From contig PAPR01000060.1 in assembly GCA_002709085.1 (NCBI GenBank), positions 1 to 49,520 of the forward strand: a stretch of 49,520 bases of DNA, read 5' to 3'. The stretch is from Pseudooceanicola sp. (lineage in GTDB: Bacteria > Pseudomonadota > Alphaproteobacteria > Rhodobacterales > Rhodobacteraceae). Under the pieces are notes generated by a model, which was given only the letters and a program-made list of their open reading frames with translations, was not told the origin of the DNA and did not search any database. Both the position numbers and the translations under genes were made by a program. Each line of letters starts with the position of its first letter. The first letter of the stretch is position 1. Of this stretch, positions 1 to 49,520 are shown one piece after another.

Positions 1-82
1 GCGCTGTGGTTGGTAAGAATGGATGACATGTTTACTGCTCCGATAGTCTTTTTCTTATCGTGTCATCGGATTTCTTCCGAAA

Positions 83-96
83 ACGGGCCTGCCCGT
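83..96 (-). terminator. weak stem-loop after flgN
   Basis: On the minus strand a 5-bp GC-rich stem (ACGGG/CCCGT, 4-base loop) is followed by three T residues, 44 bases past the flgN stop. It could end the flgI-flgJ-flgN transcript, but the stem is short and the T-run is poor. Bases 1-139 otherwise show no gene. Confidence 0.3.
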
Positions 97-139
97 GGCT
101 CGGAATAAACATGCGGTTTAAGGCGAAAATAAGGAATCC

Positions 140-541
140 TCAGAGAGATTGGTCAAAATGTTGGGAAGCGGAGACACTTTTCGGCCGTTTCTCACCATCC
201 GGGCCATAGGTCCCGGACAGGGAATGACGGTCGCGGATGCGATCCAGTTCATCAATGATCGCGCCGGTGGCCTGCGTCATCTTCTCAAGCAGCACGTGAT
301 CCTGTGCGATCAGGTCGCGCATTTCGACCAGTTTGCTACGCAATTCTGCAGCCTGCGGGTGATCCTCGAGCAAGGCACGCGGCGCGGCAAACGCCTCTTC
401 TACCTCACCCAGAAGGGCGGTCTTTTGCGGATAGATTTCCGTCACCTCGGCCAGACGGCCGCCTGTGATCGCGGCGATTTCATCGCGCAAAAGCCGTGAC
501 AAACGGTCTACAACGGATAGGGCCTGAGCCATCGAAGTCAT
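140..541 (-). CDS. flgN: FlgN-like flagellar export chaperone
   Basis: The 133-residue protein is mostly helical with heptad-like spacing (residues about 5-105) and a polar, disordered tail, as in FlgN family chaperones that hold the hook-associated proteins FlgK and FlgL in the cytoplasm before export. FlgN is typically about 140 residues. Its start codon overlaps the stop of the upstream rod-protein gene by 4 bases (ATGA), so translation is probably coupled. It closes a three-gene set flgI-flgJ-flgN. The assignment rests on size, helical composition and context, because FlgN sequences diverge strongly; another small flagellar coiled-coil protein is possible. Confidence 0.7.
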   Translation of the reverse strand: MTSMAQALSVVDRLSRLLRDEIAAITGGRLAEVTEIYPQKTALLGEVEEAFAAPRALLEDHPQAAELRSKLVEMRDLIAQDHVLLEKMTQATGAIIDELDRIRDRHSLSGTYGPDGEKRPKSVSASQHFDQSL

Positions 542-867
542 GTACGTCCTCCATTCTCTGCCATCGCGGCCCGGTATGCGCCGATGCTGCGTTCCACGCT
601 TTCGGCAATGCCGGTCGAGCCCCGGCTTGCCAGTTCGTCCGCATAGGCCCGTGCCAGGAAACTGCGCCAGGTGTCCTCGGCAAAGCCGCCGTCCATCGTG
701 CCCATGTTAACGGTCTTGAGCATCTCTTCCATGACCTGCGTCAGAAACACGGCTTCGAAATCCCGCGCGGCGGTCTGGGCCGGATCGGGGGTGGCCGCGG
801 GTGTGCGGTTGGCGATCTGAGCCTGCCCCTGCGCCATTGCCAGTGTCACATTGCCTGAAATATCCAT
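538..867 (-). CDS. flgJ: FlgJ-type rod-binding protein (rod domain only)
   Basis: This 109-residue protein matches the N-terminal rod-capping part of FlgJ: a variable start, then a helical segment around residues 33-52 (ARDFEAVFLTQVMEEMLKT) and a helix-turn segment near residues 60-95, the usual Rod-binding pattern. It lacks the C-terminal peptidoglycan hydrolase domain of enterobacterial FlgJ; this single-domain form is the normal one in alphaproteobacteria, so a separate hydrolase must open the wall. It is 8 bases downstream of flgI and overlaps flgN by 4 bases, so the three are almost certainly one transcript. Confidence 0.85.
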   Translation of the reverse strand: MDISGNVTLAMAQGQAQIANRTPAATPDPAQTAARDFEAVFLTQVMEEMLKTVNMGTMDGGFAEDTWRSFLARAYADELASRGSTGIAESVERSIGAYRAAMAENGGRT

Positions 868-875
868 GTCACCCC

Positions 876-1991
876 TCAGATGATTTCCAGATCGGCATGC
901 AGCGCGCCGGCGGCCTTGATGGCCTGAAGGATCGAGATCGTCTGCGACGCGGTCACGCCGATTGCATTCAGTCCGTCAACAAGACGTTGCAGGCTGACGT
1001 CGCCCTCCAGAATGGTGAAATGTGCTTCGGCTTCTTGCACCTCGACCTCGGTCTGCGGCACGACGACCGTGGTGCCGCCGATGGTGATCGGTTCGGGCTG
1101 GCTCACCTGAATATCTTCGCGCACCACCACGGTCAGTCCGCCTTGGGACACGGCAACCTTGTCCACGCGGACGTTGGCCCCGATCACGATCGTGCCGGAG
1201 CGCGCGTCGATCACCACCTTGGCCACGCTGTCAGGCTGCACCATCAGATTTTCGACAGCCGCCATCATTTCCGGCGTATCGCCCTTGTCGTTGGACAGAA
1301 CTTCGATGGTGGTGCTGTCGAGAACCTGCGCAGTGCCACCACCGAGGGATTGGTTGATCTTGTCCGCCACACGGTTCGCCGTGGTGATGTCGGGACTGCG
1401 CAACGCAACCCGGAAAGACCGTAGTGAGGCGAGCCGGAAGTCGATTTCATTCTCCACCGTCGCGCCGTTCTCGATCCGCGCCACCGTGGGCACCCCTTCG
1501 ACGATAGAGGCATTGACCCCCTGCGCCGCGTAGCCCGCAACCGCAATCGGGCCCTGAGCGACGGCGTAAACCTCGCCATCCGCACCGGAAAGGGGCGTCA
1601 CGATCAGCGTCCCGCCTCGCAAGGACGACGCATCCCCGAGCGAAGAGACCACCACATCGATGGTCGATCCCCGCCGTGCAAAGGGCGGCAGCATCGAAGT
1701 AACCATAACGGCGGCGGTGTTCTGCGTGCGCATGTTGGCGTTCTGCAGATTGCCGACTCCGAGGCGTTCCAACATACCCTCAATGCTCTTTTGCGTGAAC
1801 GGGCTGTTACGCAGCGTGTCGCCCGTTCCGTTCAGGCCGACCACAAGTCCGTATCCGACCAGTTGGTTTTCCCGGACACCCTCGAACGAGGCGATATCCT
1901 TGATCCGGACATCGGCGCGCGCCGCGTCAAATACAGGCACGAGGGTGATAATGGTGACAAGGAGCGCTCGGAGGACCTGCATATCCAACAT
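876..1991 (-). CDS. flgI: flagellar P-ring protein FlgI
   Basis: FlgI forms the periplasmic ring around the flagellar rod in the peptidoglycan layer. The 371-residue length is normal. A signal peptide covers residues 1-26, ending ARA before DVRIKDIA, and the family signature VGLNGTGDT is visible at about residues 52-60, followed by SIEGMLERLGV. Upstream lies a 170-base divergent interval shared with the FtcR-like regulator. The first ATG has little Shine-Dalgarno sequence; an in-frame ATG three codons later is possible. FlgA, its assembly chaperone, lies 9 kb away on the other strand rather than adjacent as in many relatives. Confidence 0.97.
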   Translation of the reverse strand: MLDMQVLRALLVTIITLVPVFDAARADVRIKDIASFEGVRENQLVGYGLVVGLNGTGDTLRNSPFTQKSIEGMLERLGVGNLQNANMRTQNTAAVMVTSMLPPFARRGSTIDVVVSSLGDASSLRGGTLIVTPLSGADGEVYAVAQGPIAVAGYAAQGVNASIVEGVPTVARIENGATVENEIDFRLASLRSFRVALRSPDITTANRVADKINQSLGGGTAQVLDSTTIEVLSNDKGDTPEMMAAVENLMVQPDSVAKVVIDARSGTIVIGANVRVDKVAVSQGGLTVVVREDIQVSQPEPITIGGTTVVVPQTEVEVQEAEAHFTILEGDVSLQRLVDGLNAIGVTASQTISILQAIKAAGALHADLEII

Positions 1992-2081
1992 TCTTTATGT
2001 TTGTTGCAAGGATTATTGCCGCAGTTCGGCCACAAACTCAAGAATAGATTGCAACTGTGCAAGTTATAGGGACGTAATTGC

Positions 2082-2111
2082 TTGACGCTCACGCTTCTGT
2101 GTTTCTATCAT
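2082..2111 (+). promoter_or_regulatory. sigma70-like promoter for the FtcR-like gene
   Basis: TTGACG at 2082-2087 and TATCAT at 2106-2111 are separated by 18 bases and lie about 50 bases before the ATG at 2162. Both hexamers are one or two bases from the vegetative consensus. This is a pattern reading only. Confidence 0.45.
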
Positions 2112-2161
2112 GAAAGAAAAAATCAGAGGCCGATCATCAAAAACAAGGATCGGGGAGCAGT

Positions 2162-2875
2162 ATGCATATTTATCTATACGAACCGCGTGCGGATCGTCTT
2201 GACGGTCTCATGGCGGAATTACGGTCAGCCCGAATGCGGCCAGTCCCGATTCAGGCCGCGTTTTTTCGCGGCGAGCTGGGATTGCTGAACCGCAGCGGGC
2301 ATGAAGACAGGCCCTTTCTGCTGGCAGAGAGCCCGGACCTCATAGACCAGATCGCAGCGCTTCGGCGTGCGGGATGTTCCAATCCCATCCTCGTGATGCG
2401 CGATTTCCGCAATTCGCGCGACACTGCCGCGGCACTGGATGCGGGCGCGGATGATGACATCGTCATCCCGGTGAAATCGGTCGAGCTGCGTTCCCGGATC
2501 AATTCGATCACCCGTCGGTCGCACGGTCACGCCGCCGAAAGCGTCAACGTGGGCGAGGTCACGGCCTATTTCGACGGGCGCGATCCGGAGATTTCGGGAC
2601 AGGTGGTCAAGCTTAGCCGGCGCGAACACGCGATTTTCCAGCAACTGGTGCTGAATGCCGGGCGCGTCGTGTCAAAGGCGACGATCTATGACGCGGTCTA
2701 CGGCATGTCCGAAGAGCAGCCCTTCGACAAGGTGATCGACGTCTATATCTGCAAGATCCGCAAGAAGATCGACCAGTCGGCCGCCTCCGGGCATAATTAC
2801 ATCGAGACGGTGCATGGCCGGGGCTATAAATTCGCCGCCGTTGCCGAAACGATGAAGCGCGCCGGCGGGATGTAA
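2162..2875 (+). CDS. FtcR/Rem-like orphan OmpR-family flagellar regulator
   Basis: The 237-residue protein has a receiver-like N-terminus (residues 1-115) and an OmpR/PhoB winged helix (about 125-225) with LSRREHAIFQQLV, the recognition-helix region VIDVYICKIRKKI and the terminal hairpin IETVHGRGYKF. In rhizobia and Brucella the related regulators Rem and FtcR switch on flagellar genes. The beta-strand that normally ends in the phosphoacceptor aspartate reads PFLLAESPDL, with no Asp at the expected place, and the usual KP motif is replaced by IPVKS, so phosphorylation control is doubtful. A GGGGAG Shine-Dalgarno precedes the ATG. It sits alone on the plus strand between flgI and flgL, with no histidine kinase nearby. 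Confidence 0.8.
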   Translation: MHIYLYEPRADRLDGLMAELRSARMRPVPIQAAFFRGELGLLNRSGHEDRPFLLAESPDLIDQIAALRRAGCSNPILVMRDFRNSRDTAAALDAGADDDIVIPVKSVELRSRINSITRRSHGHAAESVNVGEVTAYFDGRDPEISGQVVKLSRREHAIFQQLVLNAGRVVSKATIYDAVYGMSEEQPFDKVIDVYICKIRKKIDQSAASGHNYIETVHGRGYKFAAVAETMKRAGGM

Positions 2876-2893
2876 CCCCGCCAGCCGCGAAAT

Positions 2894-3973
2894 CTATCGC
2901 ATGAAGTTCAGGAACGACAGCTCCGACAGCCGCGCGGTCACCGCGTAACTGGCCTGAAGCTGTGTCTGGGCCGAGGTGAGCCGCGTCGCCGCCTCGTATG
3001 GATCGACGGTTTCCAGCGAACTGATATGAAGTGACAGAATCTCGCGCTTTGCGCTTAGTCGATCATTCGCATCCTCGACAAGCTTTTGCATCGACCCGGT
3101 CCGGGCTTCGGAGGCCAGAACCGCGTTAACGCCAGACCCGAGTGCGCCGGCCGCAGCGCCGACCCAGCTTTCATAGGCGTCAGCGTCCGTAATTTCCGCC
3201 GGATCGGTCGAGGCGAGCATCGCCAGCCCGCGCATCATGTCGCGGAACCCCGGATCATTTGCCTGTACGCCATAGCTGATGTCGAGATTATCATCGATCG
3301 TCGCGTTCAGGCGCGGGTTCGTCGCGCCGCCGCTCTGCAATGGCGTGCCGTTAAAGAACGTATCCTCGTAACCCGTCGCGGGATCACTCGGGGTGCCGTT
3401 AAAAATCGCGTCGATCTCAGCCAATTTGGCCGCGGCATCCGCGCCGCTGGTGAGACCGCCGCCGACGAGGCCCGACATCACATCCGAAGGGCTCAGCCCC
3501 GTCGTGCCGTCAACCTGGTTCCAGCTATTCATCGGACTGCGGTCGCTGTCGACCCCGCCGAACATGGACTTGCCGTTATAGCTGGTATTCAGAAAGGAGA
3601 CGATGGTGTCATAGGCGTCGCGCGCCGTCTCTTGCAGAAATTTCGGATCCGCAGAGCTGGCATCGGTGTTGGTTATCGCCATAGTCAGCACATCTTGCGC
3701 CGCCTCGCGTACATTGCCAAGCGTCGTGGCCATCAGGTCGAGACGGTTCTGCAACAGGGTGTTGGATTCGATCTGCCCCTCGGTCCGGTCATAGACGGTG
3801 CGGGTGTTCAACGCCTCGATTGAGCGTGACCCGAGCGCGGCAAAGGGATCCGCGTGTCGGCCCGTCGCGACCTCCTGTTCGGCGCGAAGCATCAGCTGCA
3901 TCGTCTCATTCGTGGTGCGCTGGCGGGACATAAGGCCCTGAAGGGTCGAGACGGTCTGTACAAAGGAAATCAT
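2894..3973 (-). CDS. flgL: hook-filament junction protein FlgL
   Basis: FlgL (HAP3) joins the hook cap region to the flagellin filament. The 359-residue protein has the flagellin-like N-terminal helix (ISFVQTVSTLQGLMSRQ, then a heptad run to about residue 140) and C-terminal helix (SAQTQLQASYAVTARLSELS, about residues 330-355), with a variable Gly/Asp-rich middle, as expected for secreted axial proteins; there is no signal peptide. It follows flgK by 11 bases in the flgE-flgK-flgL operon and its 3 prime end converges on the FtcR-like gene with an 18-base gap and no clear terminator. Confidence 0.92.
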   Translation of the reverse strand: MISFVQTVSTLQGLMSRQRTTNETMQLMLRAEQEVATGRHADPFAALGSRSIEALNTRTVYDRTEGQIESNTLLQNRLDLMATTLGNVREAAQDVLTMAITNTDASSADPKFLQETARDAYDTIVSFLNTSYNGKSMFGGVDSDRSPMNSWNQVDGTTGLSPSDVMSGLVGGGLTSGADAAAKLAEIDAIFNGTPSDPATGYEDTFFNGTPLQSGGATNPRLNATIDDNLDISYGVQANDPGFRDMMRGLAMLASTDPAEITDADAYESWVGAAAGALGSGVNAVLASEARTGSMQKLVEDANDRLSAKREILSLHISSLETVDPYEAATRLTSAQTQLQASYAVTARLSELSFLNFMR

Positions 3974-3984
3974 TCTTTAGCCTC

Positions 3985-5397
3985 TCAAACCATGTTCAGG
4001 AGTGTATCGATCATCTCGGACGCGACCCGCAGGACCTGCGAGTTCGCGTTATAGGATTGCTCGATCATCTGAAGGTTTTGCAGTTCGGTATCGATGTTCA
4101 CGCCTCGCGCGTTCAGGCGGCTGGCGCGATAGGTCTCGGAACTCGCCGTCAGCGCGCTCAGCGAACTTTCGGCGGCGACGCGGCGGCTCTGCTGTGCAGT
4201 GAATACGCCGTTGACGAATTCGCTCATGGTGCCGCTGCTGCCCTGCCCGGCCTGCGGGTCAAAGGAAACCGCGGCGGAAAAGAAATCGAGGAAGGCACGA
4301 ACCTGCGTGCTGTCCGAGGCTGCTCCGGGAGTGGTTGCCCCCAACCCGTCGCGCAGGCGGGTCAATTCGCCTCCTTTGGCCGGATCGATTGCCTCGTTCA
4401 CCGCGATGCGGCCGGCCAATCCGGGCGATACCGTCGCGCCGAGCGCGGAGCCGGCGTTGGTGAACAACCCGGCCTCTCCCGCGGCGAGGCTGGCATCGCT
4501 ATCCTCGAACCCTTCGATCAGGGAGCGCGCGATCTCGTCCAGCTCAAGCTGGGACTGCGGCACGGTTTCGAGCGCCAATTGCAGATGACCGGCCAGTGAT
4601 CCCTGTTCTGAGCCGCGCCGCCCCGTCGTACCGGGGGTGACATTCTCGTCGCCCGAGGTCAGCGTTCCGGTGGCGCGATCAAACGCCAGCTCGTTCACAT
4701 AGCCCGCGACCACCAGCGTCTGACCGCCCGAACTGTTGACCGTCGCCTGCCCGACATTGTCGTAGCGAACCTCGATCTGCATGACGCTCGCCAGTTTGTC
4801 CAATTCTTCGGATCGCCGGTCTTGCAGCCCCGCGTAAGTGGCGGAGCCTTCGGGAACCGTGCCGATGTCTGCGTTGATCCGTGCGATTTCCGCCATGGCG
4901 GTGTTCGCGGTCTCTATATCCGCCGCGATTCCTGTGAGTGCGGTTTTTTGAACCTGGCTCAATGCGGCGTTGGCCGAACGGAGAGATGCGGCCAGCGCCT
5001 TGGCCGACAACATCACCTCTTGCTGCATGCTGGTGTCGCCGGGATCGTTCGCCATCAGGCCCAAATCGTTCTGAAAGGCAGACATCAGGTTCGGGATGCT
5101 TGTCTCACTATCCAGCGTGCCGATCTGGGACGAATAGACGCCAAGCGCGTTGGCGATGGCGTTCTGTTTCGCGGCGTAGGACAGCTCCGTTCTAAACAGC
5201 GCGTCCATCGTGTTATCCATTGCGCGCGAAACGCCGACGACCGAAACGCCGCCCCCGACACCTTCGGTGACCTGAAGCGACCGGCGCGCGTAGTTCTCGT
5301 CCTGCGCGTTGGCGATATTGCCCGACACGATCTCGGCGCGCTGCGCGGCGGCGGTCAGACCGGATCGGCTGGATAGGATGGCGGAAATGATGCTCAT
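3985..5397 (-). CDS. flgK: hook-associated protein 1 FlgK
   Basis: FlgK (HAP1) sits directly on the hook and carries FlgL. The 470-residue protein begins with the axial-protein signature SRSGLTAAAQRAEIVSGNIAN and ends with NLQMIEQSYNANSQVLRVAS-type sequence, the two conserved helical ends of rod/hook/HAP proteins. A long variable middle is Gly/Ser/Thr-rich. There is no signal peptide; export is by the flagellar type III apparatus. It lies between flgE and flgL. Confidence 0.95.
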   Translation of the reverse strand: MSIISAILSSRSGLTAAAQRAEIVSGNIANAQDENYARRSLQVTEGVGGGVSVVGVSRAMDNTMDALFRTELSYAAKQNAIANALGVYSSQIGTLDSETSIPNLMSAFQNDLGLMANDPGDTSMQQEVMLSAKALAASLRSANAALSQVQKTALTGIAADIETANTAMAEIARINADIGTVPEGSATYAGLQDRRSEELDKLASVMQIEVRYDNVGQATVNSSGGQTLVVAGYVNELAFDRATGTLTSGDENVTPGTTGRRGSEQGSLAGHLQLALETVPQSQLELDEIARSLIEGFEDSDASLAAGEAGLFTNAGSALGATVSPGLAGRIAVNEAIDPAKGGELTRLRDGLGATTPGAASDSTQVRAFLDFFSAAVSFDPQAGQGSSGTMSEFVNGVFTAQQSRRVAAESSLSALTASSETYRASRLNARGVNIDTELQNLQMIEQSYNANSQVLRVASEMIDTLLNMV

Positions 5398-5427
5398 GAT
5401 AGGGGTGTCCCTTGCGATCGTAGGGGA

Positions 5428-5450
5428 CCCGCCGGATCAGCTCCGGCGGG
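5428..5450 (-). other. stem-loop in the flgE-flgK interval
   Basis: A perfect 9-bp stem (CCCGCCGGA/TCCGGCGGG) with a 5-base loop lies in the 65-base gap between flgE and flgK. There is no T-run on either strand, so it is more likely an mRNA-processing or stability element, or a partial attenuator raising FlgE over FlgK, than a full terminator. Confidence 0.5.
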
Positions 5451-5462
5451 GAAAGGTCACGA

Positions 5463-6779
5463 TCAGCGCTTCAGCCGGACAGTCTCGTCCAGCATCTCGT
5501 CCGCCGTGGTGATGATCTTGGCGTTGGACGAGAAAGCCCGCTGTTTCTGGATCAGCTCGGTCAGTTCCTGCGCGATATCGACATTGGAGCTCTCGATCGC
5601 GCCGCCGGTGATCTCGCCCGTGGCGCCAGTCCCCGCTTCAGCCAGCGTAAAGGACCCGGAGTCCTCGCCGACCAAGAACGTGGAGTTGTCCGAGGTGATC
5701 AGACCGTTCGGGTTGGCCACGGTGGCCAGTGGAATCTGGAACAGCGCACGGCGCATACCGTTGTCAAAGATGCCAAAGACCGTTCCTTCGGCGCTGATCT
5801 CAGCCCGCGCCAGGGTGCCCGATTGCGTCCCGTCCGCATTCCCCACCAGCGGCACATAGGCGCCCGAGAACTGGCTGAGCCCGCCGAATGAGTTGGGCGC
5901 GCCCATGTCCACGGAAATCACCTGGGGTGTTGTACCGTTGTTGACGGTAATCGTCGCCTGTCCGGTCGCCGTGTCGAACGAGAAGGCCGCCGGGGCGGTC
6001 GCCGTACTGGACACGCCGGAGAAGGATTTCGGCGTCCCGGCGAGAGGGCCGGAATCGTTGAAGCTGGCCGTCAATTCACCGTAGGTATTGCCCTTGGAAT
6101 CACTGACTGCGAGAGTCCATTCGTTGGCCGTGCTGGAGGGCTGCCATGAAAACTGCAACCGCTCCGCCGCGCCGAGTGGTGTGAAATACTCGATGGACGA
6201 GACAAAGGGATCGCCCGGCGTCGCCAGCCCGCTTTCCTGCGATGGCAGGTTCCCGGCCAGCGTCATCTTGGACGTTGGGTTGCCGGCCACCGACATGTCG
6301 GCGATGCGCACGCTTTGCAGCCCGGAGTATTGGTTGCGGTCCACAACGCCGAGAGAGCCGGTTTCATCATAGGGGAAACCCGACAGGTAATAGCCGGCAG
6401 AGTTGCGCAGATAGCCCTCGCTATCGGGCTGGAAATCGCCCGCGCGCGTCAGGTAGTGGTCCATCTCTTCGCTGGTTTTGCCCGCGTCCACGCCCCGCGT
6501 CACAGCAAAGAACCCGTTGCCGCTGATGGCGAGGTTGGTGGCATTGCCAGTTGCCAGCAAGGTGCCCTCCTTGCCGTTTTCATGCGTGACCTCGGCGCGC
6601 ACGCCAGACCCTTCCTGCATGCCCGACGGCACACCGGAACCCGCCGTCAGCATCTGCGCAAAGCTGCGCCGGAACCCGTAAGTGTCCGAATTGGCGATGT
6701 TATAGGAAATTCGCGATACTGCCGTGGAGTTGGCCATAAGCCCACTGACTCCAGACATCATTGCCTGTGAAATGCTCAT
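5463..6779 (-). CDS. flgE: flagellar hook protein FlgE
   Basis: FlgE polymerises into the hook. The 438-residue protein starts MSISQAMMSGVSGLMANS and continues with NIANSDTYGFRRSFA, the conserved axial-protein N-terminus, has the hook motif NLAISGNGFFAV near residue 82, and ends with NVDIAQELTELIQKQRAFSSNAKII plus TADEMLDETVRLKR-type C-terminal helix (read here in two pieces). It is the first gene of flgE-flgK-flgL. The 197 bases upstream are AT-richer than the surroundings and hold a CtrA-like half site (see the separate entry). Confidence 0.96.
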   Translation of the reverse strand: MSISQAMMSGVSGLMANSTAVSRISYNIANSDTYGFRRSFAQMLTAGSGVPSGMQEGSGVRAEVTHENGKEGTLLATGNATNLAISGNGFFAVTRGVDAGKTSEEMDHYLTRAGDFQPDSEGYLRNSAGYYLSGFPYDETGSLGVVDRNQYSGLQSVRIADMSVAGNPTSKMTLAGNLPSQESGLATPGDPFVSSIEYFTPLGAAERLQFSWQPSSTANEWTLAVSDSKGNTYGELTASFNDSGPLAGTPKSFSGVSSTATAPAAFSFDTATGQATITVNNGTTPQVISVDMGAPNSFGGLSQFSGAYVPLVGNADGTQSGTLARAEISAEGTVFGIFDNGMRRALFQIPLATVANPNGLITSDNSTFLVGEDSGSFTLAEAGTGATGEITGGAIESSNVDIAQELTELIQKQRAFSSNAKIITTADEMLDETVRLKR

Positions 6780-6841
6780 TATTGCCCCCGATTTTTTATT
6801 GGGTTTGCTTTTTGCCTCGTAGTCTATTTAGGCAGGGGACT

Positions 6842-6856
6842 TTTCATTTAGGTTAA
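6842..6856 (-). promoter_or_regulatory. CtrA-like half-site upstream of flgE
   Basis: On the minus strand TTAA is followed by 7 bases and then GAAA, a half-preserved form of the CtrA box TTAA-N7-TTAA. It lies about 65-75 bases before the flgE ATG. CtrA is an established regulator of motility in Rhodobacterales, but one half-site can occur by chance. Confidence 0.3.
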
Positions 6857-6976
6857 AGAATTACGATTTTTCGAGGTCTGCTCTGTTTGCCCCGATCTTC
6901 GCAATTCATGCGCCTGACCTTGTCCTGCCAGATCGCGGCATGGCCAAGCCATGTGCAACCCAAGACAAGCGTAGCA

Positions 6977-8854
6977 CTAATTCGTGCCCGGCGCCACGGT
7001 TTCGATGTTCTCCAGCGCTCGTGCGGCGCTGTTCATCCGAAGCGTGGCCGTGTCTGAGCGCAGCGGCCACAGGGCGGCGGCCGGATCCACCAGCCCTTCG
7101 GCAATCTCGCTCCATTGCGGGATGCCGGTCAGTTCGGGAAATGCTTTGGTCAGCGTCGTGGTGGTCGCAAGATCATTGTTGCGATAGGCCGACAACAGCA
7201 ACTGGATGGCATCCTCAAAGGGCAGCTCCTGCCCCATCTGGTCCCACACCTGTTCGTAGGTCGCCTGCGCATTGGCCCAGTCGCCCCGGTCGAAATAGGC
7301 CCCTGCCTTGATTGTCAAGAAGGACACTTTGGGGTTTGCGATGCTGGTTTCCAGCACAGCCGCGCTTTGCCCGGTTTCAGCGTAGAGCCGCGCGAGGAGT
7401 TCGGAGCGTTCATCCTGCAGCTCTGACGCGCGCGAGAGCATCGGCTCGCGCAGCACCGCGAGCGCGCCGTCGAACTGACCGCCCATGGTCAGGCTGCGAG
7501 CCTGTTTCAGGCGCAACTCGTCCAGCCGCTCGTCATCCACCTCGGCGAGACCGAGGTCCCGCGCCACGGCGAGGTAATCGTGCACCGCCTCGAACTCCTG
7601 CGCGGCGACCAGCGTGGATCCGACAGACAGGAAGCGGTTCGCGAAGCGCTCCGCCTGTGCGTCGAAGCCGACCTCGAAACGAAAGTCGGGCGCGATGCGA
7701 CGGTGTGCCCGGAGGAATTCAGAAAGAGGCATTTTGCCGGTCGCGCCGTCGTCGTAAATCTCGGCGATCAGCGCGCGTGATTTTTGCCGCACCAGCGTCG
7801 TCTCCGGCCGATCGGGATAGCGGTCAATGATCGCCCCAAAGGTCACCAGCGCGGCCACTGGGTCCCCGTCTGCCTGATCCAGTGAGGCGAGGTCGTTCAG
7901 CACCGCCAGCGCGTAGTCGTCACCGCGCCAGATGTTGGTCTCGCGCTCCAGGAGGTTCCGCGCCTCGGGCACCGTCAGCAGATCGTTGCGCAGCCCGAGC
8001 GATACGATGGCCGTGCGGGCACGGTGCCCGAACAGGTCGTGATGCTCTGACGCAAGAACGTAGCTGTCGAATGCCGAGAGGATGTCCTCTCCAGCCTCCG
8101 CCGCGCGCCCGAGGAGATAGCGAAAGGCGCTGCCCTCCGTCAGGTCTGCATGGTCACGGAATTTCAGCGCGAGGTCCCGCGCGACGCGCCATTGCTCGGT
8201 CACGATTGCGGCTTCCAGCAGACCGGGCAGAACGGCAGCTTGATAGGCGGCGGGAAGTCGGTTCATCCGGTCACGCACGACGGGAAGCAGCGCCGACGCC
8301 TCACGGAAACGCCCGCCCTGCGTCGCGGCGATCCCTTTGAACAGGGCCTGATCCGGCCATTCAGCGTAATCCGGCCCCAGCATCATCTGTGCCCGATCGG
8401 TCAGCGGCAGGCCACGGGGATCAATCAACCCAAGGGCCAGCTCCATCGTGTCGCGGCGCATGACGTGGGTTTCGCTCAGCGTCGCCTCGTCCAGTCCCTT
8501 GAGATAGGACAAACCCTCGGGGGCCAGGGCGTGACGATAATATAGGCGACTGAGGCCGAGCAGCGCATCCGAGGTCGCCGCGCTCATCCCCCATTGCGCC
8601 GAGGCTTTGCCGAGCGAGGCGCTCAGCGTCTCCATCAACGCGCGGCGTTCGTCGAGGAAAGGCGCCATGCCGGTGCGTGGCTGGTAGAGCATCTGTGCCG
8701 GAATGCTCCAGTCCGCGCTGGACTGCATGGCCTGGGTGACGCGCGCCACACCACTCGACACTCCGCCAAAACGGGGCGGAGACGTCTCTGCGCTGATCGG
8801 ACTAGCAAGAACTGTGCCGATCAGGCAAAAGGATATGCAAAGATAGGTGCGCAA
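6977..8854 (-). CDS. exported helical-repeat (TPR-like) protein of unknown function in the flagellar cluster
   Basis: I do not recognise a named family. The 625-residue protein begins with a clear Sec signal peptide (residues 1-22, ending SAE) and is almost entirely alpha-helical, with repeated Ala/Leu-rich pairs of helices resembling degenerate TPRs (for example around residues 180-290, 330-400 and 480-560). It therefore probably acts in the periplasm as a scaffold. It stands alone on the minus strand, divergent from flgF with a 118-base shared promoter region, and 197 bases before flgE. Its place suggests a role in the periplasmic part of flagellar assembly or motor function, comparable in position and topology (not demonstrably in sequence) to periplasmic motility proteins such as MotC of rhizobia. 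Confidence 0.75.
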   Translation of the reverse strand: MRTYLCISFCLIGTVLASPISAETSPPRFGGVSSGVARVTQAMQSSADWSIPAQMLYQPRTGMAPFLDERRALMETLSASLGKASAQWGMSAATSDALLGLSRLYYRHALAPEGLSYLKGLDEATLSETHVMRRDTMELALGLIDPRGLPLTDRAQMMLGPDYAEWPDQALFKGIAATQGGRFREASALLPVVRDRMNRLPAAYQAAVLPGLLEAAIVTEQWRVARDLALKFRDHADLTEGSAFRYLLGRAAEAGEDILSAFDSYVLASEHHDLFGHRARTAIVSLGLRNDLLTVPEARNLLERETNIWRGDDYALAVLNDLASLDQADGDPVAALVTFGAIIDRYPDRPETTLVRQKSRALIAEIYDDGATGKMPLSEFLRAHRRIAPDFRFEVGFDAQAERFANRFLSVGSTLVAAQEFEAVHDYLAVARDLGLAEVDDERLDELRLKQARSLTMGGQFDGALAVLREPMLSRASELQDERSELLARLYAETGQSAAVLETSIANPKVSFLTIKAGAYFDRGDWANAQATYEQVWDQMGQELPFEDAIQLLLSAYRNNDLATTTTLTKAFPELTGIPQWSEIAEGLVDPAAALWPLRSDTATLRMNSAARALENIETVAPGTN

Positions 8855-8972
8855 TTCTTGACTTCAGTTCTTGGAGGTGCTTCTATCTTTCCAAGAAAAA
8901 CGCCGCTTCTGCAAGAAAAGAAAATGGATAAGCGGTCAGAAATCGGTTGGGACTGGGCAGAGGACCACAGGA

Positions 8973-9722
8973 ATGGACAACACCACTTACGTGGCATTGT
9001 CGCTGGCACGTGCCATGCAGCACGATCTGAGTGTGACGGCGAACAACATCGCCAACGCCAACACCGCCGGATTCAAGGCGGAACGCGTCATGTTCTCCAG
9101 CTACTTGTTCAAGGACGAAGGACAGGACGTCGGCGAGGGGACGAACTTTGTCGTCGATCAGGGGTCCTACCTCGATGAGACGCAGGGCGCGCTGACCCAG
9201 ACCAGCAATCCGCTCGACATCGCCATCAAGGGCAAGGCCTTTCTCAGCTACAACACACCCGAAGGTGTCAAGGCGTTCGGGCGCGATGGCCAACTGGCGC
9301 TGGATCGGCAGGGCTATCTCGTCACGCTCAGCGGATCGAGGGTGCTGGACGAGGGCGGCGGCGAGATCGCCATCCCTCCCGGCGCCGGAAAGATCCTGAT
9401 CTCGCCCGACGGCACTATCGCGTCCGAAGAGGTCGGCGTCCTGGGACGGATCGGCATGTTCGACGTTCCGGACGTGCAAAGCTACATCCGGCTCGGCAAT
9501 TCGATGATCATGCCGCCCGAGGGGCGCGCCAGCCTTGCCACGCCGGCGGAGAGCTCCGAGTTGCTGCAAGGCTCGCTCGAACTCAGCAACGTTGCCCCGA
9601 TCAGCGAGGTCACGCGGTTGATGATGATCCAGAAAGCCTACGACCGGGCCACGAAACTGATGACGACCGAGGACGACTTGCGCCGCGACATGCTGCGTCG
9701 GATGGGCACGGCGAGCATCTGA
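8973..9722 (+). CDS. flgF: proximal rod protein FlgF
   Basis: FlgF is a rod subunit. The 249-residue protein starts MDNTTYVALSLARAMQHDL, then NNIANANTAGFKAERV, and has the central SNPLDIAIKGKAFLS motif near residue 80 and the C-terminal helix EVTRLMMIQKAYDRATKLM. The reading frame is open for another 34 codons upstream, but the ATG at 8973 fits the family start and is preceded by AGGA and AGGACCAC-type purines. It opens the operon flgF-flgG-flgA-flgH. Confidence 0.94.
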   Translation: MDNTTYVALSLARAMQHDLSVTANNIANANTAGFKAERVMFSSYLFKDEGQDVGEGTNFVVDQGSYLDETQGALTQTSNPLDIAIKGKAFLSYNTPEGVKAFGRDGQLALDRQGYLVTLSGSRVLDEGGGEIAIPPGAGKILISPDGTIASEEVGVLGRIGMFDVPDVQSYIRLGNSMIMPPEGRASLATPAESSELLQGSLELSNVAPISEVTRLMMIQKAYDRATKLMTTEDDLRRDMLRRMGTASI

Positions 9723-9752
9723 TAACAAGAACAAGAGATTGAGGGTGAACAC

Positions 9753-10538
9753 ATGAAAGCACTGGGCATAGCCGCAACGGGCATGATGGCACAGCAGACC
9801 AACGTCGATGTCATTTCCAACAATATCGCCAACGCCTCCACCACCGGGTTCAAATCGGCGCGGGCGTCGTTTCAGGATCTGCTCTACGAAAACATGCAGC
9901 GCGAGGGCGCACCGACCTCGGCGCAGGGTACCTACCTGCCCACGGGGATCGACGTCGGCCTTGGTGTGCGCACCGCGGGCACCGTGCGCCTGAACGCCCA
10001 GGGCGGGCTGGCCCAGACCGAAAACCAAACCGATTTGGCGATCGAGGGGCGCGGCTATTTCGTGGTGAATATGCCTGACGGGAACGCGGCCTATACCCGC
10101 GACGGCAGCTTTCGGTTGAACGGCGAAGGTCAGATCGTCACGCAACAGGGCTACGAAGTGAACCCCGGCATCGTCGTCCCCGAGGACACAACTCGCGTCG
10201 AGATTGGCGAGACCGGCATCGTTTCAGCCTACACCGGCAATGACCCGGTGCCTGTCGAACTGGGCCAGATGACCCTTGCCACCTTTATCAACGACGCCGG
10301 GATGCGTCCGCTTGGGAATAACCTGCTGGCCTCGACCGTCGCTTCGGGCGATCCCAATCAGGCCAATCCGGGTGATCCGGCCGTCGGTATCCTGCGGCAG
10401 GGGTATCTGGAGAATTCCAACGTCAACATCATCCAGCAGATCACCGATCTGATCTCCGCGCAGCGGGCCTATGAGATGAACTCCAAGTCCATCGAAACCG
10501 CAGATCAGATGATGACCACTGCCAACCAGATCAGGTAA
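9753..10538 (+). CDS. flgG: distal rod protein FlgG
   Basis: FlgG forms the distal rod. The 261-residue length is the family standard. Visible signatures are MKALGIAATGMMAQQTNVDV, SNNIANASTTGFKSARASF, the central TDLAIEGRGYFVV at about residue 92, and the C-terminus NVNIIQQITDLISAQRAYEM followed by NSKSIETADQMM. It follows flgF by 30 bases and is followed by flgA after 3 bases. Confidence 0.97.
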   Translation: MKALGIAATGMMAQQTNVDVISNNIANASTTGFKSARASFQDLLYENMQREGAPTSAQGTYLPTGIDVGLGVRTAGTVRLNAQGGLAQTENQTDLAIEGRGYFVVNMPDGNAAYTRDGSFRLNGEGQIVTQQGYEVNPGIVVPEDTTRVEIGETGIVSAYTGNDPVPVELGQMTLATFINDAGMRPLGNNLLASTVASGDPNQANPGDPAVGILRQGYLENSNVNIIQQITDLISAQRAYEMNSKSIETADQMMTTANQIR

Positions 10539-10541
10539 GTC

Positions 10542-11207
10542 ATGAGATTTCTCTATTATATAGTGGTTGTCCTCGTGGTCTTTGTGGTGCCCGCCGCAGT
10601 GCTGGCCGAAGATGTCAGAACCCTGATAGAGGAACGCGCCCGCGACAAACTGGGCCCCGAACTGCCCGATGGCGCGGGCTTTCACATCACCACTCCCGAT
10701 GGCGCCCCGTCCGAGGCGGTGATGCTATCGGCCTTCTGGATGGACAAGGAGACCGGGCAGTACCTGGCAAATGCGGTGCTTGAGGACAGCAACGTCGTGC
10801 GCCTGTCGGGTCTCGCCATCGCGACGCTCGATGTGCCGGTGCCGACGCGCCGGATGCAGCCGGGCGATCGCATCGCACCCGGCGATCTCGGCCACGTCAA
10901 ACTGGCTCTTGCACGCGTCGGCAGTTTCACTGTCACCGATCCCGGCGATCTGGTCGGAATGGAGGTCAAGCGCCTGCTGACCCAAGGCCGTCCTATCATG
11001 ACCCAATCCGTGACCAAGCCGTTGATCATCGATCGCGGCGCGCGCGTGTCCATTCGCTACGACGACGGCCTGCTGGCCCTCTCGGCACCCGGTCGCGCGC
11101 TGGACGACGCCTTTCAGGGGCAGAATGTCCGTATTGTCAATCTTGTCAGCAACACCTCCCTTACCGGCATCGCCGTCGGCAAGGGCGTCGTGGAGGTTAC
11201 CCGTTGA
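10542..11207 (+). CDS. flgA: P-ring assembly chaperone FlgA
   Basis: FlgA is a periplasmic chaperone for FlgI. The 221-residue protein has a signal peptide (residues 1-22, ending VLA) and an SAF-type C-terminal half with the family pattern RRMQPGDRIAPGDLGHVKLAL, then GMEVKRLLTQGRPIM and a terminal segment with VRIVNLVSNTSLTGIA. It starts 3 bases after the flgG stop and its own stop overlaps the flgH start by 4 bases. Confidence 0.9.
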   Translation: MRFLYYIVVVLVVFVVPAAVLAEDVRTLIEERARDKLGPELPDGAGFHITTPDGAPSEAVMLSAFWMDKETGQYLANAVLEDSNVVRLSGLAIATLDVPVPTRRMQPGDRIAPGDLGHVKLALARVGSFTVTDPGDLVGMEVKRLLTQGRPIMTQSVTKPLIIDRGARVSIRYDDGLLALSAPGRALDDAFQGQNVRIVNLVSNTSLTGIAVGKGVVEVTR

Positions 11208-11980
11208 ACACCCCCCTGCCCGCGTCGGCCCTGCGCCTGACGATCTCGACTCTCGCGATTCTGGTCATAGCCGGTTGTTCGCAGAACCCGTTTGATCGCG
11301 ACCCGAAAATATCCGGCATCGATATGTCGCCCCAGACCATGCCCGAAGTGGCGCGCGTCCAGGTGCCGATGCCGCCGCCCGAGGTGGAGCGTGCACCCGA
11401 ACGGGGCGAAGCCTCGTCACTGTGGCAGCGTGGCTCGGGCGGATTCTTTACCGATCAGCGCGCCACGCGTATCGGCGACATCCTGACGATCATCATCGAG
11501 ATTAACGACGATGCCTCGCTGTCCAATGCCTCGGACCGCGAACGCTCTGGTGCCAGCCAGTTGGCCAAGCCCAGCTTCTTTGGCTACGGCGGTCAGTTGC
11601 ACAAACTGTTGCCCGGTGTGAGTGCCGCGGACCTGCCCGCGAACAACATCGTCGACATCAGCTCGAACACCACGGCGAGCGGTTCGGGCAACATCAACCG
11701 CAACGAGACCATCAACCTGCGAATTGCGGCGCTGGTCGTTCAGATGCTGCCAAACGGGAATATGGTCGTGGCCGGCCGGCAGGAGGTTAAGGTTAACCAG
11801 GAGCTGCGGGAGCTGCGTGTCGCCGGTATCATCCGGCCACAGGATATCGCGACAAACAACACGATTCCCTATGACAAGATTGCCGAGGCCCGCATCTCCT
11901 ACGGCGGTGACGGCAGCATCTCACGGCAGCAGACACGCTCTTATGGTGAAGATATCGTTGACATAGTGTTGCCCTATTAA
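11204..11980 (+). CDS. flgH: flagellar L-ring lipoprotein FlgH (TTG start)
   Basis: FlgH forms the outer-membrane ring. The 258-residue protein has a lipoprotein signal with lipobox VIAGC (Cys at residue 25), the motif SSLWQRGSGGFFTDQRATRIGD-like stretch in the N-terminal third, GDILTIIIEI, and the C-terminal VAGIIRPQDIATNNTI. The start is TTG at 11204, chosen because GGAGG lies 7 bases before it and it overlaps the flgA stop by 4 bases; no ATG is suitably placed. A rare start codon may lower translation relative to FlgA. Confidence 0.95.
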   Translation: MNTPLPASALRLTISTLAILVIAGCSQNPFDRDPKISGIDMSPQTMPEVARVQVPMPPPEVERAPERGEASSLWQRGSGGFFTDQRATRIGDILTIIIEINDDASLSNASDRERSGASQLAKPSFFGYGGQLHKLLPGVSAADLPANNIVDISSNTTASGSGNINRNETINLRIAALVVQMLPNGNMVVAGRQEVKVNQELRELRVAGIIRPQDIATNNTIPYDKIAEARISYGGDGSISRQQTRSYGEDIVDIVLPY

Positions 11981-11991
11981 CTCTCAAAATT

Positions 11992-12028
11992 GCCCCGGTT
12001 CGAAGAAACTCTCGCCTTGATCCGGGGC
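11992..12028 (+). other. stem-loop after flgH
   Basis: GCCCCGG at 11992-11998 pairs with CCGGGGC at 12022-12028 (7 bp, 23-base loop). No T-run follows, so it is a weak terminator candidate or a 3 prime stabilising structure between flgH and the FliL-like gene. Confidence 0.4.
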
Positions 12029-12034
12029 GATAAC

Positions 12035-12061
12035 GACACCTGAGAATTAGGTTCAGGTGTC
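12035..12061 (+). promoter_or_regulatory. hairpin covering the ribosome binding site of the FliL-like gene
   Basis: GACACCTGA at 12035-12043 pairs perfectly with TCAGGTGTC at 12053-12061 (9 bp, 9-base loop). The only Shine-Dalgarno-like bases (AGGTG, 12055-12059) for the ATG at 12065 lie inside the 3 prime arm, so the structure would block translation initiation unless opened. Confidence 0.5.
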
Positions 12062-12064
12062 CAA

Positions 12065-12910
12065 ATGAAAAAGTCACACATCATCCTTGCAGCGGTCCCC
12101 GCGATCTGTGTCCTTGGCGGGTTCGGTGCGGGTCAGATGCTGAAAGGCAGCGCCACAGCCGCCCCCGCGTATCAGAGCGCCGGGCCGCTTAGTCCCGCCG
12201 AAGATGTGCTGAATTCCATGGCCGACGCAGAAGCCCGCCATGCCCCGGCGTCCGGCGGTCATGACACGCCCGATACACGCTCTGATCAACACAGCGCACT
12301 GCAAACCGGCGAGCGGATCATGCCCGCAGCCATCCAAAAGCCCCAGACAGAAGCGCCCGCAGCTGACGTTGCGACGACGATGCACCGCGTCGATCCGGCA
12401 ATCCTGACCGATTACAAGCATCAGGTCGCGCTGGACAAGCGTCGCGCCGAGATCAAGGCAAAGACCGAAGCGCGCATGGCCGAGCTTGCCAATATCGCGC
12501 CGACCAAGACGATCCACCCCTCGCTCCTGCCCGTTGATACCGAAGCGGAGATCACCGAGGGCGCGATCAAGAAGATCGCTGAGACCGAGGATCACGTGGT
12601 CAAGCTGGGCCGGATGACCGTTCCGGTCTACAAGGCCTCTTCCATCACCTATTTCGTTGCGGATTTCGGCGTGGCCGTCACCAATCTGGACCTCGCCAGC
12701 CATTACTACGATGGCCAGAACGCCGTGCGTCTGCGCGATCAGATCATGGCGACCCTGCATACAGTCGCGGAAACGCAGATGATGCGAGGCCCCGAGGTCG
12801 ACAGCGACGCCGTCGCCGAACGTGTCACCCAAGACCTGCGCAAGTCCTTTGGCGGGATCGAGGATTTCATCTTCCTGTCCCTCTACAAGACCGATGTGCC
12901 GCGCGGCTGA
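12065..12910 (+). CDS. FliL-like membrane-anchored flagellar protein
   Basis: The 281-residue protein has an N-terminal membrane anchor (residues 4-26), an Ala/Pro-rich linker with a charged helix (about 125-160), and a C-terminal domain (about 185-275) with paired beta-strands and the helix VRLRDQIMATLHTVAE, which resembles the stator-associated FliL periplasmic domain. FliL is usually 150-200 residues; the long linker makes this one large. In related alphaproteobacteria fliL follows flgH, which matches this position. A flagellar role is firm from context, the FliL identity is moderate. Its 3 prime end abuts the flgD stop with no intervening base. Confidence 0.55.
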   Translation: MKKSHIILAAVPAICVLGGFGAGQMLKGSATAAPAYQSAGPLSPAEDVLNSMADAEARHAPASGGHDTPDTRSDQHSALQTGERIMPAAIQKPQTEAPAADVATTMHRVDPAILTDYKHQVALDKRRAEIKAKTEARMAELANIAPTKTIHPSLLPVDTEAEITEGAIKKIAETEDHVVKLGRMTVPVYKASSITYFVADFGVAVTNLDLASHYYDGQNAVRLRDQIMATLHTVAETQMMRGPEVDSDAVAERVTQDLRKSFGGIEDFIFLSLYKTDVPRG

Positions 12911-13576
12911 TTATCTGACCGAAGCGATCAGCGCGGCCAGCGCCGTATCCCCGTTCGCCAGATGCAGCAATGACGTGCCGTTCTGAAGGGTCATGCGCTC
13001 GACCGTCGACTTGGTATAGGGCTGCGCGGCGATGACATTGCCCTCGGGGTTCGAGGCGATGATCTCGGCGGTGTAAATCCCGTCGCTCACCGGCAAGCCG
13101 TCCGTCCCGATCCCGTTCCAATCCACCGAATGCAACGTCGATCCTTCGGCGGCCAACCCCTCGATCTGCGCGACCGAGGCGCCGGAGCTGTCGCGGATGA
13201 TCGCCCGGACATCGTTCGCGGCGGTATCAAGAACGTAATCGAACGACCCACGCCCCGAGACGAGGTCGAACAAATCCCCCGGCACGCTGACTTCGCGCCC
13301 GATCAACCCGAGGTCCGAGGTCAGGCCGGTCGCGCCCACCTGGGCGGATATGTTTTCCAGATGCGCATTGGTCTGCACCGATTGCTCGACCTGGCTCAAC
13401 TGCGCCAGCTGGGTCACAAAGGTCGAACTGTCCATCGGTTCCAGCGGATCCTGATTGGTCAACTGCGCGGTCAGCAGCTTTAGGAAGCTGGCGTAATCCG
13501 CTGACAGCTTGTTCGATGCCACCGACGACAGGCTTTGCGCCGTGTTGGTGGTGGTTCCGGTCACTTCGCCAACCAT
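12911..13576 (-). CDS. flgD: hook-capping scaffold FlgD
   Basis: FlgD caps the growing hook. The 221-residue protein shows the diagnostic N-terminal motif around residues 30-60, including FLKLLTAQLTNQDPLEPMDS and VTQLAQLSQVEQSVQTN, then a Tudor/Fn3-like C-terminal part with VDWNGIGTDGLPVSDGIYT. It lies 10 bases after fliK in the minus-strand set sigma-fliK-flgD and runs tail to tail into the FliL-like gene without room for a terminator, so the two transcripts probably overlap. Confidence 0.95.
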   Translation of the reverse strand: MVGEVTGTTTNTAQSLSSVASNKLSADYASFLKLLTAQLTNQDPLEPMDSSTFVTQLAQLSQVEQSVQTNAHLENISAQVGATGLTSDLGLIGREVSVPGDLFDLVSGRGSFDYVLDTAANDVRAIIRDSSGASVAQIEGLAAEGSTLHSVDWNGIGTDGLPVSDGIYTAEIIASNPEGNVIAAQPYTKSTVERMTLQNGTSLLHLANGDTALAALIASVR

Positions 13577-13586
13577 GTCAGGCTCC

Positions 13587-14972
13587 TCAGGTCAGAATGT
13601 TCAACCGACCGTCGACGACGGGCGGGGTGGTGGATTGGGTGCTCTCGGGCTCGTCCTCGATCACGTTGGTCGGATTGGCGGCGCGGGCGCCGGGCGTCTC
13701 CTGCCCCTGTTCGCCGCGTCGCTGGCCGAGATCCTCGAAACTCATCGCGCTGTCGTCGACCGTCGTGCCGCCGTCGCGCAAAAGCCCGGCCAGCATCTCG
13801 CGATCCGACCGCATGGCATTCAGGACGGCGGGGTTCTCCGCGCGCAGAACGACGCGCAACTTGCCGGCCTCGTCCGGCGCGATCTCGATCTCGATACTGC
13901 CAAGCCCCTGGGGCGACAATTCGATCCGCGTGGTGCCTTCGCTGAACGAGACGCCACGGATTTGCCCGGCCAGATTGCGCGCAAAGCCGTTCTGGGTGCT
14001 GGATTGCTGCGGCGTCTGCGGTGTCGCGACCGGGGCGGCAAGCGGGACGCCGAGCACGGCGGGCGTGCCCTGCGGCGCGGCGAGGATGGCCTGTATCTCG
14101 GGCGGTAAGGTGCTCGCCGCCGGGGCGGCGACCGCCTGCGCGAGGATTAGGCGCAACGCGTCGGGCAGCGGCGCGCTCATCACGCCATCGCCGGTCCCCT
14201 GCCCCGCACCCAGAGCAAGGCTCGCCGTATCAATCTGACCCGCCTTCGCCTTGGCCCCCGCGACCAGCGCGTTCGTCTCGGGCTTTGCCGAGACCGCGTT
14301 GCTCAGCACACGGCCCGCGCTGTCGGTCGCGAAAAGCGGCGTGGCGCCGGGATCGTCAGGGTTAATTTGGGGCGCGACGGTCCCTCCCGGCGAACCTGTG
14401 GTCGGCGCAGTTCCGTTCGTCACCGTCCCATTCGTAACTGAGCCAGTTGCAACCGTCCCAGGTCGAGGCGGCGTAGCAACTGTCGCGATAATCGTGCCGG
14501 ATGTCGCCGCCGGCAGAATTCCACCCGCCCCGGTCGCACCACCCAGCAGAGCCTGCGCGGCCTGAACCAGCAGAGAGCTACCCTCCGGTGACAGATCCTC
14601 CAGCGGAGCGAGCACCCGCATGAGATCCGAGAACTCCGCGCCCGCGTCCTGCAACATGCCATCCAGGCCGGTCAGAACGGATTTGGCCCAGTCGTTCAGC
14701 TTCTCGCCCGGTACGATCACGCCATCGGGAAACGCCTCCGCCAGATCGTCTTGGGCCTCCTGCCGCAACTGACCGAGGGCGGTGGCGAGCGTGGTGTCGC
14801 CACCCTCGGTCTGGCTTGATTCTGTCTGTGCGGCAACGGTTTCGTCCACGGCGATAACCTGCGCCAGCAAGCTTGCAAAGGAGTGGCCGCCCGTACCGCT
14901 CGCGGCTGATCCAGCCGTGCCAGCCTGACCCGTGATCGCGGCCACCACGTTCAAGTTAGAAATACCCACCAT
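13587..14972 (-). CDS. fliK: flagellar hook-length control protein FliK
   Basis: The 461-residue protein has the FliK layout: a long low-complexity Ala/Thr/Gly/Pro-rich ruler (including repeated VTNGT blocks at about residues 175-190) and a C-terminal Flg_hook domain (about 345-430) with the motif LSPQGLGSIEIEIAPDEAGK and LRVVLRAENPAVLNAMRSDR. FliK measures hook length and switches export specificity. Its ATG overlaps the stop of the sigma-factor gene by one base (TGATG), which indicates translational coupling; flgD follows 10 bases later. Confidence 0.92.
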   Translation of the reverse strand: MVGISNLNVVAAITGQAGTAGSAASGTGGHSFASLLAQVIAVDETVAAQTESSQTEGGDTTLATALGQLRQEAQDDLAEAFPDGVIVPGEKLNDWAKSVLTGLDGMLQDAGAEFSDLMRVLAPLEDLSPEGSSLLVQAAQALLGGATGAGGILPAATSGTIIATVATPPRPGTVATGSVTNGTVTNGTAPTTGSPGGTVAPQINPDDPGATPLFATDSAGRVLSNAVSAKPETNALVAGAKAKAGQIDTASLALGAGQGTGDGVMSAPLPDALRLILAQAVAAPAASTLPPEIQAILAAPQGTPAVLGVPLAAPVATPQTPQQSSTQNGFARNLAGQIRGVSFSEGTTRIELSPQGLGSIEIEIAPDEAGKLRVVLRAENPAVLNAMRSDREMLAGLLRDGGTTVDDSAMSFEDLGQRRGEQGQETPGARAANPTNVIEDEPESTQSTTPPVVDGRLNILT

Positions 14973-15721
14973 CAGTTCAACATCGCCCTATGAAATCCAT
15001 TTTCCAGCAAGACCCGGCGCAACCGCGTCATCGCGCGGCGTTCGACCTGGCGCAGCCGGTCGCGGGTCATGTTCATCGCATCCGCCAGATCTTCCAGCGT
15101 GTCCGGCACCGCTTGCAAACGTCGGCGGCGGATCACCTCTGCCTCTTCTGCATCCAGCAGAGACATCGCCTTGTCGATCAGGTGGCGCTGCATTTCGTGC
15201 AAGGACTCAGCCGAGGCCGTCTCCTCCGGTGTCATATCGGCACTGACGAGCGCGTCCAGTAGTGAGACCGCCCCCTCCTTGACCGGTGCATCCAGCGCGA
15301 CGACGCCTTGCATTGCCATCAATACGGTCGCCCTGTCGTCCTCATTCATCCGGCCTCTGCGCAACTCGCTGTAGACCCGTGGCGGCACGTCGATCACCGA
15401 CTTGATCCGCGCGATCGCCCCGGAGACACCGTTCATCACCCACCAAGCCGAATAGGTCGAAAACCGCACGTCCTGCGTCAGATCGAAATTGTCGGCGGCG
15501 CGGATCAATCCGATGATCCCCTCGGCGGCGAGATCTTCCAGATGCACGGGATTGTCGGTCCAGCGCGCGGCCATGGACCACGCCTGCCTGGCATGAGACC
15601 GCAGAAGAAGCTCCAGCGCCTCCCGGTCCCCAAGATCCTGCCAGCGCCGGATCGCGTTTCGTTCTTCATCTATTTCCAACAACGGGACTTTCGCCGCCGC
15701 GCGGACACTATTGGGCATCAT
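14972..15721 (-). CDS. RpoH-related sigma-70 family factor coupled to fliK
   Basis: The 249-residue protein has sigma region 2 (about residues 45-105, with DLAAEGIIGLIRAADNFD and VRFSTYSAWWV, the latter replacing the usual ATYAMWWIRA of RpoH) and region 4 (about 200-245, DTLEDLADAMNMTRDRLRQ then VERRAMTRLRRVL). Spacing and wording are closest to RpoH, but it lacks several RpoH hallmarks and is shorter than the usual 290-300 residues. The open frame extends to a GTG at 15766; the ATG at 15721 is preferred because it begins before the conserved PLLEIDEE segment and has upstream purines. The one-base overlap with fliK and the flagellar surroundings suggest a dedicated flagellar sigma factor; that function is inference. 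Confidence 0.85.
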   Translation of the reverse strand: MMPNSVRAAAKVPLLEIDEERNAIRRWQDLGDREALELLLRSHARQAWSMAARWTDNPVHLEDLAAEGIIGLIRAADNFDLTQDVRFSTYSAWWVMNGVSGAIARIKSVIDVPPRVYSELRRGRMNEDDRATVLMAMQGVVALDAPVKEGAVSLLDALVSADMTPEETASAESLHEMQRHLIDKAMSLLDAEEAEVIRRRRLQAVPDTLEDLADAMNMTRDRLRQVERRAMTRLRRVLLENGFHRAMLN

Positions 15722-15797
15722 TTTGTGCCTGCTTTCCCTGCCAAAAAAGCAAGTACAGGTAAGCACAGATCAACAAGTGATTGAAGAATTGTTTGAT

Positions 15798-15811
15798 TTA
15801 AGGAAGGTTAA
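15798..15811. promoter_or_regulatory. CtrA-like TTAA-N6-TTAA box
   Basis: TTAA at 15798-15801 and TTAA at 15808-15811 are separated by 6 bases, one short of the CtrA consensus. The box is about 80 bases before the sigma-factor ATG, partly at the 3 prime boundary of the upstream gene. Confidence 0.35.
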
Positions 15812-15816
15812 ATTCG

Positions 15817-16581
15817 TCAGTTTTTGTGCGAATTAGAAAGATTTGGCGAAGAAATACTTGTCGGCGCCCCGATCTGTGCGGCAACGACGCGTCCAACGTC
15901 CTGCATCCAGTCTTCAAATCCGCGCGTCCCGCCTTGGGCCAACATCAGCCGTGCGGGAACATTTTCCGCCCGTGTTTGTGTGAAACTCGCGTCCAGTGCG
16001 CGCAGGTAGCGCATCAATTCCGGGCGCCGCAGAAAATCGGGGCGGTCGAACAGGCCACAGGTGTCCGCCCCGGCCCGGCGCGCGCCCGACCAATAGGCCC
16101 CGAGCGAGGCGGCAAGGCCCAGGCGAAATTCTTCGCTGTCCATCCCGGTGTGGCGAAAGCCGCTGGCCTCGACCAACTGGTCATAACTGGCGGCCATGGC
16201 GAATAGCGCGTCGGTCTCGCGCGCCATCGGGAACAACCCGCTACGGAGCACCGTCAAGAGCACCTCACCCAGCATCATGCCCGCATCATAGGACAGAGGG
16301 CCGGAGGACCCTGCATCGCGCAAGATCACCAATGCGCCATAGGGGACGTCGATCTTTAGCTCTTCGGCCAGCACGTCGCCGAGGGGCAAGGCCGGCATCA
16401 TCTCTGTATCGTCGGTTCGCACGGCGACACGATCCACCGTCTCCTGGGCGGACAACAGGACATGGTGAACCGGAACCAGCGCACGCAACTGACGGGACAG
16501 AATTTTCCCCTCGTTATTGCGTGTCGCCCGGATGCGACCCACCCAAATGTCTTCCAATAACCTGTCTTGGCCCATGCCCAT
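15817..16581 (-). CDS. unknown protein in the flagellar cluster
   Basis: I do not recognise this 254-residue protein. It has no signal peptide or membrane segment and is mixed helix/strand with an Ala/Leu-rich C-terminal half (about residues 105-240) and a Ser/Asn-rich tail. It lies between motB (286 bases upstream) and the sigma factor (95 bases downstream), all on the minus strand, so a cytoplasmic role in flagellar biogenesis or its regulation is likely from position only. The start shown is the first of two close ATG codons (MGMGQ); neither has a strong Shine-Dalgarno. Confidence 0.7.
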   Translation of the reverse strand: MGMGQDRLLEDIWVGRIRATRNNEGKILSRQLRALVPVHHVLLSAQETVDRVAVRTDDTEMMPALPLGDVLAEELKIDVPYGALVILRDAGSSGPLSYDAGMMLGEVLLTVLRSGLFPMARETDALFAMAASYDQLVEASGFRHTGMDSEEFRLGLAASLGAYWSGARRAGADTCGLFDRPDFLRRPELMRYLRALDASFTQTRAENVPARLMLAQGGTRGFEDWMQDVGRVVAAQIGAPTSISSPNLSNSHKN

Positions 16582-16867
16582 GCCCCAATATCTTGTGGGA
16601 TTAACGTATAGCTAGGCGAAGCACGTGAAAAGAAAACTATTGGTGCTGGGATGACGAAATGTGGGGATAACTTCACCAGTCTCGACTATATGTAGCGGGG
16701 TTGTGCATGAAGGGTGGCGGGCAACCCCCTTGGAGCGTTCAAACTTCCATCGGGACAAATGGCTGTGGAAAACCGGCGCGCCAAAACGCGCCCCTATAGC
16801 CAAAGACCTAACGAATCCTAGCCGGATCTGCCCTGAGACGCCCGTCACACCGGCGATGATTCGAAAT

Positions 16868-17854
16868 TCAGCGCTTGGGCCGGAGCGGTTCGGGATAAGA
16901 GAGCATGACGTTAATCCGCCGGTTCTCTGCTGCGGTGGGGTCCGCACCATTCAGCGGCTCTGTCGAAGCGAGGCCGGAAATCCGCTTGATCCGCGCCGGA
17001 GAGACGCCGGTGTCAATCAATACCCGTCGCGTCGCATTGGCCCGGTCCGCTGACAGTTCCCAGTTGGAATAGCCCTGATTGTTGACGAAAGGCACGGCGT
17101 CTGTGTGGCCCGTGATGACAATGTCGTTCTTCATGTCGACGATGGCCTCGCCGATGATGCGCAGCAGATCCCGCGTGCGGCTATCCACGCGGGCGGAGCC
17201 GCGCGTGAACATCGACCGGCCCTCCTTGTCCATGATCTGAACCAGCAAACCGTCCGGCGTGCGATCAAACCGCAGGTTTTCCCCCAGATCCTGCAAGTCG
17301 GTGCGGTCCTGGATATGCTGGCGGATGTCGGCTTCGAGGTTGGCCATATTGGCCTCGCGTTCCTTTACCTCGGCCTGGAACTGTTCCTCGTTGGCACGGG
17401 CTTCGGCCTTGGCTTCGGCGGCCGTGGGCTGATTTTCCTGCGTGGTCTCGATCATCGTGCCATCGGGCTGAGTTTCATACTCCACGACGGCATCGGTCTT
17501 CTCATCCCGCAGGCGACTGTCGAAAACCGCCAGTGGATTGTCCATGCCAAACGTCGGCAAGCGGGTGTTGCCATCGGGCGAATTGCTGCCGCCCTGATCG
17601 CCGTTCGAGGCGATCACCTGACCGTCCAGCATTCCCTGTCCGCGCCCGCCGCTTTGTGACAGCGACGGGGTAAAGTAGTCGGCAAGCCCGCGCAGGGCCT
17701 CTTCGTCCGATGCAGCGAGGATCCACAACAAGAGGAAGAACGCCATCATCGCGGTCATGAAGTCGGCGTAGGCCACCTTCCATCCGCCGCCGTGATGCCC
17801 GCCGCCCGTGACCTCTTCGATTTTCTTGACGATGATCGGTTCGTTGCTTGCCAT
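16868..17854 (-). CDS. motB: flagellar stator protein MotB
   Basis: MotB anchors the proton-driven stator to peptidoglycan. The 328-residue protein has the single N-terminal membrane helix with the essential proton-carrying Asp (AYADFMTAMMAFFLLLW, Asp31), a plug/linker region, a coiled-coil-like charged segment (about residues 135-180) and an OmpA-like domain (about 190-325) with DIVITGHTDAVPF and NWELSADRANATRRVL. It follows the MucR-family gene by 20 bases. Unusually, motA is not adjacent but 5.5 kb away on the opposite strand. Confidence 0.95.
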   Translation of the reverse strand: MASNEPIIVKKIEEVTGGGHHGGGWKVAYADFMTAMMAFFLLLWILAASDEEALRGLADYFTPSLSQSGGRGQGMLDGQVIASNGDQGGSNSPDGNTRLPTFGMDNPLAVFDSRLRDEKTDAVVEYETQPDGTMIETTQENQPTAAEAKAEARANEEQFQAEVKEREANMANLEADIRQHIQDRTDLQDLGENLRFDRTPDGLLVQIMDKEGRSMFTRGSARVDSRTRDLLRIIGEAIVDMKNDIVITGHTDAVPFVNNQGYSNWELSADRANATRRVLIDTGVSPARIKRISGLASTEPLNGADPTAAENRRINVMLSYPEPLRPKR

Positions 17855-17874
17855 TGGTCCCTGGTCCTATCCGT

Positions 17875-18294
17875 TCAGGAAATATCTTCGCTGTCCTGCC
17901 GTTGGACGCCGCGATCATATTTGCCAAAACCGGCCTGCTTGGCATGGCTGGCTTTCTTGCGTGAATAGCTGGGCGCGACCAGCGCCATGTCGGCGGGCAG
18001 GTTGAACATCGTGCGATATTCAGCCTCCGTCAGACCATGCTCTGCTTTGAGATGCCGCTTGAGCATCTTGAAGCCGCGCCCGCAACACAGACAATAGACC
18101 TTGTCCTCTGTCACGGCCCGGTCCAGCGGGAGAGCCGGCGTCACCTGAGACTCGGACGGAGTCCCGCCCCCGGCGGTCGCCTCACCGTTCAAACGGTTGT
18201 AAAGTTCAACGATAGCGTCCGGTGTCGCATCCGGTCGCGCCGCAAAGGACGCAACGATCGTAGCGATCATGTCCTTTTTTGTGTCGTCTGCCAT
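17875..18294 (-). CDS. MucR/Ros-family zinc-finger transcriptional regulator
   Basis: The 139-residue protein matches MucR/Ros regulators: a helical N-terminus, then from residue about 66 the finger YCLCCGRGFKMLKRHLKAEH with Cys and His ligands, followed by GLTEAEYRTMFNLPADMAL and a basic C-terminal region ending in GFGKYDRG. Such proteins silence or activate motility, polysaccharide and cell-cycle genes in alphaproteobacteria. The ATG at 18294 is preferred over a TTG four codons upstream because GAGGA is 6 bases before it. It probably shares a transcript with motB, which begins 20 bases later. Confidence 0.9.
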   Translation of the reverse strand: MADDTKKDMIATIVASFAARPDATPDAIVELYNRLNGEATAGGGTPSESQVTPALPLDRAVTEDKVYCLCCGRGFKMLKRHLKAEHGLTEAEYRTMFNLPADMALVAPSYSRKKASHAKQAGFGKYDRGVQRQDSEDIS

Positions 18295-18393
18295 GCCTGT
18301 CCTCAATTACTGCCATGTGGGGTCCAATGTCCGGTCTTTTTGCCGGATCCGGCCCTCTTGTTTTCAGTACTGCTCTTGGTCGTCTTCTTGTTC

Positions 18394-18723
18394 TTATCCA
18401 TGATGCGACGCCTGACGGACGGCAGAGCGCCGCCGCAAGTAGTTCGCCGCGATCATGGGGTATTCAGGAGGCAGACCCCATCGATCCCGATATTCCTCCG
18501 GGGTCATGCGAAGCGTTTCGCGCAAGTGACGGCGCAACAGGACCTGACGCGATCCCGTTTCCAGACAGACGAGGAAATTCGGTGTCACGCTATCCTCGAT
18601 CCGCACCGCGGGTCGAAGGGCGAACCCGGCGCGCCGACGCAATCGGTTCGAAGCGGACGCCGAAAGGAGCCACGCCAGCAGCCCCCGTCCGTTCCAATTT
18701 GCGATACGCTTGAAACCCATCAT
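18394..18723 (-). CDS. second MucR-like protein with degenerate zinc finger
   Basis: The 109-residue protein carries a MucR/Ros-type domain (about residues 43-100): SVTPNFLVCLETGSRQVLL, RRHLRETLRMTPEEYRDRWG and LPPEYPMIAANYLRRRSAVR. Of the four usual zinc-ligand positions only the first Cys and first His remain; the others read Thr, so zinc binding is probably lost. Ros/MucR homologues that fold without zinc are known from Mesorhizobium loti. The N-terminal 40 residues are basic and unlike the family. It lies 100 bases upstream of the intact MucR gene in the same direction, suggesting an old tandem duplication. Confidence 0.8.
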   Translation of the reverse strand: MMGFKRIANWNGRGLLAWLLSASASNRLRRRAGFALRPAVRIEDSVTPNFLVCLETGSRQVLLRRHLRETLRMTPEEYRDRWGLPPEYPMIAANYLRRRSAVRQASHHG

Positions 18724-18752
18724 CTGCCCCGTTTTGCGCGTTTTCGCGCCTC

Positions 18753-18766
18753 CTGTTGATCAACAG
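18753..18766. promoter_or_regulatory. perfect 14-base palindrome upstream of the second MucR-like gene
   Basis: CTGTTGATCAACAG is a perfect inverted repeat 30-43 bases before the start codon at 18723, a place suited to an operator or an mRNA hairpin. The next bases on the minus strand hold AGGAGG but no start codon at the right distance. Confidence 0.4.
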
Positions 18767-18838
18767 ATAGGCCCACAAGGTTAAAGGCAGTTATAAAGCG
18801 GCGGCTTTTCATGTCCCTGACAAGATTTATATATCAGC

Positions 18839-20698
18839 TCAAGGACACAGCGACTGTTTAAGCAAGGACAGCGGTGCGTCCCATTTGCCGAGCTTTTCCT
18901 GCCTATAAAGATTGAGGTTGCCATACCATGGGTCCGGCGTGCCCGACGGGCCCCAATACCACATGCATTCCGATCCGGTCGGCAACAGTACATGAGTGTC
19001 GGGATGCCCGATCGCCCCGCAGGCATGGGCGGTGGTGTTGTCGATGGTCAGCACACGGTCCATCGCGGCGATCTGGGCAAAGAACCCGGCCAGGTCTTTC
19101 ATCTGGTTAACCTCAGGATCATCCAGAATCGCGACGGCGGGGCGGGCCTTGCGCGCCGCCTCGATCTCGGCGCGGCAATCGCCGTATTGTAAGTTTACCA
19201 CCAGCGCACCGTCCGGCACGGTTGAAAGAATGTCCATCAGGCTGACCGACCGCAGATGACCCAGCATGGAGGCGGAGCTCCACGCCGCGCCGATGATCGG
19301 CCCACCCTGTGCGAGACGTGCGTATTTGTCCCGCAGATGTTGCACGCGCGCCTTCTCGGGATTGACCCACGCGCCATGTTGAGCGCCCCGGTTCTCAGCA
19401 GTGATGTAGCGGGTCAGGTCGCCGATATAGACCAGCTCCCTCGGAACGACATGTTGCGGCTCGGAGGTGAAGGATTTGCGATCGACCACGGAGAAACCAA
19501 AGTCGTTGCCGGCCAGCGCCTTCACGAACCGCCCGTCAGCCACCAGTCGAGAGGTAACACGAGAGAGGTCTATAGGCGCAAGGCGCAGCAGGGAGAGCAG
19601 CGCCAGCTGGTCCCCGATACCCTGCTCCCCGATCAGTGTGACGCTGTCCAGAGCTTCCAGATTCTCGGGCGCGGCGTTAATATAAGGTATATAGCCGCGC
19701 TGCGTGCCATCCAGACGGTCGGCAAAGTAATCCGCGCCTTCCTTGAACCGACCCTGGCGCATCAGGTAGGCCCCGAACGCTTTGGAGACCTTCAGTTTGG
19801 AACCGGTGACGTGCATGCCTTCCAGGTAGGCGTCCTCAACCTCTTTGTCGCGCCCGACGTCCTGGAGGATATTCGCCATTACCCCGCGCACCTCTGCGTA
19901 TCGCTCGGGCACGACGAATTCGTGTGTCTCGGCAACTGACAGCGCCTCTTCCGGTCGATTGGTGATGCGCAGGATAAGGACTTTGTAGACCACGACGATA
20001 TCGCGATCCTGCACCGAGGGATCCGCCAGCAACTCATCCGCGAGCTTCTCGGCAAGCTCTAGGCGACGGGTGTAGACCAGCGCGCGCAGACGGGCGATAC
20101 GGTGCAGCTCGGGCTCGGGGTTCAGGCGCCAGGCCTTGTCCAGCCAAACGGCGGACTGGTTCGTTTCCTCGATGTCCGAAAGCATATCCGCCAGCATCAG
20201 GCACATCTCGGCATCGTTGAGCTTTTCGACCACCGGAACGATCACGTCGGCGGCGGCCTGAACGCGGCCCATCTGACGCATCAGCTCCATATAGAGCCGC
20301 GCCAGACCCTTTTCCGTTGCACCCGCCGCAAAGGCGCGGGCGGAGAAGCGGGTCGCGTCCTCAGGCTGGGCCTGCAAGACATGCGCCTTGGCCAGCCCGA
20401 CCAACGCGGCGACCTCGTTCGGAGAGAGATCGACCGCACGCTCAAAAAACGCCTGTGCGGTCGCGCCTTCGCGCTGTGCCAGAGCGGCGCCGCCCATGAC
20501 CACCCAGGCATGCACATTGCGCGGATGGCTGACTGTGATCGGATGCGCAAGTTGCACCGCGCGCATCACGTTATCCTGGCCCAACGCCTTGTAGGCTTCG
20601 TGCAGATCCAGCGATTCCGGCCCCTTGATGCCATAGGCCTTGGCGGCCTTGGCGATCTGCGCGCGACGATCCTTGCGGGAGAGTGCTGTGTCGGCCAT
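18839..20698 (-). CDS. TPR protein with GT9/heptosyltransferase-like C-terminal domain
   Basis: The 619-residue protein has TPR-like helical repeats over residues about 1-330 (for example AFFERAVDLSPNEVAALVGL) and a C-terminal domain (about 350-610) with LIGEQGIGDQLALLS, DRVLTIDNTTAHACGA and a closing WYWGPSGTPDPWY, the arrangement of GT9-type sugar transferases and of TPR-linked relatives in alphaproteobacteria. The ATG at 20698 is used because it lies 1 base after the upstream stop; the frame extends 76 codons further, but that part is the shadow of the upstream gene. Next to the GT2-FkbM gene within a motility cluster it may modify flagellin or another surface protein; the acceptor and sugar are unknown. 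Confidence 0.75.
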   Translation of the reverse strand: MADTALSRKDRRAQIAKAAKAYGIKGPESLDLHEAYKALGQDNVMRAVQLAHPITVSHPRNVHAWVVMGGAALAQREGATAQAFFERAVDLSPNEVAALVGLAKAHVLQAQPEDATRFSARAFAAGATEKGLARLYMELMRQMGRVQAAADVIVPVVEKLNDAEMCLMLADMLSDIEETNQSAVWLDKAWRLNPEPELHRIARLRALVYTRRLELAEKLADELLADPSVQDRDIVVVYKVLILRITNRPEEALSVAETHEFVVPERYAEVRGVMANILQDVGRDKEVEDAYLEGMHVTGSKLKVSKAFGAYLMRQGRFKEGADYFADRLDGTQRGYIPYINAAPENLEALDSVTLIGEQGIGDQLALLSLLRLAPIDLSRVTSRLVADGRFVKALAGNDFGFSVVDRKSFTSEPQHVVPRELVYIGDLTRYITAENRGAQHGAWVNPEKARVQHLRDKYARLAQGGPIIGAAWSSASMLGHLRSVSLMDILSTVPDGALVVNLQYGDCRAEIEAARKARPAVAILDDPEVNQMKDLAGFFAQIAAMDRVLTIDNTTAHACGAIGHPDTHVLLPTGSECMWYWGPSGTPDPWYGNLNLYRQEKLGKWDAPLSLLKQSLCP

Positions 20699-20699
20699 A

Positions 20700-22049
20700 T
20701 CAATCCTTTGGAACGGCGAAATAGTCGATGGTGTGAACGTAAGGGGTGCTGTCGACGATCTTGTAACCAGCTGTCCGGCACCAGGTCTGGGCAAAGCCGA
20801 GCATGTTTTCGCGCAGCACCTCCACCCAGATGACGGGCCTGTCACGCGCGATAAGGGCCTGCGCGCCTTCCAGCACGTCCAGCTCCATTCCTTCTGCGTC
20901 GATCTTGATGAAATCGACGACCTCATCCCCCATCAGCGCGTCGAGCGTCCGCGTCTCGATCCCTCCGCTTTCATCAGCGACCAGCCTGGTCGCACCGAGG
21001 TTGTCGGCATTATCGGTTTGGGTCCGAAAGGTGCCGGTATCCTTGCCCGCGCCGTAGCCCATACCGCGTCGATCAATCCGGGGGGTGATCCCGTTGGCGG
21101 CAATATTCTGGTCGAGGATTTCAATGGCGTCCGGGTTGGGTTCCACCGGATAAATCCGGGAGGCGTCCAGGTGCCGCGCGTACCATACCACGTGATTGCC
21201 GATGTTCGCGCCGACCTCGATGATACGCGGGGTCGGCGATTTGATCAGCGTCTTCAGCTTGGCGAGGCTGTCTGCTTCGAAAAACTCGCCTCGGAGATGA
21301 GTCATCTGGATCAGGTCGTTGGGGTTCAAGACCCGCATCCGCGCCGGTTCCTCGCCCGCTCCGCCATCGTTGACGGTCGCCCAGATCTCCACCTGCTTCA
21401 ACTGGTTGGCCCACATCGCGTTCGTCGCGTGGCTCCAGGCCAGACCCGTTGCGGCGCGCGGGCCAGTGGAATGCACCCCGCGTCGGTTCACAAAAAAGAT
21501 TTCGGGACGTTTCGCGCAGCGGTGCTGCTCCCATAGCTGACAGTAGAGCTTGTAGTCCTCGCCCGTATCCATCGCCTCGTCGAAACCCAGACGGGCTGCG
21601 ACTTCGGTCCGGACAAACCCGCCGATCTGGACGGCGGCGAATGGCGGGACGCTCAGGAAATCGACACGCGAATCCAGCCGTTCCGCCTGGTCGTCGCGCA
21701 GGGTCGGTTCCCCGTCGTTGCTCAAGGTGCAGATCAGACCCCAGACCGCTTGCAGATCAGGTTCGGCCTCGATCACGCGACCGAACGCCTCGAAGGCATT
21801 CGGCGTCAGGATATCATCGGCATCCAGGAAAAATACCCACTCGGATCTAGCCTCCTGGGCGAGCCTCAGCGCCTCGTTCCGGCGGGCGGAGCGTCCGAAC
21901 TGACCCTCTGTGTCATCCATCGCCAGATGGCGCACTTCGCTGAACGGCCCCAAGTTCCACGCGCGCGCCTGATCAACTGAGGGTGCGCAACTGTCGTCAA
22001 AAACCGCCTGATGACCCGGACCAACCGGCGTGATGACGGTGCAGATCAT
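20700..22049 (-). CDS. GT2 glycosyltransferase-FkbM methyltransferase fusion
   Basis: The 449-residue protein joins two enzymes. Residues 1-210 are a family 2 glycosyltransferase with TVITPVGP at the start and the nucleotide-sugar-binding FLDADD at 74-79. Residues 265-449 are an FkbM-type SAM-dependent O-methyltransferase, with the SAM motif EVGANIGNH at 278-286 and the family signature IKIDAEGMELDVLEGA at 381-396. One polypeptide could add a sugar and methylate it. It overlaps the upstream gene by 4 bases and is 1 base from the TPR/GT9-like gene, so the three form one operon. Flagellar or surface glycan modification is inferred from context. Confidence 0.85.
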   Translation of the reverse strand: MICTVITPVGPGHQAVFDDSCAPSVDQARAWNLGPFSEVRHLAMDDTEGQFGRSARRNEALRLAQEARSEWVFFLDADDILTPNAFEAFGRVIEAEPDLQAVWGLICTLSNDGEPTLRDDQAERLDSRVDFLSVPPFAAVQIGGFVRTEVAARLGFDEAMDTGEDYKLYCQLWEQHRCAKRPEIFFVNRRGVHSTGPRAATGLAWSHATNAMWANQLKQVEIWATVNDGGAGEEPARMRVLNPNDLIQMTHLRGEFFEADSLAKLKTLIKSPTPRIIEVGANIGNHVVWYARHLDASRIYPVEPNPDAIEILDQNIAANGITPRIDRRGMGYGAGKDTGTFRTQTDNADNLGATRLVADESGGIETRTLDALMGDEVVDFIKIDAEGMELDVLEGAQALIARDRPVIWVEVLRENMLGFAQTWCRTAGYKIVDSTPYVHTIDYFAVPKD

Positions 22050-23218
22050 TTCCCCGAGCCCAAGGCTTCCTGTCGGGCCATCGTCCCGATCAAATCCAGC
22101 GGCGCCCCGATGAATCGAGTGACTTCCGGCTCGGATGCGCGATCGCCGAACAGGCTGCCGATGCGCTGTCCGTCGGACTGCATCGACGACAGGATCGTTC
22201 CCGCAACCGCACCAACCCCGACCAACGCCAGAACGGCGGCGCGCGCCGGCGTCAAAACGCGACGCAACAACGGCTTGCTACGGGAATCCAGCGGCTGCCA
22301 ATTCTCGATTCGAGATCCCGGCCCAACAAAGATACCGCGATCCGTGATTGTCACCTCGGCGTGCCGGGCGAACTGTTGATAGCGCCTGGCCAGGGCCGCG
22401 GGAAACTGTTCGATGGGGATATCCAGCACAACGGCATCGCCTTGCCGCCAGTTTGGCAACGCATCGCGCGGCAACATGAAGCGTGAAAAATCGTCACGAA
22501 ATCGCACGTTCGTGACGCGAATGGGCGCGGTGCGGACAGACATGCGTTCGCGCGAAATCACGATACGGATGCAGTCGTCCTGCTCAAATATCTGACCATC
22601 GAGGAAGAAGCACTCTTCGCGGCCCAACCCCTCGACCGGCAGATAACCAAGCGTCACGTTCGGGTCGAGCGGGGCCGCAACGGCGACCGGCTCCGGCCGC
22701 GGCTTCTTGGCCAGACTACTCATGGACAGGCGCAGTCGCGGACGAACCGGCGCACGCGAGACGCGCGGCGCGGCAAGTGGCGGCTTTTCTCGATGGCGGA
22801 ATGTCGGGGTGATCACTTCTGCCGTTTCACGCGCCTTCGGTTGTGGCTTCATCGTCTCAGGATCCAGGCCCTGATCCTGCGCGTAACGATAGTTGATCGC
22901 ATAATCGGTCGCGGTTTCAGCCAGATCATAGGCATCGGCGACCAGGGTGAGCATCTTCTGTTCTTCCGAAAACATCACCTTGCGCGTCGGATATCCCTTG
23001 GTCTCCGGCACCACGACGAACTGACCAAGCGGGCGCTCCAGGACCGAGGCGACCTTGCGCAGCACGCCGCGCCCCTCGTCCTCGTGATAGACCATCACCT
23101 GGCACCCGCCCGCATCATCGAGACAGAGCGCCACTTTCATGTCCGCGGGCCATTCCGCGAAAATACCGGCCATCTGGTCAGCGTCCAGAAAATAGGCGAG
23201 TTTATCGGGTCTCATCAT
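22046..23218 (-). CDS. one-TM protein of unknown function, first gene of the glycosyltransferase operon
   Basis: I do not recognise this 390-residue protein. Residues 1-125 form a compact cytoplasmic-looking region, 130-190 is a Pro/Arg-rich linker, 195-315 is a beta-rich domain with PilZ-like feel (RIVISRERMSVRTAPIRV, then FRDDFSRFMLPRDALPNW) though the canonical RxxxR and DxSxxG motifs of PilZ are not evident, and a single membrane helix lies near residues 332-350. It is divergent from motA over a 134-base interval and overlaps the GT2-FkbM gene by 4 bases. A motility or surface-related role is likely from position only. Confidence 0.7.
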   Translation of the reverse strand: MMRPDKLAYFLDADQMAGIFAEWPADMKVALCLDDAGGCQVMVYHEDEGRGVLRKVASVLERPLGQFVVVPETKGYPTRKVMFSEEQKMLTLVADAYDLAETATDYAINYRYAQDQGLDPETMKPQPKARETAEVITPTFRHREKPPLAAPRVSRAPVRPRLRLSMSSLAKKPRPEPVAVAAPLDPNVTLGYLPVEGLGREECFFLDGQIFEQDDCIRIVISRERMSVRTAPIRVTNVRFRDDFSRFMLPRDALPNWRQGDAVVLDIPIEQFPAALARRYQQFARHAEVTITDRGIFVGPGSRIENWQPLDSRSKPLLRRVLTPARAAVLALVGVGAVAGTILSSMQSDGQRIGSLFGDRASEPEVTRFIGAPLDLIGTMARQEALGSGK

Positions 23219-23352
23219 TGGGTCGGCCCCAGCTAAGCAAGAAACAATTCGCTTCTATTCTTGTTTATACTTGATCCCTTGTCAATTATACATATGGTGA
23301 AACGCAATAAGCTAGAATAAATCGAGCGCTCAGCAGTGATAGGTGGCATGAC

Positions 23353-24216
23353 ATGACGTTGTTCCTTGGACTGGCAATGGTCTTTGGCCTTGTCTTCGGT
23401 GGCTTCATGCTATCGGGGGGCAAGATGGACATCGTCCTTCACGCCCTGCCCTATGAGGGCATGATGATCATTGGCGCGTCGGTCGGCTCCTTCATTATCG
23501 CGAACTCCTTCTCCGTCGCCAAAAAGGCGCTCAAGGGGATCGTGCGTGTGATCAAGGGGCCGACGTGGAAAACCAAGGATTACAATGACCTGCTGGCCCT
23601 GATGTACGAATTGACCCGCATCTACAAAGCCAAGGGCATCCTCGCGCTCGACGATCATATCGAGAATCCCGACGCCTCGGAAATCTTTGGCCGCTACCCC
23701 AAAATCAAGAAGGACCACTTCGCTCTGGACTTGATCCGCGACAGTTTTCGCATGCTCTCGATGCAATTCGACGACAAGTACGGCACCGAAGACATCATGA
23801 ATCGCAAGATCAAAAAGCATCATCACGAGAACCTTGAGGCCGCGCACGCTATTCAGACGATGGCTGACGGGTTGCCCGCAATCGGTATCGTCGCGGCGGT
23901 TCTCGGTGTGATCAAGACCATGTCCTCCATCGATCAGCCGCCCGAAGTGCTGGGCGCGATGATCGGCGGCGCGCTCGTCGGCACCTTTCTCGGCGTGTTC
24001 CTCGCCTATTGCATGGTGCAGCCGATTTCCGGCCGGTTGACCCAGATCGAGGACGAAGACGGCGCCTTTTATCACGTCATCCGCGACATCTTTGTCGCCA
24101 TGGTCGCCAACAACCCGCCAAACATCTGTATCGAGATCGGGCGTGGCAATATTCCCACCCGGATGCAGCCCGATTTCTACGAGGTTGAGACCGCCCAGAA
24201 AGAATTGCCGGCATGA
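23353..24216 (+). CDS. motA: flagellar stator protein MotA
   Basis: MotA forms the proton channel of the stator with MotB. The 287-residue protein has four membrane segments (about residues 2-20, 33-50, 170-190, 205-225), a large cytoplasmic loop between helices 2 and 3, and the conserved stretches LPAIGIVAAVLGVIKTM and GALVGTFLGVFLAYCMVQP with the channel prolines. AGGTGG is 6 bases before the ATG. It overlaps the small downstream gene by 4 bases. Confidence 0.97.
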   Translation: MTLFLGLAMVFGLVFGGFMLSGGKMDIVLHALPYEGMMIIGASVGSFIIANSFSVAKKALKGIVRVIKGPTWKTKDYNDLLALMYELTRIYKAKGILALDDHIENPDASEIFGRYPKIKKDHFALDLIRDSFRMLSMQFDDKYGTEDIMNRKIKKHHHENLEAAHAIQTMADGLPAIGIVAAVLGVIKTMSSIDQPPEVLGAMIGGALVGTFLGVFLAYCMVQPISGRLTQIEDEDGAFYHVIRDIFVAMVANNPPNICIEIGRGNIPTRMQPDFYEVETAQKELPA

Positions 24217-24455
24217 TTCGCGCGCTGACGCTTCTCCTGATTGGCCAGCTCCTCATCGGGCTGAACAGTAGTGGTGAGGCCGCGGGCGCGCCGGCTGAAA
24301 AAAGTGACGCCGAGGATCCGACGCAATCCTTCAAGACGACGCGCTCCGCCTCATATGTCGCGCTTCCCGACGCAATCCTGCTCAGCATGCGCAACCGCAT
24401 TCTGGAACAGCGCGGCGAGGCTCCCGAGGAACCCGTGGAAAGCGGTGGCCACTGA
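24213..24455 (+). CDS. small exported protein between motA and fliJ-like gene
   Basis: This 80-residue protein has a signal peptide (residues 1-23, ending EAAG) and a short mature part of about 57 residues with an Arg/Leu helix (LPDAILLSMRNRILEQR). I know no family for it. It is coupled by a 4-base overlap to motA and a 1-base overlap (TGATG) to the FliJ-like gene, so expression with the stator is certain by arrangement. A periplasmic helper for stator or rod function is a guess. Confidence 0.7.
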   Translation: MIRALTLLLIGQLLIGLNSSGEAAGAPAEKSDAEDPTQSFKTTRSASYVALPDAILLSMRNRILEQRGEAPEEPVESGGH

Positions 24456-24871
24456 TGTCGGCCAAGCGTCGTCGTGCCCTGGCCCTCATGGAACGTCTGC
24501 GCGGGCTGGATATCGACGAAGTCTCCCGCGAGATGGCGGATGCGCGCAGCCAGATGGAAAAGCTGACCGCCAGCCGCACAGAACTACGCGAAAAGCTGGA
24601 GACAGAGCGCAACGTGACCAGGCCCGAAGCTCTACCCTACGTGTCGTCCTTTGTTGAGGCCGTCACACGACAAATTCGCCGGATCGACGCGAAAATCACC
24701 GATTTAGAGCCTGTATTGAGCAAGTTCGAAGACCAGATGAGAGAGCTCTACCGCGAACAGAAGGTCTACGAGTCAGTCAGGCTCCGCGATTTGCGGAACG
24801 AACAGATTGCGGCAGAGAAACGCGAGACAGCCGAGATGGAAGAGTTGACATTGCTCCGCTGGAACCGTTGA
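24455..24871 (+). CDS. FliJ-like coiled-coil flagellar protein
   Basis: The 138-residue protein is a continuous charged coiled coil from about residue 5 to 130 (for example VSREMADARSQMEKLTASR), the size and composition of FliJ, the export-gate stalk that works with the FliI ATPase. Sequence identity to FliJ is always low, so the name is tentative. It ends the motA operon, starting within the stop codon of the preceding gene. Confidence 0.6.
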   Translation: MSAKRRRALALMERLRGLDIDEVSREMADARSQMEKLTASRTELREKLETERNVTRPEALPYVSSFVEAVTRQIRRIDAKITDLEPVLSKFEDQMRELYREQKVYESVRLRDLRNEQIAAEKRETAEMEELTLLRWNR

Positions 24872-25332
24872 TCGAAGGGTCCGTATTGGGGCTACGGGTG
24901 TAATCCGCCCGTGCGGGAGGAATCTAGTCAGGTCCTGTCCCACGGAGAGGTGTAACTCCGGGTAGCGCTTGCAGCAACCGTATTGTTCTGGCTATGAGTC
25001 CTGAGCCTAAGCTGGAGGATGAGTTTCCTCCGCTCTACACATCCTCGCGGATAATCGAGCAGCCAGATCCAGGGATCGTGCGGAGGCCACAGCGGGAGAG
25101 CCCTTCGATAAGGTTGGTCTTGCCGGTAACTGGGTGCCCCTCACGACGAAGAAATGGGCGCACACGGGCAATCCTCGGGTTTGACAGGGGGGGGTGCGAA
25201 GCGATCAACACGCCGAAAAGGCGCGGATCAAAGCAGCGTGGTTTTTGGTAGGAAAAACAGTACCCGTCTGACCGGCAGAGGCAATTCCTCTGACGAGAAA
25301 GGTCGAACCACCTGGTGCTTTTCAATAGGTTT
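24872..25332. other. 461-base gap downstream of tRNA-Ala, no gene seen
   Basis: No reading frame here has family-like sequence or coding character. A short stem (CGGAG/CTCCG near 24942-24959) and a run of eight G residues (near 25186) are the only structures noticed. The segment touches the 3 prime end of tRNA-Ala, a common integration point, so it may be the scar of a lost element; no repeated attachment sequence was found within the window. Confidence 0.4.
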
Positions 25333-25408
<76 letters not shown>

Positions 25409-25507
25409 GAATGCACGGGTTATCTCACCCGTGCGGCGCTGTGTAGGGTAAGCCATGAAGGGGATCAAGCGAAAAAACCTGCGCCCCGGACATGCCCCGT
25501 CACAGTG

Positions 25508-25828
25508 TCAGTCGTCGTCGTTCGCCGCCACGTCCGCCAATTCGTCGAGCGGGACATTGTCGTCTTCGTCGTCATCGTCATCCAGCAGATCCTCGTCGAT
25601 ATCCACATCGACGTCGTCATCTTCCAGAACGACTTCCTCTTCGGCGTCTTCCTTGGCTTTCTTGGTGGCGTTGTCTTCCGCATCGGCGGCGATCATGCGG
25701 TTCTTGGACTCGTCAAACTCGACGACCTCGCCCGTGTAGGGGCTGACGATCGGAGATTTGTTCAAGTCGTAAAACCTTTTGCCGGTCGTGGGGCAGAGGC
25801 GCTTTGTACCCCATTCTTCCTTGGGCAT
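25508..25828 (-). CDS. FYDLN acid-domain protein (TIGR02300 family)
   Basis: The 106-residue protein has the conserved alphaproteobacterial N-terminus: WGTKRLCPTTGKRFYDLNK, a single short zinc-ribbon-like piece followed by SPIVSPYTGEVVE, then a charged helix and an extremely acidic tail (more than 20 Asp/Glu between residues 70 and 106). The family has no established function. The ATG at 25828 is used because AAAAGGA is 6 bases before it; an ATG two codons upstream overlaps that Shine-Dalgarno. It stands alone between tRNA-Ala and the divergent metallohydrolase gene. Confidence 0.92.
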   Translation of the reverse strand: MPKEEWGTKRLCPTTGKRFYDLNKSPIVSPYTGEVVEFDESKNRMIAADAEDNATKKAKEDAEEEVVLEDDDVDVDIDEDLLDDDDDEDDNVPLDELADVAANDDD

Positions 25829-25970
25829 GGTCATTCCTTTTCAGATGTCTCTCTTGCCGACAATCCGCGTCCCCTGCCATAAGCGGCTGAGGGTGTCAAA
25901 GGCTTTCCGGCGCGTGTCGGTGCCGGGCGGCCCCAGCCCGCGTCCAACGGGCAGGCGGATCGAGGCAGAT

Positions 25971-26666
25971 ATGGGACAGCATGTGCTGCCGGGCAACCCC
26001 CCGGTGGAAATCAATCTCAAGCGGTCAGGCCGCGCGCGGCGGATTTCCCTGCGCGTCTCGTCGCTGGATGGCCGGGTGACGCTGACTCTGCCGCAGGGCG
26101 TGTCGGATCGCGCCGGTCTGGCCTTTGCGGCCGAGAAATCCGACTGGTTGCGGCGCAACATGGCGCGGCACGGCGGGGTGGAGCAGATCGCCTATGGCAC
26201 ACGCCTCCCGGTCGCCGGCGTGCCGCTGATCCTGTCACCGGGCACCGGGAGCCGCGTTAGGATTGAAGAGGACCGATTGATCGTGCCGGGGGATCCGGAC
26301 CGCCTGTGCGCGCGGCTGACGGGCTATCTCAAGACCCTGGCGCGGGACCGGTTGGCCGAAGCCTCGGATCGATACGCCGGGCAACTCGGGCGTCGCTACA
26401 CCAGGCTGACCTTGCGGGACACACGCTCCAGATGGGGCTCGTGCTCCTCGCAAGGCGCCCTGTCCTATTCGTGGCGTCTGATCCTCGCGCCCGGGGATGT
26501 GCTGGAGTATGTCGCAGCGCATGAGGTCGCGCATCTGGCTGAAATGAACCACTCCGTGCGATTCTGGGCCGTGGTGACTGACCTCTACGGCCCGTATGAC
26601 ACGCAACGGCGCTGGCTGCGCACCGAAGGAACTGCCTTGCACCGCTACCGGTTCGAGGCGGATTGA
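25971..26666 (+). CDS. YgjP-like metal-dependent hydrolase (COG1451/DUF45)
   Basis: The 231-residue protein has the family core: RYTRLTLRDTRSRWGSCSS at about 142-160, then the zinc-binding HEVAHLAEMNH at 184-194, giving the HExxH plus third His arrangement of SprT/WSS1-related metallopeptidase folds. Members of this family are presumed metal-dependent hydrolases; the substrate is unknown. The ATG at 25971 begins just before the family-typical start. The open frame extends 64 codons upstream, overlapping the FYDLN promoter region, and is not used. Confidence 0.88.
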   Translation: MGQHVLPGNPPVEINLKRSGRARRISLRVSSLDGRVTLTLPQGVSDRAGLAFAAEKSDWLRRNMARHGGVEQIAYGTRLPVAGVPLILSPGTGSRVRIEEDRLIVPGDPDRLCARLTGYLKTLARDRLAEASDRYAGQLGRRYTRLTLRDTRSRWGSCSSQGALSYSWRLILAPGDVLEYVAAHEVAHLAEMNHSVRFWAVVTDLYGPYDTQRRWLRTEGTALHRYRFEAD

Positions 26667-26723
26667 CCCTCCACCCTACGCTTGCCTATTGACCTTGCGC
26701 ACGACTGTGATCACAAACCGGTC

Positions 26724-27371
26724 ATGCTGATGCAAACCCGCCCCGATCCCAGTCCCGCCGCCCACGAAAGGGTCTATCGTGGTTTGCGAACCCGTATCAT
26801 GTTGGGAGAGATCCCGCCTGGCGAAGCCTTAACGCTGCGCGGCATCGCCAAGGAATTCGGGGTCTCCATGACCCCGGCACGGGAATCGATCCGTCGGCTG
26901 GTGGCCGAAGGCGCGCTGACCCTGTCGTCCTCGGGTCGTGTCTCAACCCCCGAAATCACCAATGAGCGGATAGAGGAGCTCGCCGCCCTCCGCGCCCTCC
27001 TCGAAGTCGAATTGGCCTCACGCGCGCTGCCGCGTGCGCATATCGCCTTGATCGACCGCCTGCAGACCATCAATTCCACGATCTCCGAAGCGGTGGATCG
27101 GCATGATGCCGTCGGCTACATCCGCACCAATCTTGAGTTTCATCGCACGCTTTATCTGCGCGCGCAGGCCCCGGCGATGCTGGCGATGGCCGAAACAGTG
27201 TGGCTGCAACTGGGTCCGACGATGCGCAAGCTCTACGGGCGGCTGCATCGCAAGGAATCGCCGCATTTCCATCGCCTCATCATCGCCGCGCTCAAGGCGG
27301 GGGACGAGCCGGGGCTGCGGCTGGCCGTTCGTTCGGACGTCACGCAGGGGTTGCGGATGTTGGCGACGTGA
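26724..27371 (+). CDS. GntR-family regulator, FadR/FCD subfamily
   Basis: The 215-residue protein has an N-terminal winged helix (about 15-75; YRGLRTRIMLGEIPPGEAL, MTPARESIRRLVAEGAL) and a helical FCD effector domain (about 85-210) with the metal/ligand positions LEFHRTLY and the late HFHRLIIAAL. FCD regulators generally respond to small carboxylic acids. No operon partner is close: it follows the metallohydrolase by 57 bases and precedes convergent accA. An in-frame TTG at 26682 and an ATG at 26730 are alternative starts; none has a clear Shine-Dalgarno. Confidence 0.9.
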   Translation: MLMQTRPDPSPAAHERVYRGLRTRIMLGEIPPGEALTLRGIAKEFGVSMTPARESIRRLVAEGALTLSSSGRVSTPEITNERIEELAALRALLEVELASRALPRAHIALIDRLQTINSTISEAVDRHDAVGYIRTNLEFHRTLYLRAQAPAMLAMAETVWLQLGPTMRKLYGRLHRKESPHFHRLIIAALKAGDEPGLRLAVRSDVTQGLRMLAT

Positions 27372-27504
27372 TCGCGGGGTCGGGCGGCGCCTGATCGGCG
27401 CGATAGGGCCGGAATCAAGCCGACCGGAAGCGGGCCATTTGCAGGATCGAAGCGGTCGGATAAACAAGGCAGGGAAATGCACCGCCGCCTGAGACCAGAT
27501 CAGA

Positions 27505-28503
27505 TCAGGCTGCCAGTCTCTTGGACCCCATCGCGAGGAACTTCTGCCGGCGATCCTTGATCAACTGCTGAGGGGATAGCCCCTCCATCTCGCCCAGCAT
27601 TTCCGTCAACGCGGTCTCGACACTGGTAAACGCCGCCCTGCGATCACGGTGCGCGCCGCCCAAGGGTTCAGGGACGATGCGGTCGATCACTTCCAGTTCT
27701 TTCAGGTTCAAAGCGGTCAGGCGCAAGGCTTCGGCGGCTTCGCGCATCTTTTCGGAATCCTTCCACAGGATAGAGGCGCAGCCCTCGGGCGTGATCACCG
27801 AATAGACCGAATGTTCCAGCATCGCGACCCGGTTGGCGGTGGCAAAGGCGACGGCCCCGCCAGAGCCACCCTCGCCGATGATGACCGACACGATCGGCAC
27901 GCCAAGCTGCAGGCACTTCTCGGTCGACCGCGCGATCGCTTCGGATTGGCCACGCTCTTCGGCCCCTTTGCCGGGATAGGCGCCGGGGGTGTCGACAAGG
28001 GTGATCACGGGCAGGCCGAACTTGTCCGCCAGCTCCATCAGCCGGATCGCCTTGCGGTAGCCTTCGGGCCGCGCCATGCCAAAGTTGCGTTCGATACGCG
28101 ACTTGGTGTCATATCCCTTTTCCTGACCGATCACCACGACGGGGCGATCATTGAACCGTGCCAACCCGCCCATGACCGCATGATCGTCGGCGAAATTACG
28201 GTCCCCGGCCAGCGGGGTGTATTCGGAAAACAACGCCTCGATGTAATCCTTGCAATGGGGGCGGTCAGGGTGCCGGGCCACCTGACATTTGCGCCACGGC
28301 GTCAAGGACTTGTAGAGGTCCTTCAACATGGTCGCTGCCTTGGCGTCCAGGGCGGCGGCTTCGGATTCGACATCCATTCCCTCGGATTCGCGAGCCATGG
28401 TGCGCAACTCGCGCGCCTTGCCTTCGAACTCGGCCAATGGCTTTTCAAAATCGAGATAACTTGTCGGCTCGCTGGGCAGACTGTTGGATTGCGTTTCGGA
28501 CAT
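27505..28503 (-). CDS. accA: acetyl-CoA carboxylase carboxyltransferase alpha subunit AccA
   Basis: AccA with AccD transfers the carboxyl from biotin to acetyl-CoA, the committed step of fatty acid synthesis. The 332-residue protein is the usual size and shows [18 protein letters not shown] at the start, [18 protein letters not shown], and [20 protein letters not shown] followed by [11 protein letters not shown], the crotonase-fold oxyanion and biotin-site region. The ATG at 28503 is preceded by GGAGG at a good distance; a TTG one codon earlier is ignored. Confidence 0.97.
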
Positions 28504-28687
28504 CAAGGCACCTCCAGGCTTCTGCGCTATATGCCTATGGGCCGAGGTCTTTGCAACTCAACTCGGGTTGTTCGGGGCGCGCGGCGAGGTTCGATCCGCT
28601 CACCTTCAGGTCGCGAAGAAGACCGCAAGCCGACCGTCGAGGACACGAACCTGCGGACACCACGTCCGCCGACCCGACCTGACCACG

Positions 28688-29284
28688 TCAGTTGAAGGCG
28701 ACCGGCACCAACGACGCCACCAGCAAACCCGCCATCGTCCAGTTGAAGGCGCGCAGGCGTCGCGGATTGGTCAGCACGCGCCGCATCTGCTGCCCCAGCA
28801 CCGTCCAGACCGAGACGCAGGGGAGACAGACCAGCGCGAACATCAGCGCCACAAGCGCGATCGCTGCAAAGCTGCGGTCGGACGCATAGACGGTGATGGC
28901 GGTCAGCGACATCGTCCAGGCCTTGGGATTGACCCATTGAAACAGCGCGGCCTGCACAAAGCTCAGCGGTTTGCCCTCTTCTTCTCCGCCCGAGGCGGGT
29001 GGTGCGGCATTCGCGATCTTCCACGCCAGCCACAGCAGGTAGGTCACGCTTAGAACGGTCAGAATTCTGTGCGATAGCGGGACAAGATCGAAGATCTGGA
29101 TCAGACCAATCCCGACAAGCAGGGTCATCACCGAAAAACCGCCCGCGATGCCCAGCATATGTGGCAGCGTCCGCCGATACCCAAAATTGGCCCCCGAGGC
29201 CATGACCATCAGATTGTTCGGCCCCGGCGTGATCGTGGACACGAAGCAAAATGCCAGGAGGGCAAACAGTATATTCGGGGTCAC
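28688..29284 (-). CDS. LysE/RhtB-family amino acid exporter
   Basis: The 198-residue inner-membrane protein has about six membrane helices and the family start region FCFVSTITPGPNNLMVMASG, with the following NFGYRRTLPHMLGIAGGF. Members export amino acids such as lysine, homoserine or threonine, often when intracellular levels rise. The GTG at 29284 gives the standard family N-terminus; an upstream ATG at 29323 would add 13 atypical residues. It is divergent from an Lrp-type regulator 93 bases away, the standard regulator-exporter arrangement; accA follows after 184 bases. Confidence 0.9.
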   Translation of the reverse strand: MTPNILFALLAFCFVSTITPGPNNLMVMASGANFGYRRTLPHMLGIAGGFSVMTLLVGIGLIQIFDLVPLSHRILTVLSVTYLLWLAWKIANAAPPASGGEEEGKPLSFVQAALFQWVNPKAWTMSLTAITVYASDRSFAAIALVALMFALVCLPCVSVWTVLGQQMRRVLTNPRRLRAFNWTMAGLLVASLVPVAFN

Positions 29285-29377
29285 GGAGTCACCATTCAGC
29301 TTTATCCACGCAATAATACGCATATTTGGCGGAGAAAGGTTGCAATGTTCGTCTTTTACCGGCTGATTGAGCAATCA

Positions 29378-29830
29378 ATGACTGAACTTGACGACATAAA
29401 CCGCAAGATATTGCGCACCCTGTCAAGCGACGGCCGGATGTCCAATCTGGATCTGTCCGACGCGGTGGGATTGTCACCATCGGCTTGCCTGCGGCGGGTG
29501 CAGGAACTGGAACGCTCCGGCGTCATCCAAGGCTATCGCGCCGTTCTGGACCCGGTGAAAACCGGTGTCGGCTTTACCGCCTATGTCACCGTCGGGCTGA
29601 ATACACACACCAAGGCCTCGCAGGAGGCATTCGAAAGCGCTATCGCAGATGCGCCGGAGGTCCGTGAATGCCATAACATCACGGGCTCTTGGGAATATCT
29701 TCTGCGAATTGAGGCGGCGGACCTTGCAGCCTACAAATCCTTCCACACCGAGGTGTTAGGAACTGTGCCGCAGGTCAGCGCAATCACCTCCTACGTTGTC
29801 ATGGCCTCGCCCAAGGATGAGCGGGCGTAG
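29378..29830 (+). CDS. Lrp/AsnC-family transcriptional regulator
   Basis: The 150-residue protein has an N-terminal helix-turn-helix (LDDINRKILRTLSSDGRMS, LSPSACLRRVQELERSGVI) and a RAM effector domain (about 65-145) with VRECHNITGSWEYLLRIEA. Such proteins sense amino acids. The ATG at 29378 gives the family-standard start; the frame is open much further upstream. It most likely controls the divergent LysE-type exporter. The stop is 1 base from the stop of the convergent small exported protein. Confidence 0.93.
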   Translation: MTELDDINRKILRTLSSDGRMSNLDLSDAVGLSPSACLRRVQELERSGVIQGYRAVLDPVKTGVGFTAYVTVGLNTHTKASQEAFESAIADAPEVRECHNITGSWEYLLRIEAADLAAYKSFHTEVLGTVPQVSAITSYVVMASPKDERA

Positions 29831-29831
29831 A

Positions 29832-30329
29832 CTACCGACAATAGGTCGCCTGCTCCCTGATCGCCTGACTGGCGCCGGCCAGCTCGACGGGCAGGCTCTG
29901 TCCCTCCACTGTCAGCATGCGTCCCCGACGAACACTCTCCAGAAAGGCGGTTTGGGTCTGAATGTCGGCAAAGACCAGCTCGTAGCTAAAAATGTTGCCC
30001 TTGCGGAAATGCGGGTCCTTTGTCTTGCCGGTAAAGTTCGCAGGCACGCGCGTGGACGTTCCGTCCACGGTGACGCCGATATCATTTCCGGGCCGCCGCT
30101 TAGGGTAAGCCAGCCGGATCGATTGCGCCGAGCCTTCGCACCGGATCGAGAAATACTCACCGGCTGCCGACCTCTCCTGCGTCAGATACATCAGGATGCC
30201 ATTCTGGGAGGGGTCTTTGGACTGAACCCATTTTTCCTCAAAAACCTTCAACAGGTCGTTTTCCACCACTTCGGCCCGTAAGGGCAGCGCAGCGGTACAG
30301 GCAAACAGGGCGAGGGCGAGACGGCGCAT
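29832..30329 (-). CDS. small exported protein of unknown function
   Basis: The 165-residue protein has a signal peptide (residues 1-19, ending LRA) and a beta-rich mature domain with two Cys residues (IRCEG and the terminal ATYCR) that could form a disulfide. I do not recognise the family with certainty; its pattern is common among hypothetical periplasmic proteins of Rhodobacterales. GAGGA lies 6 bases before the ATG. It is convergent with the Lrp-type gene and separated from malyl-CoA lyase by 175 bases that hold a terminator. Confidence 0.8.
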   Translation of the reverse strand: MRRLALALFACTAALPLRAEVVENDLLKVFEEKWVQSKDPSQNGILMYLTQERSAAGEYFSIRCEGSAQSIRLAYPKRRPGNDIGVTVDGTSTRVPANFTGKTKDPHFRKGNIFSYELVFADIQTQTAFLESVRRGRMLTVEGQSLPVELAGASQAIREQATYCR

Positions 30330-30441
30330 TTAGAATCCTCTTCATGGGGTGGTCCTTGTTTTAATGCGTTCACACCCGCTGCCAAGGGTGTTGTCTGTTC
30401 CGAGGGTCATATCCTCGTGACCGCATCGGCGTGCAAAGACA

Positions 30442-30473
30442 CAAAAACGGCCGCACCCAGAGGAGTGCGGCCG
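30442..30473 (-). terminator. intrinsic terminator of malyl-CoA lyase
   Basis: CGGCCGCAC at 30448-30456 pairs perfectly with GTGCGGCCG at 30465-30473 (9 bp, 8-base loop). On the minus strand the stem is followed directly by TTTTTGT, 32 bases past the stop codon at 30505. Confidence 0.85.
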
Positions 30474-30504
30474 TGCAGCAAAACGTTTCGAGAAAGGCTT
30501 GGTC

Positions 30505-31467
30505 TCAGGCGTTTCCGGCGATCAATTCGGCCTGTTTCACGATCACCTCGGCCTGCTTGATCGACGCGATATCCACCAGACGACCCTTGTAGACGACCGC
30601 GCCGGCACCGGATTTCTGCGCCTCTTCCATTGCATCCAGGATCTCTTTCGCTTCGCTCACCTTGGCGTCCGAAGGAGTGAAAACCTCGTTTGCGAGAGCG
30701 ATCTGCTTGGGGTGGATCGCCCATTTTCCGACCATGCCCAGTGTCGCGGACCGGAGGGCCTGCGCCCGGAAGCCCTCTTCGTCCGAGAAATCGCCAAAGG
30801 GACCATCGACCGGCAGCAGACCATGCGTACGGCAGGCGGCGACGATGGCGGTTTGCGCCCAATGCCAGGGATCGGCCCAGTATTTCTGGCCTTCGCGCAG
30901 CATGTAGTAATCTTCCTGCGTGCCGCCGATACCGGTCGTCTGCATCCCCATGGAGGCCGCGAAATCGGCAGCGCCCAGGCTCATCGCCTGCAGGCGGGGC
31001 GAAGCGGCGGCGATCTCTTCCACGTGGGCGAGGCCAGCAGCGGATTCGATTATGACTTCGAGTCCGAGACGCTTTTTGCGCCCCTTGGCCATCTCGATGG
31101 ACGAAATCAGCGCATCGACCGCGTAGATATCCGCAGCACAGCCGACCTTGGGGATCATGATCATATCCAGCCGTTCGCCGGCCTGTTCGACCAGATCAAC
31201 GACATCGCGATACCAATAGGGGGTGTCGAGACCGTTGATGCGCACCGAGAGGGTCTTGTTGCCCCAGTCGATATCTCCGATCGCCTCGATCACCAGCTCG
31301 CGTGCTTTGGGCTTGTCGTCGGGTGCGACAGCATCTTCAAGGTCGAGGTTGATCACATCCGCTGCCGACGTCGCCATCTTTGGCGGCAATTTAGTGTTCG
31401 AACCGGGGCCGAAGAGCTGGCAGCGGTTCGGACGTGCGGGCGGAGTCGGCTGGATGCGAAAGGACAT
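30505..31467 (-). CDS. mcl1: L-malyl-CoA/beta-methylmalyl-CoA lyase (Mcl1 type)
   Basis: The 320-residue protein is of the CitE/HpcH type and agrees in length and wording with Rhodobacter Mcl1, which splits malyl-CoA to acetyl-CoA and glyoxylate, and methylmalyl-CoA to propionyl-CoA and glyoxylate in the ethylmalonyl-CoA pathway. Visible are the start CQLFGPGSNTK, metal/acid pair NLDLEDAVAPDDK, LGLEVIIESAAGLAHVEE, MSLGAADFAASMGM and the CoA-binding KWAIHPKQIALANEVF. The Shine-Dalgarno GAGGTGACG precedes the ATG. It is transcribed away from dgcN across a 261-base interval with repeated TTTGCAAA-like sites and ends at a good terminator. Confidence 0.93.
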   Translation of the reverse strand: MSFRIQPTPPARPNRCQLFGPGSNTKLPPKMATSAADVINLDLEDAVAPDDKPKARELVIEAIGDIDWGNKTLSVRINGLDTPYWYRDVVDLVEQAGERLDMIMIPKVGCAADIYAVDALISSIEMAKGRKKRLGLEVIIESAAGLAHVEEIAAASPRLQAMSLGAADFAASMGMQTTGIGGTQEDYYMLREGQKYWADPWHWAQTAIVAACRTHGLLPVDGPFGDFSDEEGFRAQALRSATLGMVGKWAIHPKQIALANEVFTPSDAKVSEAKEILDAMEEAQKSGAGAVVYKGRLVDIASIKQAEVIVKQAELIAGNA

Positions 31468-31594
31468 ATCGTCACCTCAAAGAAAGGAAATTGCGTATTG
31501 TTCGGGTCGAGCGTTATTAAATTACAGGTTCTGACGCAACCCGATATTGCACCGCGGCATACCGCCGACGGCCGGAAGGAATCGGCGCTGAGAG

Positions 31595-31680
31595 TTTGCG
31601 CTGCACAATAATTTTGCAAATAGTCGCCATTATATCGAAGTTTATCCTGCAAATTTCAGTTCAGACGGCGGAATTGCAAA
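31595..31680. promoter_or_regulatory. cluster of TTTGCAAA-like palindromes between mcl1 and dgcN
   Basis: A perfect TTTGCAAA lies at 31613-31620, with variants CTGCAAAT at 31648-31655 and ATTGCAAA at 31673-31680, and a partial TTTGCG near 31595. TTTGCAAA is the half-site core of the short-chain fatty acyl-CoA regulators of the RamB/PccR group. The sites lie about 110 bases upstream of dgcN and 150 upstream of mcl1, so either or both could be targets. Spacing does not match the tandem half-site form, so the assignment is tentative. Confidence 0.4.
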
Positions 31681-31728
31681 GCCTTCCCGCGACAAATCGG
31701 TCAGGATCGCACCAAGCAAAGGAGCCCT

Positions 31729-32736
31729 ATGATGATCGAGACCCCGTATCTGTTGTTTCTGGGCGATGCCCCGGACATGCTCGCCGCGAAAGTCGCGCAA
31801 GGCATCCGCGACTGGCGCCCCGAAAACGCCGTCGGTCAGTACCGGATGGCCGGGTGCAAGGCGGACATGAAGCTGACCGACATGACGCTAGCAGAGGCCA
31901 AGGCGGCCGGGGCGAAAACGCTCGTCATCGGCGTTGCCAACCGCGGCGGGATCATTTCAGCAGCTTGGAAAGAAGTCCTGATCGCGGCGCTGGAAGAGGG
32001 GTTCGACCTCGCCTCCGGCCTGCACAACCTGCTGCGGTACGAACCCGATTTGAGGGAGGCGGCAGAGCGGACCGGACAAGCGCTGCACGATGTGCGCGTC
32101 CCTTCGGTCAAATATCCGATTGCAGATGGGGTGAAACGTCGGGGCAAGCGGTGCCTTCCCGTCGGCACGGACTGTTCGGTGGGCAAGATGTATACGGCCA
32201 TGGCGATGGATCGCGACATGAAGGCACGCGGGCTGAAATCCTCGTTCCGCGCGACCGGGCAGACCGGAATCCTGATCACGGGTGAGGGCGTGCCGCTGGA
32301 TGCCGTGGTTGCAGATTTCATGGCAGGGTCGATCGAATGGCTGACGCCGGACAATGATGACGACCACTGGGACATGATCGAAGGGCAAGGCAGCTTGTTC
32401 CATGTCTCTTACTCCGGGGTGACGATGGCGCTGGTGCATGGCGGGCAGCCCGACGCGCTCATCCTTTGTCACGAGCCGACTCGGGATCACATGCGGGGAC
32501 TTCCGGGGTATAAGCTGCCCTCGCTGGAAACCCTGCGCGACATGGCCCTGCAACTGGCGCGGGTCGGCAATCCGGCCTGCGAGGTGGTCGGCATTTCCGT
32601 CAACACGCAGCACCTCGATGACGCGGCGGCCAAGGCTTGCCTGCAGGAGATCGAAGACCGCATGGGCCTGCCGACGGTCGATCCCTATCGTCACGGTGCG
32701 GACCGTTTGGTGGATGCGCTGCTGGCGATGGAATAG
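31729..32736 (+). CDS. dgcN: DgcN-family N-acetyltransferase (DUF1611)
   Basis: The 335-residue protein belongs to DUF1611, a two-domain fold with a Rossmann-like N-terminus and a P-loop-like C-terminal half; the loop GTDCSVGKM at residues 146-154 and ATGQTGILITGEGVPLDAVV are visible. In marine bacteria DgcN acetylates D-glutamate as the first step of a D-Glu catabolic route. AAAGGAG precedes the ATG by 5 bases. It is directly followed by the DgcA-like racemase, which supports the function more strongly than sequence alone. Confidence 0.85.
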   Translation: MMIETPYLLFLGDAPDMLAAKVAQGIRDWRPENAVGQYRMAGCKADMKLTDMTLAEAKAAGAKTLVIGVANRGGIISAAWKEVLIAALEEGFDLASGLHNLLRYEPDLREAAERTGQALHDVRVPSVKYPIADGVKRRGKRCLPVGTDCSVGKMYTAMAMDRDMKARGLKSSFRATGQTGILITGEGVPLDAVVADFMAGSIEWLTPDNDDDHWDMIEGQGSLFHVSYSGVTMALVHGGQPDALILCHEPTRDHMRGLPGYKLPSLETLRDMALQLARVGNPACEVVGISVNTQHLDDAAAKACLQEIEDRMGLPTVDPYRHGADRLVDALLAME

Positions 32737-32771
32737 GCACTGACCAGGCGAAGAGGCTCGTGTCTCTGGCG

Positions 32772-32811
32772 CGACGCCTCCGGCGGGAGTATTTTTGACG
32801 AGATGAAGGAG
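32772..32811 (+). repeat. Rhodobacterales-type intergenic repeat overlapping the dgcA ribosome binding site
   Basis: The dgcN-dgcA interval contains GCCTCCGGCGGGAGTATTTT with a following GACGAGATGAAGG. I recognise this string as a recurrent short intergenic element in Rhodobacteraceae genomes, usually a hairpin (CTCC/GGAG) plus T-run. Here its end supplies AAGGAG as the Shine-Dalgarno of dgcA. Only one copy was noticed in this window. Confidence 0.5.
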
Positions 32812-32817
32812 ACCCCT

Positions 32818-33783
32818 GTGCAGTTGCGCGTCACGGCAGACACATTCCCATTGGCCGAGGTCTTTACCATAAGCCGCGGCTCTCGCACCGAAGCGCATGT
32901 GCTGACGGTGACGGTGACGGACGGCGCGATCTCGGGCCGCGGCGAATGCGTGCCCTACGCGCGTTATGGCGAAACGCTCGAGTCAGTCCGGGCGGAAATC
33001 GAGGGGGTGTCGATGCCGCTCGATCTTATGGCGCTGCAAGACCGGCTGCCCGCCGGAGCGGCGCGCAACGCCATCGACTGCGCGCTCTGGGATCTGGAGG
33101 CCAAGCGGCGGGAGCGCCGAGTCTGGGACCTCGCCGGTTTGCCCGCGCCGGGACCGGAGATCACCGCATACACCCTGTCGCTGGCGGGACCTGCCGCGAT
33201 GGAGGAAGCCGCACGCAAACATGCGCATCGCCCAATTTTGAAGATCAAGCTCGGCACGCCCGATGACATGCCCCGGCTTGAGGCCGTGCGTTGTGGCGCG
33301 CCGCAGTCCCGGATCATAATCGATGCGAACGAGGGCTGGAGCGCGGAGGTTTACGCCGACCTCGCGCCGCATCTCGTCCGGCTGGGCGTGTCGCTGGTCG
33401 AGCAACCTCTGCCAGCCGGGCAGGACGACGCGCTTATCGGCATGGAGCGCCCCGTGCCGCTGTGCGCGGACGAGAGCTGTCATGATCGCGGCTCGCTGGC
33501 GTCGCTGACTGGCAAATACGACGTGGTAAACATCAAGCTCGATAAAACCGGCGGCCTGACCGAAGCACTGGCGCTACGCGCCGCCGCGCTGGAGGCCGGG
33601 TTTCGCGTCATGGTCGGCTGCATGGTCGGCTCCTCGCTGGCAATGGCGCCGGCACTGCTAGTGGCGCAGGGCGCAATGGTCACCGATCTTGACGGACCTT
33701 TGCTCTTGGCCAAAGATCGCGACCATGCCCTTACATTTGACACGCAGGGCGTACATCCGCCCGACGCTGCCCTCTGGGGGTGA
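32818..33783 (+). CDS. dgcA: DgcA-like N-acetyl-D-glutamate racemase (dipeptide epimerase-like, enolase superfamily)
   Basis: The 321-residue protein has the muconate lactonising subgroup layout: capping domain (1-120) and barrel with the catalytic Lys pair LKIKLG (Lys142, Lys144), metal ligands Asp169 (IIIDANEG), Glu195 (VEQPLP) and Asp218 (CADES), and the second catalytic Lys240 (NIKLDKTGG). It would be annotated as L-Ala-D/L-Glu epimerase in isolation; next to dgcN the role is racemisation of N-acetyl-D-Glu to N-acetyl-L-Glu. GTG at 32818 is chosen because AAGGAG is 7 bases upstream; the ATG at 32803 lies inside the intergenic repeat and has no such signal. Confidence 0.85.
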   Translation: MQLRVTADTFPLAEVFTISRGSRTEAHVLTVTVTDGAISGRGECVPYARYGETLESVRAEIEGVSMPLDLMALQDRLPAGAARNAIDCALWDLEAKRRERRVWDLAGLPAPGPEITAYTLSLAGPAAMEEAARKHAHRPILKIKLGTPDDMPRLEAVRCGAPQSRIIIDANEGWSAEVYADLAPHLVRLGVSLVEQPLPAGQDDALIGMERPVPLCADESCHDRGSLASLTGKYDVVNIKLDKTGGLTEALALRAAALEAGFRVMVGCMVGSSLAMAPALLVAQGAMVTDLDGPLLLAKDRDHALTFDTQGVHPPDAALWG

Positions 33784-33831
33784 GGCGCAGGGCTTGCAGC
33801 GATCTATTGGTTTCACGATTGGAAAATTGCC

Positions 33832-34671
33832 ATGTTTTCACCCGCAGCTTCTGTCCCGCGATTGGCAGTCCTGATTCTTCTTGTCCTATTGATTGCCAGC
33901 TTTGTCGGACCGCAGGGATACGCACGGGCCGATAGTTGGACGGTTCAATTGACCAGATCGCAGGCCAAGAATTTTGCTGAAACGCAAGCAGCCGCAAAAA
34001 GCAACTGGGCCTTTGCAATCTCACCCGACGGTGGTTGGGGACGCAGTTGGGAATATGCAACTGCCGAAGGCGCGCGCACGCGAGCGATGCAGGAATGCCG
34101 ATTGCGTCTGCGGAAGGGCAAGCGCGACTGCGCTCTCTTTGCGGAGAACGGCAAACGGCTGATGCCTGTGGTGATCGAGACCCGGCGGGTGTCGAAGGTT
34201 TATAAACCCGTGAACGGGCGCAGCGCCGCGGCGGTGATCGGCCTGGCCCCGATGTCTTTTCGCGGCAATCCGCAGGCCGCCAAAGCGCAGGTCGCCGCGA
34301 TTAACGCAGGGTCGCTTAACGTCGCGAACCCGCCAGGCGACCGGGCTTTGATGACTATGTTGCGGGATCGTAGTCTGGCAACGACATCGGGTTTCGAATC
34401 CGTTGTGTACTTTGGCCGTCCGCAGGCACAGCGTCTGATCGAGTCAAATAGCGGGCTGCTGTCCATCCGGTTCACCGGCTGGCGCGCGACGCGCGAGGGG
34501 GCGGTTTGCATGGAAAATGGACGTTGGGCGACCGGTAAGCCATTTGGCAACTTTTGCCTCGTTATTCATGCCATCGACAATGGCCGCATCACGTTCTCAT
34601 GGGGGGACTCAAATGCATCCCGTTCGGCCTATCTGATTGCAGGCGACGCCAGATTCGCTCATGTCAGGTGA
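33832..34671 (+). CDS. exported protein of unknown function between dgcA and the D-amino acid aminotransferase
   Basis: The 279-residue protein has a signal peptide or anchor (residues 8-33) and an N-terminal region (about 58-105) similar to DUF4189-type domains: WAFAISPDGGWGRSWEYATA, then Cys-containing AMQECRLRLRKGKRDCALFA. The remaining 170 residues are beta-rich with no motif I know. The family is not assigned to any reaction. It sits 48 bases after dgcA and 55 bases before the aminotransferase, in the same direction, so it may be expressed with them, but a transport or sensing link to D-amino acids is only a guess. Confidence 0.7.
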   Translation: MFSPAASVPRLAVLILLVLLIASFVGPQGYARADSWTVQLTRSQAKNFAETQAAAKSNWAFAISPDGGWGRSWEYATAEGARTRAMQECRLRLRKGKRDCALFAENGKRLMPVVIETRRVSKVYKPVNGRSAAAVIGLAPMSFRGNPQAAKAQVAAINAGSLNVANPPGDRALMTMLRDRSLATTSGFESVVYFGRPQAQRLIESNSGLLSIRFTGWRATREGAVCMENGRWATGKPFGNFCLVIHAIDNGRITFSWGDSNASRSAYLIAGDARFAHVR

Positions 34672-34726
34672 ACGCGCCGGACGTGGCGCCTCCCTGCGAG
34701 CCCAACTCGAACCAAAGGACCCCAAA

Positions 34727-35584
34727 ATGCGCACCGTTTACGTGAATGGGGAATACCTCCCCGAAAATGAAGCCAAGATCTCGGTTTTCGACCGGGGTTT
34801 CCTGATGGCCGATGGCGTATACGAGGTGACCTCCGTGCTCGACGGCAAGCTGGTGGATTTCGAGGGTCACGCCAAGCGGTTGGAGCGGTCGCTGCATGAA
34901 CTCGACATGGCCTCGCCCGTGACCACCGACGAGCTGCTCGCGATCCACCGGGAATTAGTACAGGTAAATCAGTTGGACGAGGGAGGGATTTACCTGCAGA
35001 TCACCCGCGGCGCGCCTGCGGACCGGGATTTCGCCTTTCCCGATCCCGAAGAGACGCCCTCCTCAATCGTGCTGTTTACACAGGCGAAGAACCTCGCCAA
35101 TGCGCCTTCAGCCCAGGCTGGGATCAGCGTCATCTCGATCGAGGATATTCGCTGGGGCCGGCGCGACATCAAGACCGTACAATTGCTCTACCCCTCCATG
35201 GGCAAGATGATGGCCAAGAAGGCCGGGGCGGATGATGCCTGGATGGTCGAAGACGGGCAGGTTACAGAGGGCACCTCGAACAACGCCTATATCGTGAAGG
35301 GCCGCAAGATCATAACCCGACAGTTGTCCAACGACATCCTGCACGGGATCACACGCGCCGCCGTCCTGCGGCTGGCCAAGGAAGCACAGATGGAAGTCGA
35401 GGAGCGTGGATTCTCGATTGAGGAGGCGCAAGGGGCGGACGAGGCGTTCATCACCTCTGCCACGACCTTTGTTCAGCCGGTCGTTACGATTGACGGCTCC
35501 TCGGTCGGCACCGGCCAGCCGGGCAAGATCGCCCTGCGCCTGCGTGAGATCTATATCGAGGAAAGCCGTAAGAAGGCACTGTAG
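34727..35584 (+). CDS. dat: D-amino acid aminotransferase
   Basis: The 285-residue protein is a fold-type IV PLP enzyme of the DAAT group, which transfers the amino group between D-alanine, D-glutamate and other D-amino acids and 2-oxo acids. The N-terminus YVNGEYLPENEAKISVFDRG, ADGVYEV, PLP lysine Lys149 in RRDIKTVQLL and Glu181 in TEGTSNN, with the late FITSATTFVQPVV, match Bacillus-type D-alanine aminotransferase. An AAAGGA precedes the ATG at 34727; upstream in-frame starts overlap the preceding gene. With dgcN-dgcA it would feed D-amino groups into D-glutamate. Confidence 0.9.
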   Translation: MRTVYVNGEYLPENEAKISVFDRGFLMADGVYEVTSVLDGKLVDFEGHAKRLERSLHELDMASPVTTDELLAIHRELVQVNQLDEGGIYLQITRGAPADRDFAFPDPEETPSSIVLFTQAKNLANAPSAQAGISVISIEDIRWGRRDIKTVQLLYPSMGKMMAKKAGADDAWMVEDGQVTEGTSNNAYIVKGRKIITRQLSNDILHGITRAAVLRLAKEAQMEVEERGFSIEEAQGADEAFITSATTFVQPVVTIDGSSVGTGQPGKIALRLREIYIEESRKKAL

Positions 35585-35592
35585 CATTTGTC

Positions 35593-35624
35593 GAGCGGGG
35601 CCGGACGATTATCCGACCCCGCTC
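35593..35624. terminator. strong stem-loop between the convergent aminotransferase and nhaA genes
   Basis: GAGCGGGG at 35593-35600 pairs with CCCCGCTC at 35617-35624, with a further CGGA/TCCG inside. It lies between two stop codons (35584 and 35634) and can serve both strands, although neither side has a long T-run. Confidence 0.65.
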
Positions 35625-35633
35625 CCGCAAGGG

Positions 35634-36881
35634 TTACGATGACGCCTGCGACCCCGGCGCGTGATCGGCGTGACGATCGGTCGGGGTGATCGGCTCGTCG
35701 CGCTTATCTGCGGTCTTGACATGGGTGACGGGTGCCGTGCGCAAGATCCCAAATCCGAGCAGAGCCGCAACCAGCGATCCACCAAGAACGCCAAGCCTGA
35801 CCTCGTTCATATGGGTCGCGTCTGCAAAGCTGAGCGTGCCGATAAACAAGGACATGGTAAATCCGATCCCGGCAAGCGCCGAGATCCCCAGCATGTGCAA
35901 CCACGTCGCGCCATAGGGCAGACGCGCCCATCCAAGTCGCACGATCAACCACACAACACCCAGCACGCCAAGAATCTTGCCCAATACCAACCCGAGCGCG
36001 ATGCCGACGGTGAGCGAGGCAAAGACCTCCTCCGTCCCGATCCCCTTCAGCACGACGCCGGCGTTGGCGAAGGCAAAGACCGGCACGATCAGGTAAAACA
36101 CGTAAGGCGAGAGCCCGTCCTCCAGCCCATGCAGCGGGCTTTTGCCATAGCGGTCCTTGAGAGGCACGCAAAAGGCCGTCAACACCCCAGCTAGGGTCGC
36201 ATGGACGCCGGATTTCAGCACAAAGACCCACATCACGGTCCCGAGCAGGATGATCGGTGCCACACGATGTGCGCCGCGCAAATTCAGCCAGATCATCACG
36301 GCCAGCGGCAGGGCGGCAAGCATGAGATAATCGACGTTGAGATCGGCGGTGTAGAACAGGGCGATGATGAGGATGGCGCCCATGTCGTCCAGAATCGCCA
36401 GCGTCAGCAGAAATATCTTGAGCGAGGCGGGCACGCGGCTGCCGACCAGCGCCAGGATCCCGAGGGCGAATGCGATGTCCGTCGCCGCCGGGATCGCCCA
36501 GCCCGAGATCGTCTCAGCATTCCCCCAGTTGAAGGCGGCGTAGATCACCGCGGGAATTGCCATCCCGCCCACAGCGGCGAGGCCGGGCAACAGGACGTCG
36601 CGGGGGTTCTTGAGCTTGCCTTCCAGAAGTTCGCGCTTAAGTTCCAGCCCGACCAGCAGGAAAAAGACCGCCATCAGGCCGTCATTAATCCAAAGTATCA
36701 GAGGCTTGGATAAACCCTCTCCGTTCAGAAGTACGGAAAACTTCATCTCCAACCAGCCGTTGTAAATGCCAGAGAGAGATGAATTTGCGACCATCATCGC
36801 GGCCACGGCAGAGACGATCAGAACGATCCCTCCGACGGCGTCCCCCGAAAAGAATTCGTCCAGCGACCGTCGCAATCCCAT
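35634..36881 (-). CDS. nhaA: Na+/H+ antiporter NhaA
   Basis: NhaA exchanges one sodium for two protons in the inner membrane and supports pH and salt tolerance, fitting a marine cell. The 415-residue protein has about 12 membrane helices and the hallmark AATDIAFALGILALVGSR followed by the paired aspartates in LAILDDMGAILIIALFY. The C-terminal 25 residues are polar and longer than in E. coli NhaA (388). AGGAGATATGGG precedes the ATG. Confidence 0.96.
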   Translation of the reverse strand: MGLRRSLDEFFSGDAVGGIVLIVSAVAAMMVANSSLSGIYNGWLEMKFSVLLNGEGLSKPLILWINDGLMAVFFLLVGLELKRELLEGKLKNPRDVLLPGLAAVGGMAIPAVIYAAFNWGNAETISGWAIPAATDIAFALGILALVGSRVPASLKIFLLTLAILDDMGAILIIALFYTADLNVDYLMLAALPLAVMIWLNLRGAHRVAPIILLGTVMWVFVLKSGVHATLAGVLTAFCVPLKDRYGKSPLHGLEDGLSPYVFYLIVPVFAFANAGVVLKGIGTEEVFASLTVGIALGLVLGKILGVLGVVWLIVRLGWARLPYGATWLHMLGISALAGIGFTMSLFIGTLSFADATHMNEVRLGVLGGSLVAALLGFGILRTAPVTHVKTADKRDEPITPTDRHADHAPGSQASS

Positions 36882-37573
36882 CCCATATCTCCTAATTTTT
36901 GTTTAGTTGTTCAGCACATAACATGGGAGCTAGGGGGCATCATGCAAGACCGGTTCGAAGGGCGTGGACGACTGGTCGCACCTAAATAACCTGAGGGAGC
37001 CCTCTGTGCGGGGGCAGACCGACATCGCTAGATGTGGTTTCGACTGACAATGGCCGAGCGCTGGTTCACTTGATCAGGCCAGCGGATGTTTACTTCGGAC
37101 GTGAAAAGACCACTCTCCAACTAAGAGCAAGGATCAAACGAAAGACTTTCGCAGCACTGTGCGTACCTCACCATCAACACGCCTCATGATGCAACCAGAG
37201 AGGACCGAAACTCACTTAGATTGCGCCCGCTTTGGACCAAAAAACTCTGCCGTCGGATAGCCCCGCAGCACACGTCGTCTGATGACATTCAAGAGCACAG
37301 GTCTACCATTCTATTGCCACCATCGCGCCTTGCGTTCCGGGAAAAGATCAGGCGGCTCAGCCCTCATTGGGTTTTATCCCTCTATCCGGCGCACTTCTGC
37401 GCGGGAATTTGGAACCGACACCATCATGGCGCGAATGGATGCCATCCGCGACGATAGCCATCAGACTGTGACGACCGACGCCTTCGACCAGACCACAAAA
37501 TACGCCACTATGGCAGCTGCCAGACGCAGTATTAAACTGCCTGATAGCTGAACTGAAACAAAGGAGAAGATCC
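36882..37573. other. 692-base gap with IS3 fossil, no intact gene
   Basis: The gap before the thiolase holds the transposase remnant listed separately at 37070-37189. The rest shows no family-like reading frame, is lower in GC than its neighbours, and looks like decayed mobile DNA. The thiolase Shine-Dalgarno (AAAGGAG) is at the right end. Confidence 0.6.
37070..37189 (+). pseudogene. fossil C-terminus of an IS3-family transposase (OrfB)
   Basis: Frame reading gives IRPADVYFGREKTTLQLR, then ARIKRKTFAALCVPHHQHAS and a stop at 37187-37189. The string PADVYFGR and the following basic IKRKT match the end of IS3/IS150-type OrfB integrases (typically TPADVYFGR...IKRKT). Only about 35 codons survive; no catalytic DDE residues, no OrfA and no clear terminal inverted repeat remain. 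Confidence 0.8.
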
Positions 37574-38776
37574 ATGCGTGACGCAGTCATCGTATCCACG
37601 GCACGAACCCCGATCGGCAAGGCCTTTCGCGGAGCCTTCAACAACACGCAGGCGCAGGAATTGATCGGCCACGCCGTGAAGAACGCGGTTGAACGCGCAG
37701 GGCTTGAAGGCTCCGAAATTTCGGACTGCATCGTCGGCGCGGCGCTTCAACAGGGCTCTACCGGCAGCAACATCGGTCGTCAGGCCGTGATCCGCGCCGG
37801 CCTGCCCGTCAGCGTTGCAGGCATGTCCCTGGACCGTCAGTGCGCCTCTGGCATGATGGCCATCGCGACGGCGGCCAAGCAGGTGATCCTCGATGGCATG
37901 GACATTTGTGTCGGTGGAGGCGTGGAATCGATCTCGCTGGTGCAGAACCAGAATCTGCGCACCGACCGCGCCAGTGATCCGTGGATCCGCGAGCATAAGC
38001 CGGAACTCTATATGTCGATGCTGGAAACCGCCGAGATTGTCGCGGAACGCTACGACGTCAGCCGCGAAGATCAGGACGAATACGCCCTGCGCTCCCAGCA
38101 GCGCACTGCTGCCGCACAAGAGGCCGGCAAGTTCGATGATGAAATCGTCCCGCTGACCTCGACCATGGGCGTGATGGACAAGGAGACAAAGGAAGTCTCT
38201 TTCAAGGAGGTCACGCTGGAAAAGGACGAGGGCAATCGTCCCTCGACCACGCTGGAAAACCTGCAATCCCTCTCGCCCGTGTTCAAAGGCGGTCAGCAGA
38301 TCGACGAGGGCCGCTTCATCACCGCCGGGAATGCCTCGCAACTGTCTGATGGCGCCTCGGCTTCGGTTGTCATGGAAGCGAAAGAGGCGGAGAAGCGCGG
38401 CCTCAGCCCGCTGGGCCGCTATGTCGGCGTCATGGCTGCGGGTCTCGGTCCTGAGGAAATGGGCATCGGTCCGATTTACGCCGTGCCGAAACTCCTCGAA
38501 GCGCACGGGCTCAAGATGGATGACATCGGCCTTTGGGAGCTGAACGAAGCTTTCGCCTCGCAGGTTCTGCAATCGCAGCGCGTGCTTGGCATCCCGGATG
38601 AGATCCTCAACGTCAACGGCGGTGCGATTTCGGTTGGCCACCCCTACGGCATGTCGGGCGCGCGCATGGTCGGTCACGCGCTGATCGAGGGCAAGCGACG
38701 CGGTGCCAAATATGTCGTTTGCACCATGTGTGTCGGCGGCGGCATGGGGGCCGCTGGCCTGTTCGAAGTGCTTTGA
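37574..38776 (+). CDS. acetyl-CoA C-acyltransferase (thiolase, FadA-like)
   Basis: The 400-residue thiolase has the active Cys in [13 protein letters not shown], the NEAF motif in [11 protein letters not shown], the His of [16 protein letters not shown] and the second Cys in [15 protein letters not shown]. It would cleave 3-ketoacyl-CoA to acetyl-CoA, or condense two acetyl-CoA; the sequence does not decide which, though wording is closest to beta-oxidation thiolases. AAAGGAG precedes the ATG. It leads a run of four same-strand genes ending with a thioesterase, suggesting an acyl-CoA degradative context. Confidence 0.9.
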
Positions 38777-38830
38777 AACGCAGCTGGCTCCGTCCGATAC
38801 GCCGGGGCCAGTCATCAGGTACGGACCCTC

Positions 38831-39496
38831 ATGCCCACACTTTTTCTTATCCGACACGGTCAGGCATCCTTTGGCGCCGACGACTACGATGTCCTTTCCC
38901 CGATCGGTCATGAGCAGGCCGAAACCCTCGGGCAATGGTTCGCGCAGGAAGGGATCGTCCCGGACCTCGTGGCGCATGGCACCCTGCGGCGGCAAAAGGA
39001 AACCATGGCCGGGATCCTCAAGGGTCTCTCGCACGAGATGAAAGCCGAAGAGCACGGCGGTTTTGACGAATACGACTTTGCCAGCCTGCTCAGCGCGAAA
39101 TACGCCGAGGGTGGTGCGCCCGACGGTATGATGAGCGATCACAAAAGCCATTTCCGCACCCTGCGCAGCACGGTCGCCGAATGGCAGCGTGACGAGATCC
39201 CCAACCCGCCTGAGCGGTGGTCCGATTTTGTCCCCCGTGTCGAGACCGCCTGCCGCGCGATGATGCGCGAGGGGGTCGAGACGGTCTTTGCTGTCTCCTC
39301 TGGCGGGGCGATTGCGCAGGCCGTCGCCGCACTGCTGGAGGCGCCCGGCGTGCACCAGACCCGGATGCAATTGCAGATGAAGAACACGGCGATTACCCGA
39401 TTCCTCTTTACGCCACGCTCAACCTATCTGCACAGTTTCAACGAAACCCCGCACATCACGGCCGCGAATGCGGACCGTCTACTGACATACGCATGA
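38831..39496 (+). CDS. histidine phosphatase superfamily protein
   Basis: The 221-residue protein has the phosphoglycerate-mutase-fold start LFLIRHGQAS with Arg8-His9 as catalytic pair and the late VFAVSSGGAIA region in place of the usual SHGG. Length and context are those of Rhodobacterales proteins between a thiolase and a phosphotransferase. The substrate is unknown. Starts 54 bases after the thiolase stop, and the next gene follows after 10 bases. Confidence 0.85.
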   Translation: MPTLFLIRHGQASFGADDYDVLSPIGHEQAETLGQWFAQEGIVPDLVAHGTLRRQKETMAGILKGLSHEMKAEEHGGFDEYDFASLLSAKYAEGGAPDGMMSDHKSHFRTLRSTVAEWQRDEIPNPPERWSDFVPRVETACRAMMREGVETVFAVSSGGAIAQAVAALLEAPGVHQTRMQLQMKNTAITRFLFTPRSTYLHSFNETPHITAANADRLLTYA

Positions 39497-39506
39497 AAGG
39501 CCCGAG

Positions 39507-40541
39507 ATGACCAAACAGGACCCGACCAAACTGGATCTCGCCGCCGTTGAGACGTGGCTGAACGACAACCTGCCGGGCTTTGCCGGACCGATCAGCGCGG
39601 AAAAATTCGACGTCGGCCAATCCAATCCGACCTTTCGGCTGCTCACCCCCGGCCATCGCTATGTCCTGCGTCGCAAACCGCCCGGTGTATTGTTGAAATC
39701 CGCCCATGCCGTGGATCGCGAATTCCGGGTTCAAAAGGCGCTCTTTGACACCGATGTTCCCGTCGCCAAAGTTCACGTGCTTTGCGAGGATGACGACGTC
39801 GTCGGGTCGATGTTCTACGTGATGGACGAGGTCGAGGGCCGCCATTTTAACCTGCCCTCTCTTCCGGAACTCGACAAGGGTGACCGCTACGCCATTCACG
39901 ATGAGATGTCGCGCGTTCTGGCCGCGGTCCACGGCGTCGATCTGAACGCCACCGGCCTCGATGACTACGGCCCAACCGGCAATTACTACGAACGCCAGAT
40001 CGGGCGCTGGACCAAACAATACCGCGCCTCGGAAACCGAAACCATTCCGGCGATGGACGACCTGATTGACTGGCTCAACGCCAATATCCCCGCCGACGAT
40101 GGCTTGCGCACCCTCGCGCACGGCGATTACCGCATCGATAACATGCTGTTTGAAAAGGATCGCCCGCGCGTCGCCGCTGTGCTGGATTGGGAGCTTTCGA
40201 CGACCGGTCATCCCTACGCCGATGTCGCAGCCGTCATCATGCAATGGTCGATGCCCCCTGGCCCCGAAAGCCGCGGACTGGCAGGGGTCGATCGCCAGGC
40301 AGAGGGGCTGATGAGCGATCAGGCCTTCGTTGAGAGCTATTGCAACCGCGCCGGGATCACCGGAATTGACCGGTTCGGCTTCTACCTCGCCTTCGCGTAT
40401 TTCCGTATGGCCGCGATCATTCAAGGGGTTTACAAGCGGGCCCTGGACGGCAATGCGTCAAACCCGGAGCGTGCGCGCCAGATGGGCGCCTCTGTCCCCC
40501 GCTTTGCCGAAGCGGGCCTGAGCGCCGCAAAGACAATATGA
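39507..40541 (+). CDS. aminoglycoside phosphotransferase-fold kinase (ACAD10/APH family)
   Basis: The 344-residue protein has the APH kinase core: the nucleotide loop near residues 30-50 (FDVGQSNPTFRLL, YVLRRKPPGVLL), the catalytic HGDYRIDNML around 206-215, and VLDWELSTTGHPYADVA around 226-242 with the metal Asp. This subgroup is known beside acyl-CoA dehydrogenases, where related eukaryotic ACAD10/11 kinases phosphorylate 4-hydroxyacyl-CoAs. A dehydrogenase is not in the window, so involvement in hydroxy-acid breakdown is inferred. It is followed after 12 bases by a thioesterase. Confidence 0.85.
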   Translation: MTKQDPTKLDLAAVETWLNDNLPGFAGPISAEKFDVGQSNPTFRLLTPGHRYVLRRKPPGVLLKSAHAVDREFRVQKALFDTDVPVAKVHVLCEDDDVVGSMFYVMDEVEGRHFNLPSLPELDKGDRYAIHDEMSRVLAAVHGVDLNATGLDDYGPTGNYYERQIGRWTKQYRASETETIPAMDDLIDWLNANIPADDGLRTLAHGDYRIDNMLFEKDRPRVAAVLDWELSTTGHPYADVAAVIMQWSMPPGPESRGLAGVDRQAEGLMSDQAFVESYCNRAGITGIDRFGFYLAFAYFRMAAIIQGVYKRALDGNASNPERARQMGASVPRFAEAGLSAAKTI

Positions 40542-40553
40542 TGTGAGAGGCCC

Positions 40554-40967
40554 ATGACCCAACCCAAAAACGTATTTCACCTGGCCGAACCCCCCTACCC
40601 TCTACAGGAACATCTGGGGTTCTACCTCACCGATTGGCGCGAGGGCTATGCGCGCTTTGAATTGCCGATCGAAACGTTCCTGATGAACCGCTACAGCATC
40701 CTGCACGGTGGCGTTCATTCGGTGATGGCCGACACGGTCATGGGCTACAGCGGGTGTTTCACCGGCGATCCCGACCGCAAGGAACTGGCCATGACACTGA
40801 ACCTGAATGTGAATTACGTTGGGCGCCTGGTGGGCAAGACGCTGATTGCCGAGGGACGCACCACAGGCGGCGGGGCCAAGACCTTTTTCGCTGCGGCAGA
40901 CATTTCGGATGAAACCGGGGCAGTCGCTGCCCGAGCGACGGGCGTGTTCCGGCGGCGCGGCAGCTAA
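40554..40967 (+). CDS. PaaI-family hotdog thioesterase
   Basis: The 137-residue protein has the hotdog-fold signature ILHGGVHSVMADTVMGYSG and a closing AAARATGVFRR-type strand, matching PaaI/YdiI thioesterases that hydrolyse acyl-CoA intermediates. AGAGG precedes the ATG. Last gene of the thiolase run; a fucosyltransferase converges on it, with 51 bases between the stops. Confidence 0.88.
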   Translation: MTQPKNVFHLAEPPYPLQEHLGFYLTDWREGYARFELPIETFLMNRYSILHGGVHSVMADTVMGYSGCFTGDPDRKELAMTLNLNVNYVGRLVGKTLIAEGRTTGGGAKTFFAAADISDETGAVAARATGVFRRRGS

Positions 40968-41018
40968 CGGACGGGTCCGCTTTTCCCTGCTCTTTCAGTT
41001 GTCGTTCGCGACTGACGA

Positions 41019-41852
41019 TCAGACCCGATGCCAGGCGTCTGGCAGCATATCAGGGTTCACCAGTTTAGGATCGGCGAACCACTGACGCGGTGCGACGACG
41101 ACCTTGGCGGGGTTCCGGTTCAGCCAGGCCCCCCACCAACTGAACGAGCTGTTCGCGATGATGTTGTGCTGACATAGCGACATCAGACGCATGTCCTCGA
41201 AATCCGCTTCGGCGCCATTGTGATCGATCACAACCTTGCGTCCCGGAAGCACGAGATTGTGCCGCGCCCAATCGGGATCGTCCGAGAACACGTAGATCAC
41301 CGGGTCGCCGTTCAGTCTGGGCAAGACCTCCGCAAGCGCAGCATCATAATAATCTTGCCCGCAGACCCCATGTGCCGACACGGCGGCATAGTCGCCGCGC
41401 CGCACATGCAACGACAGCGAAAGGGTCGCGTCTATCTCTAGCGACAAGTCCGCGTTGCGTCCCCTCACCGGGGGGAAGGTGAAGTCCTCGCGGATCTGCG
41501 TGGCGTGCGAACCGAAGTATTTTTCTGATTGCCAATAGCCGTGCAGATAACTGTCGTCGGGCAGATCGAAGAAGCGCGGATCATAGCCCAACCCCTTCTC
41601 GCGATGATGCCGGGGCGATTGTCCGAGGTAGCGCCAAAGAAGATTCGCGACTGGCCTGTCGTGTTTCGATGGCGGCATCTGGGCCTCCACCACCGGCAAA
41701 TCCCATATCCGGGTGATCGAACGTTCGCCACGCGACACCGCATAGCGGTCATCCAGAACCACCTCCGTGCCGCGCGTCAGTGCCAGCGCCCGTGCCGCTG
41801 CGTATTGGAACATCTGGTTGCCGGTGCGCCCGTGAAACCGCGTGTAGATCAT
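41019..41852 (-). CDS. GT11 alpha-1,2-fucosyltransferase-like protein
   Basis: The 277-residue protein has the GT11 features: MIYTRFHGRTGNQMFQYAAA at the start, YLHGYWQSEKYF, LSLHVRRGDY (donor-binding) and NIIANSSFSWWGAWLN at about 232-247. GT11 enzymes add fucose or a related deoxysugar to galactose in surface polysaccharides. The ATG at 41852 is chosen because it overlaps the upstream stop by 4 bases (ATGA) and gives the family-standard start; the frame runs 18 codons further. Confidence 0.9.
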   Translation of the reverse strand: MIYTRFHGRTGNQMFQYAAARALALTRGTEVVLDDRYAVSRGERSITRIWDLPVVEAQMPPSKHDRPVANLLWRYLGQSPRHHREKGLGYDPRFFDLPDDSYLHGYWQSEKYFGSHATQIREDFTFPPVRGRNADLSLEIDATLSLSLHVRRGDYAAVSAHGVCGQDYYDAALAEVLPRLNGDPVIYVFSDDPDWARHNLVLPGRKVVIDHNGAEADFEDMRLMSLCQHNIIANSSFSWWGAWLNRNPAKVVVAPRQWFADPKLVNPDMLPDAWHRV

Positions 41853-42568
41853 GGTGTCCCACGCGACAGACGCGCCACCGCCGCCCGGTAACGGGAGCGC
41901 CGCCAACTGCGCGTCAGTTCATCGCGCAGGCGCAAGTGGCTTTGGATGGTGCTCCCGCCGGATTTCGCGGCCTCGGTATGCGCAGGCGATGGAGAGATGG
42001 TTAGGGTCTCGATGCCGGTCAGCCATGTCATCTGCTGAAACGTATCGACAGGACGGTCAAACCGCTCCGTTAGCGCCAGCAAACGCGCGGCGGCGTCGCG
42101 CCCGATGACTTGCAGGGCCGCGGTCAAGCCCACCACACGGGGGCGGAACAATTGCACGCCATCGCGCTCTGCTACGACCTTTGCGACCTCTTCCTTGTTG
42201 CTCATCGGCAGTCGGATCAGCCGGTCCGGACGCGCCGCGCTAGTCACCAGCGCCAGCGCCGAATCAAAACCGGGATCGAGGATCACATCATCCTCTGCCA
42301 CCAACCCGGCGACATCCTCCGAAGCGGCGATCTTTGCCCAGGCTGCGCGATGCGACAGGAAACAACCGATCTCACCGGGAGAAGCGGCAAATGGGTAACG
42401 GGGCGACAGAAGGCCGGGCTGATAGCATTCGGCGCACTCCTCCGCTGACATCGCGCGACCGTCCACGGCGGGCAGCACCTGCGGGTTCGGCAGGCGTTGC
42501 ATCAAAGCGTCGACCAGCGGCAGGCGCGCGTCGCTGCCGTCAAGATGGATGATGTAGCTGGTGATCAT
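41849..42568 (-). CDS. GT25 family glycosyltransferase (LPS type)
   Basis: The 239-residue protein has the GT25 pattern: YIIHLDGSDARLPLV, SPGEIGCFLSHRAAWAKI and the acidic LVAEDDVIL at about residues 88-96. Family members add galactose to lipooligosaccharide. It overlaps the GT11 gene by 4 bases, so a two-gene surface-glycan unit is likely. No polymerase or flippase is near; the pair lies isolated between the thioesterase gene and pnp. Confidence 0.88.
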   Translation of the reverse strand: MITSYIIHLDGSDARLPLVDALMQRLPNPQVLPAVDGRAMSAEECAECYQPGLLSPRYPFAASPGEIGCFLSHRAAWAKIAASEDVAGLVAEDDVILDPGFDSALALVTSAARPDRLIRLPMSNKEEVAKVVAERDGVQLFRPRVVGLTAALQVIGRDAAARLLALTERFDRPVDTFQQMTWLTGIETLTISPSPAHTEAAKSGGSTIQSHLRLRDELTRSWRRSRYRAAVARLSRGTP

Positions 42569-42670
42569 GGCGCGATATTGCAGCCCGAAGACAAAAGGGC
42601 AAGCGAGGCAATGCCAGCGGTCGTGCCTTTCGTCCCTGACTCTGGCCTTGGCCCTGGCCTGACGCTAGAC

Positions 42671-42701
42671 GAAAAACGCCCCGGCCAATGACCGGGGCGT
42701 T
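42671..42701 (-). terminator. intrinsic terminator of pnp
   Basis: AACGCCCCGG at 42675-42684 pairs with CCGGGGCGTT at 42692-42701 (10 bp, 7-base loop). On the minus strand TTTTC follows the stem, 24 bases after the pnp stop. Confidence 0.85.
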
Positions 42702-42724
42702 CCTGAATTCAATCGGTGGCGGGT

Positions 42725-44866
42725 TTATTCCCCGGCTTCCGCTTCTTCCTTGGTCATCTCTTTGCCAGTCTCCTGGTTGACCATCTTCATGGCCAGACGG
42801 ACCTTGCCGCGATCGTCAAAGCCGAGAAGCTTGACGTAGACTTCCTGACCTTCCTTCAGAACATCCGAAGGGTGGTTCAGGCGGCGGTTCTCGATCTGGC
42901 TGACGTGGACGAGGCCGTCACGCTTGCCAAAGAAGTTCACAAAGGCGCCAAAATCGACGATCTTGACGACCGTGCCCTTGTAGACCTCACCCTCTTCGGG
43001 CTCTGCCACGATCGAATGGATCATGTCGTAGGCCTTCTGGATGGCGTCACCGTTGGCCGAGGCGATCTTGATGATCCCATCGTCGTTGATGTCGACCTTG
43101 GCGCCCGAAACTTCGACGATCTCGCGGATGACCTTGCCGCCCGATCCGATGACTTCCCGAATTTTGTCGGTCGGGATCTGCATCGTTTCGATCCGCGGCG
43201 CATGCGCCGAGAATTCGCCAACGCCGGACTGGGCTTTGTTCATCTCTTCCAGGATGTGCAGACGGCCTTCCTTGGCCTGCGCCAATGCCTTCTCCATGAT
43301 CGCGGGTGTGATGCCTGCGATCTTGATATCCATCTGGAGCGAGGTGATGCCCGCTTCGGTGCCCGCGACCTTGAAGTCCATGTCGCCGAGGTGGTCTTCG
43401 TCACCCAGGATGTCGGTCAGGATTGCGAACTCACCGTCGTCTTCCATGATCAGACCCATGGCGACACCGGCAACGGCGGCCTTCAGCGGAACGCCCGCGT
43501 CCATCATGGAAAGCGAGCCACCACAGACCGAGGCCATCGAGGAAGAACCGTTCGATTCCGTGATCTCCGACACGATGCGGATCGTGTAGGGGAAATCGGT
43601 TCCGGCGGGCAGAACCGCCTGCAGGGCACGCCATGCCAGCTTACCGTGGCCGATCTCGCGACGACCCGGACCGCTGACGCGACCGACTTCGCCAACCGAA
43701 TAGGGCGGGAAGTTATAGTGCAGCATGAAGTTCGATTTGAAGTTGCCGTGCAGCGCGTCGATGAACTGTTCGTCATCGCCGGTGCCGAGCGTCGTGACGA
43801 CCAGACCCTGGGTTTCCCCACGGGTGAACAGCGCAGAGCCATGGGTCCGCGGCAGCAGCCCGGTTTCCACGGCGATCGGACGCACCTGATCCAGCGCGCG
43901 ACCGTCGATCCGCTTGCCTTCCTTCACGACCGTGCCGCGCAGGACCGAGGATTCGAGCTTCTTCAGCGCGGAGCCGAGGTTGGCATCCTCAAGCTGCTCT
44001 TCGCTGAGAGCGTCCTTGATGGCATCCTTGGCGGCAGAAACCGCGGCGACGCGCTCCTGCTTGTCGGTGATCGCATAGGCGGCGCGCATCTTGTCTTCGC
44101 CCGCCGCTTTGACGGCGTCGAACAGCGGCGTGTAATCCGGCGGCGAGAAATCGAACGGCTCTTTCGCCGAGGATTCCGCGAGGTCGATGATCAGGTCGAC
44201 AACCGGCTTGATCTGATCGTGCGCGAAGGTCACCGCGCCGAGCATTTCCGCTTCGGTCAACTCGTAGGCTTCGGATTCCACCATCATCACGGCGTCTTTG
44301 GTGCCGGCGACGATCAGGTCGAGCCGCTGCTCGGGGTTGTTGCGCAGACCCTGCATGTCGTCGACACTGGGGTTCAGCACGTAGTCGCCATCGACAAAGC
44401 CGACGCGGCAACCGGCGATCGGACCCATGAAGGGCGCGCCCGAAATCGTCAGCGCGGCCGAGGCGGCGATCATCGCGACCACATCGGGATCGTTGACCAG
44501 ATCGTGGCTGAGCACGGTGCACATCACCAGAACTTCGTGCTTGAAGCCATCGACGAACAGCGGGCGGATCGGACGGTCGATCAGGCGCGCGGTCAGCGTT
44601 TCCTTTTCGGTCGGCCGCGCTTCGCGCTTGAAGAAACCACCGGGGACCTTGCCCGCGGCGTAGTATTTTTCCTGGTAGTGAACCGTCAGCGGAAAGAAAT
44701 CCTGACCGGGCTTCGGTGCCTTGGCAAAGGTCACGTTCGCCATGACACTGGTTTCACCCAGCGTCGCGATCACGGTGCCATCAGCCTGACGGGCAACCTT
44801 GCCCGTTTCCAGAGTGAGGGTTTCATCGCCCCACTCCATCGTCTTGGTTGTTACGTTGAACATCAT
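42725..44866 (-). CDS. pnp: polynucleotide phosphorylase
   Basis: PNPase degrades RNA phosphorolytically in the degradosome. The 713-residue protein has two RNase PH-like domains (about 10-140 and 310-450; [15 protein letters not shown], and active region [20 protein letters not shown]), a KH domain (about 555-615; [12 protein letters not shown]) and an S1 domain (about 620-690; [20 protein letters not shown]). The ATG at 44866 follows AGGA at a good distance; the open frame upstream to 44941 is not used. It is downstream of rpsO in the usual order but unusually far (622 bases). Confidence 0.97.
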
Positions 44867-45247
44867 CGTATCCTGTGAGGGAGCACTCCCGCCCCTGCGG
44901 GTCTCCCGTTTGCATGACGGCCGCATTGCCGCCGCCCCCAATCCTTTTGCACAACGCCGGGGGCCGGAGCGTCACGTCTCAGATGGGCGGGCCATACATC
45001 AAACCGGGTGATTAGGGAAGAAGAAAGCGAAGCCTGTGACAAGGGGTGTTAGCCCTACCGGCTGAGCGGAGCAGAGGGTTGAAGTGACGGCGTGCGACAG
45101 AGGTAGGCTGCCCGACGTCGGGCGTCATGCCGCCGATGAGGTGCCATTGGTCCGGCGGTGATGATTGCGATCTGAGTGCAGAGACGCGGGGCGCAAGGAA
45201 CGTGGTGTACGGAACCGCAAATCGACGCAGGGTGCAAGGAAGACGGG

Positions 45248-45268
45248 CGCCATCCGTAGAGGATGGCG
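45248..45268. repeat. perfect inverted repeat in the rpsO-pnp interval
   Basis: CGCCATCC and GGATGGCG form an 8-bp stem with a 5-base loop. A second hairpin lies 12 bases to the right. Confidence 0.6.
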
Positions 45269-45280
45269 AATAGCACTACG

Positions 45281-45300
45281 CGGGGTCGGCGGAGACCCCG
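45281..45300. repeat. second perfect inverted repeat in the rpsO-pnp interval
   Basis: CGGGGTC and GACCCCG form a 7-bp stem with a 6-base loop. Confidence 0.6.
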
Positions 45301-45423
45301 CACGGCGATGCGTAGCTGATCCATCACTCGCAGCAAGGTCGAGCGCCGAACTCCAGCCCCGCACCGCGCCGAGGCCCCCGGCGTCCCGCCCAACACCCGG
45401 CCTATGCCTATGGAACAATGCGA

Positions 45424-45451
45424 AACGCCCGGACCTCTCGGACCGGGCGTT
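45424..45451 (-). terminator. stem-loop after rpsO
   Basis: AACGCCCGG at 45424-45432 pairs with CCGGGCGTT at 45443-45451 (9 bp, 10-base loop), 38 bases after the rpsO stop; TTTCGC follows on the minus strand. It would end the rpsO transcript wholly or in part before pnp. Confidence 0.55.
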
Positions 45452-45488
45452 GGACTAAACTTCTGGCGGGCAAAAAGTCCTGAGCGGC

Positions 45489-45758
45489 TTAGCGGCGCAG
45501 GCCGAGGCTCTGGATCAGCTTCTTGTAGCGATCTTCATCCTTGCCCTTGACGTAGTCGAGCAGTTTGCGGCGTTGCGCGACCATCTTCAGCAAGCCGCGA
45601 CGACCGTGGTTGTCTTTCTTGTGCTCTTTGAAATGCTCAGTCAGCGTGGCGATACGCGACGACAGGATAGCAACCTGAACTTCGGGGGAACCTGTGTCGC
45701 CCTCCTTGGTCGCGTATTCCTTCATCAAGCGGTTCTTGTCTTCGACGGTGATCGACAT
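45489..45758 (-). CDS. rpsO: 30S ribosomal protein S15
   Basis: The 89-residue length is standard. Visible are [60 protein letters not shown] and [12 protein letters not shown], covering the 16S rRNA-binding helices. The ATG at 45758 follows AAGGAG; an upstream in-frame ATG is outside the family start. Expression with pnp is usual in bacteria. Confidence 0.98.
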
Positions 45759-45923
45759 CGGATACTCCTTAGTCAAAGGGTGGCGGGCGCAAGCCGGGAT
45801 GTCGTCCAGCAAGGTCCGAAATCAAACTGCCACAGGATATCCCGTGGCAATCCCGGGGCATTAGACGAACTCGCGCGGGAAATAAAGCGAAAACAGGCGG
45901 GGGCGTAAGATGCCGCACCGGAG

Positions 45924-46895
45924 CTATGCCGCGCCGAGCAGACCGGTGGCCGCGCTTTCCGGTACGAGGACGATGTCATCCAGAGTTATCGCGGTACCGG
46001 GCGGAAGGATCGCCAGAACGCTCCCGTTCAGCCTGACCCGGGTCTCCGTATCATTCGCCTCGATCTCGACATCGAGATGATCGCCATCTGTATCGGTGTG
46101 AATGAGGAGGAGTTGATCCTCACCGGCGGTGAAATCCATCATTGTGACACCGGCGCCGGCTGCGACCCAATCACCGATCACCGCTGTATCCTTGCCCGCG
46201 CCGAGGGTCAGAATATCGGCGCTGTCAGCCAAAAGGGTGTCTGCACCAGGGCCACCGTTGAGGTAGTCAGTCTGCGGCCAATCCTCCGCCCCCTCTGCAT
46301 GAAGCCGCGCGGCGAAGCCCGCCATCCAGTCATCGCCCGAGCTGCCTAAAAGCGTGTCTTGGCCCTCGCCCCCTAACAGGACGTCGGCCCCCAACCCACC
46401 GTGCAGGGCGTCGTCACCCGACCCGCCGTAGAGCGCATCCGCGCCGCCCCCGCCATGCAGGGTGTCATCATCGCCTTCGCCCATCAGCAAGTCTTGCCCC
46501 ATATGACCGAACAAGGCATCGTCGCCTGAACTCCCCGTCAACGTGTCATCATCATCCTGTCCGTGTATGATATCGTTCCCGGCCTGTCCGCTCAGCTGAT
46601 CATGGCCGGTGCCACCGTAGAGATAGTCCGGCCCAGCCTCACCCCGAATGGTGTCGTCGCCCGAGTATCCACCGATCTGATCGGCCTCATCGCTGCCTTC
46701 GATCTGCTCGCCTTTGGCGGTTCCGGTCATAATCTGCGCGCCGAGCATGTCGAGAAGGACCGAAGAGAACCCTGCCTGCAAATCCGAATCGTCCGGCGCA
46801 TCGTCCGGAATTTCGCCGTCCTCGACCTGATCCAACCCGACAAAGGCGGTCGCCCCGACCAGCATCAGGCCCATCAATCCAGCAAGCATCAGCAT
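45924..46895 (-). CDS. membrane-anchored RTX-type calcium-binding repeat protein
   Basis: The 323-residue protein has an N-terminal hydrophobic segment (residues 2-20) that could act as signal or anchor, a short acidic linker, and about a dozen RTX nonapeptide repeats (GGxGxDxLx; for example GGTGHDQLSGQAGNDII) from about residue 70 to 195, then a beta-rich C-terminal domain (about 200-315) ending AATGLLGAA. RTX repeats bind calcium. Most RTX proteins use a type I exporter and lack an N-terminal membrane segment, so the topology is unusual. No type I exporter gene is nearby. Function unknown. Confidence 0.85.
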   Translation of the reverse strand: MLMLAGLMGLMLVGATAFVGLDQVEDGEIPDDAPDDSDLQAGFSSVLLDMLGAQIMTGTAKGEQIEGSDEADQIGGYSGDDTIRGEAGPDYLYGGTGHDQLSGQAGNDIIHGQDDDDTLTGSSGDDALFGHMGQDLLMGEGDDDTLHGGGGADALYGGSGDDALHGGLGADVLLGGEGQDTLLGSSGDDWMAGFAARLHAEGAEDWPQTDYLNGGPGADTLLADSADILTLGAGKDTAVIGDWVAAGAGVTMMDFTAGEDQLLLIHTDTDGDHLDVEIEANDTETRVRLNGSVLAILPPGTAITLDDIVLVPESAATGLLGAA

Positions 46896-46995
46896 GACAT
46901 TTTTCCCATGTCATAGCGATACCCCTAGCGCGTGAGTCGGGTCAAAGGAATCCAGATCATGTGGTTAACCAAGGATGAAGACACAAGCGCTGCCA

Positions 46996-47547
46996 TCAGG
47001 AGGCGCATAGAGCCCGATGTTCCTGTTCTGTCCATATTTCAGGCTGTTGCGCGTATGCGATGTAGAGTGGATGGCGCGGATGACCCGCCTTGGAAAGGCC
47101 GAGATGCATCGGCGTACAGCCCGACCGCGCCAGCATTCCGGCGATTTCGGCGCCGCGTCCAAGATGCGCACCATGTGCGCCCCAGCCAGCAATCACCGTG
47201 TCGGCCCAGCCGAGACCGTCGAGAATCGCGGTGTCATTCATTGGCCCATGAGGCTCCGCCGCCTGCTTCAAAACGCGCGGATCGGTCGCGCGATAGGCAA
47301 AGATATTGACCACCCGAAACGCGCCATACCCCAGAACGCGCGCGCGTCGTTCGCAACGTTCGACCGTCGGATCGTTCTGCACCTCGGTCGCTGTGGAGGG
47401 GTTGAGCATGGTGAACATCACCCTGCCGAGCGTCGCATCCCAAACCCGCGTCAAGGCATAGCGATAGGCCTCGCATTCCGAATAGACGGCGACAGAGGCC
47501 GCGTCGCCCTTCACAAAGCGCCGCTCTATGACCCCTGCGCCCGTCAT
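46996..47547 (-). CDS. DUF1643 family protein
   Basis: The 183-residue protein shows the DUF1643 pattern: YRYALTRVWDATLGRVMFTM then NPSTATEVQNDPTVERCERR, VVNIFAYRATDPRVLKQA and a terminal ARSGCTPMHLGLSKAGHPRH. The family has a compact Rossmann-like fold of unknown function and occurs in scattered bacteria. The ATG at 47547 is inside the truB-adjacent region, 13 bases past the truB stop; a longer frame upstream overlaps truB. It probably shares the truB transcript. Confidence 0.85.
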   Translation of the reverse strand: MTGAGVIERRFVKGDAASVAVYSECEAYRYALTRVWDATLGRVMFTMLNPSTATEVQNDPTVERCERRARVLGYGAFRVVNIFAYRATDPRVLKQAAEPHGPMNDTAILDGLGWADTVIAGWGAHGAHLGRGAEIAGMLARSGCTPMHLGLSKAGHPRHPLYIAYAQQPEIWTEQEHRALCAS

Positions 47548-47560
47548 CGCGACGCGAGGC

Positions 47561-48466
47561 TCACAGCAGGAACACCCGACTGGGATGCAGCTCCCCGGAG
47601 CGATAGATGCCGACGGCGACCGGCTTGCCGTCGTGGCTGGCCCAGCATTCCTCGCCGTATTCGATATCATGCGCGATCACCATGCCGGGGTTGCCGTTGC
47701 GCAGACGGGCGACCCCCTGATCGGTGGCCTTCACCTCGGGCATGCAGTCCAGCGCGATCTCGACCGGGGCCAGTAGCGTGTCGATCTCTTCGCTGCGGGC
47801 CAACGCCTCGATCCGCTCCATGCCATAGCCCTCAACCGCATCGAAGGGGCCGGACCACGTCCGGCGCAGGTGCAGCACGTGGCCATGACAGCCGAGCGCT
47901 TCGCCCAGATCGCGGGCAATGGCGCGCACGTAGCCGCCCTTGCCACAGACCATCTCCAGCTCGACATGATCGGCGTCGGGGCGCGACAGCATACGCAGGC
48001 TTTCGACCCAGAGGGGACGCGCCTGCAGCTCGACCTCCTCGCCATCGCGCGCCATCTTATAGGCGCGCTGACCGTCGATCTTTACGGCGGAGAACTTGGG
48101 CGGGACCTGCATCACCTCACCGACAAAAGGGGGTAGCGCGGCAGCGATATCCTCGTCCGAGGGGCGCAGGTCGGAGGTCGCGATCACCTCGCCTTCGGTG
48201 TCGTCGGTATTGGTCGATTGGCCCAGCCGGACGGTAAACACATAGGCCTTGAGCGCGTCGGTGATGAACGGCACGGTCTTTGTCGCCTCGCCCAGAGCCA
48301 CGGCCAGAACGCCGGTCGCCTCAGGGTCCAGCGTGCCGGCGTGCCCGGCTTTCTTCGCCTCGAACGCCCATTTCACCTTGTTGACCACGGCGTTGGAGGT
48401 GATCCCGGCGGGCTTGTCCACCACCAGCCAGCCCGATACGTCGCGACCCTTGCGTTTACGTGCCAT
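47561..48466 (-). CDS. truB: tRNA pseudouridine(55) synthase TruB
   Basis: TruB makes pseudouridine 55 in the T-loop of tRNAs. The 301-residue protein has [17 protein letters not shown], the catalytic Asp in [34 protein letters not shown] and [15 protein letters not shown], with a C-terminal PUA-like part. The ATG at 48466 follows GGGGAAG; in-frame codons upstream are not family sequence. rbfA-truB-rpsO-pnp is a conserved bacterial order, here broken by inserted genes. Confidence 0.97.
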
Positions 48467-48553
48467 GTTCTTCCCCTGCCTGTCGGCGCGCGGACCTAGC
48501 CGGTTCGCCACGCCCGGTCAATCGCCCGGTCGATCGTTAAAGCAATGACCGGA

Positions 48554-49294
48554 TCAATCATCGACCATCGGGGCGACCACCCCGACGATCGGCCCCATGC
48601 GCAGCCCGAGGTCGTTCCGCCCGATGTCGGGCGCATACAACCGCGAGATATTACCGTCGAAGTAAAGCGCCTGCGGGACCTTCAGGCTGTCGCGAAAGAC
48701 CGAGCCGAATTCGTGAAACGTAACTGGCGCGTCGGACATGACGAACCAGGCGGTCGCGCCGTCTTCGCTGACCCCGACCCCGTTGCGGATATAGCGTGAC
48801 GTGCTGTCGGGCAAAAACCGAGGGTGCAATTCACCGTCGATCACCAGCATCGGACCGGACTGCGTGGCCGAGGGACATTCTGCCGCGTCGAGCGTCTGAA
48901 AGCGGCCGGTCTCGATCACCGCGAGGCGATCCTCGCGAATACAGAACACCCCGTTCGGCAGCATCCCGAAGTTGCCCGGCCCGGCAGAGGCGATCACGCC
49001 TTGCGCCTCGTCCCCATCCTCGCGGTAGAGGCCGACGGGGCTGCGATCCTCGTGATACATCCCGGCATTGGTGGCAAAGGCCAGCCGTTGATTATCCGGG
49101 GCAAGCGCGCTGTCCACCGCGCCGAACGTGCCAAGGACCGCACCGTCCGACCCGCTCAGGAACAGGCGCAGCTCCTCGGTCGCGTCGACCTCGCAGACCG
49201 TGTAGCCGGCGCCGTCATATTCGGCCTCGCGGCACTCCACGGCGAAGGAAGGCAGCGCCCAAAGGGTCAATATGGCGGCCAGAACGCTACGCAT
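48554..49294 (-). CDS. exported phosphodiester glycosidase-like protein (NAGPA family)
   Basis: The 246-residue protein has a signal peptide (residues 1-18, ending FAV/EC) and the NAGPA-type region FATNAGMYHEDRSPVGLYRE, PNGVFCIREDR and NGVGVSEDGATAWFVMSD with QALYFDGNISRLY, the DUF2233/phosphodiester glycosidase fold. Family members act on sugar-phosphate diesters or cell-wall sugars; the substrate is unknown here. The ATG at 49294 has GAGGAG in the tail of rbfA, so translation is tied to the rbfA transcript. Confidence 0.85.
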   Translation of the reverse strand: MRSVLAAILTLWALPSFAVECREAEYDGAGYTVCEVDATEELRLFLSGSDGAVLGTFGAVDSALAPDNQRLAFATNAGMYHEDRSPVGLYREDGDEAQGVIASAGPGNFGMLPNGVFCIREDRLAVIETGRFQTLDAAECPSATQSGPMLVIDGELHPRFLPDSTSRYIRNGVGVSEDGATAWFVMSDAPVTFHEFGSVFRDSLKVPQALYFDGNISRLYAPDIGRNDLGLRMGPIVGVVAPMVDD

Positions 49295-49298
49295 GGCG

Positions 49299-49520
49299 CT
49301 ACTCCTCGACATCGCGGCGCACGTCGTCCTGATTGAACAGGCGGCGTGTCTCGTCCATCCGATCAAACGTCTCATCGATGCGGAACCGCAGGTCGGGCGT
49401 GTATTTCAGGCCGAGCTTCTTGCCGATCATCCGGCGCAATTCCGCACGGTTGCGCGCCAACAGCTCGACCACCACGTCCTGTCCCTGCCCGCCGAGTGGC
49501 AGCACAAAGGCGGTGGCGAC
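49299..49520 (-). CDS. rbfA: ribosome-binding factor A, C-terminal part (cut by window edge)
   Basis: The last 73 residues of RbfA are visible; the start lies beyond the window. The KH-type segment [20 protein letters not shown] with [20 protein letters not shown] is the standard end. RbfA matures the 30S subunit near helix 1 of 16S rRNA. It is followed by the glycosidase-like gene, whose Shine-Dalgarno lies within its last codons. Confidence 0.95.

Follow-up and report, generated by a model that had tools for sequence, protein, structure and literature searches.

The window is the whole stretch of DNA that we analysed, 49,520 nt of contig PAPR01000060.1 from Pseudooceanicola sp. (Rhodobacteraceae). 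It holds a run of four genes on the plus strand beside a divergent neighbor:

30505..31467, minus strand: malyl-CoA lyase (PDB 4l9y, 581 bits), divergent neighbor, pathway membership putative.
31729..32736, plus strand: dgcN, D-glutamate N-acetyltransferase, 335 aa (NF041892 and PF07755/PF17396, the DUF1611_N and DUF1611 P-loop domains).
32803..33783, plus strand: dgcA, N-acetyl-D-glutamate racemase of the enolase superfamily, 326 aa (NF042940), which also resembles the L-Ala-D/L-Glu epimerase YcjG.
33832..34671, plus strand: X279, exported-looking protein with a DUF4189-like N-terminal part (PF13827) and four invariant Cys.
34727..35584, plus strand: DAT, fold-IV D-amino-acid transaminase, 285 aa (PRK06680, K149 and E181).

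The four plus-strand reading frames lie where they had been predicted. By these coordinates the gaps dgcN-dgcA, dgcA-X279 and X279-DAT are 66, 48 and 55 nt, and such short gaps fit a single transcription unit in which the four genes would be co-transcribed. We dropped a candidate operator upstream of dgcN, a TTATTAAATTAC block found in only 4 of 11 aligned dgcN upstream stretches, whose ends are imprecise (in several the cut misses the start codon by a few bases).

Curated family models identify the enzymes. The DUF1611 protein had been read as DgcN, and it matches the NF041892 equivalog at 557.9 bits (cut-off 480) over the full length of the profile (1–326 of 326). The call of its neighbor as an enolase-superfamily racemase/epimerase with the expected catalytic residues also holds. 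This protein, DgcA, scores 498.0 bits for the NF042940 equivalog (cut-off 400), and K147, K149, D174, E200, D223 and K248, which we take to have catalytic roles as in the enolase superfamily, are all present. Against the PDB, DgcA scored 347 bits with 4gfi and 268 bits with 1jpd. The DgcN-DgcA pathway calls for dgcA to be accompanied by dgcN, as it is in the window.

A score over the NF042940 cut-off should not be taken as proof of the DgcA substrate, or of N-acetyl-D-glutamate racemase activity, because E. coli YcjG passes the same model (424.1 bits against 400). YcjG and the window DgcA are 46% identical, with the catalytic and DxD residues common to both, but YcjG differs at 22 positions that are conserved in DgcA, and the window protein falls below the cut-off of PRK15129, the L-Ala-D/L-Glu epimerase model (306.9 bits against 343).

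DAT scores 374.2 bits for the PRK06680 subfamily (cut-off 320), and in the PDB sequence comparison its closest solved chains are the D-alanine aminotransferases 9pxs and 3lqs. Lys149 and Glu181 are in place as claimed, counting from the ATG at 34727. Canonical (group I) D-amino-acid transaminases are described as having a Y-R-H carboxylate trap (PMC10003956, PMC12429042). DAT is like these enzymes of the Bacillus sp. YM-1 type in its fold, its PLP Lys and Glu and its trap Tyr and Arg (Y32, R100), but in the register given by our alignments 95 of 95 proteins carry Phe (F102; the window motif is RDF) instead of the trap His (RxH), which places DAT outside group I. The non-canonical group II is described by R at 26, F at 31 and T or Y at 33 in bsDAAT numbering (PMC10003956). 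DAT falls outside this group as well, with Y32 and V34 in 95/95 and, read from the window sequence, M27 at the position of the group II Arg. The substrate range of DAT is uncertain because the trap His is Phe throughout and the score for the D_amino_aminoT equivalog TIGR01121 is below the cut-off (236.0 bits against 277.45).

The original prediction was to fall if the gene order did not extend beyond the source genome; it does extend. Among 80 related loci fetched by DgcN similarity, 73 carry all three of dgcN, dgcA and DAT, so the arrangement is not due to chance. Malyl-CoA lyase is present in 69 of the 80, including 64 of the 73. Five of the seven loci that miss the full trio are short (L009, L018, L019, L049 and L071, 4.0 to 8.6 kb), while L045 and L075 have ~7 kb downstream of dgcN and yet lack DAT. 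Outside Rhodobacteraceae, we found DAT at 2 of 40 fetched dgcN loci, two of which (L164 and L167) end within ~1.1 kb downstream. Seventeen Rhodobacteraceae genomes without dgcN keep DAT; in 13 the locus also includes malyl-CoA lyase, and five of these have neither dgc gene. Since DAT is kept, mostly beside malyl-CoA lyase, without dgcN or without both dgc genes, its position need not depend on them. The original prediction of a module leading from D-Ala through D-Glu to N-acetyl-L-Glu thus stands in the identity of DgcN and DgcA, the presence of DAT in the same gene run and the conserved synteny, but adjacency is weakened as evidence that DAT serves DgcN-DgcA. The control of carbon assimilation that the malyl-CoA lyase had been taken to suggest is a putative role.

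We think it reasonably probable, judging from gene content and order, that the locus works as a unit for D-amino-acid salvage, a kind common among Rhodobacteraceae, in the order DAT to DgcN to DgcA. DAT would transfer an amino group from D-Ala, perhaps also from other D-amino acids, to 2-oxoglutarate in a reversible step that yields D-Glu. DgcN would use acetyl-CoA to convert D-Glu to N-acetyl-D-Glu, and DgcA would invert this to N-acetyl-L-Glu, to be deacetylated or used elsewhere. By these steps D-Ala and D-Glu derived from peptidoglycan would enter L-Glu, with the malyl-CoA lyase probably an old neighbor. We infer all of the enzyme activities here, as well as the direction of flux and the source of the substrates. 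In favor of salvage are the scores of DgcN, DgcA and DAT over family cut-offs, the trio in most related loci and the absence of any dgcN without dgcA (0/151, with 198 family genomes surveyed). Against it are the retention of DAT without dgc genes, its scarcity at dgcN loci of other families, the Phe in the trap and the occurrence of dgcA without dgcN.

The core of the locus is already known, since DgcN-DgcA is a published route from D-Glu to L-Glu in the passages we cite (PMC10845958, PMC12363236). A Rhodobacteraceae strain with dgcN, dgcA and a DAT gene is described as growing on D-Ala and D-Glu, in a passage that does not state whether the genes are adjacent (PMC11747546). As in the published pathway, the two dgc genes are adjacent in the window and both pass their equivalog models; unlike it, the window has DAT downstream and malyl-CoA lyase divergent. 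Yu et al. (ISME J, 2023) reportedly found the DgcN-DgcA D-glutamate pathway in marine Proteobacteria and haloarchaea, and Yu et al. (AEM, 2022) are said to have described D-Ala metabolism via a D-Ala aminotransferase in Pseudoalteromonas CF6-2. The likeness to this second route, in which D-Ala use is likewise proposed to begin with a D-amino-acid transaminase, is by description and not by sequence.

What the standard pathway does not explain is that the gene for the racemase is often kept where the acetylating enzyme is missing. In the survey of 198 genomes, 20 of the 47 without a strong dgcN retain dgcA; these are 20 of the 171 with a strong DgcA, they have no DgcN match at E 0.001, and 17 of them are at least 98% complete. 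On the DgcA tree, five changes of dgcN presence are needed, three of which are forced by well-supported branches. In 14 of 14 fetched dgcN-less loci, DAT lies downstream of dgcA in the same orientation, and the active site of DgcA is unchanged in the 14 proteins examined. A strict two-step pathway fits poorly with dgcA occurring alone, and because the gene is kept with its active site intact, DgcA may have a substrate that is independent of DgcN. This could be cell-wall L-Ala-D-Glu, in which case DgcA would primarily or additionally be a peptidoglycan L-Ala-D/L-Glu epimerase like YcjG, dgcA and DAT would be the more stable core of murein salvage, and dgcN would be an add-on for free D-Glu, making the DgcN-DgcA route an optional role among those of a bifunctional enzyme. 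On present sequence comparisons we give both the independent substrate and the YcjG-like role a substantial chance, short of even. The residues shared with YcjG and its pass over the DgcA cut-off agree with such a role, as do dgcN-adjacent DgcA proteins of other families, L163 (364.0 bits) and L186 (345.1), that exceed the PRK15129 cut-off of 343. However, of the 22 DgcA-conserved positions that differ in YcjG, the 14 dgcN-less proteins keep 19 in 14/14, and 12 or 13 of them keep each of the remaining three, so they resemble DgcA and not YcjG. DgcA from dgcN-less loci also falls ~4.6 points short of the identity to the window that the lyase and DAT identities would predict (11 of 87 loci, p ~2e-5), which may mean weaker constraint. 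This is not settled because most dgcN-containing comparison loci were chosen by DgcN similarity; against 17 other, hand-picked family loci, the mean identities to the window are 69.7 and 71.0%, respectively. A different acetyltransferase could also stand in for DgcN. In the titles, abstract beginnings and passages returned by full-text searches on dgcN and dgcA, there was nothing on dgcA without dgcN or on DAT beside dgcA.

The wide distribution of DAT, which is over the cut-off in 187/198 family genomes while dgcN is in 149/198, would suit another role, in which DAT mainly supplies or balances cell-wall D-Glu and D-Ala and the adjoining dgcNA drains surplus D-Glu. We consider this unlikely. 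Thirteen of the 17 family genomes that lack a MurI match carry a strong DAT. Several of the 17 are incomplete, however, and 11 hold other Asp/Glu-racemase relatives, which rules out the absence of MurI as proof that DAT supplies D-Glu. The source genome itself has Alr (217.1 bits, cut-off 168) and a MurI-like racemase at 142.6 bits, just below a cut-off of 146.65 that only 56/198 family genomes pass, so DAT is not obviously needed there for cell-wall D-Glu. We count this in favor of salvage.

X279 had been proposed as an uptake or sensing part, and this was not borne out. It reaches PF13827 (DUF4189) at 26.2 bits (cut-off 25), has an N-terminal hydrophobic stretch that looks signal-like by eye, and has C89, C100, C226 and C242 invariant in four aligned proteins. 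Pfam, PDB and PHROGs gave no transporter or binding-protein family, and searches of NCBIfam, of plasmids and, singly, of PDB sequences (at E 0.001) gave nothing. In PHROGs the window protein had no match and its relatives had two weak ones (E 0.006 and 0.056); searching the PDB with a profile brought up a single match at chance level (E 0.2), and an AlphaFold model (mean pLDDT 65.9, pTM 0.47) had no Foldseek PDB match at E 0.001. A candidate resemblance of its C-terminal part to Pfam DUF995 appeared in none of the searches run. Matches spanning most of the protein occur in 3/198 and 2/292 genomes, with the source genome counted in both sets, and there is none in G192, a genome of the same genus. 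The slot between dgcA and DAT exceeds 200 nt in 25/85 loci. X279 itself accounts for four, and among the other 21 at least eight contain ORFs that by eye resemble other proteins. With near full-length relatives in four other genomes only and a variable slot, X279 is probably an accessory insertion or passenger and no part of the pathway. That it has a function as an exported part of the module, where it would bind or sense fragments of peptidoglycan, we consider very unlikely, even though all five near full-length copies (window, L041, L188, L189 and L190), from different genera, sit between dgcA and DAT.

Rhodobacteraceae are abundant in coastal seas, and the repeated pairing of DAT with dgcA, to which dgcN may or may not be added, offers a direct test of how they bring D-amino acids into L-glutamate. 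D-amino acids from bacterial cell walls are described (PMC10845958, PMC12363236) as an important share of the marine organic matter that turns over slowly. Also in line with salvage, around the 40 dgcNA loci of other families, the neighbor clusters (one member of each checked in Pfam) included, as raw counts, a gamma-glutamyltranspeptidase-like ORF cluster in 10/40, an oligopeptide ABC ATPase-like one in 8/40 and an N-formylglutamate amidohydrolase-like one in 5/40.

The four open reading frames of the original prediction are all present with the right coordinates, and the divergent neighbour is a malyl-CoA lyase gene:

30505-31467, minus strand: malyl-CoA lyase (581 bits against PDB 4l9y)
31729-32736, plus strand: dgcN, D-glutamate N-acetyltransferase
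32803-33783, plus strand: dgcA, N-acetyl-D-glutamate racemase
33832-34671, plus strand: X279, an exported-looking protein of 279 residues
34727-35584, plus strand: DAT, a fold-IV D-amino-acid transaminase

On the curated models, DgcN scored 557.9 bits (cut-off 480) and DgcA 498.0 bits (cut-off 400), while DAT was above the cut-off of PRK06680 (374.2 bits; 320) and below that of TIGR01121 (236.0 bits; 277.45). The Lys149 and Glu181 claimed for DAT are there when counted from the ATG at 34727. The source genome is 3.0 Mb in 78 contigs and 77% complete, and the closest relatives by DgcN similarity are Rhodobacteraceae, the top one a Pseudooceanicola at 89%; the family assignment used below is inferred from these matches. 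A TTATTAAATTAC block at 31514-31525, between the starts of the malyl-CoA lyase gene and dgcN, also occurs in three relatives.

We scored 80 loci picked by DgcN similarity using tblastn with the window proteins. In 73 of them dgcN, dgcA and DAT all fell within the locus, and 64 of these 73 also had the malyl-CoA lyase. The other seven had dgcN and the lyase (three), dgcN, dgcA and the lyase (two), dgcN and dgcA (one) or dgcN alone (one); five are short loci, the exceptions being L045 and L075. Judged by sequence, the module appears to belong to the published DgcN-DgcA pathway and to have a DAT attached, an arrangement usual among relatives, and the predicted route from D-alanine through D-glutamate to N-acetyl-L-glutamate is plausible. 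We also hand-chose 40 loci from the 67 class-sample genomes that score above the DgcN cut-off and lie outside the window's family. All 40 had a dgcA-like ORF, and DAT adjoined dgcN in only two (L154, L178), so in the class sampled here linkage to DAT chiefly characterises the window's family. Raw counts for the same 40 loci, from other Alphaproteobacteria, also gave gamma-glutamyltranspeptidase-like ORFs near dgcNA in ten (one checked, L149:5043-6833) and N-formylglutamate amidohydrolase-like ORFs in five (one checked, L155:10674-11555); the latter could be a missing deacetylase.

The result of most interest here is that dgcA occurs repeatedly without dgcN. At an E-value of 1e-100, 198 family genomes divided into 151 with both genes, 20 with dgcA alone, 27 with neither and none with dgcN alone (by curated cut-offs, 149 had dgcN and 170 dgcA). 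Co-occurrence was strong (Fisher p 7e-21, kinship ignored), and DAT was above cut-off in 187 of the genomes. Missing sequence does not explain the absence of dgcN, because 17 of the 20 genomes with dgcA alone are at least 98% complete. A weak dgcN match turned up in two of the 47 genomes without a strong one (G035, G136), both outside those 20. Among 23 dgcN-less family genomes with a located DAT, we fetched the loci of 17: dgcA lay beside DAT in 11, the malyl-CoA lyase lay beside DAT without either dgc gene in five, and DAT stood alone in one, with the lyase present in 13 overall. Three further dgcN-less genomes with dgcA were added, and all three loci had dgcA, DAT and the lyase, in a different order in one.

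A quick DgcA tree of 84 rows, in which 33 of 81 inner branches are weak, required five changes of dgcN presence, three of them forced by well-supported branches; an earlier tree of 103 rows required three, two of them forced. We conclude that dgcN was gained or lost more than once while dgcA stayed, and these counts do not separate loss from gain.

Comparing 14 DgcA from dgcN-less genomes (lone DgcA) with 96 others from the family, we found 109 positions at which the two sets share the same residue with little or no variation, catalytic residues included, and three columns that tend to differ. All 12 lone DgcA scanned scored above the DgcA cut-off, with 489 to 508 bits. A point that may count against lone dgcA being a working gene is that its identity falls about 4.6 points below prediction from the lyase and DAT (11 versus 76 loci, p about 2e-5), most of the 76 being loci picked by DgcN similarity; set against 17 other hand-picked family loci, mean identity to the window was 69.7% for lone DgcA and 71.0% for those loci. 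A comparison for what lone DgcA might do is E. coli YcjG, described as a tested L-Ala-D/L-Glu epimerase (PMC5808125), which has 46% identity with the DgcA of the window and shares its catalytic residues and DxD pair. The K-12 YcjG (L248:4931-5893) scores 424.1 bits on the DgcA model, above the cut-off of 400, and two dgcN-adjacent DgcA of other families (L163, L186) pass the epimerase model PRK15129 at 364.0 and 345.1 (cut-off 343). The models therefore do not cleanly separate the functions, and either used singly can give a wrong label. However, 22 residues that DgcA proteins conserve are different in YcjG. Of these, 19 are retained in 14 of 14 lone DgcA and the remaining three in 12 or 13, so lone DgcA cannot simply be equated with YcjG. 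This leaves two readings: DgcA would have several substrates, or D-Glu would be acetylated by a different enzyme in the dgcN-less genomes.

X279, which the original prediction had offered as a possible uptake or sensing part, begins with what looks by eye like a signal sequence, matches DUF4189 slightly above the cut-off and carries four invariant Cys. Counting the window's own genome each time, matches over most of its length occur in three of 198 genomes (six match at all) and two of 292 (28 match at all, the others over the DUF4189 part); the 80 DgcN-similarity loci held one further copy (L041). In 25 of 85 loci the dgcA-DAT gap is longer than 200 nt, and X279 itself accounts for four of these. 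Among the other 21, by-eye names were dihydroxy-acid dehydratase-like (L021), phosphoesterase-like (L054, L057, L060, L065) and exonuclease-like (L010, L073, L079), and no clear gene was seen in the long gaps of L013, L017, L026 and L033. The gap looks like a tolerated insertion site with differing ORFs by genome, and we read X279 as one among several passengers in a variable slot. The main counterpoint is its constant place: each of the five copies sits between dgcA and DAT.

Canonical group I D-amino-acid transaminases are described as using Tyr31, Arg98 and His100 to hold the carboxylate of the substrate (PMC3907554, PMC10003956, PMC12429042). We aligned the window DAT with 94 relatives, nearly all from the family, and in 95 of 95 the Tyr and Arg are retained whereas the His is replaced by Phe. 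By published motifs, DAT therefore fits neither the canonical group I nor group II, and sequence does not reveal whether it prefers D-Ala or D-Glu. A glutamate racemase match (TIGR00067) was absent from 17 family genomes, some of which have DAT. One of the 17, G090 (97% complete), also had no match to the Asp/Glu racemase model PF01177, and DAT may be its sole source of D-Glu.
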